Assembly: GCA_021108395.1 (NCBI GenBank)
Contig: JAIOQZ010000038.1
Coordinates: forward strand, 67,415-119,707
From: Candidatus Cloacimonadota bacterium
Lineage (GTDB): Bacteria; Cloacimonadota; Cloacimonadia; Cloacimonadales; JAIOQZ01
DNA: 52,293 bases
Direction: 5' to 3'
Of the stretch, positions 1 to 52,293 are shown in pieces (positions within the stretch are counted from its first letter, which is position 1; each line of letters opens with the position of its first letter). Position numbers and translations under genes: made by a program. The notes beneath the pieces are model-generated. The model was given only the letters and a program-made list of their open reading frames with translations. It searched no databases and was not told where the DNA came from.

Positions 1-513
1 ACGCTACCGGGCGTCACGACAGCCGACAACGTGTGGTCAACCGACGATGACCCCAACCTGGCCAATCCAGGCGTCAGCTTCACCTCGACCATCGTCACCG
101 GCCTGCAACCCAGCGCCGATTACTGGTTCGCTGTGCGCGCTGTGGACGAAGCGGGCAACGCCTGCGCGCTGTCGCCGGAAGTTGCCGCCACCACGCAAAG
201 CAGCTATCCACCGCTTGCCCCGCAGAACCTGCGCATCGAGTGTGTGGGCAACGACGCCGTGCTCACCTGGGATGCGGTGACACACAATACTGGTGGCGAG
301 CCAATCACAGTGAGCCACTACAGCGTTTACGCCAGCGACGTGGCCGACTTTCCGGTAACGATAGATTACCGCATCGATACCACTGTAGATACAACGTACA
401 CCCACGAGGGTGTGCTTGTTGCACAGCGCATTTTCTATCGTGTGAGCGCCATAGAGGATTCGAGGCGCGATGAGATGCCGGCAATTGAGCGGCTACTGCA
501 ATTGGTTGAATAG
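1..513 (+). CDS. Secreted fibronectin type III protein, 3' end (partial)
   Basis: The reading frame is open from the first base, so the start lies outside the window; 170 codons are visible before the TAG at 511-513. The text has the pattern of two fibronectin type III modules: a first strand set ending in a YWFAVRAVDEAGN segment typical of the FN3 F-strand, then a PLAPQNLRI linker that opens a second module with VLTWDAV and YRVSAIED. Such proteins in FCB-type bacteria are usually secreted or surface-bound. No C-terminal sorting domain of the kind seen at 14822-23288 is present; the protein simply stops after the last FN3 fold. It converges on the PorV-like gene, and a shared hairpin separates the two. 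Catalytic function, if any, lies upstream and cannot be judged. Confidence 0.8.
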   Translation, partial: TLPGVTTADNVWSTDDDPNLANPGVSFTSTIVTGLQPSADYWFAVRAVDEAGNACALSPEVAATTQSSYPPLAPQNLRIECVGNDAVLTWDAVTHNTGGEPITVSHYSVYASDVADFPVTIDYRIDTTVDTTYTHEGVLVAQRIFYRVSAIEDSRRDEMPAIERLLQLVE

Positions 514-531
514 CAAAGCAAGTCTTAAAAC

Positions 532-560
532 GAAACGGGCGCCACGAAGGCGCCCGTTTC
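532..560. terminator. Bidirectional terminator hairpin
   Basis: A perfect 12-bp stem (532-543 with 549-560) with a 5-nt loop ACGAA sits between the convergent stop codons of the FN3 gene and the PorV-like gene. On the minus strand the stem is followed by TTTTAAGA, a usable U-tract, so it best ends the seven-gene minus-strand operon. On the plus strand the tract after the stem is mixed and termination there is less certain. Confidence 0.8.
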
Positions 561-578
561 TGTGTGAAAAGTTTGGCC

Positions 579-1439
579 TCAGAATGAGTATCCCATGCCG
601 AAGTGGTGGGTGCCGCCCAGCACCTGGTGGGTGTTGTAGGCATAATCGATGAGGATGCCGCGCACATCGAGACCCATGCCCATCGAGTAACTCGAAGGCT
701 GGCTGCGAACTCCAGCGCGCAAAAACAGCCGCTCGAACAATGTCACCTCGCAACCCGCATGATATTGCGTGATGGTGTCTTCGCTCTCGGTGGCGGTGTT
801 GAAGGTCTTTTTCAGTTCGATGGTGGTGAGTACGCCAGGGTATGGTTCGTAGGCAACGCCGGCGGACAGTCGCTGTGGCAGCTCGTGTCGGCTGTCCACG
901 CCCACCTTGGGGGCATTGATGTTGGTGACGGAGAATCCCAGTCGAGTGCGCTGGTGCAGCACGGCCAGCGCGCCAAAGTCGAGGCCAAAGGCGGTGTCGT
1001 CGCCAAAGCCGTGGATGGCCAGGTGGTACAGGCTGGCCGACCAGCCGACATGCACCTGGCTATATACGTCGTCGAGCAGTGTGAAGCCATGAGCCAGCCG
1101 GTATATCTTCTCTGAGTCGAGGTTGGTTTCGAGGTAATCGCAGTCCAAAGCCTGTATGGCAATGGCGGCCGTGCCGAAATTGCGCGGCAGAATGCTTGCC
1201 AGCGCCGCGGTTTTCAGCACTATGAAATCGCAGTCGAGGATGTGGCTGTAGCCCAGGCGCGCCTCATTTTGCAGAAACACCAGGCCCGCCGGGTTGTAGA
1301 AGGCGGTGTTGGCGTCGGAGGCCACGGCTGTATATGCGCCGCCCATTGCACGGGCGCGTGGTGAAGGCTCGTAGTCGTCGAACATGGCCAGAGCACTGGC
1401 GCACAGGAGAACGAAGGTGATTGTGAGCGTCGCTTTCAT
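579..1439 (-). CDS. PorV/PorQ-like outer-membrane beta-barrel protein
   Basis: 286 residues starting with a signal peptide (about 1-18, ending ASALA). The next segment, PSPRARAMGGAYTAVA followed by ANTAFYNPAGL, is the N-terminal signature of the PorV/UPF0164 family of FadL-like outer-membrane barrels. Alternating hydrophobic strands run to the C terminus, which ends in an aromatic residue (GYSF) as expected for BAM-inserted barrels. PorV proteins in Bacteroidota are the outer-membrane shuttle of type IX secretion. In other FCB lineages many paralogues exist with unknown substrates, so the link to secretion is inference. It is the last gene of the yggT-to-lspA operon, 9 bp after the OB-fold protein, which suggests the two act together at the cell surface. 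Confidence 0.75.
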   Translation of the reverse strand: MKATLTITFVLLCASALAMFDDYEPSPRARAMGGAYTAVASDANTAFYNPAGLVFLQNEARLGYSHILDCDFIVLKTAALASILPRNFGTAAIAIQALDCDYLETNLDSEKIYRLAHGFTLLDDVYSQVHVGWSASLYHLAIHGFGDDTAFGLDFGALAVLHQRTRLGFSVTNINAPKVGVDSRHELPQRLSAGVAYEPYPGVLTTIELKKTFNTATESEDTITQYHAGCEVTLFERLFLRAGVRSQPSSYSMGMGLDVRGILIDYAYNTHQVLGGTHHFGMGYSF

Positions 1440-1448
1440 GCCGGCTCC

Positions 1449-4316
1449 TTAATGCAGTGGCGCGCCGATGACAATCGGGGCGCGGTCTGTTTTCTTGTCG
1501 CCGCCATCAGCGCTGACGACCTCGAGGTGACAGATGTAAATACCCAGCGGCAGCAGCCTGCGGGCGCGGTTGCGGCCATCCCACTCATAGCGGTTGATGC
1601 CGTCTTCGGCTGCCACAATGGCGTTTGCGGGCGTGTGAACCAGCTTGCCCTCGGCGCTGTAGATGCGCAGCACGATCTTGTCTCCCTGGCGGGCGAAGTA
1701 ATCGATGGGGAACGTCTCGCCGTGGTAGGGGTCGAATGGCTGTGCAGGCACCTTGAGAATGGCGGTGTGGGTTCGCACCGGCCAGGTGTATTCGAGTGTG
1801 CCTTCGCTCCAGTCGGGATATTCGCTGGCGGCGTTGCCGGCGTAGTCCTCGGCTTCGGCGTTCACATGCACTGTCGTGCCCCCTGAACGCCCCAGAATGA
1901 CGCCGGTGAACAGCGTGCTGTCAGCGGCATCGACAGTGAGCGGCATGGTGTATATCGACTCTGTGTAGTCCAGCGAGTACTGCAATACGGCACTGCCGTC
2001 CACAATCAGCCCGTCGGTGTCGTAGATGTGCAGTTGCATGGGCAGGTCTTCGCCCGGTTCCGGCGAGTCTGTGAATGTAATGCCCGTTATGATGGGACAG
2101 CGTGGCGCCACCTCGACCAGAATTACCTCGGTGCGCGAGACACTGCCCTCGTCGTCGGTGGCCTCGAGCTGGACGATGTAGTTGTCGTCGAGGGTGGTGA
2201 GGTTTGCCAGCGGCGGCAGCTCGGCAGTCCAATGGTTGTTGCCGACAGACGTCATCACGGCTGTCGAGTCGAGCGTGGCCGTGCCGGCGCGGCTGAAGCG
2301 CACAGTGGCTTCGCTGATGGCGCCGTCGTAGTCGAGAATGGTGGCCACGATGTCAACCGGCTCGTCGAGGAACGGGTAGTGCACGTAGCTGTAGGCGTCC
2401 ATTGCGTCGCTGTCGATTTCGATCTCGTCGAATATCGGTGCGCCGGTATAGACGGGTATGGTGAAGACGTTGGACTGGATTGTCTGTCCGGCGGCTGTCT
2501 GCGCGGAGATGCGCACGAGAAAGTTGTCGTCCTCGCTGGTGAGGCTGGCCATAGAGGGCAAGGTGGCCGCATACCAATAGGCGCTTTCGTCGCTCATGGG
2601 CACGTCGGTATATATACCGGTGCTCGCCAGTGACCACGCCAGCGTCGCTGTGGTGATGCTGGTGGTGTATTCGATGCGTGTGCTCACGGTGAGAGCGTCG
2701 GAGGCGAAGGCAGGAACGGGATCCCAGATAATCTGAGTGATGGGCTTGTCGAGGTTGAGAAGGTCTTCCTGATAGCCGGGCATAATCTGGCTGGCGTTAT
2801 TATATGAGCCGATGACGCCCCCCACGAGCATGTTGTCGCCGTCGGCCACCTGGCTGTAGTCGATGTCGGTGGTGTCCCAGATGCGGGCGGTAATCTCGGT
2901 GCCGTCGCCATCGACCAGGGTGATATTGTGGCCGCCACCGGCATAGAAGCTATCGAGCACGAGGCCGGGCAGCTTAACGTATGTGCCTTCCCAGTAGGCG
3001 TAGTCCTGCACTCCGGCGATGACGCCCGCCACCGTCACCTCGGCGAGGTCAACGCCGGTTTCCACCACCGTGTAGGTAAAGTCGGTCACCTCGGTGGTGC
3101 CGTTGTATTCATCGACCGTACCGGTAACCTGAAGGCGGTTGCCGCGAACGAGATCGGCTTCGTAGGCGCTGGTGATGCTGGAGGCGTAGAGTTGCAGTCC
3201 ACGGCCAGAGCCGTCCTGAATGTAGGCGTTCAACTGGTCGTCGCGCAGCACGCCTGCGCCGATGGTGACGACGCCCTCGATTTCCACCTCATGGCCGTCG
3301 TATTGGTCGATGTTGTCCTGGATGGTGGCGATGGGGATAAACTGGCCGCCGCCGCCAATGCCGATGGTCTGCTCGGCGCAGGTGGTTGTGTTGTCGTCGT
3401 CGTCCATGGCGGTGATGCGAAAGACAAAGTCGTCCGGCTCGCTGGTGAATGTGCTCATGGCGGGGATGGTAGCGGTGTAATCGTCGCCGCTGTCATCCAT
3501 GTCGAGGGTAGTGAAACCGGTTTCGCTTGCCAGGCGATATTCGAGAAAGGCCTCTTCGATAGTACCGTCGGCGTCGGTGATGCGGGCCAACACGTTGATT
3601 GGGTCGTCCTCAGTCGGGGCGGCAGGGGAGTAGCTGATGTCGCTGATGACCGGCTCCTCGACCACCTCGACCACGATGTCTTCCTGGTAGCCGGGCAACA
3701 CCTGAGTATCGCTGCCGTAGATGTTCACGACGCCCACCGCTGTGAGATTTGCGCCCTGCGACAAACCCGTCAGGGTGATGCCGGTGGAATCCCACACGCG
3801 GACGGTGAGGCGGTCGCCGGCGGTGTCCTCGATGTTGAGGTTGGCGCCGCCCCCGACGCTGTAGGGGTCTTCGTAGAGGGTACCGGCAACCTGCGCCAGC
3901 GTGCCCTCCCATTCGGCGTAGTCGTCTGCCTGCGCCAGTGTGAGCGGAATGATGTATGGCGCGATGTCGACGCCGGTTTCCAGGACGGTGTAGCTGATGC
4001 CGGTCAGCTCGGTGATGTCGTTGTATTCATCGACCGTGCCGGTAACCTGTAGCCTGTTGCCTCGTAGCAGGTCGGCTTCGTGGGCGGCGGTAATGTCATG
4101 GTCGAACAGCATCATGCCCTTGCCGGAGCTGTCTTGAATAAACGCGTTGAGGCGCTGGTCGTTGGTGATGCCGGCGCCGATGGTGACGACGCCCTCGACA
4201 GTGACCTCGATGCCGTCGTAAACGCTTGTGCTGTCTTGTATATTGGCGATTGGGGTGATGGTCTGTGCGAGCAGCAGCACGGGCAGCAGCAGAAAGAGGC
4301 TAAGCAGGGTTCTCAT
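1449..4316 (-). CDS. Large secreted protein with two OB-fold domains, Ig-like modules and FlgD-like C terminus
   Basis: 955 residues from the ATG at 4316; the frame stays open further upstream, but that part lies inside lspA and encodes no signal peptide. From 4316 the protein begins with a clean signal peptide (MRTLLSLFLLLPVLLLAQ). Two similar domains of about 170 residues (roughly 20-190 and 327-500) share the pattern IANIQD/IATIQD, VEGVVTIGAG, AFIQD/AYIQD and LQVTGTVDEYN. These resemble the OB-fold modules found in secreted nucleases of the YhcR type, but no nuclease domain follows. Ig/FN3-like modules fill the middle. About 860-955 looks like the FlgD Ig-like domain that often serves as a surface-sorting tail. 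The start overlaps the end of lspA by 17 bp, so the two are translationally coupled. Role unknown; carbohydrate or nucleic-acid binding at the surface is a guess. Confidence 0.75.
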   Translation of the reverse strand: MRTLLSLFLLLPVLLLAQTITPIANIQDSTSVYDGIEVTVEGVVTIGAGITNDQRLNAFIQDSSGKGMMLFDHDITAAHEADLLRGNRLQVTGTVDEYNDITELTGISYTVLETGVDIAPYIIPLTLAQADDYAEWEGTLAQVAGTLYEDPYSVGGGANLNIEDTAGDRLTVRVWDSTGITLTGLSQGANLTAVGVVNIYGSDTQVLPGYQEDIVVEVVEEPVISDISYSPAAPTEDDPINVLARITDADGTIEEAFLEYRLASETGFTTLDMDDSGDDYTATIPAMSTFTSEPDDFVFRITAMDDDDNTTTCAEQTIGIGGGGQFIPIATIQDNIDQYDGHEVEIEGVVTIGAGVLRDDQLNAYIQDGSGRGLQLYASSITSAYEADLVRGNRLQVTGTVDEYNGTTEVTDFTYTVVETGVDLAEVTVAGVIAGVQDYAYWEGTYVKLPGLVLDSFYAGGGHNITLVDGDGTEITARIWDTTDIDYSQVADGDNMLVGGVIGSYNNASQIMPGYQEDLLNLDKPITQIIWDPVPAFASDALTVSTRIEYTTSITTATLAWSLASTGIYTDVPMSDESAYWYAATLPSMASLTSEDDNFLVRISAQTAAGQTIQSNVFTIPVYTGAPIFDEIEIDSDAMDAYSYVHYPFLDEPVDIVATILDYDGAISEATVRFSRAGTATLDSTAVMTSVGNNHWTAELPPLANLTTLDDNYIVQLEATDDEGSVSRTEVILVEVAPRCPIITGITFTDSPEPGEDLPMQLHIYDTDGLIVDGSAVLQYSLDYTESIYTMPLTVDAADSTLFTGVILGRSGGTTVHVNAEAEDYAGNAASEYPDWSEGTLEYTWPVRTHTAILKVPAQPFDPYHGETFPIDYFARQGDKIVLRIYSAEGKLVHTPANAIVAAEDGINRYEWDGRNRARRLLPLGIYICHLEVVSADGGDKKTDRAPIVIGAPLH

Positions 4317-4809
4317 GATCAGCGTCTCCGGAAGTATGTTTGCGTTCAAAGAACAGTGTGTAGATGAGTAGCAGAATAATGGCGACCACGATGGCGGAGT
4401 CGGCAAGGTTGAACACGGGCCAGCGCTGCATGATGAAATCGGGGAAATCGGCATCGAGAAAATCGGTGACTCCGCCCAGGCGCAGACGGTCGATGAGGTT
4501 GCCGGCAGCGCCGCCGATAATGAGGCTGTAGCAGAGCGCCGGCAGTGTCTGGCGAGCGTGGACAACCACCCAGATGAGCACGATGATGGCTATCAGGCTC
4601 ACCGCCGAGAAGAAAAAGCGGTTGAACATGGGGGAGCCAGGGGAGAAACTGAAGGCAGCGCCGGTGTTTTGGATGTAGGTAAGACGCAGCAGATTGCCCA
4701 GTACGGGCACACTCTCGTATTCTACGAATGAACGCCGGATGGCCAGCTTTGTGAGCTGGTCGGCCAGCACGACTGCAAGTGATATAAACAGAAACCAGGC
4801 GCGTTTCAT
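4300..4809 (-). CDS. lspA: Lipoprotein signal peptidase II
   Basis: 169 residues, the normal length for LspA, an inner-membrane aspartyl protease that removes the signal peptide from diacylglyceryl-prolipoproteins. Four hydrophobic segments are visible (about 6-20, 62-84, 90-104, 137-154). The two catalytic aspartates are in the expected motifs: Asp116 in GGVTDFLDA and Asp137 in FNLADSAI; the conserved NTGAAFS (48-54) and GNLIDR (103-108) are also present. The ATG at 4809 overlaps the TGA of the upstream zinc-finger gene by 4 bp. The usual partner ileS is absent here; instead a traR/dksA-type gene precedes it, as in several Gram-negative phyla. Confidence 0.96.
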   Translation of the reverse strand: MKRAWFLFISLAVVLADQLTKLAIRRSFVEYESVPVLGNLLRLTYIQNTGAAFSFSPGSPMFNRFFFSAVSLIAIIVLIWVVVHARQTLPALCYSLIIGGAAGNLIDRLRLGGVTDFLDADFPDFIMQRWPVFNLADSAIVVAIILLLIYTLFFERKHTSGDADHENPA

Positions 4810-5204
4810 CGTCCTCTGCTGCTTTTCTTTTCCTCATTCGATTTACACTCGATGCAGGTTGCGGCATAAGGAATGATTTTCAGTCGAGGTTCAGGGATGT
4901 AACAGCCACACATCTCACAGATGCCGTATGTCTTTTCATAGATACGCTTGAACGCCAGATTGAGCAGTTTGAGCTTTCTTTGCTCCTGCTCCAGCAGATA
5001 TACCTCACGTTCCATAGTGTCTGTGTCGGTTCCCTGGTCGGCCTGATGCAATGCGAAGGATGACAGATCGCCAGAGCCGTTCTTGGCCCCCCGGCGCTGC
5101 CTGTCGCTGATGTCACCGATGATACGGATGGTTTCCTCTTTCTCCTTCGTGAGGTTCTCAGAGTAATGCTTCAGTTTGTCATCGGAAAGTGGTTTTGCTG
5201 CCAT
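4806..5204 (-). CDS. TraR/DksA-type C4 zinc-finger protein
   Basis: 132 residues. A charged helical N-terminal part (about 1-90) is followed by a four-cysteine zinc finger with Cys96, Cys99, Cys117 and Cys120 (CEMC and CIEC), the DksA/TraR pattern. Members bind RNA polymerase in its secondary channel and modulate initiation. The protein lacks the classic DxxDxA coiled-coil tip of E. coli DksA (the helix here carries DLSSFALHQADQGTDTD), so it may belong to the YteA/TraR branch seen beside lspA. It sits 18 bp after punA and overlaps lspA by 4 bp, so it is co-transcribed with envelope genes. I would not use the name dksA without a tree. Confidence 0.85.
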   Translation of the reverse strand: MAAKPLSDDKLKHYSENLTKEKEETIRIIGDISDRQRRGAKNGSGDLSSFALHQADQGTDTDTMEREVYLLEQEQRKLKLLNLAFKRIYEKTYGICEMCGCYIPEPRLKIIPYAATCIECKSNEEKKSSRGR

Positions 5205-5222
5205 ACTCGTTCTCCTGAAATT

Positions 5223-6050
5223 CTATTCTCGCTCCGAAAGCTGCGCGAGCAGATCGGACAGTATCTTCGACAGATTGACGCCTGCCGTGGCGGCGTGACG
5301 GCGTATCTCGTCCTGCGTATGCCGTTCGTTGTGGAACAGGTTACCGTAGTTGCTGACGATGGACAAGGCCAGCACACGCATTCCCGCCTGCACTGCCACA
5401 ATGGTCTCAGGGACGGTTGACATGCCCACCAGGTCGGCACCCAGACTGGCCAGCATTCGGCATTCGGCGCGTGTTTCGAGGTTGGGGCCGCTGACGGCCG
5501 CATAAACGCCATGAGCCACGCGAACGCCGTGCCGCTTCGCCAGTGAGCGGAATTGCCGCCTCAAGTCCTGGTCATATGGCTGATGCATACTCGGGAAGCG
5601 TTCTCCGTGGGCGTCGTCGTGCAAACCAATGAGCGGATTGGCGCCCATCAGGTTGATGTGGTCGTCGAGCATGACGATATCACCGGGCTGCATGGCGCGG
5701 TTGAGACTGCCTGCGGCATTGGTGAGCGCCAGGGTTTTCACGCCCAGCCGCTGCAATACGCGCACCGGCCAAGCCACTTTCTCCATGCCAAAGCCTTCGT
5801 AGTAGTGAATGCGCCCCTGCAACACGACCACAGGGCATCCCCTAACCATGCCGCCAACCATTTGCCCGGCATGTGAGGGCGCGGTGCTGGCCACGAAGCC
5901 TGGTATCTCGTCATACGGAATGACGACAGGGTCTTCGACAACATCCGCCAGAGCGCCCAGCCCTGTGCCCGTAATCACCGCCACTTGCGGTGGGTGGGGC
6001 AGCCGCCTGCGCAGCAGATCAGTCGATGCCGAAAGGAGGTCTTGCTTCAT
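5223..6050 (-). CDS. punA: Purine-nucleoside phosphorylase (class II, trimeric type)
   Basis: About 275 residues. It catalyses phosphorolysis of inosine and guanosine to the base and ribose-1-phosphate in purine salvage. Family motifs appear in order: ITGTGLG (phosphate loop), SHAGQM, GRIHYYEG, the class signature LTNAAGSLN, DHINLMGANPL, GPNLETRAE, GMSTVPE and SIVSNYGN. I chose the ATG at 6050; a TTG four codons upstream (6062) is possible but has no ribosome-binding site. Either start lies inside the end of the DivIVA gene (stop at 6019), so the two overlap by about 30 bp and are translationally coupled. Function is secure; substrate range (inosine/guanosine versus methylthio-nucleosides) is inferred from the class II signature. 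Confidence 0.93.
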   Translation of the reverse strand: MKQDLLSASTDLLRRRLPHPPQVAVITGTGLGALADVVEDPVVIPYDEIPGFVASTAPSHAGQMVGGMVRGCPVVVLQGRIHYYEGFGMEKVAWPVRVLQRLGVKTLALTNAAGSLNRAMQPGDIVMLDDHINLMGANPLIGLHDDAHGERFPSMHQPYDQDLRRQFRSLAKRHGVRVAHGVYAAVSGPNLETRAECRMLASLGADLVGMSTVPETIVAVQAGMRVLALSIVSNYGNLFHNERHTQDEIRRHAATAGVNLSKILSDLLAQLSERE

Positions 6051-6702
6051 CGGTCTCAACAAGTGCGGTTTCTTGCGCGGGGTGTTCTAGGTGCAATGCG
6101 GCAAATTGCTCGTCGAGAGCGTGCTCGAGCTCGGGGCGCAGCAGCGTGTCTCTGCTGAGGCTGTCTATCAGGCTCTGTAGCTCGTTGCGGAAATGAGCCA
6201 GGAAGTCCTTTTTCTTGCCCTTGATGGCTTTGTACTGGTCTTCGAGAACGTGAAGATAGCCGCGGGCATCTTCGAGGATTTGCCGTGCCCGTTGCTCCGC
6301 AGTCTCGATGATGCTCCCTGCGTCGGTTTCGGCCTGGTCGAGAATCTCTTGCTTTGTCTTCTCGGCAAGGATGAGAGTGCGGCTGATCAGGTTTTCAGTT
6401 GGCATGGGTTTGACCTCAGGCTCCGGCTCTGGCTCCGGCTCTGGTTCCGGTTCTGGTTCCGGTTCTGGCTCTTGCGCGGACCTCAGATCAGGATCAGTCC
6501 ACTGGTTTTTCTCTACCTGCTCGCCAGGCTCTGCGAGCTGCTTTTTCTCCAGCTCGAGGTTGGCGCAGCGACTGTGAAGGTCTTCCATCTGGTGGGCCAG
6601 CAGCTCGAGGAACTCGCGCACCTCTTCTTTCTTGTAGCCGGCCAGACCGGTGGAGAATTCCTTGTGCCGGATATCGACGGGTGTCAGTTCCAGTTGTTCC
6701 AT
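6019..6702 (-). CDS. DivIVA-domain protein with Glu-Pro repeat linker
   Basis: About 227 residues. The N terminus (LTPVDIRHKEFSTGLAGY followed by KKEEVREFLELL) is the DivIVA membrane-binding domain, here roughly residues 6-60 including its coiled coil. A Glu-Pro repeat of nine to ten units forms the linker (about 78-97), then a second long coiled coil (about 105-200) and a short polar tail. DivIVA proteins bind negatively curved membrane at division sites or poles and recruit partners; partners are unknown here. Two ATGs are adjacent (6705 and 6702). The GGGGAGGA ribosome-binding site lies directly before them, so the second has the better spacing. Its position between yggT and lspA matches the common yggT-divIVA neighbourhood. 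The EP linker is encoded by a hexanucleotide repeat that could vary in length. Confidence 0.88.
   Translation of the reverse strand: MEQLELTPVDIRHKEFSTGLAGYKKEEVREFLELLAHQMEDLHSRCANLELEKKQLAEPGEQVEKNQWTDPDLRSAQEPEPEPEPEPEPEPEPEPEVKPMPTENLISRTLILAEKTKQEILDQAETDAGSIIETAEQRARQILEDARGYLHVLEDQYKAIKGKKKDFLAHFRNELQSLIDSLSRDTLLRPELEHALDEQFAALHLEHPAQETALVETDEARPPFGID
6419..6472 (+). repeat. Hexanucleotide tandem repeat encoding (Glu-Pro)n
   Basis: Nine consecutive 6-bp units of the form GGYTCY (plus strand) lie inside the DivIVA gene and encode alternating Glu and Pro on the minus strand. The period is a multiple of three, so gain or loss of units would change linker length without a frameshift. Confidence 0.9.
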
Positions 6703-6726
6703 CATTCCTCCCCTGTTCTATCCATG

Positions 6727-6966
6727 TTAGGGTGACTTGACGAGTAACGATTTAACCAGGTGGATGAGCAACAGCGCCACCAGAGGCGAAAAATCGATCC
6801 CCGATTTTTGTGGCAGAATCCGTCGTATCTGGCTCAACACCGGCTCGGTGACTTGCACCAGAAAATGGTAGAATGAGTTGTTGGGATTGGGCGCTATCCA
6901 CGAAAACACTGCCCTCAAGATGATGAGTATCTCGTAGGCGTTCAGCAGCGTTATCAGCAATCCCAT
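6727..6966 (-). CDS. yggT: YggT family membrane protein
   Basis: 79 residues from the ATG at 6966, which is preceded by GGTGG. Two membrane helices (about 1-24 and 55-75) flank the family pattern LRAVFSWIAPNPNN, PVLSQIRRILP and GIDFSPLVALLLI. YggT proteins are small inner-membrane proteins found beside division and lspA genes; in some bacteria they affect nucleoid or chloroplast-type division and osmotic tolerance, but the molecular role is not settled. A GTG 15 codons upstream (7011) is ruled out because it overlaps the -10 element of the promoter. First gene of the minus-strand operon that ends at 579. Confidence 0.9.
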   Translation of the reverse strand: MGLLITLLNAYEILIILRAVFSWIAPNPNNSFYHFLVQVTEPVLSQIRRILPQKSGIDFSPLVALLLIHLVKSLLVKSP

Positions 6967-7010
6967 GCATCCACCATCCAGTATTCTGACATTTCTATTA
7001 CTTCTGTTCA

Positions 7011-7040
7011 CTTATATCGGATAATCGTCCATCGTGTCAA
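7011..7040 (-). promoter_or_regulatory. Sigma-70 promoter of the yggT-lspA operon
   Basis: On the minus strand TTGACA (7035-7040) and TATAAG (7011-7016) are separated by 18 bp, matching the consensus at 6/6 and 5/6 positions. Transcription would begin near 7004, about 38 bp before the yggT ATG at 6966. This is the best promoter-like pair I found in the window. Confidence 0.7.
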
Positions 7041-7088
7041 ACTATTTCAGCTAATGACCGCACTTTGAGCCAACCTTGCGGGAAAGGC

Positions 7089-7118
7089 AAAAAAAAGCCC
7101 GGCCATTATGACCGGGCT
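7089..7118 (-). terminator. Rho-independent terminator after the nucleotide-sugar dehydrogenase
   Basis: A 7-bp GC-rich stem AGCCCGG/CCGGGCT (7096-7102 with 7112-7118) with a 9-nt loop is followed on the minus strand by a run of seven or more T. It lies about 17 bp after the stop codon at 7135 and separates that gene from the yggT operon promoter. Confidence 0.88.
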
Positions 7119-7134
7119 GAAAAACAAGTTTTCA

Positions 7135-8676
7135 TCAGGCGAGTGAGGGGATGTGCCCCTTGCCAACGCCCTTCACCTTGCTGCCTGCCTGTAGATAGGA
7201 ACGGATGGTGGCGTCGGACAGAAAGTTCGAGCAGTCTATGATAAGCGGCTTGCCGCCGTTCATTCGCAGGACTTCGAGCGGATCGAGTGATCTGTAGTCG
7301 CTGTGGCCAACAGCGAACACAATCACCTCGGCGCCGGGGATGACCTCAGCCAGATTTTGACGCACGCTCACCTCTTCCATCTCTGGCCAGGTTTCCACAA
7401 ACTGGTCGTGGCATTCAACGGCGGCCCACTCTTCTTTGAGTAAACGCACCAGCGTGGCTGAGGGCGAATGGCGGGTGTCGCCCACGTCTTCGATGTAGCT
7501 CACACCGAGCACAGCCACCCGAACGTCGCGCAGTTCAGGATATTCGGCCTTGATGATGTCGATAGTGTGCTGCGGCATGGTGTCGTTGATGTTGACCGCG
7601 TTGATGGCCACGCCCAAACTGTCGTCAATCCCGAACACGTCCTGCATAGCCCAGTTGGCCAGCACGGGGTCCTTGGTGAGGCAGTAGCCGCCCACTCCCA
7701 GGCTGGGACGCAGCAGGTTGTCGTGGGTGCCCTTGCGCATGCGAATGGCGTCGCGTACGGTGAAGACGTTCACGCCGATGTCCTCGGCGAATCGTGCCCA
7801 CTCGAGGGTAAGGGCGATGTTGACGGCGCGATAGGTGTTTTCCATCACTTTGGCCATTTCGCTGGCGTTGGTATTCTCCAGCTCTGTGAGCGGAAATTCC
7901 TCGGTATTGAGCACGTTGGTCAGGAACTCCCGCGCCAGGCGTTTGCTCTGCTCGTTCACGCCGGAAAACACGCGCCAGAAGTCGCGGATAGAGCGCACAT
8001 AGCTACCGCCGGGCATCACGCGCTCGTAGCTGTGCGCCACCAGCGGAGGATACTTCGTTGTATCGATGCCACGCGCCTTGAATTCTTCCTCGACGATAGG
8101 TTTGACAATGCGGTCGCAGGTACCGGGCGGCACTGTAGTTTCCACCAGAATCATGCAGTCGGGCTTGATGTGTTTGGCAAGGGTGCGCATGCCGTCACGG
8201 AAGTGCGTGACGTCGCAGTAGCCCTTCTCCGCTTCGCCAAAGGCAGGTTTGGTGGCGTCGAGTTGGATGTCCACCACCACGATGTCGGCCACCTCGTAGG
8301 CATAGTTGTGCCAGGTGGCGCGGAAGGTTTTCTTCTCGTCAACGGTGCGGGTGAATATCTCGGGCACCTCGGGGTCGGAGCTGCTGACCGGCGGCTTGCC
8401 GGTATTGATGACCGGCACCTTCCAGAACGAACGACGCGATGGCCGCTGGTGACCGTGCACAAAGTAGATCGGTTTGCCGTCGGCGCCGGTGGCGTCGGCG
8501 ATGACAGTGGCCATGATGCAGCCCACAAAGCCAAGGCCCTGCACGGCGACGATGCGGCGTCCCAGGGCGCGCTGCTCTGCTGTAACTCTTTCGAGTTCGG
8601 CGCGCTCCAATGTAGTGGAAGCTTCGTTGGGCAGTGTATATGGAGTTGAATCGGGAGCGAGTGATACGTTTGGCAT
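7135..8676 (-). CDS. UDP-N-acetylmannosamine/UDP-glucose-type nucleotide-sugar dehydrogenase
   Basis: 513 residues from the ATG at 8676, which follows AAGGAAGGA at good spacing; a TTG five codons earlier is less likely. The family oxidises a nucleotide-linked sugar twice with NAD+ to the uronic acid, for surface polysaccharide. Visible motifs are the Rossmann loop GLGFVG (47-52), ETTVPPGT, an Asn/Lys segment ENTYRAVNIAL, and the catalytic cysteine in GVGGYCLTKDP. The C-terminal lid domain follows (VAVLGVSYIEDVGDTRHSP). Odd points: about 45 extra residues stand before the Rossmann fold, and the NAD-binding domain has an insertion (about 65-130) compared with WecC/Ugd. There are no glycosyltransferases nearby, so the sugar cannot be named. 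TTGACA at 8727-8732 may be a -35 element, but no good -10 follows. Confidence 0.85.
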   Translation of the reverse strand: MPNVSLAPDSTPYTLPNEASTTLERAELERVTAEQRALGRRIVAVQGLGFVGCIMATVIADATGADGKPIYFVHGHQRPSRRSFWKVPVINTGKPPVSSSDPEVPEIFTRTVDEKKTFRATWHNYAYEVADIVVVDIQLDATKPAFGEAEKGYCDVTHFRDGMRTLAKHIKPDCMILVETTVPPGTCDRIVKPIVEEEFKARGIDTTKYPPLVAHSYERVMPGGSYVRSIRDFWRVFSGVNEQSKRLAREFLTNVLNTEEFPLTELENTNASEMAKVMENTYRAVNIALTLEWARFAEDIGVNVFTVRDAIRMRKGTHDNLLRPSLGVGGYCLTKDPVLANWAMQDVFGIDDSLGVAINAVNINDTMPQHTIDIIKAEYPELRDVRVAVLGVSYIEDVGDTRHSPSATLVRLLKEEWAAVECHDQFVETWPEMEEVSVRQNLAEVIPGAEVIVFAVGHSDYRSLDPLEVLRMNGGKPLIIDCSNFLSDATIRSYLQAGSKVKGVGKGHIPSLA

Positions 8677-8775
8677 GAGTCCTTCCTTCAAGTAGTTTTG
8701 GCAAACGCTACGAAACCGCTCGGCGCTGTCAACGCAAACTTTGCACGAATGGCGAAAAGCGAGACACCCCTGCTC

Positions 8776-9516
8776 TCAGCGTAGCGCGGCTTTGTTCATC
8801 TTCGCGGCGGGGATGACCACGTCGAACTCGACCGCGTCGATGATGAACTCGGTGCCTTCGCCGTTGTTGAGCACATCCTTGTACAGCATCACTCGCGGAT
8901 ACCAGCGCCCCTGAATTGGCTGCGGGAACACCTCGGTGATGGTGGCGGTCTTCAGCAGCTTGCCGCTGCGAGCATAGCGTTCCTCATACAGCGGCAGGTT
9001 GCGTTCCTTATCGACCAGCATCATGCGACTCCAGTAGGCCGGGTCGTCTATGCGGCTGGCGAGCTCGAGCACCCAGCAGTCGCGCTCCATGAAGACCGTG
9101 TCGCGGCTGACTGTGGCGCTGTACATCTCTGTCAACTGCGTTTCCTCCATCATATCCTCGTAGGAGAGATCGCTGCCAAGCACGCTCTGGCGCAACATGT
9201 TGCCGGAGATGGTGATGATGCGGTCACTGTCAGGGTCGTAGGTCCACAGGTTGTCGCCCAGCTTCAGCATCTTCTTGCCTGCCTCGCGTGGGGGCGCGGT
9301 GTACTCGGTGAACGAGTCTTCCTCGCCGCGCATCCAGCTACGGCTTTCGATGGTGCGGGTGTTGCGGCGACCGTGCACCACCATCTTCGATTCCATGTAA
9401 ACCGTCTCGGCAAAGAGGTTGTCGTCAATGCGTCGCAACAGTTCTTCGCCCGTGGGAGTTTGAGCGGCCAGCGCTGTAGCAGCCAGCAGTAGTATGAGTG
9501 ATGTAATGCGTATCAT
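8776..9516 (-). CDS. LolA-like outer-membrane lipoprotein-sorting protein
   Basis: 246 residues with a signal peptide (about 1-18, LLLAATALAAQ). The pattern after it (GEELLRRIDDNLF, KMVVHGRR, SWMRGEEDSFTEYTAPPREAGKKML, NLWTYDPDSDRII) is that of the LolA-like fold seen in proteins annotated as outer membrane lipoprotein-sorting protein, a periplasmic carrier with a hydrophobic cavity. True LolA carries lipoproteins from LolCDE to LolB. Family members that sit beside FtsX-type permeases and TetR regulators, as here, are thought to carry lipids or other amphiphiles. The ATG overlaps the TGA of the upstream permease by 4 bp. Last gene of the export cluster. Confidence 0.85.
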   Translation of the reverse strand: MIRITSLILLLAATALAAQTPTGEELLRRIDDNLFAETVYMESKMVVHGRRNTRTIESRSWMRGEEDSFTEYTAPPREAGKKMLKLGDNLWTYDPDSDRIITISGNMLRQSVLGSDLSYEDMMEETQLTEMYSATVSRDTVFMERDCWVLELASRIDDPAYWSRMMLVDKERNLPLYEERYARSGKLLKTATITEVFPQPIQGRWYPRVMLYKDVLNNGEGTEFIIDAVEFDVVIPAAKMNKAALR

Positions 9517-10811
9517 GTTTCCAGCTCCTTGAAGAGTTGCGATGTCTGTCGTTTGAAGATGCCAGCACCGGCCATGGCCGCGCCCAGCACGGTTGCCCCG
9601 ATGCCCGGGGCAAAGCCGACCAGATAGCTTCTGAGGTTCACGTGGGCGCGCATGACGTTGCTCATCATCATCGAGCTGTTGGTCATGTAATGGCTCATGT
9701 CAAAGCCGTAGGCCTGCATCCAGTATGACAGGGCCAGTCCCACCGCCGTGCCGATGACCGAGCCGACACAGCCGATCGCCAGGGACTCGATAATCATGGC
9801 GCGAAAGACGTGGCCCTTGCTCTCGCCCATTGCCAGCCGCACCCCAATCTCGCCATAGCGGCGGATGCCCTGCATCAGGCCGGCGTTCCACAGCACGATG
9901 ACCATCACGAACACGAAGGCGAACATCGTTATTCCCAGGGTGTAGCCGGAGTACTGAATGAACGCACCGAGCTGGTTCTGGTCGTACTCGGTCAGCATCA
10001 GTGGACTGAACTCGTCGCTTTCGTCGGTGAGAATGGCGTTGAAGCTCTCCTTCAATCCGTCGGCGCGGTCAGGGTAATATTCGAAATCGGGGAAGAAGCC
10101 CAGTATCTCGCCGGCGCCGTCCTCCATGTCCAGCATTGACTGGGCATCGGCGAAGTCAATGATGACGCCGCCACGATCCAGCGCCTCGATACCGAACTCG
10201 ATTGTGCCCACAATGGTGAAGTTGTGCACCACCATCGAGCCAAACATGGTCGAGCCGATGATGCTGGCGGTGTGCCCCAGCGGAATGTCGAGCTGAGTGA
10301 ACATCTGCTCGCTGACGAGCATCTCTCCTGGCGTTGCCGGCATACGGCCCCGCACAATCGAGTCATCGAGCTTTAGCAGCCGACGCTCGATGTCGGGGTC
10401 GAAGCGGCTGTCGCTGTGCGGGCGCATTACAACGGCCATGCCGCCCACCTCGCCCTGAAAGCGAGTCTCGCCGTTTTCGTCGGGGATGTCGAGCAGGCCG
10501 CCGAAGGAAATGCGTGGCACCCACAGCAGTTCGGCGCTTTGTGGTTGAGTCTCCCATTTGTCGAGAATGTCGCTGACGCCGAGTAACGCCAGGTCGAGCG
10601 GCCTCTGGTCTATCATATCGCTGAAGCTGCGGGTGACGATCTTCACATGCCCGGTAGCGAAGCGGGCGTTTTCGTATATCATGTCGCGCAGGTAGCCCTG
10701 CATGAAACTGATCATGCAGACGGTCAGGGTCACGCCGGCCGAGACGACCAGTATGGGTATCAGACTGCGCGAGCGGTCGCGGAAGAGACCTTTTATCAAA
10801 AATTTAAGCAT
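9513..10811 (-). CDS. ABC transporter permease (FtsX/MacB/LolE type), second copy
   Basis: 432 residues from the ATG at 10811; GGAGGA stands at the right distance and the longer open frame upstream lies inside the neighbouring permease. The layout is an N-terminal membrane helix (about 18-40), a large periplasmic domain (about 45-285) and three C-terminal helices (about 290-320, 340-370, 395-420). The pattern RRYGEIGVRLAMGESKGHV is the FtsX-family coupling region that meets the ATPase. With the next permease it would form a heterodimer like LolC/LolE. The periplasmic domain is acidic and has no recognisable hook motif. The stop codon overlaps the LolA-like start by 4 bp. Confidence 0.88.
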   Translation of the reverse strand: MLKFLIKGLFRDRSRSLIPILVVSAGVTLTVCMISFMQGYLRDMIYENARFATGHVKIVTRSFSDMIDQRPLDLALLGVSDILDKWETQPQSAELLWVPRISFGGLLDIPDENGETRFQGEVGGMAVVMRPHSDSRFDPDIERRLLKLDDSIVRGRMPATPGEMLVSEQMFTQLDIPLGHTASIIGSTMFGSMVVHNFTIVGTIEFGIEALDRGGVIIDFADAQSMLDMEDGAGEILGFFPDFEYYPDRADGLKESFNAILTDESDEFSPLMLTEYDQNQLGAFIQYSGYTLGITMFAFVFVMVIVLWNAGLMQGIRRYGEIGVRLAMGESKGHVFRAMIIESLAIGCVGSVIGTAVGLALSYWMQAYGFDMSHYMTNSSMMMSNVMRAHVNLRSYLVGFAPGIGATVLGAAMAGAGIFKRQTSQLFKELET

Positions 10812-10822
10812 CGTGTCCTCCA

Positions 10823-11995
10823 TCAACTGAGCTTGCCGCGCAGGGCGTCGGTGGGTTTGAGCCGGGCGATGCGGCGTGTGGGCCACCAGCTTACAACGGT
10901 GGTGATGAACACCACCAGGATGATGGTGCGCACCACGAGGCCGACCGAATAGTCGAAGATAAGAGTGCCTGACATCCCGGCCATGCCATACTCGTCGTAA
11001 AACTCGGGCAGCTTCCAGCCCTCGGTTCCGAAGTACCACAGTAACGGCGTGCCCCACGCGGCGGCCATGACGATGGCCAGAACGGCATGCAGCACGCCCT
11101 CGAGCGTGAACAGCCTGATGAGCTGCCTTCTGGTGAGACCCAGCGCCAGCAGTGTGCCCATCTCTCTGCGGCGATGGAACAGCGACAGCACCTGCGTGTC
11201 GAAGATGGCGATCATCGCCATGAACAGCAGCATCGCAAAGATGATGTACTCACCGGCGGCTTCGCTTTTCATGATAGCGCGCAGGTTGCTCAGCAGAAAG
11301 TCGGTGTCTTCCCAGCGCCAGTTGTCCGGCGTCGTGGGTTCTTCTGATTTTATAGCAAGCACGGCGTAGGTGGCCTCGCCGGGCAGTTCCTTCATGCGTT
11401 GCAAATCCTCCAGCGACAGCCATATCTGCCCGGTGTCCACCGCCGGAACGGTGGTTCGCATGATGCAGGCTACGGTCACATCACCAGCATCGAAAGCGCC
11501 GCCGGCGGTACGCCATTTCATGGTAAAACTGTCGCCCTGCTGCACATCCAGTGAATGCGCCATGCGCTGTCCGAGCACAATGGGCACTTTGCCGTCGGTG
11601 ACGGCCATCGAGTCGGTGGGGATGGCGAGCACCCTTTGTCTCGTATCAATTCCTTTCAGCAGCACACTCTGGCGACGGCCCTGTGGATAGACAACGCCGC
11701 TGGAGACCAGTATCGCGGCAGCCTGGCCGTCAACCCGCAGTTGTTCGACGCTGGCGGGCAACGGCGCGTGGGCGTCGTCCCAACTGAAGGGATCGAAGCG
11801 GTCATAGCCGGCCACCACCACCTGCCCTCCGCCAATCTCCCAGTCAATCATGTCGTTTTCAGCCTGGTTCACCCAGCCGCAGTACAACCCCTCGAACCAG
11901 ATGATGGTCACATAGACGATGGAGAGGATGAAGACGTTGATCCAGGTGCGCAGCCCGGCGCCCCGGATGTTGCGAAAGGCGAGCTTGGTAATCAT
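10823..11995 (-). CDS. ABC transporter permease (FtsX/MacB/LolC type), first copy
   Basis: 390 residues from the ATG at 11995, preceded by AGGAGG at 7 bp. An N-terminal helix (about 18-40) is followed by a periplasmic domain (about 42-235) and three C-terminal helices. The FtsX coupling region is FHRRREMGTLLALGLTRRQL. The family does not move its cargo across the inner membrane; it uses ATP to push periplasmic or outer-leaflet cargo onward (lipoproteins for LolCDE, peptides or toxins for MacB). It begins 13 bp after the ATPase and ends 11 bp before the second permease start, so the three are one operon. Confidence 0.88.
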   Translation of the reverse strand: MITKLAFRNIRGAGLRTWINVFILSIVYVTIIWFEGLYCGWVNQAENDMIDWEIGGGQVVVAGYDRFDPFSWDDAHAPLPASVEQLRVDGQAAAILVSSGVVYPQGRRQSVLLKGIDTRQRVLAIPTDSMAVTDGKVPIVLGQRMAHSLDVQQGDSFTMKWRTAGGAFDAGDVTVACIMRTTVPAVDTGQIWLSLEDLQRMKELPGEATYAVLAIKSEEPTTPDNWRWEDTDFLLSNLRAIMKSEAAGEYIIFAMLLFMAMIAIFDTQVLSLFHRRREMGTLLALGLTRRQLIRLFTLEGVLHAVLAIVMAAAWGTPLLWYFGTEGWKLPEFYDEYGMAGMSGTLIFDYSVGLVVRTIILVVFITTVVSWWPTRRIARLKPTDALRGKLS

Positions 11996-12008
11996 CTCAC
12001 GCCTCCTC

Positions 12009-12710
12009 TCAGGCAACGCCGTTCATCTGTTCGTCCCTGGCCACTTTGCCGTCGAACAGCGTGATTTTGCGCCGCAGATACTGGATGACCTTCTGGTCGT
12101 GTGTGCTGAACAGAAAGGTTGTGCTCAACTCGCGGTTGAGCTGATCCATCGTGCGCAGGATGTGGTGCGAGTTTTCGGCGTCGAGGTTGGCGGTGGGTTC
12201 GTCGGCCAGCACGAGATCGGGTTTCTTCACCATCGCCCTGGCGATGGCCACCCGCTGGCACTGTCCGCCCGAAAGCTGCGCCGGACGCGACTTCAGCTTG
12301 TCGGTCAGGTCAACCCACTCGAGCGCGTCCATCACCATCCGGTGACGCTTCGCCGACTCGATTTCCAGCAGCAGCAGCGGGAACTCGACGTTCTCGTAAA
12401 CGCTATAGACGGGCAGCAGGTTGTAGGTCTGAAAGATGAAACCGATGTGATGGCTGCGCAGTCGCGCCGAGCCCTTGCCGTCGAGCTCCCTGATGGCTCG
12501 TCCCAGCACGTTCACCTCGCCCTCGCTCTGCACGTCCAGCGAGCCGATGATGTTGAGCAGGGTAGTCTTGCCGGAACCGCTGGGACCGACCAGCCCGGCG
12601 AACTCGCCCTTGCAGAGGTCGAGGTTGATGTCCTCGAGCGCGGTGAACTCGCCGGTGCCCATCGGGTAGCGTTTCACCATGTCGCGGATTTCAATGAGTG
12701 CTTGCTTCAT
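12009..12710 (-). CDS. ABC transporter ATP-binding protein (LolD/MacB type)
   Basis: 233 residues with every ATPase motif: Walker [10 protein letters not shown] (42-50), Q-loop Gln94, signature LSGGQCQR (146-153), Walker B DLVLADEP (165-172) followed by TANLD, and the switch His in STHDQKV. Length and motif text fit the LolD/MacB/FtsE subgroup, which works with FtsX-type permeases. It precedes the two permeases and the LolA-like gene, giving an ATPase-permease-permease-carrier order. The gap of 189 bp to the upstream barrel gene contains a hairpin repeat fragment, so it may have its own transcript start. Confidence 0.93.
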
Positions 12711-12841
12711 TATTTCTCCCTTATCACAATGCTTACTTATTTTGAATATGTCAATAAAGTCAGAGTATATTTGTCCAATCTTCGGGATCGACGTATCAAA
12801 GATACGCCTTCACCACTCAGATAGACCAAATATCCATCTGA

Positions 12842-12864
12842 TTTGCTTTTTTGAAAAAAGCAAA
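12842..12864. repeat. AT-rich palindrome, fragment of the MITE-like repeat family
   Basis: An 11-bp inverted repeat around a single G (stem TTTGCTTTTTT) followed by ACACAAAAACT resembles hairpin A plus linker (ACCAAAAACTTTT) of the copies at 26988 and 31155, with different stem bases. It lies in the 12711-12899 gap between the barrel gene and the ABC ATPase. The rest of the gap holds no gene that I can support. Confidence 0.55.
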
Positions 12865-12899
12865 CACAAAAACTGTATGACAAACCGTATTCCCCAGGG

Positions 12900-14045
12900 T
12901 CAAAAGTGAGCCGTGAGCATGAACTGCGCGCTCAGGCCTGTCTCACGCGGGGATGCACCCGGCGCTGCATAGTCGGGATTCCAGTTAAGATTGAGGTGGG
13001 CGGTGACGTAGTCCCAGGTGCGCTGCCAGCTGAAGTAGCGGTAATAACTGTTAGCATCAACGTCGTAGGTTACAATCAGTGTAAGCTGGTCCATCATACC
13101 CAGTGGGTAGCTCATCGATGCACTCAGTATCCCGTTATCCACATCGTTTGTCCTGCTATCATCCCAACAAGTATCAAAAGATTGCCTTCTGAAGAAATGA
13201 TTGGCACGTCGAACATACATGGCTTCGGCCAGAACATACAGTCCATTTCCCGCGCCGATGGTGTAATCTGCACCAATTGTATAGCTTTGCAGCCATTTTT
13301 GCCTGTACAATGAGTCGATGTGTCGGTAGCGATGCGCGGCAAGCTCTGTCCAGAAGCCGATTGCCCAGTCCCAGCGGCCGTCAACGGCATAGCTGTCGCA
13401 TATCGGGTCGCCCGCATTCCCGGGTTCTTCGAGTTCACGGTGGTGATATGTCAGCCCCAGTGAGCCGTCGATGATGGGGCACTCGAAACGACTGCCGAAT
13501 TCGGGTGCGTCTTTTCGGGAATTCATGGCCATTGTACCGCGAGGTTCACCTTCGCCAAGGACAACCCAGCCCCACAAGCCGGCGTTGTTGGCGAAGTAGA
13601 TGCGTCCCAGTCCTGCCCAGACGCCCGTGGTGTGCTGTAGCGGATCTCGCGGGTTGAGCTGGTCGAACCACTGTAGGCTGCGCAGCATCTGCGCCGGGCC
13701 GAAGTTGATCTTCTGCAAGCCGACACGCGCCTCCCAGAGGTCTCTGCTCATCCGCAGCCAACCGCGGTAGAGCTTTGCGTCGATGTCGCTGTCGTCGCCG
13801 CCTTCGCCACGCCAGTACCACCCGGCGGCACGCACCGAGAGTCGGCTGTCGAGCGCCAGCCCGGCGTCGGTGGTCAGCAGTATCAGGTCAAGCTCCGGCT
13901 TCCAGTGTCCGCCGAGCATGACACTGTTCTGATCGTCGTTCAGCCAGGGCCGCACCCAGGCCGACACTTCGCGCCGGAAAGACACTTCGATGCCGGCGAG
14001 AGATGCCAGGCACAGCGCAAGCGCCAGCGTCAGGACGGCTCTCAT
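12900..14045 (-). CDS. Outer-membrane beta-barrel protein of unknown family
   Basis: 381 residues with a signal peptide (about 1-18). The rest shows alternating polar and aromatic residues typical of strands, with a C-terminal phenylalanine (LTAHF), and short motifs such as YRGWLRMSRDLWEARVGLQKI that recall DUF1302 or alginate-export-type barrels. No confident family can be named. The ATG overlaps the TGA of the TetR gene by 4 bp, so it is the first structural gene under that regulator. Together with the downstream ATPase, permeases and LolA-like protein it could provide the outer-membrane end of an envelope-spanning export route. Confidence 0.7.
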   Translation of the reverse strand: MRAVLTLALALCLASLAGIEVSFRREVSAWVRPWLNDDQNSVMLGGHWKPELDLILLTTDAGLALDSRLSVRAAGWYWRGEGGDDSDIDAKLYRGWLRMSRDLWEARVGLQKINFGPAQMLRSLQWFDQLNPRDPLQHTTGVWAGLGRIYFANNAGLWGWVVLGEGEPRGTMAMNSRKDAPEFGSRFECPIIDGSLGLTYHHRELEEPGNAGDPICDSYAVDGRWDWAIGFWTELAAHRYRHIDSLYRQKWLQSYTIGADYTIGAGNGLYVLAEAMYVRRANHFFRRQSFDTCWDDSRTNDVDNGILSASMSYPLGMMDQLTLIVTYDVDANSYYRYFSWQRTWDYVTAHLNLNWNPDYAAPGASPRETGLSAQFMLTAHF

Positions 14046-14644
14046 GCGTCCTTCTCGTCGTCGTTGTGGCCGAGAAGCCCATAGAAGTAGAAGCGGGCCA
14101 ACTCGCGGGTGAAATCGCGCATGTTGTCATACTCGCTCAGAATGGCTTCATCCTGCATGATGACATACAGTTGGCGCGTCATGTACATTATGAGCTTGAG
14201 GCTGATGTCCTGCCGAATCTCACCCTTTCGTTGCGCTTCGCGGTAAAGTTCTTCGAGGTCGGAGTAGCCTTGCTTCATGATTTTCGTTACCAGCGGTTTC
14301 AGTTCCGGGTAGTTGAAGTAATCGTACAGGAAGTCCTCGCTCATGCGCTTGGCCAGGTCCACCTCCAACTCGATGAGCTGCTCAGCTTTCCAGGTGAATG
14401 GCTTGTCGGCGCGCAGGATGCCCCACTTGATCTCGCTCATCTCGCTGCATATCTTCTCGAGCACCTTGACGGCAATGTCAGCCTTACTGCTGAAATACTT
14501 GTAGTAGGTCATTTTGCTCACATGCGCCTTGCGGCATATCTCTTCGACCGTCACCCGACGGATGCCGCAACGCAGAAACAGCTCCTCCGCCGTGGCCATG
14601 AGCTGCGTTTCTTTGGGAGACCGAGCCTGCTTTTGTTCCATCAT
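14042..14644 (-). CDS. TetR family transcriptional regulator
   Basis: About 200 residues. The DNA-binding domain is clear: helix 1 around 12-28 (TQLMATAEELFLRCGI), then the helix-turn-helix VTVEEICRKAHVSKMTYYKYF (about 31-51). The C-terminal ligand domain (about 60-190) has no recognisable relative. Two start codons are adjacent (14644 and 14641), with AAGGAT upstream. It heads the barrel-ABC-LolA cluster and is divergent from the first secreted paralogue, so it most likely represses its own operon. The operator is probably in 14645-14745, where partial inverted sequences TTTACGATAT and ATATTCGTATAAA are seen, but I cannot define it. Confidence 0.9.
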   Translation of the reverse strand: MMEQKQARSPKETQLMATAEELFLRCGIRRVTVEEICRKAHVSKMTYYKYFSSKADIAVKVLEKICSEMSEIKWGILRADKPFTWKAEQLIELEVDLAKRMSEDFLYDYFNYPELKPLVTKIMKQGYSDLEELYREAQRKGEIRQDISLKLIMYMTRQLYVIMQDEAILSEYDNMRDFTRELARFYFYGLLGHNDDEKDA

Positions 14645-14745
14645 ACAATCCTTACGAATGTAGCGCTTGTTTACGATATGAGGGATAATTTATGATATTC
14701 GTATAAATCGTCAAGTAAAAAAATACTTTTCCGTGCAGAAAACCT

Positions 14746-14774
14746 TTGACAGATATGTTCACATCGGTTACATT
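14746..14774 (+). promoter_or_regulatory. Possible sigma-70 promoter of the first secreted paralogue
   Basis: TTGACA (14746-14751) and TACATT (14769-14774) are 17 bp apart in the divergent gap between tetR and the gene at 14822; the -10 matches only 4 of 6 positions. The downstream ATG follows GAGGAGAG. Confidence 0.4.
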
Positions 14775-14821
14775 TTGTATGCGCATTGTTGACGATTGCT
14801 TTATGAACTGAGGAGAGACTG

Positions 14822-16753
14822 ATGAGAACCTGCCTTCTTGCCTTCGCCATGCTTGGCGCAATTCTATCGCTCCAGGCTCAATCTCCCGACTGGTCATTCG
14901 GGGTTAATCCCTTGCCTGTCATGGAATCCTGGTATGACTTCATGCCTGGTGGCTACAACCAACTTCCCGTTCAGATTCAGGCTGCAAGCGTTGCTGGTGA
15001 CAACGGCGTTTACATAGTTTGTCATGCGCAACTAACGGTGACATCGGTGCGCAATATCTACCTCGCCTATGTTTGGCCGAATGGCGATGTGGAGGTATTC
15101 TTTGCCGGAATGGAAGACACTCGCGGCGGGTATCCGGCAATGGACATCGACCCCGTTACCCAAGACCCGCTGTTCGTCTGGCACTCCGACATTGATAACG
15201 ACAACGACCTTGAAACGCTGGCCCAATATGATCGCTGGCACGAGTACAATCAGCCAGGCGAGTTGTCTTGTGCGCGGGAGATATTGCCGCCGGATGGAAG
15301 TGAGACAAACGGTCACTGGCCCGGCTTTTTCACCGGCCATGCACCCTCGTACAACACTGATGGCAAGCGGCGCGCCTATGTGTTCAATCGAGATTATGAA
15401 GGGACAGGATGGCCGCTTAATACAATGCTGTACCTGGGTTTTGCCGATTACGACACTGCTGATCTTGAGTTTTGCCTTATAGATGATCTGGACTGGTTGG
15501 ACTGGAGCTATCAGCCAATCTCCCAGTTCGAGGAGTGGGCCGCGGATTCGCTGGTTGTAAAAGTTGACTTCTGCGAGGCTCTGGCCAGAGACAGCGTACT
15601 GGCCATCTCAGGCTATCTGCATACGATTGATGACAGCCTCGAGGACATCGACATTCCCGACCTGTTCGTGCTCTGGAACGACAATTACGGCGAGGGCGAG
15701 TGGGAGCTGTTCATCACCAACTCCGAGCAGTGGTTCGGTAATCCTGATGACCATTTCTTCATGGCGCCGTACAACTCGAACCATATGTCCTCCAGTTTTG
15801 ATACAGAGAGCAGGCTGCACATGCCCCTGAATTTCGGTTTTCATGTTTGGTCCGAAGGCAATATCATGTTGTATTCCTGGTTCAGCTACATGCGGGATGT
15901 CGTGTTCAATCACAGCGACGGCACCTTCGCCATCAACAACCTCTGGCCGCAAACCGAAGATGGCTCGCCATACATGCCAGGCGATGAATGGGGCAACCCA
16001 GGCATCCACTACTGGCCGATTTACTGGTATGAGTGGGATGAGTCCTTCCATGAGAACAGCTTCAAGATCGCCAGTGACCCCGAGCGCAGCCTGCTGTGCG
16101 CCGTCTGGAGTGACGGCACAAAAGCGAGGAAGTGGCACCACGATGACGACCCCGACTATGCCGAGTGGGAAAACACGCCGGAGATAGCCGTCTCTGTCTC
16201 CAGCGACAACGGCGACACCTGGTCGGAGCCGATATTGCTGAACGCCAACGAAACCCCGGAACTTGCAGGCATGATCCCGTGCTACGTCTATCCCGGCGAC
16301 CGCATCGAGTACCTGGGCGACGGCATAGGTCGCGTACATCTGTTCTTTCTCGACGATCACAGCTACGGCTCATTCGCCCGGAATGGTAACGGCGCCAACA
16401 TGGGCGGCACGCTACGATACATGGCGCTCGACATCGATTTCGGAAACGTGAGCGCCGGCGCGGAGCTTCTGCCTCCGCCGGCTCTGTCGCTGGGCAATCA
16501 TCCCAACCCGTTCAATCCAGAGACGACACTGGCTTTCAGTTTGCCCTCGGCGGGCAAAGTGGAGCTGACTATTTACAACATTCGTGGCGAACGTGTCCGG
16601 TCGATTCTGGGGGGTTATCGACCGGCTGGTCGTCACAGCGTCACCTGGGGCGGCGATGACGACGACGGCCGTCCCGTCGCCAGCGGCGTTTACTTTGCAC
16701 GACTAACATCGGTTGGCAGAACCATCACGAGAAAACTGCTGCTGCTCAAGTAG
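14822..16753 (+). CDS. Secreted protein with Asp-box repeat and FlgD-like/T9SS C-terminal sorting domain (paralogue 1)
   Basis: 643 residues: signal peptide (about 1-20), a large beta-rich body, an Asp-box (BNR) motif SSDNGDTW near residue 460, and a C-terminal domain from about 558 that opens with HPNPFNPETTLAFSLP and ends in KLLLLK. That C-terminal domain is the FlgD Ig-like/type A sorting domain used for cell-surface delivery in FCB bacteria. Asp-boxes occur in beta-propeller sialidases and related hydrolases, but no catalytic set is recognisable. The body shares blocks with the next three genes (DYMPGGYN, LWNDNYGEGEWELF, AVWSDGTKAR, YPGDRIEYLGD). Of the four it has the most divergent sorting domain. 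Confidence 0.82.
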   Translation: MRTCLLAFAMLGAILSLQAQSPDWSFGVNPLPVMESWYDFMPGGYNQLPVQIQAASVAGDNGVYIVCHAQLTVTSVRNIYLAYVWPNGDVEVFFAGMEDTRGGYPAMDIDPVTQDPLFVWHSDIDNDNDLETLAQYDRWHEYNQPGELSCAREILPPDGSETNGHWPGFFTGHAPSYNTDGKRRAYVFNRDYEGTGWPLNTMLYLGFADYDTADLEFCLIDDLDWLDWSYQPISQFEEWAADSLVVKVDFCEALARDSVLAISGYLHTIDDSLEDIDIPDLFVLWNDNYGEGEWELFITNSEQWFGNPDDHFFMAPYNSNHMSSSFDTESRLHMPLNFGFHVWSEGNIMLYSWFSYMRDVVFNHSDGTFAINNLWPQTEDGSPYMPGDEWGNPGIHYWPIYWYEWDESFHENSFKIASDPERSLLCAVWSDGTKARKWHHDDDPDYAEWENTPEIAVSVSSDNGDTWSEPILLNANETPELAGMIPCYVYPGDRIEYLGDGIGRVHLFFLDDHSYGSFARNGNGANMGGTLRYMALDIDFGNVSAGAELLPPPALSLGNHPNPFNPETTLAFSLPSAGKVELTIYNIRGERVRSILGGYRPAGRHSVTWGGDDDDGRPVASGVYFARLTSVGRTITRKLLLLK

Positions 16754-16764
16754 GGGAGGCTGAT

Positions 16765-16947
16765 ATGCTCTTGGATTGCAACCTGCATTTCTATCCGCAA
16801 GGCTGGAGACAGCCGGAGCAAATTGATTACTCTCAGGTTGTCGAGCGTGTCGTCAGTGAAAAAACATTGACAAGAAAAAAAACATCATCATCAAATGCCG
16901 TATCTGGGGGGACAAATCTAAAAACACGTCCCTGCAATAACACATGA
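16765..16947 (+). CDS. Possible small protein between secreted paralogues
   Basis: A 60-codon frame with an ATG at 16765 preceded by GGGGAGG at good spacing, 11 bp after the previous stop. The product is polar with no signal peptide or recognisable motif, and the second half is low-complexity. The ribosome-binding site is the only support; it may be noncoding leader for the next gene. Confidence 0.2.
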   Translation: MLLDCNLHFYPQGWRQPEQIDYSQVVERVVSEKTLTRKKTSSSNAVSGGTNLKTRPCNNT

Positions 16948-16960
16948 CTGAGGAGGACGT

Positions 16961-19072
16961 ATGCAACGAACAATCCTGTTATGCCTGATGGTCATATTTG
17001 TGACCGCCATGGCCGCCGAAACCCAAATCGACACGTTCGACAAAACCGCCATTGACACACCACCCGGACGCTTGCCGCAACCCACCCGCGACGTACCCGA
17101 CTACTCATTCTCCACCGACCCGCAAGCCATCCAAACCACTTATTTCGATTACATGCCGGGCAGCTATAACAGCTGTCCAGTCCGTGTGCAGACCAACAAC
17201 GCGATGGGCCAGAACGGCGTCTATATGCTGTTCCACGCCATGGAGACCGCCAACGCGACCCGCCGCGAAAACATCTCCTACTGGAATCCCGTCGATCAAA
17301 GCATGCAGACATTCTACATAGGTAACGTTGACAGCCGCGAAGGTTACGGCGGCCTTTCGATTGACTTTGAAACACAGGATCCGCTCTGTTCATGGCACAT
17401 TGACCTGGACGCCAACGGCGTTTATGAATGTGCATTCAACTATGACATGTATCACATGCTCAATCAGCCCGGCCTCATCGGCACGCCGTTCATGGTTATA
17501 CCCAACGAAGACTGGTCTGGCACCGGCTACACGCCGCCGTTTCCTGATGACGAATTCGACTGGCCATATGTGTTCATCAGCGAGGCGCCCACCTACGCCA
17601 CCGATGGCAAGCGCCGCGTTTTCGTGATTGGCAACAACCACACATCGCAGTCTGCCAACCCCAGCGAGAACGTGCTCATCGCCTGGGCCGACTACACCAC
17701 CGCCGACCTCGACGCCAGCTTGATGGCCGACCTCCCCTGGACATACACCACCATTCCGATGATGGATGCCTGGAACGCCGGCCCAGACTGGATTCGTCCC
17801 TTCCATTGCGAGGCAGTGAGCCGTGACGGCAAGCTGGCCATCATTGGCCACCTGGCCGGTGACGATCCACCCATCAACCTGGCCTATCCAGACCAGTTCA
17901 TTCTGTGGAACGACAACTTCGGCGAGGGCGCGTGGGAATATATCTCCATCAACTCCGAACAGTGGGTCGATAGCCCGATGAACCAGCCCCCGGCACCTGT
18001 CGAACCGTTCTTCGACTCCGACAGCCTGCATTTCACCTACACGCATTCCGGGCATTCCTCAGCCGTCTTTGACGGTGAAGGCCGCCTGCACGTTCCTTCC
18101 TGCTTCGCCCTCAACGGCATCGATGACACCGGGTCTGGTATTTATTACCCCTGGTTCATGTTCATGCGCGATGTAGTATTCGATCCGTCTGATGGTACAT
18201 TCGTAACCAACAACTTGTATCCGCAGGGAACCGGCCCGGCAGATGTGCCATATCTCCCCTGGGACGAGGACGCAGACGGCGTGGTCGATGAATACTCGGA
18301 CGAAGGCTTCGTGAGGTCGGTGAACGGCTGGCCCGTCGCCTGGTACGTGGCCGATGACGCCTTCCACGAAAACAACTTCAAGATTTGCTCCGACCCAGAC
18401 CACGAACTGCTGGCTGCTGTCTGGTCAGATGGCCTCAAGTCTCGTTTCTACAACGACGCCGGCGACGAGGACTATGTCGATTGGGCCACCGCGCCGGAGA
18501 TATTCATCGCTGTGTCGAGCGATAACGGCGACACCTGGACCGAGCCGATCGAGCTGAACGCGCTCGACACACCCGAGCTTGCCGATATGATTCCGGTTTA
18601 TATCTATCCCGGTGACCATATCGAATATCTCGGCAACGACATTGGACGTATTCACCTGTTCTTCCTTGACGACAACAGCTATGGCGCGTTTGCCCAGAAT
18701 GGCAATGGCGCCAACGACGGCGGCACGATGTCATACGCCGCCATAGACGTCGAGTTTCCCAATGTGGCCAACAACAACAACGACATTCCAGCCATCTCTG
18801 GCATGTTGCACCAGAACCGCCCCAACCCCTTCAACCCGGTGACGACTATCGGTTTCAGCCTGCCGGTTTCCGGCCAGGTCGAGTTGGCGGTGTACAACGT
18901 GCGTGGCGGGCGCGTGAAGACCTTAGTGAACGGCGATATGAAGCCCGGTGACCACACCGTCACCTGGCAGGGCACAGACGACAATGGCTCGCCCGTCGCC
19001 AGCGGCGTGTATTTCTATCGCCTGCAGGCCGGCGGCAGCGCCGAAACCCGCAAGATGTTGCTTCTGAAGTAA
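16961..19072 (+). CDS. Secreted protein with Asp-box, Ca-binding-like loop and C-terminal sorting domain (paralogue 2)
   Basis: 703 residues, the longest of the four. A signal peptide (about 1-19) is followed by about 25 linker residues and the shared opening YFDYMPGSYN. A calcium-loop-like DEDADGVVDE lies near 434, an Asp-box SSDNGDTW near 519, and the sorting domain begins about 618 (NRPNPFNPVTTIGF) and ends KMLLLK. It is closest to the paralogue at 21300; long blocks are shared, including FHENNFKIC and SGMLHQN. The last roughly 240 bp are nearly the same at DNA level as those of the genes ending at 21145 and 23288. A ribosome-binding site GAGGAGG precedes the ATG. Substrate or binding target is unknown. 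Confidence 0.84.
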   Translation: MQRTILLCLMVIFVTAMAAETQIDTFDKTAIDTPPGRLPQPTRDVPDYSFSTDPQAIQTTYFDYMPGSYNSCPVRVQTNNAMGQNGVYMLFHAMETANATRRENISYWNPVDQSMQTFYIGNVDSREGYGGLSIDFETQDPLCSWHIDLDANGVYECAFNYDMYHMLNQPGLIGTPFMVIPNEDWSGTGYTPPFPDDEFDWPYVFISEAPTYATDGKRRVFVIGNNHTSQSANPSENVLIAWADYTTADLDASLMADLPWTYTTIPMMDAWNAGPDWIRPFHCEAVSRDGKLAIIGHLAGDDPPINLAYPDQFILWNDNFGEGAWEYISINSEQWVDSPMNQPPAPVEPFFDSDSLHFTYTHSGHSSAVFDGEGRLHVPSCFALNGIDDTGSGIYYPWFMFMRDVVFDPSDGTFVTNNLYPQGTGPADVPYLPWDEDADGVVDEYSDEGFVRSVNGWPVAWYVADDAFHENNFKICSDPDHELLAAVWSDGLKSRFYNDAGDEDYVDWATAPEIFIAVSSDNGDTWTEPIELNALDTPELADMIPVYIYPGDHIEYLGNDIGRIHLFFLDDNSYGAFAQNGNGANDGGTMSYAAIDVEFPNVANNNNDIPAISGMLHQNRPNPFNPVTTIGFSLPVSGQVELAVYNVRGGRVKTLVNGDMKPGDHTVTWQGTDDNGSPVASGVYFYRLQAGGSAETRKMLLLK

Positions 19073-19080
19073 GTTGACAC

Positions 19081-19106
19081 GGGGGGAGGTTCTCTCGCCT
19101 CCCCCC
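19081..19106 (+). terminator. G-rich hairpin between paralogues 2 and 3
   Basis: A 9-bp stem GGGGGGAGG/CCTCCCCCC (19081-19089 with 19098-19106) starts 8 bp after the stop codon at 19072 and is followed by TCATTT. It can act as a terminator or attenuator. A shorter relative is found after paralogue 4 at 23298-23320, so the whole gene-plus-hairpin unit seems to have been duplicated. Confidence 0.6.
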
Positions 19107-19126
19107 TCATTTGCGCAGGGGATATT

Positions 19127-21145
19127 ATGAAAAAGGTAATGCACCCGACTCTTTGTCTCATAGTATTATTTCTGACAACCTCTCTCTATGGGATTCCAGA
19201 CTGGGAATTCCTGATCGAACCCACACCAATCATGGAAACATGGTACGACTACCCGCCCAACGATCTCAGCGGCACGTCGGTGATAATGCAAAACTGCAAC
19301 TACCCAGGCAATAACAGCAGTTATATAATGTTCCTGGCTGCCGAAACCGCCACGGAACCCGTCCGGCAAAGGTATGCCTATTTCAGTCCTGAAGGAACGC
19401 TCAACACTCAAGCGCCCCTTTCTACAGACAGCATTGCAGATGGCCCCGGCAGTATGGCCATGGATTTCGATACCCAGGACCCTTTCTTCGCCTGGAGCAG
19501 CGACGCTAACCAGGATGGCATTGACGAAGTGTTGCTCTGCTACGACATGTGGCATGTCCTTCAGGGGCCAGGATTGATTACAACCCCCGCTGTGCTGGCC
19601 CCAAACGGTTGCTGGCCGGCTGGTGGGTTCACGCCGCCCAACGCTGACGACGAGTTTGTCGGCCCCAGAATATTCGTGGTGAATTCACCCACCTACGATA
19701 CCGACGGAACGCGCAGGCTGTACGTGTTTTGCTCGAACCGGACATTGGAGCAGGGCTATCCCCGCAACAACGTTTTGTTCGGCTGGACAGACTTCGACAC
19801 TAGTGACATCGACAACGGATGTGTCGGCGATTCATGGAACTTCTCCACCTTCCCGCAACTTGACGCCTGGGCGGAATATCCGGCGCAAAACCGGCTACAT
19901 TACAGCGCAACTGTCTCACAGGATGGCAAACTCGCCATCATGGGCTACATCGAGCCAGGCCCGGCGGGGTTGAACCTCGAAGACCCAGATGTGTTCGTGC
20001 TCTACAACGACAACTTTGGCGAGGGTGACTGGGAACTGCACATAGCCAACTCTGAGCTGTATCCGCCCATACCCACTGGTGGCCCAAGAGGATTCATCGA
20101 TGCCCTGCAAGATGCCTGGTTTTCTTTTCGCTACAGCGCCAACGTGAACATCAGCTTTGACGCTGAGGGGCGAATTAGCATGCCGGTTATCTATGGTCTG
20201 CATGCGTCGGGGACATACCAGCAAAGCCAGTGGAACCAATGGAACCAGTTGCGAAATATCGTCTTTGATCCTGACGACGATATCTGGACGAATCAGCTTG
20301 CCTACCCTGGCCAGTCAGACGACCTCTATGCCCTCCATCTTCCGTGGGATACAGACGGCGATGGGGAAGTGGACATCACACCCGATGGCCAGCTCGATAC
20401 CGAGCCGCTGTGGCCCTATGGCTGGTATGGTGGGCCTGGGGATATCACTTCCGCATGCAGCAGCATGAATATTCTCTCTAACCAATGTTACACACAGGCC
20501 CTTATCTGGACTGACGCCACCAACGCCCACCGTTTCTGGGCGCTTGGCGAGTCTGGTCTCAGCCTCTGGGCTCAGGTTCCGGAGTTGTGCATTTCGGTCA
20601 GAATCTCGGACTACTGGGAATGGGAGAATCCCATCCGGCTGAACGCAATTGACATACCGGAGATGACAGGCCTGGTGCCGATGTATGTCTTCCCAAGAAA
20701 GGAGTTTATCTATCTTGGTGATAACCAGTTTCGTCTGGATTTCCTCTTCTATGACGACTACTGGTGGGGTATAGGCAGCGCTCCTACACAAAACCCAACA
20801 GGGCAATTGTACTTCTGCTCGCTAATGATTGAAAATTGGGTGTGGTGCGAACTTGGGGACAGCTCATCACTGCCGCAGTTGCTGGGCGCATTTCCCAACC
20901 CCTTCAATCCCGAGACGACCATCGGTTTCAGCCTGCCGGTTTCCGGCCAGGTGGAGCTGACGGTGTATAACGTGAGGGGCGAGCGCGTGAAGACGCTGGT
21001 GAACGGCGATATGAAGCCCGGTGACCACACCGTTACCTGGCAGGGCAGCGACGACAATGGCTCGCCCGTCGCCAGCGGCGTGTATTTCTATCGCTTGCAG
21101 GCCGGCGGCAACACCGAAACCCGCAAGATGCTGCTTTTGAAGTAG
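19127..21145 (+). CDS. Secreted protein with C-terminal sorting domain (paralogue 3, no Asp-box)
   Basis: 672 residues with a signal peptide (about 1-21). It shares the body plan of its neighbours (WYDYPPNDLSG, LYNDNFGEGDWELH, DTDGDGEVD near 408) but is the most divergent in the middle. The Asp-box region reads SVRISDYWEWENP, so the conserved Asp-x-Gly-x-x-Trp pattern is lost. The sorting domain (about 588-672, FPNPFNPETTIGF to KMLLLK) is nearly the same at DNA level as in paralogues 2 and 4. A divergent body beside a conserved tail fits gene conversion or domain exchange. The stop codon lies at the first base-paired segment of a structured repeat (21145). Confidence 0.82.
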   Translation: MKKVMHPTLCLIVLFLTTSLYGIPDWEFLIEPTPIMETWYDYPPNDLSGTSVIMQNCNYPGNNSSYIMFLAAETATEPVRQRYAYFSPEGTLNTQAPLSTDSIADGPGSMAMDFDTQDPFFAWSSDANQDGIDEVLLCYDMWHVLQGPGLITTPAVLAPNGCWPAGGFTPPNADDEFVGPRIFVVNSPTYDTDGTRRLYVFCSNRTLEQGYPRNNVLFGWTDFDTSDIDNGCVGDSWNFSTFPQLDAWAEYPAQNRLHYSATVSQDGKLAIMGYIEPGPAGLNLEDPDVFVLYNDNFGEGDWELHIANSELYPPIPTGGPRGFIDALQDAWFSFRYSANVNISFDAEGRISMPVIYGLHASGTYQQSQWNQWNQLRNIVFDPDDDIWTNQLAYPGQSDDLYALHLPWDTDGDGEVDITPDGQLDTEPLWPYGWYGGPGDITSACSSMNILSNQCYTQALIWTDATNAHRFWALGESGLSLWAQVPELCISVRISDYWEWENPIRLNAIDIPEMTGLVPMYVFPRKEFIYLGDNQFRLDFLFYDDYWWGIGSAPTQNPTGQLYFCSLMIENWVWCELGDSSSLPQLLGAFPNPFNPETTIGFSLPVSGQVELTVYNVRGERVKTLVNGDMKPGDHTVTWQGSDDNGSPVASGVYFYRLQAGGNTETRKMLLLK

Positions 21146-21239
21146 TTTCGGCTTGCACCGGCAAAGCCGGAGCAAACGAAACCATCGAACGAAAGGGTAT
21201 GTAGCGTAGCGAATACCCGAAAGTGGAGTGTAACGCTCC
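21145..21239 (+). ncRNA. Three-hairpin structured repeat element (GTAGCG-loop family), single copy
   Basis: Hairpin 1 (21145-21182) is a long imperfect stem built from GTTTCG, TTGC and CCGGC with an AAA loop and their complements. Hairpin 2 (21195-21218) is a 6-bp stem GGGTAT/ATACCC around the 12-nt loop GTAGCGTAGCGA. Hairpin 3 (21225-21239) pairs GGAGTG with CGCTCC (one G-U pair) over TAA. The segment CATCGAACGAAAG before hairpin 2 and the loop both recur in the 69-bp tandem repeat at 38900-39168 (minus strand), where the stem is AGCAAT/ATTGCT. Conserved loop with altered but still paired stem is evidence for RNA or single-strand DNA structure. Function unknown. Confidence 0.6.
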
Positions 21240-21299
21240 CGAATTATTGCAGGCTCAGTAATGCGTTTTTCAATCGGGAATCAACCTGGGAGGACTATC

Positions 21300-23288
21300 A
21301 TGAGGAAAGGCAAACTTCGGCTGTTCATCTTACTATTCCTGACATCTGGGTTCACGATACTGTTCGCAGTGCCCGAGTACTCATTCTCCACCGAGCCACA
21401 AGAGATTCAAACCACTTACTACAATTACATGCCCGGCAGCTACAACGGTTGCCCAATCCGCGTGCAGTCAAACACCCATCCCGGCGCTAACGGAATCTAT
21501 ATCGGCTTCCATGCCATGGAGGCCGCCAGTGCGACACGCCGTCAGCACATCGCCTACTGGAATCCCATCGCCCAGAGCACGCAGACATTCTACATCGGTA
21601 ACAGTGACAGCAGGGAAGGCTATGGCGGCTTGTTCCTCGACTTCGACACACAGGACCCGCTTTGCGCATGGCACATTGACCTGGACGCTGACGGCGTCTA
21701 TGAAGTTGCGTTCAACTATGACATGTATCACATGCTCAGTCACCCCGGCTTAATCGGCACCCCGTTCATGCTCATGCCTAACGAAGACTGGGCGGGCACC
21801 GGTTTCATGCCACCGTTCCCGGACGACGAGTTCATCTGGCCATATGTGTTCGTCAGCAGAGCGCCCATCGGCAACCCCGATTCAGCCCGCGTGTATGTCA
21901 TCGCCCGCAACAGTACATCACACTGCGGCGAACCCAGCGAGAACGTGCTCATCGCCTGTGCCGACTTTGCAACCGCCGATCTGGACAACAGCACGATGGA
22001 TGATCTTGACTGGAATTACTACACGCTCCCGATTATGGACGCATGGAACGCCGGCCCAGATGAAATCAGGCCATTCCACTGCGCGGCAGTGAGCCGTGAC
22101 GGCAAGCTGGCCATTATCGGTTATCTACAAGGTGAGGCCATAGACCTGGCTTATCCCGATATGTTCGTGCTGTGGAACGAGAACTTTGGCGATGGCGACT
22201 GGGAATACTTCTCCACCAACTCCGAGCAGTGGGTCGAGAACCCGCTGAATCTGGATAATACACCCCATTTCGCCGCCGACAGCCTGCACTTCACATTCAC
22301 GCATTCAGGGAATTTCTCGGCTGAGTTCGACAGCGAAGGCCGCCTGCATGTACCCTCTTGCTTTGCCCTGCATGGCGTCGATGGCACCGGCGAGGACGTT
22401 CTGTTTCCCTGGAATCTGTATATGCGTGATGTCGTATTCGATCCAGACTCCCAGACCTTCGAGATTGGCAACCTTTATCCTCAGGGTTCCGGCCCGGCAA
22501 ATCAGGTTTACCTTCCCTGGGACGAGGACGCTGACGGCGTGGTGGATGAATTCTCGGATGAAGGCGAGGTTGTCTCGGTATTGGGCTGGCCCATCGGCTG
22601 TTACTCGGAAGAAAACGCCTTTCACGAGAACAACTTCAAAATTTGTTCCAATCCTGATAACAACTGGCTGGCTGTGGTCTGGTCAGATGGCCTTAAATCT
22701 CGCCTCTACACCGAGTGGGCCGACGTGCCGGAGATATACATCGCCGTGTCCAACGACAACGGTGACACCTGGTGTGAGCCTATCGCACTCAACTCGATCG
22801 ACACCCCTGAACTCGACGGCATGATCCCCCTGTATGTCTATCCCGGCGACCGCATCGAGGACATGGGTGACAATGTCGGCCGCGTTCACCTCTTCTTCCT
22901 CGACAGCCACTGGAGCTATATTCCTCCCCCTTGTGCCAGCACGCTCATGTACGCCGCCATAGATGTCGAGTTTCCCGTAGTGGCCAACGACGACAACGAC
23001 ATCCCCGCCATCTCTGGCATGCTGCACCAGAACCATCCCAACCCCTTCAACCCCGAGACGACCATCGGTTTTAGCCTGCCGGTTTCCGGCCAGGTCGAGT
23101 TGGCGGTGTTCAACGTGCGTGGCCGGCGCGTGAAGACGCTGGTGAACGGCGATATGAAGCCCGGTGACCACACCGTTACCTGGCAGGGCAGCGACGACAA
23201 TGGCTTGCCCGTAGCCAGCGGCGTGTATTTCTATTGCTTGCAGTCAGGTGGCAGCGCCGAAACCCGCAAGATGCTGCTGCTGAAGTAA
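21300..23288 (+). CDS. Secreted protein with Asp-box and C-terminal sorting domain (paralogue 4)
   Basis: 662 residues from the ATG at 21300, which has GGGAGGA at 6 bp; a start 13 codons earlier lacks a ribosome-binding site and would place polar residues before the signal peptide. The signal peptide is about 1-24 and is followed by PEYSFSTEP, shared with paralogue 2. A DEDADGVVDE loop, an Asp-box SNDNGDTW near 485 and a sorting domain from about 579 to KMLLLK complete it. This protein and paralogue 2 are the closest pair in the array. It is followed by a G-rich hairpin and then by the remains of a fifth copy. Confidence 0.84.
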   Translation: MRKGKLRLFILLFLTSGFTILFAVPEYSFSTEPQEIQTTYYNYMPGSYNGCPIRVQSNTHPGANGIYIGFHAMEAASATRRQHIAYWNPIAQSTQTFYIGNSDSREGYGGLFLDFDTQDPLCAWHIDLDADGVYEVAFNYDMYHMLSHPGLIGTPFMLMPNEDWAGTGFMPPFPDDEFIWPYVFVSRAPIGNPDSARVYVIARNSTSHCGEPSENVLIACADFATADLDNSTMDDLDWNYYTLPIMDAWNAGPDEIRPFHCAAVSRDGKLAIIGYLQGEAIDLAYPDMFVLWNENFGDGDWEYFSTNSEQWVENPLNLDNTPHFAADSLHFTFTHSGNFSAEFDSEGRLHVPSCFALHGVDGTGEDVLFPWNLYMRDVVFDPDSQTFEIGNLYPQGSGPANQVYLPWDEDADGVVDEFSDEGEVVSVLGWPIGCYSEENAFHENNFKICSNPDNNWLAVVWSDGLKSRLYTEWADVPEIYIAVSNDNGDTWCEPIALNSIDTPELDGMIPLYVYPGDRIEDMGDNVGRVHLFFLDSHWSYIPPPCASTLMYAAIDVEFPVVANDDNDIPAISGMLHQNHPNPFNPETTIGFSLPVSGQVELAVFNVRGRRVKTLVNGDMKPGDHTVTWQGSDDNGLPVASGVYFYCLQSGGSAETRKMLLLK

Positions 23289-23297
23289 GTTGACACT

Positions 23298-23320
23298 GGG
23301 GGAGGCCACCTCGTCTCCCC
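23298..23320 (+). terminator. Hairpin after paralogue 4
   Basis: A 6-bp stem GGGGAG/CTCCCC (23299-23304 with 23315-23320) with a 10-nt loop, 10 bp after the stop codon. It corresponds in position and text to the stronger hairpin at 19081-19106. No U-tract is seen, so termination is uncertain. Confidence 0.4.
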
Positions 23321-23372
23321 TGTCTTTCGCAGCACGGGAAAGCAGTTGTACACCGCTTCGCAAGGAAATCAG

Positions 23373-23487
23373 ATGAGACGGTCAATGATGAAGGTTGTTC
23401 GTCATCTTTGCGTTGTTGCTGACGGCAAGTTTACTGGAAACTACAGCAAGCATGGGTGACTTGAGAGATAGGGAATATGCAACATAG
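23373..23487 (+). pseudogene. Frameshifted 5' remnant of a fifth secreted paralogue
   Basis: This is the only coding-like text in the 308-bp gap 23289-23596. AAGGAAATCAG precedes an ATG at 23373. In that frame only a short nonsense peptide results, but one base shift near 23391 gives RLFVIFALLLTASLLETTAS, a textbook signal peptide, which runs to a TAG at 23485. The likely ancestor started with ATGATGAAR followed by AGG TTG TTC. It sits where a fifth gene of the array would start, at the same distance from the preceding hairpin as in paralogue 3. A matching 3' end is at 25823-25873. Confidence 0.6.
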
Positions 23488-23596
23488 GAAACGCGTCTCA
23501 AATAGCTGGGAAAATTCCCCTTGACAATGAGGTGGTGCGAGGGTCATTCTACATCAATAAATAATCCTCAAAATTGGGTATGGTACAGAGACCTCA

Positions 23597-24718
23597 ATGA
23601 ATAATGGCGCAAAAAAATCAATAAGTCTTTTTTCGGGTGCCGGTGGTATGGATATCGGTATTCAAGATTCGGGTTTTGAAATATTGGCCGAAATTGAATT
23701 TGATGAGCATTGTTGCTCAACTTTACGCACTAACGCAAAGAAACAAAAGAGAAACACACTTGTAATTCAAGCGGATATTCGTGATATTGACCCACAAGTA
23801 TTGATGAAAGACCTTAATTTGAAAAAAGGTAGTTTGGATCTTTTATTCGGAGGACCGCCATGTCAATCGTTTTCATTGGCTGGAAAACAACTTGGACTGC
23901 GCGACGAACGGGGGCTTCTTCTTTTCGAAATTATCCGATTTGCGAACATTATGCGCCCCAAGGTTATTCTACTGGAACAGGTCAAGGGGCTACTTTCCTC
24001 AAAGGGTAACACAAACAAACGCGGGGAAGTCATCGAGAAATTTCTGCGTGAGTTGGAAGCAATCAACTACACTCCTAAATGGCGCGTAATTCTCGCTGCT
24101 GATTATGGAGTCCCGCAGTTGCGCGAACGTCTTTTCGTTGTAGCAACACATGGTCAGAATGGTTTTGTCTTTCCAGAACCAACCTATGCCCCTCCAAAAG
24201 ATTGTAGAGGTCTCTTTCACTACGAGCCGCATGTAGGAATAGGAGAAGTCATCAAGGGATTGGGAAAACCAGACCCCAAGATTCGAGGCAAAACTGTCTA
24301 TGAAAGACTTGATAGCCACGTTGATGTTACACCACCCAGGGACCGAGAACGAATCGCTCAAGTACCTGAAGGTTCATATCTATCTGCGCAAACACATTTG
24401 AGCAAGGATCTCCGTTGCAGCTTGACTCCCAAGGACACAACGAAGTATCTTCGCCTTCATCGAAAGCGCCCATCAAATACGTTGAGATGTGGCGAGATAT
24501 TTTATCATCCTGTAGAAGATAGATATCTAACGCCGCGCGAATATATGAGAATACACGGCTATCCGGATGATTATATTCTGAAGGGGCCAATACGATCTAG
24601 AACGGGTTCTGTGAAAAATCTTGATCAGCATAGGCAGATAGCAAATTCTGTTCCGCCACCATTGGCGAATTTAATTGGTTTGCAGATAATGAGATTCATA
24701 AATGAGCAAGATATTTGA
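23597..24718 (+). CDS. DNA (cytosine-5)-methyltransferase of a type II restriction-modification system
   Basis: 373 residues with the ordered motifs of C5 methylases: I SLFSGAGGMDIG (10-21), IV GGPPCQSFS with the nucleophile Cys89, VI at 127-129, VIII QLRERLF (174-180), and X QIANSVPPPLA near the C terminus. Motif VI reads Glu-Gln-Val instead of the usual Glu-Asn-Val; the catalytic Glu127 is kept. The variable target region between VIII and IX (about 200-300) does not reveal the recognition site. The DNA is clearly more AT-rich than its neighbours, and the end overlaps the nuclease gene by 17 bp. TTGACA at 23521 is a possible -35. It methylates DNA to protect it from the adjacent nuclease. 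Confidence 0.93.
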   Translation: MNNGAKKSISLFSGAGGMDIGIQDSGFEILAEIEFDEHCCSTLRTNAKKQKRNTLVIQADIRDIDPQVLMKDLNLKKGSLDLLFGGPPCQSFSLAGKQLGLRDERGLLLFEIIRFANIMRPKVILLEQVKGLLSSKGNTNKRGEVIEKFLRELEAINYTPKWRVILAADYGVPQLRERLFVVATHGQNGFVFPEPTYAPPKDCRGLFHYEPHVGIGEVIKGLGKPDPKIRGKTVYERLDSHVDVTPPRDRERIAQVPEGSYLSAQTHLSKDLRCSLTPKDTTKYLRLHRKRPSNTLRCGEIFYHPVEDRYLTPREYMRIHGYPDDYILKGPIRSRTGSVKNLDQHRQIANSVPPPLANLIGLQIMRFINEQDI

Positions 24719-25814
24719 ATTGTACGGCTATCGACTTGATTGCTGGAACGAAGAAGCCGCAAGAAATCGTTCCAAAGCGTGGTGTCCATTTATGGATGCG
24801 GAGTGTGACGGGGGAGGAAACCGTTACCTTTCAGCTTTGGATTTGAGCAGAATCCCTCGCTTGAAAGAATACTTCCCCGATAAAGACATTGTTCAATCCG
24901 GCATATGTTCTCTGCGTCTCAGAGATGGCGAGCAACCATGGATTGTTTGTCCCCGTCGATTACTATCGCTCAAGGCGGGCACACATCCGCGATATCAAAC
25001 ACATGTTCAAGAACAGATTGTCAAATATGCTCAATTTGAAACTGGGAAGGCATATCGAGCATGGTCGGAAGTCAAAATGAAAATCGAAACGACAAATGAC
25101 GATGATGAAGCCAAGACGTTCGATTACACATTTGATTACATATTGACTGGCTCAGGCAGAAAAAGGCTTTCTGATGTTTCTGCGCTTATCGGAAAAGGGA
25201 GTAGGGCCACTTTGGCGCTTGCTGAGTCTAATGGCTATACTGTAGCATTTCGCAATGGCGAGCAATGGATCGACAATTTTCCCGCCGACCCTATTATCAT
25301 CATTGAAATCATGACCTCAAGCACATCGGGAGGCAACAAGAAAAATCGAACACGAATTGCAATGGCATGTGAGGACGCAATTATTGATCCAGCGAATCAC
25401 AATGGACCAGGAATAAATTACCGACAAGTTTGGGCACGAATGGTGAGCCAGCTTATTGTGAAATCTCAAGTTGGGTTGGCTTGGACTGGCAAGACATTCT
25501 GGTTACTACAGGATGTGCTTGCTCATTATATCTCAAGCACAACTGCACTTGATCTATCTCGACATGTTGCTGAACATCCAGATGAGGTCAATATTCTATC
25601 TTTCGGCTATGGAGATATTGACGGCAGTGACAATAAGCCCATAGTTATGCTGGAAGATTCGACATTTTACGCTGGCCCCATAACCGAGAATACTTCAGAA
25701 GAACGATCGAAGGGCTTTGTTGAGATCGTAAAGATTGGTGCCCCTCCTAGCAAAAATCATCTTTGGCGTTCACTATTCAAGAAAATGCCGTGTGGTTGTT
25801 TGCGCACTAAATAA
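24702..25814 (+). CDS. NotI-like type II restriction endonuclease
   Basis: 370 residues. The N terminus carries four cysteines in the NotI-family arrangement, WCPFMDAEC (Cys28, Cys35), GICSLR (Cys69) and VCPRRLL (Cys83), which in NotI hold an iron atom. The next part has the nuclease-fold pattern AWSEVKMKIE, FDYTFDYIL (Asp145) and IIIIEIMTSS (Glu202), a candidate PD-(D/E)XK core. The assignment rests on these motifs plus coupling to a methylase; percentage similarity is unknown. NotI itself cuts an 8-bp GC-rich site, but specificity cannot be carried over. The base composition is AT-rich like the methylase, supporting joint transfer. The stop codon lies only 8 bp before a fragment of the secreted-protein sorting domain. 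Confidence 0.78.
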   Translation: MSKIFELYGYRLDCWNEEAARNRSKAWCPFMDAECDGGGNRYLSALDLSRIPRLKEYFPDKDIVQSGICSLRLRDGEQPWIVCPRRLLSLKAGTHPRYQTHVQEQIVKYAQFETGKAYRAWSEVKMKIETTNDDDEAKTFDYTFDYILTGSGRKRLSDVSALIGKGSRATLALAESNGYTVAFRNGEQWIDNFPADPIIIIEIMTSSTSGGNKKNRTRIAMACEDAIIDPANHNGPGINYRQVWARMVSQLIVKSQVGLAWTGKTFWLLQDVLAHYISSTTALDLSRHVAEHPDEVNILSFGYGDIDGSDNKPIVMLEDSTFYAGPITENTSEERSKGFVEIVKIGAPPSKNHLWRSLFKKMPCGCLRTK

Positions 25815-25822
25815 CTTGGGGC

Positions 25823-25873
25823 TTGCAGTCCGGTGGCAACACCGAAACCCGCAAGATGCTGCTGCTTAAATGA
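25823..25873 (+). pseudogene. 3' remnant of a secreted paralogue (end of sorting domain)
   Basis: Sixteen codons from 25823 read LQSGGNTETRKMLLLK and then TGA (25871-25873), which is the exact end of the C-terminal sorting domain of the paralogues ending at 19072, 21145 and 23288, with nearly the same DNA. GC-rich composition resumes exactly here. With the signal-peptide remnant at 23373 it brackets the restriction-modification pair. The TGA overlaps the ATG of the next gene (ATGA), an arrangement inherited from the intact gene. Confidence 0.85.
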
Positions 25874-26616
25874 CAGCAAGCCGTCAATCACTGCCCGAAA
25901 CCGCTCTCTACGCCCCCGTGCGTGACTGGCTCGAGCGCGCCGGGTGGACTGTGCGCGCCGAGGTGAAGAACTGCGACGTGGCCGCCCGCAAGGGCGACGA
26001 CCTCGTGGTGGTGGAGCTGAAGCGCACTGTGGGCATCCGCCTGCTCGAACAAGCCCTCGACCGCCAGCGCATTACTCCCACCGTGTATGTGGCGGTGCCA
26101 CGTCATGCGCTGCCGAAAAAACGCCGCGCCGTCGCCCGCTTGTTCCGTCTGCTGCGGCGGCTCGAGCTGGGGCTGCTCAGCGTTGACCTTAGCTACGACC
26201 CGCCACGCCTCGAGGTGCACTTTCATCCGTTGTCCTGCAAACCCCGCCGCCAGAAACGTCGCCGCACGGCGGTAATCGAGGAGATTGCGGGACGGGCAGC
26301 AAACCTCAACACCGGCGGCAGCAACAGTCGCAAGCGGTTCACGGCCTACCGCCAGGAAGCGCTGCACATCGCCTGCTGTCTGGAAAAGTTTGGCAATCTG
26401 CCACCGCGAGTGTGTCGCAAACTGGGCACTGCTACGCACACCGGGCGCATTCTGATCACCAATCACTACGGCTGGTTCGACCGCGTAGATCACGGGGTTT
26501 ACGCCCTCAACGCCACTGGCCGCACTGCCCTGAAAACATGGTCAAGCGCGGCAGAGCCTCTGGCTGCTTCGCTGCCTGCCAGCCTCGAAGATACGGGCAT
26601 TACTCGCAATTGGTAG
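25870..26616 (+). CDS. DUF2161-type PD-(D/E)XK nuclease-like protein
   Basis: 248 residues. The first half matches the DUF2161 pattern: YAPVRDWLERAGWTVRAEV, CDVAARKGDDLVVVELK, LLEQALDRQRI and VYVAVP. It holds a plausible nuclease core Glu31, Asp36 and Glu49-x-Lys51. The second half (about 145-240) reads like a winged-helix (YRQEALHIACCLEKFG and HYGWFDRVDHGVYALNATGR). The family is annotated as a putative PD-(D/E)XK phosphodiesterase with no known biological role. Composition is GC-rich like the host genes, so it did not arrive with the restriction pair. The start overlaps the stop of the truncated paralogue, so it was translationally coupled to that gene and may now depend on read-through from the restriction genes. 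Confidence 0.78.
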   Translation: MTASRQSLPETALYAPVRDWLERAGWTVRAEVKNCDVAARKGDDLVVVELKRTVGIRLLEQALDRQRITPTVYVAVPRHALPKKRRAVARLFRLLRRLELGLLSVDLSYDPPRLEVHFHPLSCKPRRQKRRRTAVIEEIAGRAANLNTGGSNSRKRFTAYRQEALHIACCLEKFGNLPPRVCRKLGTATHTGRILITNHYGWFDRVDHGVYALNATGRTALKTWSSAAEPLAASLPASLEDTGITRNW

Positions 26617-26681
26617 CGAAATGGTTTGACAGATTCGCGGGGTTGTGAACAAGCTCCTGTAATTCGAGCAAGGAGAGACTG

Positions 26682-26981
26682 ATGAAGAAAAAAGATAAAA
26701 GCGCCGGCCCCGCCACCAACCCTATTCTCTCACATGCCATCTCGATGATCTTCGACCTGGCCAAGCACTGGTTGAAGGACCTCGAAAACACGCGCAAGGT
26801 GAACAAGATCGACAAGTTCAGCGAGCAGTTCGGCACCCTCGAAAACCTGGTCATCAAGATAGACCGGCGCGCCCAGGAAAATGGCAAGCTCATCGAGAAG
26901 CTCAAACTGCAACTCCTGTGGAGCAATATTGTCATCATTCTGCTGCTCGTGGTTTCAGTGCTGCAACTTTTTCTGGGATAA
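26682..26981 (+). CDS. Small protein with coiled coil and C-terminal membrane helix
   Basis: 99 residues with a ribosome-binding site AAGGAGAG before the ATG. A lysine-rich start is followed by an amphipathic helical region (about 15-75) with heptad-like spacing and then one strong hydrophobic helix (about 78-98, LLWSNIVIILLLVVSVLQLF), so it is a tail-anchored inner-membrane protein. No family recognised. A hairpin repeat begins 7 bp after its stop codon. Confidence 0.65.
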   Translation: MKKKDKSAGPATNPILSHAISMIFDLAKHWLKDLENTRKVNKIDKFSEQFGTLENLVIKIDRRAQENGKLIEKLKLQLLWSNIVIILLLVVSVLQLFLG

Positions 26982-26987
26982 ACACCA

Positions 26988-27144
26988 CTCGCTTTTTGAA
27001 AAAAGCGAGACCAAAAACTTTTGCGGATACTTCGTATCCTATGTACAAAAACATTTCTTCTAATCAAGGATGCGCAGCATCCGTTGAAAGTTTTTGATTC
27101 CACTTTTTGCAAAAAGTGGACGGGGTTCAGGGGCAGAGCCCCTG
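26988..27144 (+). repeat. MITE-like five-hairpin repeat, copy 1
   Basis: Five hairpins in series: A CTCGCTTTT/AAAAGCGAG (26988-27009), B GGATAC/GTATCC (27025-27039), C GGATGC/GCATCC (27068-27082), D a perfect 20-bp palindrome starting CCACTTTTTG (27100-27119) and E CAGGGGC/GCCCCTG (27128-27144). The linkers ACCAAAAACTTTT after A and GTTTTTGAT before D recur in copy 2. It fills the gap between the small membrane protein and polA and ends 12 bp before the polA ATG, so it would be in the polA leader. Confidence 0.85.
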
Positions 27145-27156
27145 TCTTGAGGACTG

Positions 27157-29865
<2,709 letters not shown>

Positions 29866-29873
29866 GAGGAGAG

Positions 29874-31142
29874 ATGCAGACCTTTGACTTGCCGTATGGA
29901 GAGGACGAACGCACCATTAGCCTGCCGGAGCGCAATGTGCGTGGCATACTCGAACTGGCCGACCTGCCGCCGCTGGACGCTCTCGAAATCTGTCTGCTCG
30001 AACGGCTCGAACGCCCCACCGGCACCCCCAGTCTGCAACAGATGCTGCGCGACCACGCGCCCATCGGCTCACTGGTCATTCTCGTCAGTGACATCACTCG
30101 CGGCAGCGAATACCCCCGTGCCCTGCCCACGCTGCTCGAATACATTCGCGCCGCAGGGGTGCCCCGCGAGTCAGTGAGCTTCGTCATTGCAGAGGGTACC
30201 CACCGCGACATGACCCCCGACGAGATACGCGGTCACTACGGCGATTTCGCTGTGGACAACTATCCCTTCGAGAACCACGACTGCCGCGCCGCCGACCTCG
30301 TTCACCTGGGCGACCTTGCAGGTGTCAACCCGCTGTTGGTGAACCGTCGCGTGGCCGAAGCCGATTTCATCATCACCACCGGTATGCTCAACACGCACTA
30401 CTTCGCCGGGTTTTCCGGCGGACGCAAGTCGATATTGCCGGGCGTGTCGGGGTATGACACCGTCCGCCGCAACCATGCGCAAATACAGCACCCGGGCTGC
30501 CAGATAGCCAACCTCGAGGGCAACCCCATCCACGCGCAGATGAGCGAGGCCGCCACACTCGCGGGCGTCGATTTCAACCTCAACTTCGTGAACAACCAGA
30601 AAAAGCGCATCGCCGAGATATTCGCCGGCGACATACACGACAGCTTTCTGGCGGGCACGGAGTACATCCGGCAGCGCTATTCGGTGAAGTTCGACGGGCC
30701 TGCCGATGTGGTCATCACCACGCCTGGCGGCGCGCCCAAAGACCTCACGCTCTATCACACGCAGAAGTGCATGAACAACGTGCAGAAGCTGGTGAAGCCC
30801 GGTGGAACGGTGGTTGTGCTCAGCCAGTGCGGCGAGGGCGTGGGCCAGCAGACGATGGACGAGTGGCTGTCGGGCGCGGCCAACCTGCAGGAGCTGGTGG
30901 ACACCCCGCCCCAGCGCATCACCATCGGTGGACACCGCGCCGTGGCCACTGCCAAGCTGCTGCAACACAGCGACATCGTCCTCATAACCAATCTGAGCAG
31001 GGACAAGACCGAGTCGCTGCACTTCGGTTGGCAACCAGGCTGGGACGAGACGCTCGAATGGCTGCGCCGCAAGCACGGCGACGACTTCTCCGCCTGGGTA
31101 GTGCCCAACGGTACGCTGTTCTATGGGGAGGAGGGGCTTTGA
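29874..31142 (+). CDS. larA: Nickel-pincer (LarA-type) lactate racemase family protein
   Basis: 422 residues, the family length. The catalytic set of Lactiplantibacillus LarA lines up: His110 in GTHRDMT and His175 in NTHYFAGF (proton transfer), Lys185 in SGGRKSILPG (covalent attachment of the nickel pincer cofactor) and His201 in RRNHAQ (nickel ligand). The family interconverts 2-hydroxy acids. Cofactor makers larB, larC and larE are not in the window, and the substrate of many LarA homologues is not lactate, so the symbol marks the family only. It begins 8 bp after polA with GGAGGAGAG, so the two share a transcript. A hairpin repeat follows 12 bp after the stop. Confidence 0.88.
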   Translation: MQTFDLPYGEDERTISLPERNVRGILELADLPPLDALEICLLERLERPTGTPSLQQMLRDHAPIGSLVILVSDITRGSEYPRALPTLLEYIRAAGVPRESVSFVIAEGTHRDMTPDEIRGHYGDFAVDNYPFENHDCRAADLVHLGDLAGVNPLLVNRRVAEADFIITTGMLNTHYFAGFSGGRKSILPGVSGYDTVRRNHAQIQHPGCQIANLEGNPIHAQMSEAATLAGVDFNLNFVNNQKKRIAEIFAGDIHDSFLAGTEYIRQRYSVKFDGPADVVITTPGGAPKDLTLYHTQKCMNNVQKLVKPGGTVVVLSQCGEGVGQQTMDEWLSGAANLQELVDTPPQRITIGGHRAVATAKLLQHSDIVLITNLSRDKTESLHFGWQPGWDETLEWLRRKHGDDFSAWVVPNGTLFYGEEGL

Positions 31143-31154
31143 AAAAACGTAAGA

Positions 31155-31338
31155 AGGGGCGCTGCCCCTAAACCCCGCTCGCCTTTTGTAAAAGGCGAGA
31201 CCGAAAACTTTTAACGGATACTGCGTATCCTGCGTACAAAATAATTATTCCTGTACATAGGAAACGAAGTTTCCGCAAGAGTTTTTGATCCAAACTTTTT
31301 GCAAAAAGTTTGGCGGGGTGTCAGGGGCGGAGCCCCTG
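31155..31338 (+). repeat. MITE-like repeat, copy 2 (complete, with inverted GC-rich ends)
   Basis: This copy has an extra left-end hairpin AGGGGC/GCCCCT (31155-31169) and then A CTCGCCTTTT/AAAAGGCGAG (31178-31199), B GGATAC/GTATCC (31216-31230), C GGAAAC/GTTTCC (31260-31274), D a perfect 24-bp palindrome (31290-31313) and E CAGGGGC/GCCCCTG (31322-31338). The two ends, including AACCCC next to A and GGGGT after D, are inverted copies of each other. Stems A, C and D differ from copy 1 but stay paired. It lies between larA and the protease gene. Confidence 0.88.
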
Positions 31339-31406
31339 CTCTTTTTCCCTTGCCAGTTCCCTCACCACATGATATGTTTGCTTATATCTTGTTCGAGGAG
31401 GGCATC

Positions 31407-34028
31407 ATGCGTGTGTGGGCCTGCATTATATTGGTGGCGTTCGTCGTGGCGAACCTCGTCGCGTCCGACTGCGAACCAGGCCGCGTGGCGTTCAAGGTGC
31501 GCGGCGAGTACAAGCACCTGCTGCGGCTGTCCGGCTGCGGCTGCGGCATCGCCTCGATTGACCGTCAACTGTCCGCGCTGGGCGTGGACGAGGTGAAGCG
31601 CCGCTTCGTGTTCGACGCCTCGAAGCGCACCGCCGACATGCCCGACCTCTCGCTCATTATCGAGGCGAGCTTTCCGTCGCGGTTGAGTCCCCAGGGTATG
31701 GCATCTCTGCTGGAACGCGACCCGCACATAGACTGGGCCGAGCCAATCTTCATCGATTCGCTGCTGGCCGTTCCCGACGACCCTTACTACTCCACCTCGC
31801 CATACCTCGCCGCCATGCAGGCCGAAGCCGCCTGGGACATCCACAAGGGCGAAGATGGCGCGCAGGAGACAATCGTGGCGATAGTGGACACCGGGACAAA
31901 CTGGCTGCACCCAGACCTGGGCGACAACATCTGGCAGAACCTGGGCGAGGACGCCGACGGCGACGGACTCACTATGCTGTACGACGGCGGCTGGGTGTTT
32001 GACACCGGCGACCTCAACGGCGTGGACGACGACGGCAACGGCTATGTGGATGATCTCATCGGCTGGGACTTTATGCTCGACGGGCAGGGCAACCAGGGCA
32101 ATGACCCTTATGATAGCAGCTCACACGGCACACGCACCGGCGGTGTTGCCGCCATGGTGACAAACAACGCCATCGGCGGAGCCAGCATCTCGTGGAACGT
32201 ATCGCTCATGCCGCTGTCATGTTCTCACCCCGGCAGCGGCTCCATATATCGCGGCTATGACGCCATCCTCTATGCCGCCGAAAACGGGGCGGCTGTCATC
32301 AACTGTAGTTGGGGCGGCAGCACGTTCTCGCAGGCAAATCAGGACATAATCGACTATGCGTGGGGGCTGGACGGTGTGGTGGTGGCTGCTGCCGGCAACG
32401 GCAACAATACCGCACGCCTTTACCCGGCCTGCTACGCTCATGTGGTGGCCGTGGCTTCTGCCCAGAACAGCGGCGTAAAAACCGCCGTTTCCACCTTCGG
32501 CCCGCAGATCGATGTCTGCGCACCCTCCGATTCAATCTTCACAACAGAGGGCAGCGGTTACACATGGGTGCACCATTACACATCCTACGCCAGTCCGGTG
32601 GCCGCCGGATTGGCCGCGCTCATCGCATCGCAGCACCCCGAATGGGCCGCCGCGACGCTGGTCAACCAACTCGTGGCCACCTGCGACGACATCGACGCGC
32701 TCAACCCAGGGCTCGAGAATCAGCTTGGCCAGGGGATGCTCAACGCCCAGCGCGCTCTCAGCGAAGTGAACCCGCAGGTTGACCAGGAGCTGCGCCCTCT
32801 CATGCATGAAGTCGGCGTACCCACCGACGCCAACGGTAACGGCGCAGTCGAGCCGGGCGAGCAGTTCAGCCTCAATCTAACGCTGCTCAACCACAGCCTG
32901 GTGGGCGACAGTCTCTCCTGCACCCTCTCGACCTCAAATTCGCAGGCCACGATTCTCGATGACCAGCATTCGGTGTTTCTTCCCGCCGATGGATACGCCG
33001 AGCTTGAAGATGCGTTTCTTGTCGAGATTACGCCTGGCGCGACATCGCAGCATATTACCTTCACGCTGACAATAGCTGCCAACCTGCCCATCATCACCGC
33101 TACGCAGTTCGACATCAAAATATTGGTAAACGCAGGCGGGGTCTTTGTCTGGAGCGCGGCAAACAACAGCTACATAAGCGGATACTACATCAGAACCGAG
33201 CTTCTGGGCCTCGGCCATCCTGTCCTCTTCAGCAACACTTTTCCCACTTCGCTGTTCAGTTTCGATGCTGCCTATCTTTGCTTTGGTACGCCTGGCGGCA
33301 ACATTCAGAGGCTGAATTCCCTGAACAGATACACTACACTGAAGGATTATCTCGAATCCGGCGGGCGGCTGTTCATCGAAGGCGGCGATATTATTGGCTG
33401 GGACATGGCAATTCTGCCGGTGGGCGGTGACACGCTGGCCTCCGATGTGCTGTGGCCGCTGCTCGGGTTAAGCGATGCCGACGACGGTGGCGATCATGTC
33501 ATCACCGGCCTCAGCGGAGATCACGGCTGGCTGACCCAGGGGCAAAACTTCTCGGCCTCCACCCAGAGCCGCAACTACTCGATTGACACCTTCACGCCCG
33601 GCGTAAATGGAGTGGAGGGATTCTGCGAGAGTGACTACGGCGTGGTTGCCGTGCAGGGGGTTGGCGAGCACGGGCAGCGCACGTTCGTTTTCTCGTACGC
33701 CCTGCGCGAATTGGTGGACGAAGCGCCGCCCAGCACCAGTCACGATCTGGTTGCCCGCATCCACGAGTTTCTCACGACCGACAGCCTGTCGCTGCCTGTG
33801 GTGGACAGCCTGGCCATTACCCACACAGCAACCGACAGCTTGCGCCTGAGCTGGAGCTATCCGTTCGGGGTGGATGGATTCGACGTGTTCTCGGATGACA
33901 GCCCTGATGGCGACTTCTCTACAATGGTTGGTGAGACAGCGCAAACCTGGCTCGACATCGACGCAACCACGCTGCAACGAAGGTTCTATCGGGTGGTGGC
34001 GCGCCGAATGTTCGGCGTCAGTCGGTAG
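31407..34028 (+). CDS. Secreted subtilisin-like serine protease (S8)
   Basis: 873 residues from the ATG at 31407, which follows GAGGAGGG; earlier in-frame starts lie in the repeat. A signal peptide (about 1-21) is followed by an inhibitor-like prodomain (about 22-115, DPHIDWAEPIF at its end). The catalytic triad is Asp161 in VAIVDTGTNW, His240 in SSHGTRTGGVAAM and Ser393 in YTSYASPVAAGLAA, with the oxyanion Asn in AAAGNGNN. The serine motif is YTSYASP instead of GTSMAxP. A calcium-rich insert (DADGDGL, GVDDDGNGYVDD) splits the Asp and His segments. A second beta-rich region and an FN3-like module (about 790-870) form the tail; there is no NPFNP sorting domain. The last 11 bp overlap the convergent hydrogenase protease gene. 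Confidence 0.88.
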   Translation: MRVWACIILVAFVVANLVASDCEPGRVAFKVRGEYKHLLRLSGCGCGIASIDRQLSALGVDEVKRRFVFDASKRTADMPDLSLIIEASFPSRLSPQGMASLLERDPHIDWAEPIFIDSLLAVPDDPYYSTSPYLAAMQAEAAWDIHKGEDGAQETIVAIVDTGTNWLHPDLGDNIWQNLGEDADGDGLTMLYDGGWVFDTGDLNGVDDDGNGYVDDLIGWDFMLDGQGNQGNDPYDSSSHGTRTGGVAAMVTNNAIGGASISWNVSLMPLSCSHPGSGSIYRGYDAILYAAENGAAVINCSWGGSTFSQANQDIIDYAWGLDGVVVAAAGNGNNTARLYPACYAHVVAVASAQNSGVKTAVSTFGPQIDVCAPSDSIFTTEGSGYTWVHHYTSYASPVAAGLAALIASQHPEWAAATLVNQLVATCDDIDALNPGLENQLGQGMLNAQRALSEVNPQVDQELRPLMHEVGVPTDANGNGAVEPGEQFSLNLTLLNHSLVGDSLSCTLSTSNSQATILDDQHSVFLPADGYAELEDAFLVEITPGATSQHITFTLTIAANLPIITATQFDIKILVNAGGVFVWSAANNSYISGYYIRTELLGLGHPVLFSNTFPTSLFSFDAAYLCFGTPGGNIQRLNSLNRYTTLKDYLESGGRLFIEGGDIIGWDMAILPVGGDTLASDVLWPLLGLSDADDGGDHVITGLSGDHGWLTQGQNFSASTQSRNYSIDTFTPGVNGVEGFCESDYGVVAVQGVGEHGQRTFVFSYALRELVDEAPPSTSHDLVARIHEFLTTDSLSLPVVDSLAITHTATDSLRLSWSYPFGVDGFDVFSDDSPDGDFSTMVGETAQTWLDIDATTLQRRFYRVVARRMFGVSR

Positions 34029-34479
34029 GGGGAAACTGCTCGCGGCGGATAACCTGCGCGATGTGCTCCACAGCCGCTTCAACCGCCGGTGTCAACTCCT
34101 CGGAAAAGGTGCTCGAATCGGCAATCTCGATGCCATAGATGGCAATGGTCTCAGGTAGCTTCTCACCCTCACGGCGCATAATCTCGAATGCCTGAAACAG
34201 GCTGATGTCGTGGGGTGAGGTGTTGTGCAGGGCACGCGAGAAATCGTCGAATGAGAAGCGATGCAACGTGCCTGGCGCGACGCGGCCAGTCATTACGGCG
34301 TCCACCAATACCAGCCGGTCATAGCCGATTATCTCATCGACGACGCGAAAGCCGGCGGCGCTGGCCTCGAGTATGTCTGCGGGTAGATTGAAGTCCCTCA
34401 GCCTGCGCGCCACGCGAATGCCGACGCCATCATCCGAAAGGATGGGGTTGCCCAGTCCCAGTACAAGAACGCGCTTCAC
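34018..34479 (-). CDS. [NiFe]-hydrogenase maturation protease
   Basis: About 153 residues, HycI/HyaD/FrxA-type endopeptidase. It clips the C-terminal tail of the large subunit once nickel is in place. The motif GLGNPILSDDGVGIRV at the N terminus and Asp in VLVDAV provide nickel-sensing ligands, and the His in SPHDISL is the third. I prefer the GTG at 34479, which leaves the protein starting MKRVLVLGLGNP as in relatives; an upstream GTG at 34506 is possible. It is the last gene of the kor-hdr-mvh operon, 37 bp or less after the large subunit. The target in the same operon has a 26-residue tail after its last nickel-site motif, so a protease is needed. Confidence 0.92.
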   Translation of the reverse strand: MKRVLVLGLGNPILSDDGVGIRVARRLRDFNLPADILEASAAGFRVVDEIIGYDRLVLVDAVMTGRVAPGTLHRFSFDDFSRALHNTSPHDISLFQAFEIMRREGEKLPETIAIYGIEIADSSTFSEELTPAVEAAVEHIAQVIRREQFPPTD

Positions 34480-34516
34480 ATGACCACGCTCACCATCTTT
34501 TTTCACAGTGCAGTTC

Positions 34517-35980
34517 TCAATCGCGGCGCACCTCCCGCAGCAGGTTGCCCTGGGTGTCGCGCAGGTTCACCACCAGCGGCATGCGCCCTGGCAATGTGTG
34601 ACAGGCGCAGGCCATGCAGGGGTCGTATGGACGGAACGCCATCTCGACCATGTTGAGGATGCCGTCGTCAACTTTGCCGTCGCGGATGAGCCGCTTGGCG
34701 GCCTTGGCGATGGACATCGACATTGCCGATGAGTTGTTCACTGTAGCCACGATGAGGTTGCAGGCGGTCATGATGCCGTTGTCGTCGGTCTTGTAATGAT
34801 GAATGAGCGTACCACGCGCCGCCTCGACGACGCCTACGCCTTCGGAAGGAGTGGTGGTGGGGATGTTGCGGATATCGGGGCTGGTGATGCTCTCGTCTTC
34901 GAGCAGCCGCACCATCGCCTCGGCAGCCTGCATCACCTCGATAAGGCGCGCCCAGTGGAAGGCCAGCGTATTGTGCGCGGGCTTGCCGCCCAATATCTCA
35001 AACATGCGTTCAGCTTCGGCTTGGGCCAGCGGTGTGGCCATGCCGTCGGCAACGTTAAGACGCGCCAGCGGCGCCACGCGGTAGATGCCGCTGTCCGGGC
35101 CGTCCTCGAATCCATGCCAGCCGATGTCGCGCAGGAAGGGGAACTTCATGTAGCTCCACGGCTCGACATGCTCGGCGATGTGCTTCAGGTAATCCTGCCC
35201 ATCGAAACGAGCCATTTCCTTGCCGCTCGGATCGACAACGCGGATGTGGCCGTCATAGAAGTTCACTTTGTTGTTATCGTCCACCAGGCCCATGTAATAG
35301 GTCTCGTGCTTGTAGATGTCGCCGACTACGAGGTCAACGTATGCATTGTTGGCCAGCACGACGTCGTTGAACACCTGTATCGAGAGCTTGGAGAACTCGA
35401 GGGCGTCGTTTGCCCATGCCAGGAACTCGACGCGCTTCTCTTCGGAGAGAGGCTTGCTTACGCCGCCGGGAAGGCCGCCCACGGGGTGAATGATGCGTCC
35501 CATCAGGTGGGTGACGATGTCGCGGGTTTTCTTGCGGATGCCGATAACTGTCTTGCCCATCTCGATGCCAACCTTGCCAATCACCCCCAGAATGTTGCGC
35601 TCGGCCTTTGGTGCCTGCGGGGTGACGACGAAGTCGGGCCCGCCCAGGAAGTAGAAGTGCAGCACGTGGTCTTCAAATATATAGGCGTTGTAAACCAGTT
35701 CGCGCAGCTTGCGGGCGGTGTCGGTGGGCGTAACGCCATATACGGCGTCGGCGGCTTTGGTGGCGGCCATGTGGTGCGCCATCGGGCACACGCCGCAGAT
35801 GCGCGGAGTAATGCGCGGCATCTCTTCCACTGGACGGCCGATTGCGAACTGCTCGAACCCTTTGAGTTCCGGGATTTGAAGGTAGGCGTTCTTGCAGTTG
35901 CCGTCGTCATCCAGGAATATTTCGATCTTGCCATGTCCCTCGAGGCGGGTGATTGGATCGATGGTTATCTTCTTTGCCAT
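34517..35980 (-). CDS. mvhA: [NiFe]-hydrogenase large subunit, group 3c (MvhA-like)
   Basis: 487 residues. The nickel-iron site is formed by two motifs: RICGVC (Cys62, Cys65) and DPCMACACH (Cys455, Cys458). The 26 residues after His461 form the tail removed by the maturation protease. The N terminus MAKKITIDPITRLEGHG is the family opening. The short form of the first motif and the association with mvhG, mvhD and hdrABC place it with the soluble F420-non-reducing/heterodisulfide-linked hydrogenases, which split H2 and pass electrons to HdrA. There is no membrane anchor or signal peptide in the small subunit, so the enzyme is cytoplasmic. It starts 4 bp after mvhG. Confidence 0.95.
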   Translation of the reverse strand: MAKKITIDPITRLEGHGKIEIFLDDDGNCKNAYLQIPELKGFEQFAIGRPVEEMPRITPRICGVCPMAHHMAATKAADAVYGVTPTDTARKLRELVYNAYIFEDHVLHFYFLGGPDFVVTPQAPKAERNILGVIGKVGIEMGKTVIGIRKKTRDIVTHLMGRIIHPVGGLPGGVSKPLSEEKRVEFLAWANDALEFSKLSIQVFNDVVLANNAYVDLVVGDIYKHETYYMGLVDDNNKVNFYDGHIRVVDPSGKEMARFDGQDYLKHIAEHVEPWSYMKFPFLRDIGWHGFEDGPDSGIYRVAPLARLNVADGMATPLAQAEAERMFEILGGKPAHNTLAFHWARLIEVMQAAEAMVRLLEDESITSPDIRNIPTTTPSEGVGVVEAARGTLIHHYKTDDNGIMTACNLIVATVNNSSAMSMSIAKAAKRLIRDGKVDDGILNMVEMAFRPYDPCMACACHTLPGRMPLVVNLRDTQGNLLREVRRD

Positions 35981-35984
35981 AGCG

Positions 35985-36995
35985 TTACTCCTTTGTCTGC
36001 GTATCGGGCTGCTTGCGCCGCAGCATCGACTTGGCCAGTGAGAAGCGGTAGAACAACCCCGCCGGATCGACGGCTGTGTTCATCAGCTTCTGCACGTCCG
36101 CCTCAGACATCGTTTCTTCGTTCTCGAGGCCCACAATCGACGCCAGCGCCGAGATCATCTTTGCACCCACGTCCTTGACCTCGGAAGGCGGGCCATAGCA
36201 GCCGCGGCATGGCATGTTGGCTGCAATGCAACGGCCTTCGCCATCGGCGCTGCAACCCGTCCGCGTCACCGGCCCCATGCAGATGAAGCCCTGAGCCAGC
36301 AGGCACTTCTCTGGGTCGGCGGCATGCAGCGAGATGCGTTTCACGTCTTCCAGCATGAGCTTTTCGGGTTTGGTGTCGGCGCGGGGGCAGGTATCGCACA
36401 GGGCTTTGTTGGGCGCCAGCACAGTCCCCTTGGGTGGAACCTCGCCGCCCAGCAAAGCCATCACGGCAGCCAGCGTGAGGTGTGGCGCCGGTGAACATCC
36501 GGGCAGATAGTAGTCGATATCGACCACCTGGTCGGTGCTCTTGACGGTGTTGTGAAAGGCGGGCAGCGTCAGTTCGCCTTCGGGCACCTGGCTGCTCGTC
36601 TGCGGCACGACGCCGTCCGGGTTGTCCACCGATGGGCATTTGTCGAGATAGGAGCTGCGAAAGATAGCCTCGCGGTTCCAGAAGTTGGCCAGCCCCGGAA
36701 TGCCGCCCAGCTGCGAGCAAGCGCCGAAGCTGATGAGAATCTTGCTCTTGCGCCGCAGCAGTTCGGCCATCTCGAGATGTTCCGATGTTTGAATCGCGCC
36801 GTTGATGAAGCAGATGTCGATTTCCTTGTCGGCCAGGGCGTGCACGTCGGAGTATTTGAAGTCCATGGCGCATGGCCAGAAGATGATGTCCACGGCTCCG
36901 GCGACGGTGAGCAGGTCTTCGTTGAGGTCGATGATTGCCTCTTCGCAACCACCGCAAGACGCGCACCAGTAAAACGCTACTTTCGGTTTGGGCAT
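35985..36995 (-). CDS. mvhG: [NiFe]-hydrogenase small subunit (MvhG-like)
   Basis: 336 residues from the ATG at 36995, behind GGGAGGA; a TTG four codons earlier includes that ribosome-binding site and is rejected. The proximal cluster cysteines are in WCASCGGCEEAI, FGACSQLGG and YLPGCSP. The C-terminal half carries further cysteine groups (CDTCPR, CLLAQGFICMG, MPCRGCYG) for two more iron-sulfur clusters. There is no twin-arginine signal, so it is cytoplasmic. It carries electrons from the nickel site to MvhD. A 189-bp gap with a hairpin repeat separates it from the flavoprotein gene upstream; this may reset the transcript or stabilise the mRNA end. Confidence 0.93.
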   Translation of the reverse strand: MPKPKVAFYWCASCGGCEEAIIDLNEDLLTVAGAVDIIFWPCAMDFKYSDVHALADKEIDICFINGAIQTSEHLEMAELLRRKSKILISFGACSQLGGIPGLANFWNREAIFRSSYLDKCPSVDNPDGVVPQTSSQVPEGELTLPAFHNTVKSTDQVVDIDYYLPGCSPAPHLTLAAVMALLGGEVPPKGTVLAPNKALCDTCPRADTKPEKLMLEDVKRISLHAADPEKCLLAQGFICMGPVTRTGCSADGEGRCIAANMPCRGCYGPPSEVKDVGAKMISALASIVGLENEETMSEADVQKLMNTAVDPAGLFYRFSLAKSMLRRKQPDTQTKE

Positions 36996-37053
36996 GAATC
37001 CTCCCAATCTATCAAATTTCCTGAAATTATGCTTAATACTCGCTAACTATGCA

Positions 37054-37163
37054 GGATGCGCAGCATCCGCAAAAGTTTTCGGTCTCGCCTTTTTCAAAAG
37101 GCGAGCGGGGTTCAAGTCGCGTAGTGCAACGAAGTGAGCCCTCAAAAGGGGCGGCGCCCCTGT
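37054..37163 (-). repeat. MITE-like repeat, copy 3 (rearranged, inverted)
   Basis: Read on the minus strand this copy begins with the GC-rich end hairpin AGGGGC/GCCCCT (37149-37163), then an extra stem GGGTTCA/TGAGCCC-like (about 37109-37140), hairpin A CTCGCCTTTT/AAAAGGCGAG (37084-37105), the linker ACCGAAAACTTTT, and GGATGC/GCATCC (37054-37068). Hairpins D and E are missing, so it is a half element. It occupies the gap between frdA-like and mvhG. Confidence 0.8.
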
Positions 37164-37184
37164 CTTATAGCTTGCCCCTGAATC

Positions 37185-38852
37185 TTAACGCAATGATCCG
37201 TCATAGTGCGCGGTAAGCTGACGCGCTTTCACGCCCTCGGGTGTGTAGTCCGGCAAAAGCATCGGCGAGATGACCTTGCGGTCAACGCCCAGCGCTTCCA
37301 CATCTTTCTCGTAGTTGGTGATGTGGTCGAGGTTGAGCTTGCCGACGTTTGCGTCTGCGGCGCACTGGGCGGCAAAGACGCCGGCGCGACGGCCAAAGAC
37401 GATGAGGTCGAGCTGGCTGTTGCCCATAAGGCGGTTGCGGCCATGAATGCCGCCGGCAGCTTCGCCACAGCAATACAGACCGGGTATATTGGTCTCGCAT
37501 TTTTCGTCGATGAGCAGGCCACCGTTCTGGTAATGCAGTGTGGGATAAACCAGCATCGGCTCGGTGGTGATGTTCACGTCGAAGCGCTGATACTGGCGCA
37601 GCATGGCCGGCAGGTTTTCCTGGATAGTGCCGGGACCGTGAATCATCTCGATGAGTGGCGTATCGAGCCAGATGCCGCTGTTGCCGGCAGGCGACTTGAT
37701 GCCTTTGCCGATCTCGACGCACTCGCGGATGAACGCGCTGGCCTCGATGTCACGCGGTTCGAGCGGATGCACGAACAGTTCACCCTCGGAGTTCACCGGC
37801 TGAGCGCCCAGGGCGCGCAGCTTTTCTGTGCACAGGAAGCCCAGAATCTGCGACGGGAACACAGCGCCGGTTGGATGGTATTGTACCGAGTCCATGAACA
37901 TCAGCTTTGCGCCTGCGCGATAGCCGATAACTATGCCGTCGGCGGTGGCGCCATAGTGGTTCGAGGTCTCGAATCCCTTGATGTGCAGTCGGCCAAACCC
38001 GCCCGTGGCGATGATGGTGGCCCCTGCCTTCATTGTCATATAGGTTTTGTTTTCGAGGTGATAGCACACTGCGCCGGCCACGCGGCCTTTGTCGTCCTTG
38101 AGAAGCTCGATGGCGGGCATGTGCTCGTATATCTTGATCTGATCGGGGCGGTTCTGCACCTCGTCACGCAGTGTGCGGCAGATGGCGGCGCCGGTGTAGT
38201 CACGCGCAGAGTGCATACGGGCGCGGCTGGTGCCGCCGCCGGCTTTGGTCTTCATGGTGCCGTTGGGGTTGCGGTCGAACATCACGCCCAGCTCGGTGAG
38301 CCATTCGATGGCGTCTGGCGCTTCGTCCACCAGGGCGCGAGCCAGCTCGGGGATGTTGTCGAAGTGGCCGCCGCCGAGCACGTCGAGGTAGTGCAGCACC
38401 GGGCTGTCGTTGGGACGTGTGGCGGACTGGATGCCGCCCTGCGCCATCATCGAGTTCGAGTCGCCGATGCGCAGCTTGGTCACCAACGTTACCCTGGCGC
38501 CCTTCTCGGCGGCCAGCAGCGCGGCGGCGAACCCTGCCGAGCCGGCGCCGATTACCAGCACGTCGGTCTCGATGTCCGGTTTGTCGAGGTTGAAAATGTC
38601 GGGGCTGATGCGGGCGTATGCTTCGAGGTTCTCGGCCACCTCGGAGGTGACAATGTCACCCTTGCTGGGCCCCACCTTGATGGGACGGCGTGCGTCGTCC
38701 TGGTAGTCGGGATGGAACTTGCTCAGCACTTCGGCGCGCTGGTCGGAGTTCATCATGGGAAAGAGCGGCTTGCCCGATTTGGCCAGTTTGAGGCGTTCTG
38801 AGCGCGTTCTGGCCACCTTTTTCAAGGATTCCTGCATGTAATCCGGATACAT
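37185..38852 (-). CDS. Fumarate reductase/succinate dehydrogenase-type flavoprotein (TfrA-like)
   Basis: 555 residues with ATG at 38852 behind AGGAGA. The FAD-binding start is VLVIGAGSAGFAAALLAAEKG (near 95-115, split here by no gap). SdhA/FrdA motifs follow: HSARDYTGAAI, VQYHPTGAVFP, TEKLRALGA, LHYQNGGLLID, GLYCCGEAAGG, GRNRLMGNSQLD. Residues matching E. coli FrdA Arg287, His355 and Arg390 are present. However, the usual RGEGG reads RALGA and HYTMGG reads HYQNGG. So the enzyme is related to fumarate reductases and to the A subunit of methanogen thiol:fumarate reductase, but the substrate is not certain. There is no membrane anchor subunit, which points to a soluble enzyme. Lying between mvhD/frdB and mvhG, it is enclosed by hydrogenase genes. 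Confidence 0.85.
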   Translation of the reverse strand: MYPDYMQESLKKVARTRSERLKLAKSGKPLFPMMNSDQRAEVLSKFHPDYQDDARRPIKVGPSKGDIVTSEVAENLEAYARISPDIFNLDKPDIETDVLVIGAGSAGFAAALLAAEKGARVTLVTKLRIGDSNSMMAQGGIQSATRPNDSPVLHYLDVLGGGHFDNIPELARALVDEAPDAIEWLTELGVMFDRNPNGTMKTKAGGGTSRARMHSARDYTGAAICRTLRDEVQNRPDQIKIYEHMPAIELLKDDKGRVAGAVCYHLENKTYMTMKAGATIIATGGFGRLHIKGFETSNHYGATADGIVIGYRAGAKLMFMDSVQYHPTGAVFPSQILGFLCTEKLRALGAQPVNSEGELFVHPLEPRDIEASAFIRECVEIGKGIKSPAGNSGIWLDTPLIEMIHGPGTIQENLPAMLRQYQRFDVNITTEPMLVYPTLHYQNGGLLIDEKCETNIPGLYCCGEAAGGIHGRNRLMGNSQLDLIVFGRRAGVFAAQCAADANVGKLNLDHITNYEKDVEALGVDRKVISPMLLPDYTPEGVKARQLTAHYDGSLR

Positions 38853-38899
38853 GGGCGTCTCCTGTATATCGCTGTTTTTCTAAGGTAAAAACACTCCAC

Positions 38900-39168
38900 T
38901 TACAGCAATTCGCTTCGCTACATTGCTTACGTTCGATGATTATGTTTTCGCTGACGCGAAATCCAGAATTACAGCAATTCGCTTCGCTACATTGCTTACG
39001 TTCGATGATTATGTTTTCGCTGACGCGAAATCCAGAATTACAGCAATTCGCTTCGCTACATTGCTTACGTTCGATGATTATGTTTTCGCTGACGCGAAAT
39101 CCAGAATTACAGCAATTCGCTTCGCTACATTGCTTACGTTCGATGATTATGTTTTCGCTGACGCGAAA
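38900..39168 (-). repeat. Four tandem copies of a 69-bp structured repeat
   Basis: The unit repeats four times at 38900, 38969, 39038 and 39107 with essentially no differences; the last copy loses its final bases near 39168. On the minus strand each unit has a hairpin TTTCGC/GCGAAA (loop GTCA), the segment CATCGAACGTAAG, and a 6-bp stem AGCAAT/ATTGCT around the loop GTAGCGAAGCGA. The loop and the preceding segment match the element at 21145-21239. The repeat makes up most of the 323-bp gap 38853-39175 between the frdA-like and frdB-like genes. Open frames cross it because 69 is a multiple of three, but they have no start signals. Confidence 0.93.
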
Positions 39169-39175
39169 GCAATAA

Positions 39176-39862
39176 TTATGGCTCAATCTTGATCTCGCGG
39201 GCGTAATAACGCTTCGAAAGCGTTTTCTCGTCCATCTTGACCAGCTCGTCCAACTCGGCCCCATACTTGCCCTCGCGGACTTCCTTCACGCGGGCCACCA
39301 GATCAGGACTCTCGGGCAACAGGTACTTGCCGGTGAGACGACGGGCGAGGATGGCGGCGTTGTACTGCACAATCTCGGCCGGGCAACGCAGGGCGCAGAG
39401 GCCACAGCGGATGCAGTCGAACGAGAGCTCGGCGGCGCGTTTGATGTCGCCGCGGATGAGCGCCTGCACGTAGTCCATCACTTGGATGTCCTGCGGGCAG
39501 CTTTTGGTGCAGGTGTTGCACGCCACGCAACAGAACAGGATGGGATAGAATTCCTTGATCGTGTCAACCGTCGGCTTCAGCTCTTCCAGACGATAGAGCG
39601 GTTTCTCGGCTGGAACAAAGGGAATCTGCGCGATGTACATGCCATCGGTGACAACCGTTTGGCAGGCCAGGCCCGACTGTAGTTTGTAGTCGCCCTTCTC
39701 GCGGTAGAGCGTGGCGCAGGCGCCGCAGAAACCCTCGCGGCAACCGACACCGGTTGTAAGTTGCAGGCCGGCATACTCCATGGCGCCCACGATAGTGCAA
39801 TCGTTGGGCACCTTGTAGGCGTCGCCCATGATGTACACGGTAACCATCGGAACGTTTTTCAT
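39176..39862 (-). CDS. Iron-sulfur subunit, FrdB/TfrB-like (2Fe-2S plus two 4Fe-4S)
   Basis: 228 residues from the ATG at 39862, which has GGAGGA at 6 bp; the longer frame upstream is antisense-like text of mvhD in another frame. The N-terminal domain binds a plant-type 2Fe-2S cluster (Cys41, Cys46, Cys49, Cys67 in GVGCREGFCGACA). The C-terminal domain has two CxxCxxCxxxCP motifs (Cys112/115/118/122 and Cys150/153/156/160). Classical FrdB has 2Fe-2S, 4Fe-4S and 3Fe-4S; here the third site has a full set for 4Fe-4S. It matches the N-terminal part of TfrB but lacks TfrB's CCG domain, which in this operon exists separately as HdrB. It would carry electrons between the hydrogenase/Hdr core and the flavoprotein. 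It starts 2 bp after the mvhD stop. Confidence 0.85.
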   Translation of the reverse strand: MKNVPMVTVYIMGDAYKVPNDCTIVGAMEYAGLQLTTGVGCREGFCGACATLYREKGDYKLQSGLACQTVVTDGMYIAQIPFVPAEKPLYRLEELKPTVDTIKEFYPILFCCVACNTCTKSCPQDIQVMDYVQALIRGDIKRAAELSFDCIRCGLCALRCPAEIVQYNAAILARRLTGKYLLPESPDLVARVKEVREGKYGAELDELVKMDEKTLSKRYYAREIKIEP

Positions 39863-39864
39863 TG

Positions 39865-40287
39865 TCATTCCTCCGTCAGGTTCGCTTTGGGCAATGGGCC
39901 CAGTTCTTGTATGTGTGCTGTGAATTCTTTCATGGTTTCGGCAAACTTGCGGCCTTCGCTGGCCGAGATCCACTCGAGACGCAGGCGGTCGGGGCGAATG
40001 CCGAGCTGTTCGAGCGTTGTCTTGAGCAGCATGATGCGCCGCTGGGTCTTGTAGTTGCCGGTCTGATAGTGGCAGTCGCCGGGATGGCAGCCGCCGATGA
40101 ACACGCCGTCGCAGCCTTCGGTGAAGGCCAGCAGTATGTGCTGCGGATCGATGCGGGAGCTGCACAGCGTCTTGATTACCACCCCGTTGGGGGGGTACTT
40201 CAGGCGCGAGGTGCCCGCAAGGTCGGCGCCGGCGTAGGTGCACCACTGGCACAGGAAACAGACAATCTTGGGTTCGAACTCTTTCAT
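39865..40287 (-). CDS. mvhD: Hydrogenase/heterodisulfide reductase linker iron-sulfur subunit (MvhD)
   Basis: 140 residues from the ATG at 40287, preceded by GGGAGAG. MvhD carries a 2Fe-2S cluster and bridges the hydrogenase to HdrA. Visible motifs are CFLCQWCTYAGADLAG (Cys10, Cys13, Cys16), IKTLCSSRIDP and the GCHPGDCHY segment with two more cysteines. This text is typical of the hydrogenase iron-sulfur subunit family. It lies 16 bp after hdrA, which is the usual neighbour, and is followed directly by the frdB-like gene. The next hydrogenase genes are more than 2.8 kb away, an unusual split of mvhD from mvhGA. Confidence 0.94.
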   Translation of the reverse strand: MKEFEPKIVCFLCQWCTYAGADLAGTSRLKYPPNGVVIKTLCSSRIDPQHILLAFTEGCDGVFIGGCHPGDCHYQTGNYKTQRRIMLLKTTLEQLGIRPDRLRLEWISASEGRKFAETMKEFTAHIQELGPLPKANLTEE

Positions 40288-40303
40288 GGTCTCTCCCTCG
40301 AAG

Positions 40304-42262
40304 TTATTCGTCGCCCAGGGCGATGACACGTATCATGTTGGCGATTTGGTCGTCGGTAAGGTTGTGCTGCTGGGCGGCGCCGGACGGGCAAGCCGCTATG
40401 CAGGCGCCGCAGCCCTCGCACAGGATGTCGTTCACCAGCGCCACGCGGGTGAGCAGGTCCATCTCTCTCGCTCCATAGGGGCAGGTGCCGATGCAGATGC
40501 CGCAGCCGGAGCAGAGATCGTCGTCCACCGTGGCGATGATGGGCGAATGGAGGATGCGGTCGCTCGATAGCAGCACCATCACTTTGGCCGCTGTGCCCGA
40601 TGCTTGCGAGACGGCGTCGGGGATGTCTTTGGGGCTTTGGCAGGCGCCGGCAAGGAAAAGACCGGCTTGCAGGCTCTCCACCGGACGCAGCTTCGGGTGC
40701 GCCTCGTTGAAGAAGCCGTGCTTGTCGGTACCGGCCTTCAGCGTTTTGGCAAGCTCGTCACTACCATAGCTGGGCACCACGGCCATTGCCAGCACCACCA
40801 TGTCGGCGCGAATCTCGACCTTCTTGCCGGTGAGCGTGTCCATTCCGAACACGACCATCTTGTCGCCCTCGTTGAAGATGCGCGCCACCTTGCCGCGAGT
40901 GTAGAGAACGTTCTCCTCGCTGATGGCCTGCTGCACGAATTCCTCGTAGCGCTTGCCGCCGGCGCGGATGTCGATGTAGAATATGTAGGGTTGGCCGTCG
41001 TGAACCTTGTGCTTGTATAGCTTGGCATGTTTCAGCGAATACATGCAGCAGATTTTGGAGCAGTATGACAAATGGTGTTCGGGGTCGCGGCTGCCACAGC
41101 ACTGAATGAACACGACTTCCTTTGGTTCCGCGCCGTCTGAGGGACGGCGCACCACGCCACCGGTGGGCCCCGTTGCCGAGAGAATGCGCTCGAACTGGAG
41201 GCTGGTGACCACGTCGGGGTACTTGCCATAACCATACTCGGCGATGTTCTCGACGGGATAGAGGTCGTAGCCTGTGGCCACCACCACCGCGCCCACTTCC
41301 ACTTCAAAGGTAGTCGGGGAGGCGTCATAGTTGATGGCGTTGGCCTCGCACTTCTCGGCGCACTTGCCGCAGGCAATGGGCGAAAGGCCGAGACAGTTGT
41401 CTATGTCGAGGGTGAACGACGCGGGAATGGCCTGCGGGAAGGGGATGTAGATGGCTCTGCGCCAGCCCAGGCCCTCGTCATATTCGCTGGGAACGAGCAC
41501 GGGGCAGACGGTGGAGCAGTCGCTACAGATGTTGCAGAGGTCTGGATCGACGTACTGCGCCTTGCGCTCGACCGTGACCTTGAAGTTGCCCACAAAGCCG
41601 CTGATGTCCTTCACCTCGCTGTTTACATGCAGCGTGATGTTGGGATGCTTGGCAAGCTGCACCATCTTGGGCGTGAGAATGCACTGCGAGCAGTCGAGCG
41701 TGGGGAAAGTCTCGGAAAGCTGAATCATGTGCCCGCCAATGCTGGGCTTCTTCTCCACCATCACCACTTCGTAACCGGCGTCGGCGATATCGAGCGCGGT
41801 CTGGATGCCTGCGATGCCGCCGCCAATGACCATAGCCCGCCGCGTGAGCGGCGCCGAGGTGGGTTCGAGCGACTCGTTCAGCTTCAGCTTCTCAATCGAG
41901 GCGCCGATGATGAGGCTCGCCTTGCGAGTGCCGGCTGGTTTGTCGTTGTGCACCCAGCTGCATTGCTCGCGGATGTTGGCCACCTCCATCTGAAACTTGT
42001 TCAGCCCGGCCTCTTCGATAGCGTTCTGGAAGGTGGATTCGTGCAGCGTGGGAGAACATGACGCCACCACCACGCCATCCAGTTTGTGCTCGGCAATGGC
42101 TTTTTTGATGATTTTCTGGCCCGGATCGGAACAGAGAAACATGTAGTCCTCTGCATGAACGATGTCGTCACGACTCATGAAGAACTCGCTCAGGGCCTCC
42201 ACGTCAACGGTGTCTTTGATGTTGACTCCGCAGTGGCAGATAAATACGCCTATGCGTTTCAT
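40304..42262 (-). CDS. hdrA: Heterodisulfide reductase subunit A, bifurcating flavoprotein (HdrA)
   Basis: 652 residues. HdrA holds the FAD that splits electron pairs between ferredoxin and a high-potential acceptor. In order: an N-terminal iron-sulfur domain (ICHCGVNI, CSDPGQ, VASCSP), the Rossmann loop GGGIAG (147-152) with CSQC nearby, a central ferredoxin-like insert (CNICSDCSTVCP, CGKCAEKCEANA), QCCGSRD and YCSKICC, and at the end two 4Fe-4S motifs CSGCGICIGTCPYGA and CEGCGACIAACPSGA. The length and domain plan match standard HdrA of methanogens and bacteria. The gene overlaps neither neighbour but lies 9 bp after hdrB and 16 bp before mvhD. No selenocysteine codon is seen. Confidence 0.96.
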   Translation of the reverse strand: MKRIGVFICHCGVNIKDTVDVEALSEFFMSRDDIVHAEDYMFLCSDPGQKIIKKAIAEHKLDGVVVASCSPTLHESTFQNAIEEAGLNKFQMEVANIREQCSWVHNDKPAGTRKASLIIGASIEKLKLNESLEPTSAPLTRRAMVIGGGIAGIQTALDIADAGYEVVMVEKKPSIGGHMIQLSETFPTLDCSQCILTPKMVQLAKHPNITLHVNSEVKDISGFVGNFKVTVERKAQYVDPDLCNICSDCSTVCPVLVPSEYDEGLGWRRAIYIPFPQAIPASFTLDIDNCLGLSPIACGKCAEKCEANAINYDASPTTFEVEVGAVVVATGYDLYPVENIAEYGYGKYPDVVTSLQFERILSATGPTGGVVRRPSDGAEPKEVVFIQCCGSRDPEHHLSYCSKICCMYSLKHAKLYKHKVHDGQPYIFYIDIRAGGKRYEEFVQQAISEENVLYTRGKVARIFNEGDKMVVFGMDTLTGKKVEIRADMVVLAMAVVPSYGSDELAKTLKAGTDKHGFFNEAHPKLRPVESLQAGLFLAGACQSPKDIPDAVSQASGTAAKVMVLLSSDRILHSPIIATVDDDLCSGCGICIGTCPYGAREMDLLTRVALVNDILCEGCGACIAACPSGAAQQHNLTDDQIANMIRVIALGDE

Positions 42263-42271
42263 AGCGTCCCC

Positions 42272-43150
42272 TTATATAAGGCCTTTGTCACGCAGAATGG
42301 GCTCGGGATTCACGAAATGAAGCTTTGTCCATTCGGGATCCCAGTTGGCGCCAAATGCCAGCGCCATCAGCTCTGTGAAATAAAATACGGGCATCGGGTC
42401 GAAATCGGGAAACTGCTCGATTGTCTCGCGCTGCCGCTGGTCGAGGTTGAAGGCGCACAGCGGGCAACTGGTCACAATCGCCTCGCAACCGGCGTTTCGC
42501 GCCGAGTTGAGCAGCTCGTAGGTGCGCTGCACTGTCACGTCTTTGTTGGTGACAGTCTGATAAGCGCCGCAACATTCGAGACGGTAGGGGTATGGACTGG
42601 CGGTAGCGCCCAGCGCTCCCAGCAGGTCTTCGATGATGGTCGGCGCCTCGAAATCGTCGATGGCGTACTTCTCTGGACGCACCAGCAGACAGCCATAGTA
42701 GCCGCCCACCTTGAGGTTGGCCAGCGGCCGCACCACCTTGCGGCCCAGCTCTTCCCAGCCGATACGGTCGCGCAGCACGCTGAGCAGATGCAATATCTCG
42801 ACGGTGCCGTCGAACGGCTTCTCTTCGAGGTACATGAACTTTCGCACCTTATCGAGATTCTCGGGGTCGCTCAGGATAAAGTCGCTGGCGCGCCTGAGCG
42901 TGTTGTAGCACATGCTGCACAGCACGATCAGTTCCGACAGGTTCTGATGCTCGGCGCGCACCAGATTGCGGATGGAGGCGACCTGGAGCATGAGGTCGTC
43001 CGAGCTCATCGAGAAAACTGTGCCGCAGCAGACCCAGTCCTCCATCTCGACGAGCGGCATATCGAGGCGCTCCATCGCGGCGATGGCCGAGTCCTCGAAA
43101 TGCTTGGCGTGATTTTTCAGCGTACAGCCTGGATAGTATGGTAATTGCAT
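42272..43150 (-). CDS. hdrB: Heterodisulfide reductase subunit B (HdrB), two CCG domains
   Basis: 292 residues with two complete CCG motifs: Cys9, Cys41-Cys42, Cys78 and Cys81; then Cys154, Cys193-Cys194, Cys229 and Cys232. In methanogens these hold two non-cubane 4Fe-4S clusters that cleave the CoM-S-S-CoB disulfide. Many bacterial HdrB proteins are degenerate, whereas this one keeps all ten cysteines, so true disulfide reduction or a similar two-electron reaction at the clusters is possible. The bacterium is not expected to make CoM and CoB, so the natural acceptor is open. With the frdA/frdB-like pair it completes the domain set of thiol:fumarate reductase. Confidence 0.95.
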   Translation of the reverse strand: MQLPYYPGCTLKNHAKHFEDSAIAAMERLDMPLVEMEDWVCCGTVFSMSSDDLMLQVASIRNLVRAEHQNLSELIVLCSMCYNTLRRASDFILSDPENLDKVRKFMYLEEKPFDGTVEILHLLSVLRDRIGWEELGRKVVRPLANLKVGGYYGCLLVRPEKYAIDDFEAPTIIEDLLGALGATASPYPYRLECCGAYQTVTNKDVTVQRTYELLNSARNAGCEAIVTSCPLCAFNLDQRQRETIEQFPDFDPMPVFYFTELMALAFGANWDPEWTKLHFVNPEPILRDKGLI

Positions 43151-43161
43151 ATCGTCCCCGC

Positions 43162-43569
43162 TTATCCTGATAGTTTGCGAAACGCGCTTACCAGCACGAT
43201 GGGCGGCAGTTCGCGGCGATCTTCGGTGGAGATGTCGTCGGGAGTGATGACGCCAACGCGGTTACGCAGGTTGATGGTGCGCAGGGCTTCCATCACCCCG
43301 GCAACGTCGATGCCTTTGGGACAGCGGCTCGAACATTGCAGACAGGCGGCGCATACCCACATGGTGCCTGCGGCCAGCAGCTCTTCGATGGCGCCGGTCT
43401 GCGCCAGACGCATCACCTGGTTGGGTGTATAATCCATATAGTCCACCATCGGGCAGCCCGACGAGCAGTTGCCGCACTGGTAGCACTCGAACACGTTCTG
43501 GCCGCTCAGCAGCTCTATCTTGTCCACCAGCTCGTTCTTGATGTCTTTGCGTGTGATGCTGACTGTCAT
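43162..43569 (-). CDS. hdrC: Heterodisulfide reductase subunit C (HdrC)
   Basis: 135 residues with two 4Fe-4S motifs, CYQCGNCSSGCP (Cys29, 32, 35, 39) and CAACLQCSSRCP (Cys73, 76, 79, 83), the HdrC pattern. It passes electrons from HdrA to HdrB. The ATG overlaps the TGA of korC by 4 bp, so the oxidoreductase and the Hdr genes are translationally joined, which is strong evidence for one transcript. The gap to hdrB is 11 bp. Confidence 0.95.
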   Translation of the reverse strand: MTVSITRKDIKNELVDKIELLSGQNVFECYQCGNCSSGCPMVDYMDYTPNQVMRLAQTGAIEELLAAGTMWVCAACLQCSSRCPKGIDVAGVMEALRTINLRNRVGVITPDDISTEDRRELPPIVLVSAFRKLSG

Positions 43570-44111
43570 GTCTGCACCTCCTCGCCATAATTATAGCCTC
43601 TCTCGAAGGCGGTCTCGTTGAGGTCGCGGAACTTGGGCGGCACTCGCTCGAGCACTGTGCGTTTCATGGCGTCGTAGCTGGCAAAACCGGCCTGCCTGGT
43701 GGCGAACCCCAGCATGACGATGTTGGCCACAATTTTCTTGCCCAGCTCCTCGGCGATGCGCGTGGCCGGAATGGCGCGGGCATCAAAGCGGGAGTGGTCT
43801 TGCAGGACGCCTACAAGGTCGTTGTCGTAGCACAGAATACCGCCGTCGCGCAGGCTGCCCACGAACTTGTCATAGCCCTCCTGCGAAAGCGCCAGCAGGA
43901 CGTCAGAGGTGTCCACGAGCGGATAATCGACTTCGGTATCGCTGATGACGACCTGCGAGGAGCAGGCGCCGCCACGAGCTTCGGGGCCGTATGCCTGGGT
44001 CATGGAAGCGTTTTTGCCGTCGTAGATCGAGGCGGCCTGGCCCACGATGTGAGCCGACAGGATGATGCCCTGTCCGCCAAAGCCGCTGATCTTGATGCGC
44101 TTGTTCTCCAT
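43566..44111 (-). CDS. korC: 2-oxoacid:ferredoxin oxidoreductase, gamma subunit (KorC-type)
   Basis: 181 residues. The pattern ISGFGGQGIILSAHIVGQAA near the start, then MTQAYGPEARGGACSSQVVIS, is the pyruvate/ketoisovalerate oxidoreductase catalytic gamma domain. In the separate-subunit (KorDABC) arrangement it joins alpha and beta around the thiamine-diphosphate site. The start has GGGAG at 6-7 bp and lies 9 bp after korB. It overlaps hdrC by 4 bp. Confidence 0.94.
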   Translation of the reverse strand: MENKRIKISGFGGQGIILSAHIVGQAASIYDGKNASMTQAYGPEARGGACSSQVVISDTEVDYPLVDTSDVLLALSQEGYDKFVGSLRDGGILCYDNDLVGVLQDHSRFDARAIPATRIAEELGKKIVANIVMLGFATRQAGFASYDAMKRTVLERVPPKFRDLNETAFERGYNYGEEVQT

Positions 44112-44120
44112 ATTGTCTCC

Positions 44121-45026
44121 CTACAGGTTCTTCCAGTAAACGTTCTCTTTGTCAACCGCGTCGCGGATGCCGGTCTGAACGTTTTCCCAATAGGTGGGTC
44201 TGTCCTCGTTGATGAAATTGCCACAGACGATTTCGTCGTTCATCCCAATCGGAATCTTTGTCGGGTCGGCGTCATGGTCGATGACGGTGCGCTCACCAAA
44301 AGACTTCAGAAGGTCGAGGCCGGTGCCGCCCATGTTCTTGCGGGCGAACACGGTGGGGCACGGACTGATGACTTCGATGAAGCAGAAGCCCTTCTTGTTG
44401 GCCGCTACGGCAATCGAGTCGGCGAGTCGGCGAACGTGCATAGCGCTCCATCTGGCGACATAGCTGGCGCCGGCGGCGGCGGCCAGGCCAACCAGATTGA
44501 AAGGCTGTTCGTAGTTGCCATAGGGCGCTGTGGAACTGCGGGCCTGAAGCGGCGTGGTGGGCGCTGTCTGGCCGCCCGTCATGCCATAGATGAAGTTGTT
44601 CACGCAGATAACGTTGATGTCAACGTTGCGGCGAGCGGCATGAATGAGATGATTGCCGCCAATGGCAAAGAGGTCGCCGTCGCCGGAAATGACCACGGTG
44701 GTCATGTCGTTGTTGGCCATCTTGAGGCCGGTGGCGAATGGTATCGCTCGCCCGTGCGTGGTGTGAAAGCTGTCGAGATTGATGTAGCCGGCCACGCGGC
44801 CAGTGCAGCCAATGCCAGACACCACGGCCACCTTGTCAAAATCGGAGCCGGCTTTCTTGAGTCCCTCGACAAACGCGGTGACCACAGAGCCAAGCCCGCA
44901 GCCGGAGCACCAGATGTGCGGCATACGATCCATGCGCAGCAAGCCTTCCATCGGGTGTTGGATGTTGGTCTCAGGCTCGGCTGTTCCGGCGATGATGGGT
45001 GATTCGCAGCATATTTCATTTTGCAT
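44121..45026 (-). CDS. korB: 2-oxoacid:ferredoxin oxidoreductase, beta subunit (KorB-type)
   Basis: 301 residues from the ATG at 45026, which follows GAGGAG at 7 bp; a TTG two codons earlier is less likely. The thiamine-diphosphate motif begins at GDGD in VVISGDGDLFAIGGNH and ends in VNNFIYG. Cysteines in WCSGCGLG and GIGCTGR bind the proximal 4Fe-4S cluster. The segment THGRAIPFATGLKMAN and the motif YGMTGGQTAPTTP resemble KorB (2-oxoglutarate type) more than pyruvate enzymes. It converts succinyl-CoA, CO2 and reduced ferredoxin to 2-oxoglutarate or runs the reverse. It overlaps korA by 11 bp. Confidence 0.95.
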   Translation of the reverse strand: MQNEICCESPIIAGTAEPETNIQHPMEGLLRMDRMPHIWCSGCGLGSVVTAFVEGLKKAGSDFDKVAVVSGIGCTGRVAGYINLDSFHTTHGRAIPFATGLKMANNDMTTVVISGDGDLFAIGGNHLIHAARRNVDINVICVNNFIYGMTGGQTAPTTPLQARSSTAPYGNYEQPFNLVGLAAAAGASYVARWSAMHVRRLADSIAVAANKKGFCFIEVISPCPTVFARKNMGGTGLDLLKSFGERTVIDHDADPTKIPIGMNDEIVCGNFINEDRPTYWENVQTGIRDAVDKENVYWKNL

Positions 45027-46173
45027 GGGCAATCTCCTCGATGGCGGAAAGCACAGTCTCGAACTTGTGAATGCCTCCGCCCGGGTGTGGCAGCGATTTC
45101 ACCTTGCACTGTCCACCAGCGCAACGCTCTACCTCATACACCATCTGGCCGAGATTGATCTCCGGCACTACGAATCCGGCGATTTCACCGGCAAGCTTGC
45201 GGATACGCTTGGTGGGGAACGGCCAGGCCGTGATGAGCCGCATCAGCCCCACCTTGATGCCCTTCTTACGGGCCATTTCGATGGCGGGAACAACCGTGCG
45301 CGCCGTGATGCCATAGGCCACCACCACCACGTCCGCTCCCTCCACGCCCTTCTCTTCGAGCAGGATGATGTCGTCGGCGTGTTTCTTCACCTTCTCTACG
45401 ATGCGGACAGCGTGAGTGAGCTGCGCGTGCTCGGTCATATCAGGGTAGCCTCGTTCGTCATGAGTGAGGCCGGTGCTGTGAAAACGGTATCCGTCGCCAA
45501 CTTTGGCGAAGTCGGGAATCAGGTCGTCACCGACGGCGTAGGGCAGATAGTCGTCCGGTTTCTTGTCGGTATAGCGCCGGTCGATTATCTCTATCTCGTC
45601 CACCGGGGGCACCACCACCTTCTCGGTCATGTGGCCCACGATGGCGTCGGTCATCACGAAGACAGGCATGCGATAGCGCTCGGCGTAGTTGAAAGCGACG
45701 ATGGTGAGGTCGAACATCTCCTGCGGGTTCTTGGGACACAGCGCGATGCAGCCATAGTCGCCATGCGACCCCCAGCGAGCCTGCATCATGTCGGCCTGCG
45801 CCCAGGATGTGGGCAACCCGGTGCTGGGTCCGCCACGCTGAACGTTGACAATGACGCAGGGAACCTCCATCATCATGCCCAGGCCAATGTTCTCGGCTTT
45901 GAGCGAGATGCCCGGGCCGCTCGATGCGGTCATCGACTTGACGCCGGTCCATGAGGCGCCGAGTATGCTGGCCATCGAGGCGATCTCGTCCTCGAACTGG
46001 ACAAAAGCGCCGTTGAGCAGCGGCAGGCGATAGGCCATGCGCTCGGCGATTTCGGATGCCGGGGTGATGGGGTATCCGCCAAAGAAACGGCAACCCGCCG
46101 ATACAGCGCCCTCGGCGCAAGCGATGTCTCCCTGCATGAAGAACTCGCCGCGCAGCTTACTTTTCTTGAACAA
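45016..46173 (-). CDS. korA: 2-oxoacid:ferredoxin oxidoreductase, alpha subunit (KorA-type)
   Basis: 385 residues. The start is a TTG at 46173: AAAGGAGG stands 6 bp before it, and no ATG occurs before residue 13. Family motifs are FFGGYPITPASEIAE, MASILGASWTGVKSMTASSGPGISL, QRGGPSTGLPT and, near the end, GLMRLITAWPFP, which is the KorA form. The subunit lacks the fused gamma domain, in agreement with the separate korC. It overlaps korD by 17 bp and korB by 11 bp. Assignment to 2-oxoglutarate, not 2-oxoisovalerate, is by motif resemblance and the ferredoxin-like korD subunit. Confidence 0.95.
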   Translation of the reverse strand: MFKKSKLRGEFFMQGDIACAEGAVSAGCRFFGGYPITPASEIAERMAYRLPLLNGAFVQFEDEIASMASILGASWTGVKSMTASSGPGISLKAENIGLGMMMEVPCVIVNVQRGGPSTGLPTSWAQADMMQARWGSHGDYGCIALCPKNPQEMFDLTIVAFNYAERYRMPVFVMTDAIVGHMTEKVVVPPVDEIEIIDRRYTDKKPDDYLPYAVGDDLIPDFAKVGDGYRFHSTGLTHDERGYPDMTEHAQLTHAVRIVEKVKKHADDIILLEEKGVEGADVVVVAYGITARTVVPAIEMARKKGIKVGLMRLITAWPFPTKRIRKLAGEIAGFVVPEINLGQMVYEVERCAGGQCKVKSLPHPGGGIHKFETVLSAIEEIAHAK

Positions 46174-46444
46174 GGGCAGCCTCCTTTGGGTTGGTCTCGA
46201 CCACGAAGATGGCGAAATCGGGACAGATCAGCTCGCAAAGACCGCAAAACGTGCATGCGTCAAGATTGGCCACCACCGGGGAATGATAACCCTTCTCGTT
46301 GAAATCGGTGGAGTATTCGAGCACCTGGCGGGGGCAGAGGTCGATGCAGAAGGAACAGCCTTTGCAACGGTCTTTGAGGATATTGATATGCCCGGAGACG
46401 ACTTGGGGTTTCTGCATACCGAACGGGGTTTCCCAGTATTTCAT
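46157..46444 (-). CDS. korD: 2-oxoacid:ferredoxin oxidoreductase, delta (ferredoxin) subunit (KorD-type)
   Basis: 95 residues from the ATG at 46444, preceded by AGGGAG; an ATG eight codons upstream has no such site. Two 4Fe-4S motifs, CKGCSFCIDLCP and CTFCGLCELICP, make it an 8Fe ferredoxin-like subunit. It takes electrons from the thiamine-diphosphate site to external ferredoxin. It is the first gene of the long minus-strand operon. Confidence 0.92.
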   Translation of the reverse strand: MKYWETPFGMQKPQVVSGHINILKDRCKGCSFCIDLCPRQVLEYSTDFNEKGYHSPVVANLDACTFCGLCELICPDFAIFVVETNPKEAALVQEK

Positions 46445-46517
46445 GCTGACTCCCTGGCACGGGTTCATGACAGAACCCGAAGAAAATTATTCGGAAACAA
46501 GCCTTTTGGGGTTCCCT

Positions 46518-46523
46518 TGTCAA
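46518..46523 (-). promoter_or_regulatory. Possible -35 element in the divergent kor/hyp control region
   Basis: TTGACA on the minus strand, about 75 bp before the korD ATG; no clear -10 is seen at the right distance (TTGTTT at 17 bp). For the hyp direction TTGACG at 46675-46680 also lacks a good -10. The whole gap 46445-46723 is more AT-rich than its flanks and must hold both operon promoters, so other sigma factors or activators are likely. Confidence 0.25.
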
Positions 46524-46723
46524 ATCATTTTTCTTCAAAAGCAGTGTGCGCCATCGCTTATCAACACAGGAAATTCTCTAACTCATTGATGAGTCTGCCT
46601 CATAGCTCATTGCATTATTTTCACGAATGAATCGAAATCAATTGCGCAAACACCTGATTCCTTACACTTTTCGCTTGACGAATGAACTTGAGCCAGCCCC
46701 ATTACTGCCATGCAGGAGAACTC

Positions 46724-48985
46724 ATGATTCGCATCACCGTCCGTGGCGTCGTGCAGGGCGTCGGGTTTCGGCCATTCGTCTATCGGCTGGCAAGTGAGCT
46801 GGGCCTGTGCGGGTGTGTGCGCAACTCACGAGCAGGCGTGCAGATAGATCTGGCAGGAGATGCAGGCAAGCGAGAAGCGTTCCTGCAACGCCTGCGCCAT
46901 GAGCTTCCGCCTGCGGCCCGCATCGACGAGCTGGACATCACTCGCTTCGAGGACGACCCGCCGCAAGGCTTCATCATCGAGCCAAGCGCCGACAGCGCAG
47001 GCGCCACGTTGGTGAGCCCCGACCTGGCAACCTGCCAGGACTGCCTGCGCGAACTCGGCGACCCCAGCGACGCCCGCCACGACTATGCCTTCATCAACTG
47101 CACCAACTGCGGCCCGCGCTATTCGATAATAGACAGCTTGCCCTACGACCGCGCCGCCACCACCATGCGCGGCTTTGCGTTGTGCCCCGATTGCGCCGCG
47201 CAGTACGCCGACCCGCTCGACCGCCGCTTTCACGCCCAGCCGGTGGCCTGCCCTGTGTGCGGCCCGCGCCTGGAGCTTCTCGACGCCGATTTGCAGCCGG
47301 TTCAGGGTGACCCGCTCGACCTGGCCGCGCAAGCATTGCGGCGGGGGCGCATCGTGGCGGTGAAGGGGTTGGGCGGATTCCACCTCGCCTGTGACGCCGC
47401 CAACGCGGACGCCGTGAACGAGCTGCGCCGCCGCAAGAACCGCCCCCACAAGCCGCTGGCCGTCATGTGCCTGCCAGAGCGTCTCGAAGCGCTGGTTTGC
47501 GCCAGCGATCGCGAGCGCGGCTTGCTGGCGTCACCCGCCGCGCCGGTGTGCATTTTGCCCAAGAGCGAGCCGTTTCCGCTGGCGGCAGGCGTTGTGCCTC
47601 ACAATACTTCTCTGGGTGTGATGCTGCCCTCCACGCCGTTGCACTGGCTGCTGCTGCGCCGTTGTGGCCTCGACCTGGTGATGACTTCGGGCAATCACGG
47701 CGGTGAGCCGCCGGCTATCGAGCCGGATGAGCTTACCCCGCTGGCTGACCTCTATCTCACCCACAATCGTCCCATCGCGCATCGTATCGACGACTCGGTG
47801 CTGCTGCCGTCAGCGGCGGGGGACATGCTGGTACGTCGGGCTCGCGGCTGGGCGCCGCTGCCGCTGCCGTTGCCGTTTGATGTTGCCTCGACACTGTCCT
47901 TTGGCGCCGAGATGAAACTAGGCTTCTGCCTGGCCGAAGGCAACCGCGCCTTTGTATCGCCCCACCTGGGCGATGGCGCCACCGCCGGAACGCTCGCTTT
48001 TTACCGCGACACGCTGGCCACCTACCGCCGCTGGTTCGGCATCGAGCCAGAGCTGGCCGCCTGCGATCTTCAGCCCGACTTCGCCACCACGCACCTGGCC
48101 GAAAAGACAGGCCTGCCGCTGGTGCGGGTGCAACATCATCATGCCCACGCAGCCGCTGTGATGGCCGAGCACGGCCTGCTTGAACCCGCGTTGGCCGTTG
48201 TTTACGATGGCGCCGGACTGGGCGACGACGGCACAATGTGGGGCGGCGAAATATTGTTGGCAGACTATGTCGGTTACAAACGTCTCTGGCATCTGGAAAC
48301 GATGCCCCTGCCCGGAGGTGACGCTGCCGTGCGCCACCCGGCGCGAATCGCCTTTGCCTGGCTGTGCGCCTGCGGCGAGAATGCCGACTTCGTGCCCGGC
48401 TTGCCAGGCGACACCCGCGCCTTTCTGCGACGTCAGCTCGAGGGCGGCTATCGTGTGTTTTCCACCAGCAGCATGGGGCGACTGTTCGATGCAGTTGCCG
48501 CTATGCTGGGGCTGTTCCCAGCCATCACCTTCGAGGCGCAGTCGGCCATCGCCCTGGAGAATCTGGCAGGGCACATCGACGATACGCTCCCATATCCCTT
48601 CACACTCGCTGAAGGCATCATGAGTGTTAAGCCGTTGCTGCGGGCTGTAGCCGAGGACATTCGCGCCGGAGCGCAACCGGCGCTCGTGGCTGCGAGGTTT
48701 CACGCCACAGTGGCCGCCTTCACCTGCGAAGCGCTGGCGCAAGCCCGTCAGTCCACCGGCGTGAGCCACGTTGTGCTGTGTGGCGGGGTCATGCAAAACA
48801 GGTTGCTGCTGAATATGCTGCACCACCGCTTGACAGAAATGAGCTTCGCTGTATTTGTGCCGCGAGAGCTTCCACCTGGCGACGGCGCCATTGCCCTGGG
48901 GCAGGCCGTCATCGCCGGCAGAACCGTAACCAGAGAAGGAAAAACATATGTGCGTGGCTATTCCTGCGCAACTGACCACCCGTGA
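46724..48985 (+). CDS. hypF: Carbamoyltransferase HypF, hydrogenase cyanide-ligand synthesis
   Basis: 753 residues from the ATG at 46724, which follows GCAGGAGA. HypF makes the carbamoyl group from carbamoyl phosphate and ATP and passes it to HypE for the CN ligands of the [NiFe] site. Domains: acylphosphatase (about 1-90, VRGVVQGVGFRPF), paired zinc fingers (CQDC, CTNCG, CPDC, CPVCG, about 105-185), the YrdC-like domain (about 200-380, RRKNRPHKPLAVM, MTSGN) and the Kae1-like domain (about 390-753, QHHHAHAAAVMAEH, DGAGLGDDG and CGGVMQNRLL). Its end overlaps hypC by 38 bp. First gene of the divergent maturation operon. Confidence 0.97.
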   Translation: MIRITVRGVVQGVGFRPFVYRLASELGLCGCVRNSRAGVQIDLAGDAGKREAFLQRLRHELPPAARIDELDITRFEDDPPQGFIIEPSADSAGATLVSPDLATCQDCLRELGDPSDARHDYAFINCTNCGPRYSIIDSLPYDRAATTMRGFALCPDCAAQYADPLDRRFHAQPVACPVCGPRLELLDADLQPVQGDPLDLAAQALRRGRIVAVKGLGGFHLACDAANADAVNELRRRKNRPHKPLAVMCLPERLEALVCASDRERGLLASPAAPVCILPKSEPFPLAAGVVPHNTSLGVMLPSTPLHWLLLRRCGLDLVMTSGNHGGEPPAIEPDELTPLADLYLTHNRPIAHRIDDSVLLPSAAGDMLVRRARGWAPLPLPLPFDVASTLSFGAEMKLGFCLAEGNRAFVSPHLGDGATAGTLAFYRDTLATYRRWFGIEPELAACDLQPDFATTHLAEKTGLPLVRVQHHHAHAAAVMAEHGLLEPALAVVYDGAGLGDDGTMWGGEILLADYVGYKRLWHLETMPLPGGDAAVRHPARIAFAWLCACGENADFVPGLPGDTRAFLRRQLEGGYRVFSTSSMGRLFDAVAAMLGLFPAITFEAQSAIALENLAGHIDDTLPYPFTLAEGIMSVKPLLRAVAEDIRAGAQPALVAARFHATVAAFTCEALAQARQSTGVSHVVLCGGVMQNRLLLNMLHHRLTEMSFAVFVPRELPPGDGAIALGQAVIAGRTVTREGKTYVRGYSCATDHP

Positions 48986-49163
48986 CGGCAATCGCGGGAC
49001 AATCGATCTCAGCGGCAGCGAACTGGAAATCAGCCTGGCGCTGGTGCCGGAGGCGCAAACCGGCGACTGGCTACTGGTGCACACCGGTTACGCGCTGGCG
49101 GTTGTCACCGAGGCCGAAGCCGCCGAAACGCGAGCCCTGCTGAACGAGGTGCTGGGAGGGTGA
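48948..49163 (+). CDS. hypC: Hydrogenase maturation chaperone HypC
   Basis: 71 residues. The essential start MCVAIPA holds Cys2, which with the His in LLVHTGYAL forms the site that carries the Fe(CN)2CO unit. HypC works with HypD on iron-ligand assembly and delivers it to the large subunit. It begins 38 bp inside hypF and ends overlapping hypD by 4 bp. Confidence 0.95.
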   Translation: MCVAIPAQLTTRDGNRGTIDLSGSELEISLALVPEAQTGDWLLVHTGYALAVVTEAEAAETRALLNEVLGG

Positions 49164-50215
49164 GCAACCAACTGCGCGACTCCGCCGCCGTGAAAACGCT
49201 CACCAATAAACTGGCGCGTCTCGAACGCCCGATTCGCATCATGGAAGTGTGCGGCACCCACACCATGTCCATTGGTCGCTGGGGACTGCGCAAGCTGCTG
49301 CCGCCCAGCCTGCAATTGATTTCCGGTCCCGGCTGCCCTGTGTGCGTCACGCCGGTCTCATATTTTGACGCTTTGTGGCAGTTGCCCGACGTCACCATCG
49401 CCGTGTTTGGCGATTTGCTGCGAGTGCCCGGCTCGCATGGCACCCTCGAAAACGCCCGCGCTCGTGGCATGGATGTACAGGTGGTGCACGGCCCGGAACA
49501 GGCGCTGAAGCTTGCTCGCAAGCGAGCAACAGTGCTTGCCGCCGTGGGATTCGAGACCACCACGCCCGGCATCGCCGACACCATCCGTCGCGCCGCCGAA
49601 GAGAAACTGGACGGCTTTCATGTGCTGTGTGGCTGCAAGCTGGTCGAGCCTGCCCTGTGCGCCCTGCTGGATGGAAAACCCGACATCGATGGCTTTCTGC
49701 TGCCTGGCCATGTGAGCGCAATCACCGGCTCAAACGCTTTCGATTTTCTGCCCCGCGACTACGCCGCAAGTGGCGTGGTGGCCGGGTTCGAGCCTGTGGA
49801 CATCCTGGCCGCGCTGGTGTTGCTGGCGCGCATGATTTGCGCCGGCGAGCCCGGCGTTCGCAACGCCTATCCGCGCATTGTCACCCCACAGGGCAACCAG
49901 CACGCCCAGAAGCTGATACGCGATGTGTTCGTGCCTATAGATACCGAGTGGCGCGGGCTGGGCATTATTCCCGCCAGCGGACTGGGCCTCGCTCCTCGGT
50001 ACGCCCATCTCGACGCCGCCCGCCATTATGGTCTTAGCCTTGACCCCGTTCCCGAGCCGCCCGGCTGCCGCTGCGGTGACGTCCTCCAGGGCCGTATGCT
50101 GCCACACGAGTGCCCGCTGTTCGCGCAGGGGTGCACGCCATCCTCGCCGGTGGGGCCTTGCATGGTCTCCAGCGAGGGAAGCTGCGCTGCATGGTACCGC
50201 TATGAAAGAGCATAA
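49160..50215 (+). CDS. hypD: Hydrogenase iron-ligand assembly protein HypD
   Basis: 351 residues, starting at a GTG (49160) that overlaps the hypC TGA and is preceded by GGGAGG. Conserved cysteines are in EVCGTHTMS and GPGCPVCVTP (iron-ligand site), and a C-terminal set (GCRCGDV, ECPLFAQGC, GPCMVSSEGSC) binds the 4Fe-4S cluster. HypD and HypC hold the iron while CN and CO are added. The GFETTTPG motif is also typical. Its end overlaps hypE by 14 bp. Confidence 0.97.
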   Translation: MSNQLRDSAAVKTLTNKLARLERPIRIMEVCGTHTMSIGRWGLRKLLPPSLQLISGPGCPVCVTPVSYFDALWQLPDVTIAVFGDLLRVPGSHGTLENARARGMDVQVVHGPEQALKLARKRATVLAAVGFETTTPGIADTIRRAAEEKLDGFHVLCGCKLVEPALCALLDGKPDIDGFLLPGHVSAITGSNAFDFLPRDYAASGVVAGFEPVDILAALVLLARMICAGEPGVRNAYPRIVTPQGNQHAQKLIRDVFVPIDTEWRGLGIIPASGLGLAPRYAHLDAARHYGLSLDPVPEPPGCRCGDVLQGRMLPHECPLFAQGCTPSSPVGPCMVSSEGSCAAWYRYERA

Positions 50216-51191
50216 CGACATCATCACGCTGGCGCACGGCGCCGGCGCGAGGCGCACCAGCGCGCTCATCGACGAGGTGTTTCAACCGGTGCTGCAACTG
50301 CCCACCCAGGACGACGGCGCCGAAATCGATCACCGGCTGGTCGTCACCACAGATGCATTCGTGGTGCGGCCGCTGCTGTTCCCCGGCGGCGACATCGGCA
50401 AGCTGGCCGTGTGCGGCGTCATCAACGACATCGCTGTGCAGGGCGCAACTCCCCGCTGGCTCACCGCCTGCTTCATACTCGAAGAAGGTTTGCCCATAGA
50501 AACGCTGCGGCAAGTGGTCGAGTCGATGGCTCGCACCGCCAGAGCCGCCGGCGTTCAGGTGGTGGCGGGCGATACAAAGGTGGTCGAACGCGGCCACGGC
50601 GACGGCATCTTCATCTCGATGACCGGCATCGGGCAGTTGCCGCCGAAGCTTGAGCTTGGCGTAGGGCGCATTTGTCACGGCGACCAGATTTTACTGAACG
50701 GCACGCTGGGCGACCACGCCGTAGCCATTGCCAACGCTCGCGAAGGCCTCGGCCTCGACCCGCCGCCACAGAGCGACTGCGCCCCACTACACACATTGAC
50801 CGCTGCGCTGCTGAGTGCGCCTGGCGTGGTCTTCATGCGCGACGCGACCCGTGGCGGACTGGCCACCGTGTGCAACGAAGTGGCCGACGCCACCGGGCTG
50901 GGCATCGTGCTCGACGAAACGCAATTGCCGGTGAATCCGCGAACAGCCCATGTGTGCGAGCTGCTTGGCCTCGACCCGCTATACCTTGCCAACGAAGGCA
51001 AGCTGGCCGCCATCTGCCGTCCCGACGCCACCGCTCACCTCGAACTGATGAAGCAGCATCCGCTGGGCGCAAACGCCGCCGCAGTGGGCACGGTGAGCGA
51101 CCAGGTGCGCGGAGTGTGGGTGCGCACCGCCATTGGTGGGCTGCGGCCATTGCCCATGCTCGACGCCGACATGCTGCCGAGGATCTGCTGA
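50202..51191 (+). CDS. hypE: Hydrogenase maturation protein HypE
   Basis: 329 residues from the ATG at 50202; the open frame further upstream is antisense-like text in hypD. HypE dehydrates the carbamoyl group on its C-terminal cysteine to thiocyanate. That cysteine is present as the last residue of the standard tail PRIC. AIRS-like ATP-binding motifs are visible (AHGAGARRTSALIDEV, DAFVVRPLLFPGGDIGKLAVCG, VAGDTKVV, RDATRGGLAT). The TGA shares one base with the hypA start (TGATG). Confidence 0.97.
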   Translation: MKEHNDIITLAHGAGARRTSALIDEVFQPVLQLPTQDDGAEIDHRLVVTTDAFVVRPLLFPGGDIGKLAVCGVINDIAVQGATPRWLTACFILEEGLPIETLRQVVESMARTARAAGVQVVAGDTKVVERGHGDGIFISMTGIGQLPPKLELGVGRICHGDQILLNGTLGDHAVAIANAREGLGLDPPPQSDCAPLHTLTAALLSAPGVVFMRDATRGGLATVCNEVADATGLGIVLDETQLPVNPRTAHVCELLGLDPLYLANEGKLAAICRPDATAHLELMKQHPLGANAAAVGTVSDQVRGVWVRTAIGGLRPLPMLDADMLPRIC

Positions 51192-51544
51192 TGCACGAGG
51201 CAAGCATTGTGCGTTCGCTGTATGAAGCAGCCGAAGCTGCCCGAACGCAGCACGGACTGGACAGCGTGGAGCTGGTGAAAATCCAGGTGGGTACGCTTCA
51301 GCATGTCGTTGACGAGGTGATGCACACATATTTTTCGTTCGAGGCGGAGCAGTGGCCAGCGTTCGCCGGGGCCAGGCTGGTCATCGAGCGGCTGCCGGCG
51401 CGGTTGCTGTGTCTCGATTGCGGCCATGAAACCGAGCTGGACGACCCTGTCTTCGCCTGCGATGCCTGCGATTCGCGCAATACACGATTGCTCAGCGGCA
51501 TGGAGCTCGACCTCGTCAGTATGAATGGCACAGCGCCTGACTAA
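51191..51544 (+). CDS. hypA: Nickel insertion protein HypA
   Basis: 117 residues. It starts MHEASIV, with the nickel-binding His2 intact, and carries the zinc site CLDCGHE and CDACDSRN. HypA with HypB inserts nickel into the large subunit. A frame that is open upstream of 51191 belongs to an out-of-frame reading of hypE and is not part of the gene. About 30 bp separate it from hypB. Confidence 0.95.
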   Translation: MHEASIVRSLYEAAEAARTQHGLDSVELVKIQVGTLQHVVDEVMHTYFSFEAEQWPAFAGARLVIERLPARLLCLDCGHETELDDPVFACDACDSRNTRLLSGMELDLVSMNGTAPD

Positions 51545-51573
51545 GAATAATCAATATACAATCAGGAGTGAAC

Positions 51574-52239
51574 ATGGAAAAGCAGGAAGTGAAAGTGATG
51601 CAGAAAATTCTGCGCGCCAATGAGCGCGTGGCCGAAGAACTGCGCGATGAATTCGCCGCCCGCGGCATCTTCTTTCTCAATCTGATGAGTTCGCCCGGCA
51701 GCGGCAAGACCACGCTGTTGCAGGCCACAGGCCTCGAGTCGGACATGCAGCTCGCTGTCATCGAGGGCGACGTGGAAACCGCGCTGGACGCCGAGCGCCT
51801 GGCCGAGGCGGGCATTCGCGTTTTGCAGATAAATACCGGGCCGTTCGGCGGCGACTGCCATCTCGAGGCCTCGTGGGTGCGCGACGCCGCCCGCCAGCTC
51901 GATCTCGACGGCATCGATGTGCTGTGCGTCGAGAATATCGGCAACCTCATCTGCCCCGCCTGCTTCGACCTGGGCACCCACATCAACGCCGTCATGCTCT
52001 CGGTGACGGAAGGCGAAGACAAGCCGCTGAAGTACCCGCTGGCATTCCGCACCTCGCAGTTCTGCATCATCAGCAAGACCGACTTGCTGCCCCATGTCGA
52101 TGTCACCATCGAGCGCCTTCGCGCCAACGTGCATTCGGTAAACCCCGACATGCACATCATCGAAATCTCGGCGCGCACGGGCGAGGGCGTGGACACCTGG
52201 CTCGACTGGCTGCGCAGTCAGGTTGCCGCCCACAGATAG
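51574..52239 (+). CDS. hypB: Nickel-delivery GTPase HypB
   Basis: 221 residues from the ATG at 51574, with AGGAG at 6 bp; the GTG two codons upstream is too close to that site. GTPase motifs are SSPGSGKTT (G1), IEGDVET, ENIGNLICPACFDLG and SKTDLLP. The shared metal site Cys-His in GGDCHLEA and the Cys in LICPACF are present. The N-terminal CxxCGC nickel motif of E. coli HypB and the His-rich stretch of rhizobial HypB are both absent, so nickel storage is not expected. It is the last gene of the hypFCDEAB operon and is followed by a repeat. Confidence 0.96.
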   Translation: MEKQEVKVMQKILRANERVAEELRDEFAARGIFFLNLMSSPGSGKTTLLQATGLESDMQLAVIEGDVETALDAERLAEAGIRVLQINTGPFGGDCHLEASWVRDAARQLDLDGIDVLCVENIGNLICPACFDLGTHINAVMLSVTEGEDKPLKYPLAFRTSQFCIISKTDLLPHVDVTIERLRANVHSVNPDMHIIEISARTGEGVDTWLDWLRSQVAAHR

Positions 52240-52261
52240 GGGTTTCACTACTGAAAGGCAG

Positions 52262-52293
52262 AGGCTCCGCCCTTGAACCCTCGCCAACTTTTT
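52262..52293 (+). repeat. Start of another MITE-like repeat copy (cut by window end)
   Basis: AGAGGCTCCGCCC, then TTGAACCCTCGCC and AACTTTTT, match the reverse complement of the right end of copy 2 (end hairpin E, GGGGT, then the start of palindrome D). It starts about 20 bp after the hypB stop, in the same kind of gene-end position as the other copies. Confidence 0.6.

Follow-up and report, generated by a model that had tools for sequence, protein, structure and literature searches.

Based on comparison with the rest of its own genome, the tandem array lying between frdB and frdA is identified as a divergent, tandemly expanded copy of a dispersed palindromic element which is specific to this genome and is placed at gene ends. 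The array lies on the minus strand of the window (the whole stretch of DNA analyzed, 52,293 nucleotides) within an operon in the order POR subunit, hdrC, hdrB, hdrA, mvhD, frdB, array, frdA, mvhG and mvhA. The relevant features are as follows.

37185-38852, minus strand: frdA-like flavoprotein, 555 aa (start at 38852)
38853-39175, minus strand: frdB-frdA gap, 323 bp
38859-38864, minus strand: probable frdA ribosome-binding site by sequence, CAGGAG, kept beside the frdA start
38892-38901, minus strand: canonical 3' end of the element, AAGTGGAGTG; single occurrence, after the last unit
38900-39168, minus strand: tandem array, 69-bp unit x 3.9, 100% identical
38904-38927, minus strand: hairpin 1 of the frdA-proximal unit, AGCAAT-GTAGCGAAGCGA-ATTGCT; further copies at 38973-38996, 39042-39065 and 39111-39134
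38930-38938, minus strand: conserved inter-hairpin linker CATCGAACG (mRNA sense), recurring every 69 bp
38946-38961, minus strand: hairpin 2 inner stem, TTTCGC-GTCA-GCGAAA; further copies at 39015-39030, 39084-39099 and 39153-39168
39134-39178, minus strand: canonical 5' end of the element, comprising the frdB stop codon, first-unit hairpin 2, then linker
39176-39868, minus strand: frdB-like Fe-S subunit, 230 aa

Analysis of the plus strand with TRF gave, for positions 38900-39168, a period of 69 with 3.9 copies, 100% matches, 0% indels and a score of 538, which bears out the perfect tandem repeats reported for this gap in the initial annotation. Of the four perfect copies counted there the perfection stands and the number was very slightly generous, the array comprising three full 69-bp units and 62 bp of a fourth. 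A recent expansion or homogenization had also been proposed, and this is supported by sequence comparison, since the units are identical to one another and show about 80% identity to related elements in the same genome.

The description of the operon as tightly packed holds as far as frdB, where the spacing is -26 to +11 bp, and fails beyond it, the frdA-mvhG gap (37008-37184) being 177 bp long. This second gap contains a mosaic of different palindromes belonging to family B, described below: GGGGCGCCGCCCC, CTCGCCTTTT..AAAAGGCGAG and GGATGCTGCGCATCC. The closest named relatives of FrdA are encoded by Candidatus Cloacimonadota metagenome bins (75% identity). The start at 40252 of a 358-aa open reading frame, which would represent an MvhD-FrdB fusion, was judged spurious and the fusion rejected, the first 128 residues being mvhD read out of frame. 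The separate mvhD gene (39865-40287) overlaps the ends of hdrA and frdB, and among families it matches the C-terminal part of HdrA2 best. At the C-terminus of the MvhA-like product (34517-35980) there is an additional match to the VhuU selenoprotein model, with 1.5e-7, below the cut-off of that model.

When the array was used for a DNA search of its own genome, three weaker relatives were found. The 15-base core TTCGCTWCGCTACAT, allowing one mismatch, gave 35 matches in the genome and none for the reversed control, a pattern which takes in family B as well; a flank pattern gave 20 matches against none in its control. Two families with a common loop were distinguished, family A, arranged as in the array, and family B (GGCTCACTCCGCTTCGCTACATGACAAGCTC), which is a different mosaic in mixed orientation. 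A family A covariance model (R1) from which the array copies had been left out recovered the four units of the array (53.7 and 36.3 bits) and identified 28 units at 22 loci in the whole genome. The same model gave no match in 59 same-order genomes, and the exact element pattern was absent from a collection of 84,980 species from which this genome itself may have been left out. No match to the element was obtained in phage and plasmid collections and none for viral contigs, and nothing in Rfam matched at the gathering score. One further family A member lies within the window.

21146-21230, plus strand: one canonical copy of the element, not in tandem, immediately downstream of the stop codon of a gene with a T9SS sorting domain (19127-21145)

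On the mRNA strand the canonical element consists of the upstream stop codon, hairpin 2, the linker CATCGAACGAAAG, hairpin 1 and CGAAAGTGGAGT, and its 3' end after hairpin 1 reads GUGGAGU. Each hairpin is roughly 16-46 nt and the conserved two-hairpin module about 70-90 nt. The stem of hairpin 2 includes the stop codon (e.g. TAACGCC..GGCGTTA) or begins at its last base, while hairpin 1 occurs as markedly different sequences set between constant linkers, namely GGGTATGTAGCGTAGCGAATACCC, CTTTGCCGCGAAGCGGCATGG, or CTTTGCAGCACTAACTT...AAGTTAGTGCTGCATGG. Relative to canonical family A, the array has a left linker shorter by one base and reads CGTAAG/TGTAAG at the site where other members read CGAAAG.

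Each array unit folds on the transcribed strand into two short hairpins. Neither the single unit (z = -0.31) nor the whole array (z = +0.45) has a fold energy better than that of dinucleotide shuffles, and the hairpins are thus unproven by energy alone. Their reality is argued by covariation of stem 1 among related copies. The GGGTATGTAGCGTAGCGAATACCC-class stem GGGTAT/ATACCC is changed to GGATAT/ATATCC at one locus (L015) and to AGCAAT/ATTGCT in the array with pairing kept, so that double changes are seen at pairs 1, 3 and 4; the 12-nt loop is constant except for single-base changes, and one broken pair was found (at L027). The initially annotated figure of eight stem-loops in the mRNA is not firm, because units partly pair with one another in the whole-array fold.

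All 22 loci lie between genes or over a stop codon, and in 21 of them a same-strand gene is directly upstream of the element, L087 being the sole breach of this orientation rule. In the 20 loci measured the stop codon marks the base of hairpin 2 and precedes the linker by 18-52 nt. The frdB gene follows the same rule: its stop codon TAA (39176-39178) adjoins the outer stem of the first unit (ATTAT..ATAAT), which begins at the last base of that codon, and the AAGTGGAGTG end comes after the last unit. The genes downstream of the element are in tandem in 16 loci and convergent in six. An LLLK-type tail, i.e. a T9SS-type C-terminus, was found in 14-15 of 20 host genes, and TIGR04183, the T9SS type A sorting domain, is matched by the host gene in the window (19127-21145). 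Such hosts do not count as independent cases, and the elements at them may have arrived with the gene end rather than by independent placement. Only about six hosts, frdB among them, are clearly unrelated.

A search of the genome for other arrays, as had been suggested, disclosed two more in family A, one of 77 bp x 2.9 (97%) and one of 76 bp x 2.0 (98%), so that tandem copies occur at three of the 22 loci. The three arrays agree in the extent of their unit, which starts with the inner stem of hairpin 2 and includes all of hairpin 1; the hairpin 2 outer arm beside the stop codon stays single. The array can accordingly no longer be regarded as a feature peculiar to the frd operon, since the dispersed gene-end element has been expanded in tandem at three loci, frd among them. 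On these sequence comparisons, landing or arising of the element at frd followed by amplification would be a more economical origin than a device evolved for frd, and the tandem copies at other loci argue against a pure assembly artefact. The periods also bear on the proposal that the array is a coding repeat. Its 69 bp equal 23 codons, one minus-strand frame is open through all units, and an open reading frame (38656-39264) spans the array. That frame differs from those of both frdB and frdA, the related copies are intergenic, and 76 and 77 are not multiples of three, which excludes coding as a common explanation; for the frd array itself we regard it as scarcely credible.

Hairpins placed directly after a stop codon might also be taken for a transcription terminator or for a transcription unit boundary between frdB and frdA. 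The interval 38600-39500 yielded neither a promoter nor an intrinsic terminator, the G+C-rich hairpin followed by a T run which marks an intrinsic terminator is absent, as is any U-tract in the RNA, and termination here would cut off the conserved frdA-mvhGA part of the operon. This explanation is thus very unlikely, and the lack of promoter and terminator in that interval fits readthrough.

The explanation we favor, with moderate confidence, is that a gene-end palindrome resembling REP/BIME elements is transcribed between frdB and frdA, where it may uncouple or differentially stabilize the two halves of the operon, and that it was amplified by slippage or recombination. The mRNA would include the array downstream of frdB. 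Terminating ribosomes would be kept from frdA by the hairpins together with about 270 nt of spacer that is not translated, so that translational coupling would be lost, and the hairpins could hinder 3'-5' decay or mark a site of processing. The upstream hdr-mvhD-frdB and downstream frdA-mvhG-mvhA messages could in this way meet separate fates, and new copies would arise through slipped replication or through unequal recombination of one unit with another. Precedents exist: 3' REP hairpins stabilize the upstream mRNA and lengthen its half-life, REPs lying near a stop codon can cause ribosomes to stall (PMC12306157), and in the cip-cel operon stoichiometry is set by intercistronic stem-loops (PMC10311766). 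A role for the array in tuning frdA, mvhG and mvhA relative to the upstream genes, as first suggested, is plausible in that it matches REP action elsewhere (PMC12306157).

A strong, if less probable, alternative is that of a neutral or selfish repeat. It would reach gene ends by transposition, or through being copied together with homologous ends, and would expand by slippage while bringing frd no benefit. Consistent with this are the failure to find the element in the 59 same-order genomes or in the pattern scan of 84,980 species, the tandem copies at unrelated loci, the other repeat mosaic in the frdA-mvhG gap, and the unrelated small inserts carried in the frdB-frdA gap by four relatives. 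The operon works with a frdB-frdA gap of 9-40 bp in most relatives, and neutral insertion accounts for the anatomy of the element equally well. Against it stand the strict sense placement, the recurrence at unrelated genes of a stop codon at the base of the hairpin, and the pairing kept in the divergent copy; the sense orientation and the maintained pairing suggest constraint, at least on the element.

We also considered a lineage-specific, stop-codon-anchored 3' RNA module composed of two hairpins and conserved linkers, possibly bound by CsrA, with tandem copy number as an adjustable output setting between the operon halves; this seems unlikely. A narrower proposal, that the repeated GUGGA between hairpins forms a 3' RNA element which recruits or titrates CsrA, is likewise unlikely. 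CsrA is encoded in this genome, GGA is invariant in the 3' linker in all aligned rows, and the array units retain a GGA (UUCUGGAUUU). Other linker positions are, however, equally invariant among these young copies, so GGA is not singled out, and no known 3'-end CsrA array of such form was found.

REP-like repeats are known mainly from Proteobacteria; RAYT is their presumed mover, and a RAYT transposase is usual for GTAG-type REPs. No match to RAYT (Y1 transposase, PF01797) was found in this 98% complete genome by a search which was positive in five control genomes, and a RAYT-mobilized REP was therefore rejected. Family A resembles REP/BIME elements (GTAG- and CGTC-tagged superfamilies; PMC3733652, PMC12306157) in being made of short palindromes at many intergenic sites near gene ends, with compensatory stem variants and tandem clusters; some REP elements also supply stop codons to genes (PMC3733652). 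It differs in having two different hairpins in fixed order, an almost invariable sense placement in which the stop codon lies at the base of the stem, and 28 units at 22 loci as against more than 100 copies in typical REP genomes. REP/BIME elements are about 14-40 nt in length; the family A hairpins are roughly 16-46 nt each and are set in a module of ~70-90 nt. GTAG was found overlapping the stop codon and within the hairpin 1 loop, and no unpaired terminal GTAG/CGTC tag was evident. Based on hairpin order, sense placement, copy number, tag and transposase, the element is REP-like and outside any named REP family.

MITEs with folding ends (Nezha and EFAR, named in PMC3733652) are likewise small, dispersed, non-coding, gene-adjacent, transcribed and foldable, but no terminal inverted repeats, target-site duplication or partner transposase were identified for family A. 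The stem-loops of selective RNA processing and stabilization (cip-cel, PMC10311766; E. coli 3' REPs, PMC12306157) share the location between cistrons and a proposed difference in stability; here the structure is known by anatomy only, and an array of identical units takes the place of single stem-loops. Family A, being fixed in sense at stop codons in a Cloacimonadota-related genome, with mosaic hairpins and no RAYT detected, would provide a useful second case for weighing selfish spread against service at the 3' ends of mRNAs. Should copy number differ between strains, the frd array would constitute a natural test series in an energy-metabolism operon.

In 13 same-order genomes the orthologous frdB-frdA gap is 10-43 bp, compared to 323 bp here, and mostly contains little beyond the frdA ribosome-binding site. 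Among 78 named relatives with a measurable gap it is 9-161 bp in 74; the nearest same-family genome (G001) falls outside this comparison, its contig ending inside mvhD. Four relatives (L118, L142, L144 and L146) carry a larger insert in this gap, which there measures 433-481 bp, and the frdB-frdA junction seems to be a recurrent landing place for small inserts. Those of L118 and L142 were shown by Pfam to encode a 23S rRNA intervening-sequence protein (PF05635), and those of L144 and L146 resemble them by eye only. The L118 insert begins directly after the frdB stop codon and is flanked by inverted repeats; in the same operon its frdA-mvhG gap contains a PD-(D/E)XK gene (GxxExxY-type, PF13366) between long inverted repeats. 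As a small, palindrome-bordered insert in the same gap the PF05635 gene resembles the array, but unlike it the gene is protein-coding. Neither PF05635, searched without a positive control, nor PF13366 gave a match in this genome, and derivation of the array from such inserts was rejected since no such gene was found. Elsewhere in the window, more palindrome mosaics of the same kinds were observed at 31155-31337 and 27068-27143, and an imperfect 6/12-bp tandem repeat, CTCTGGCTCCGG, is located at 6415-6472.
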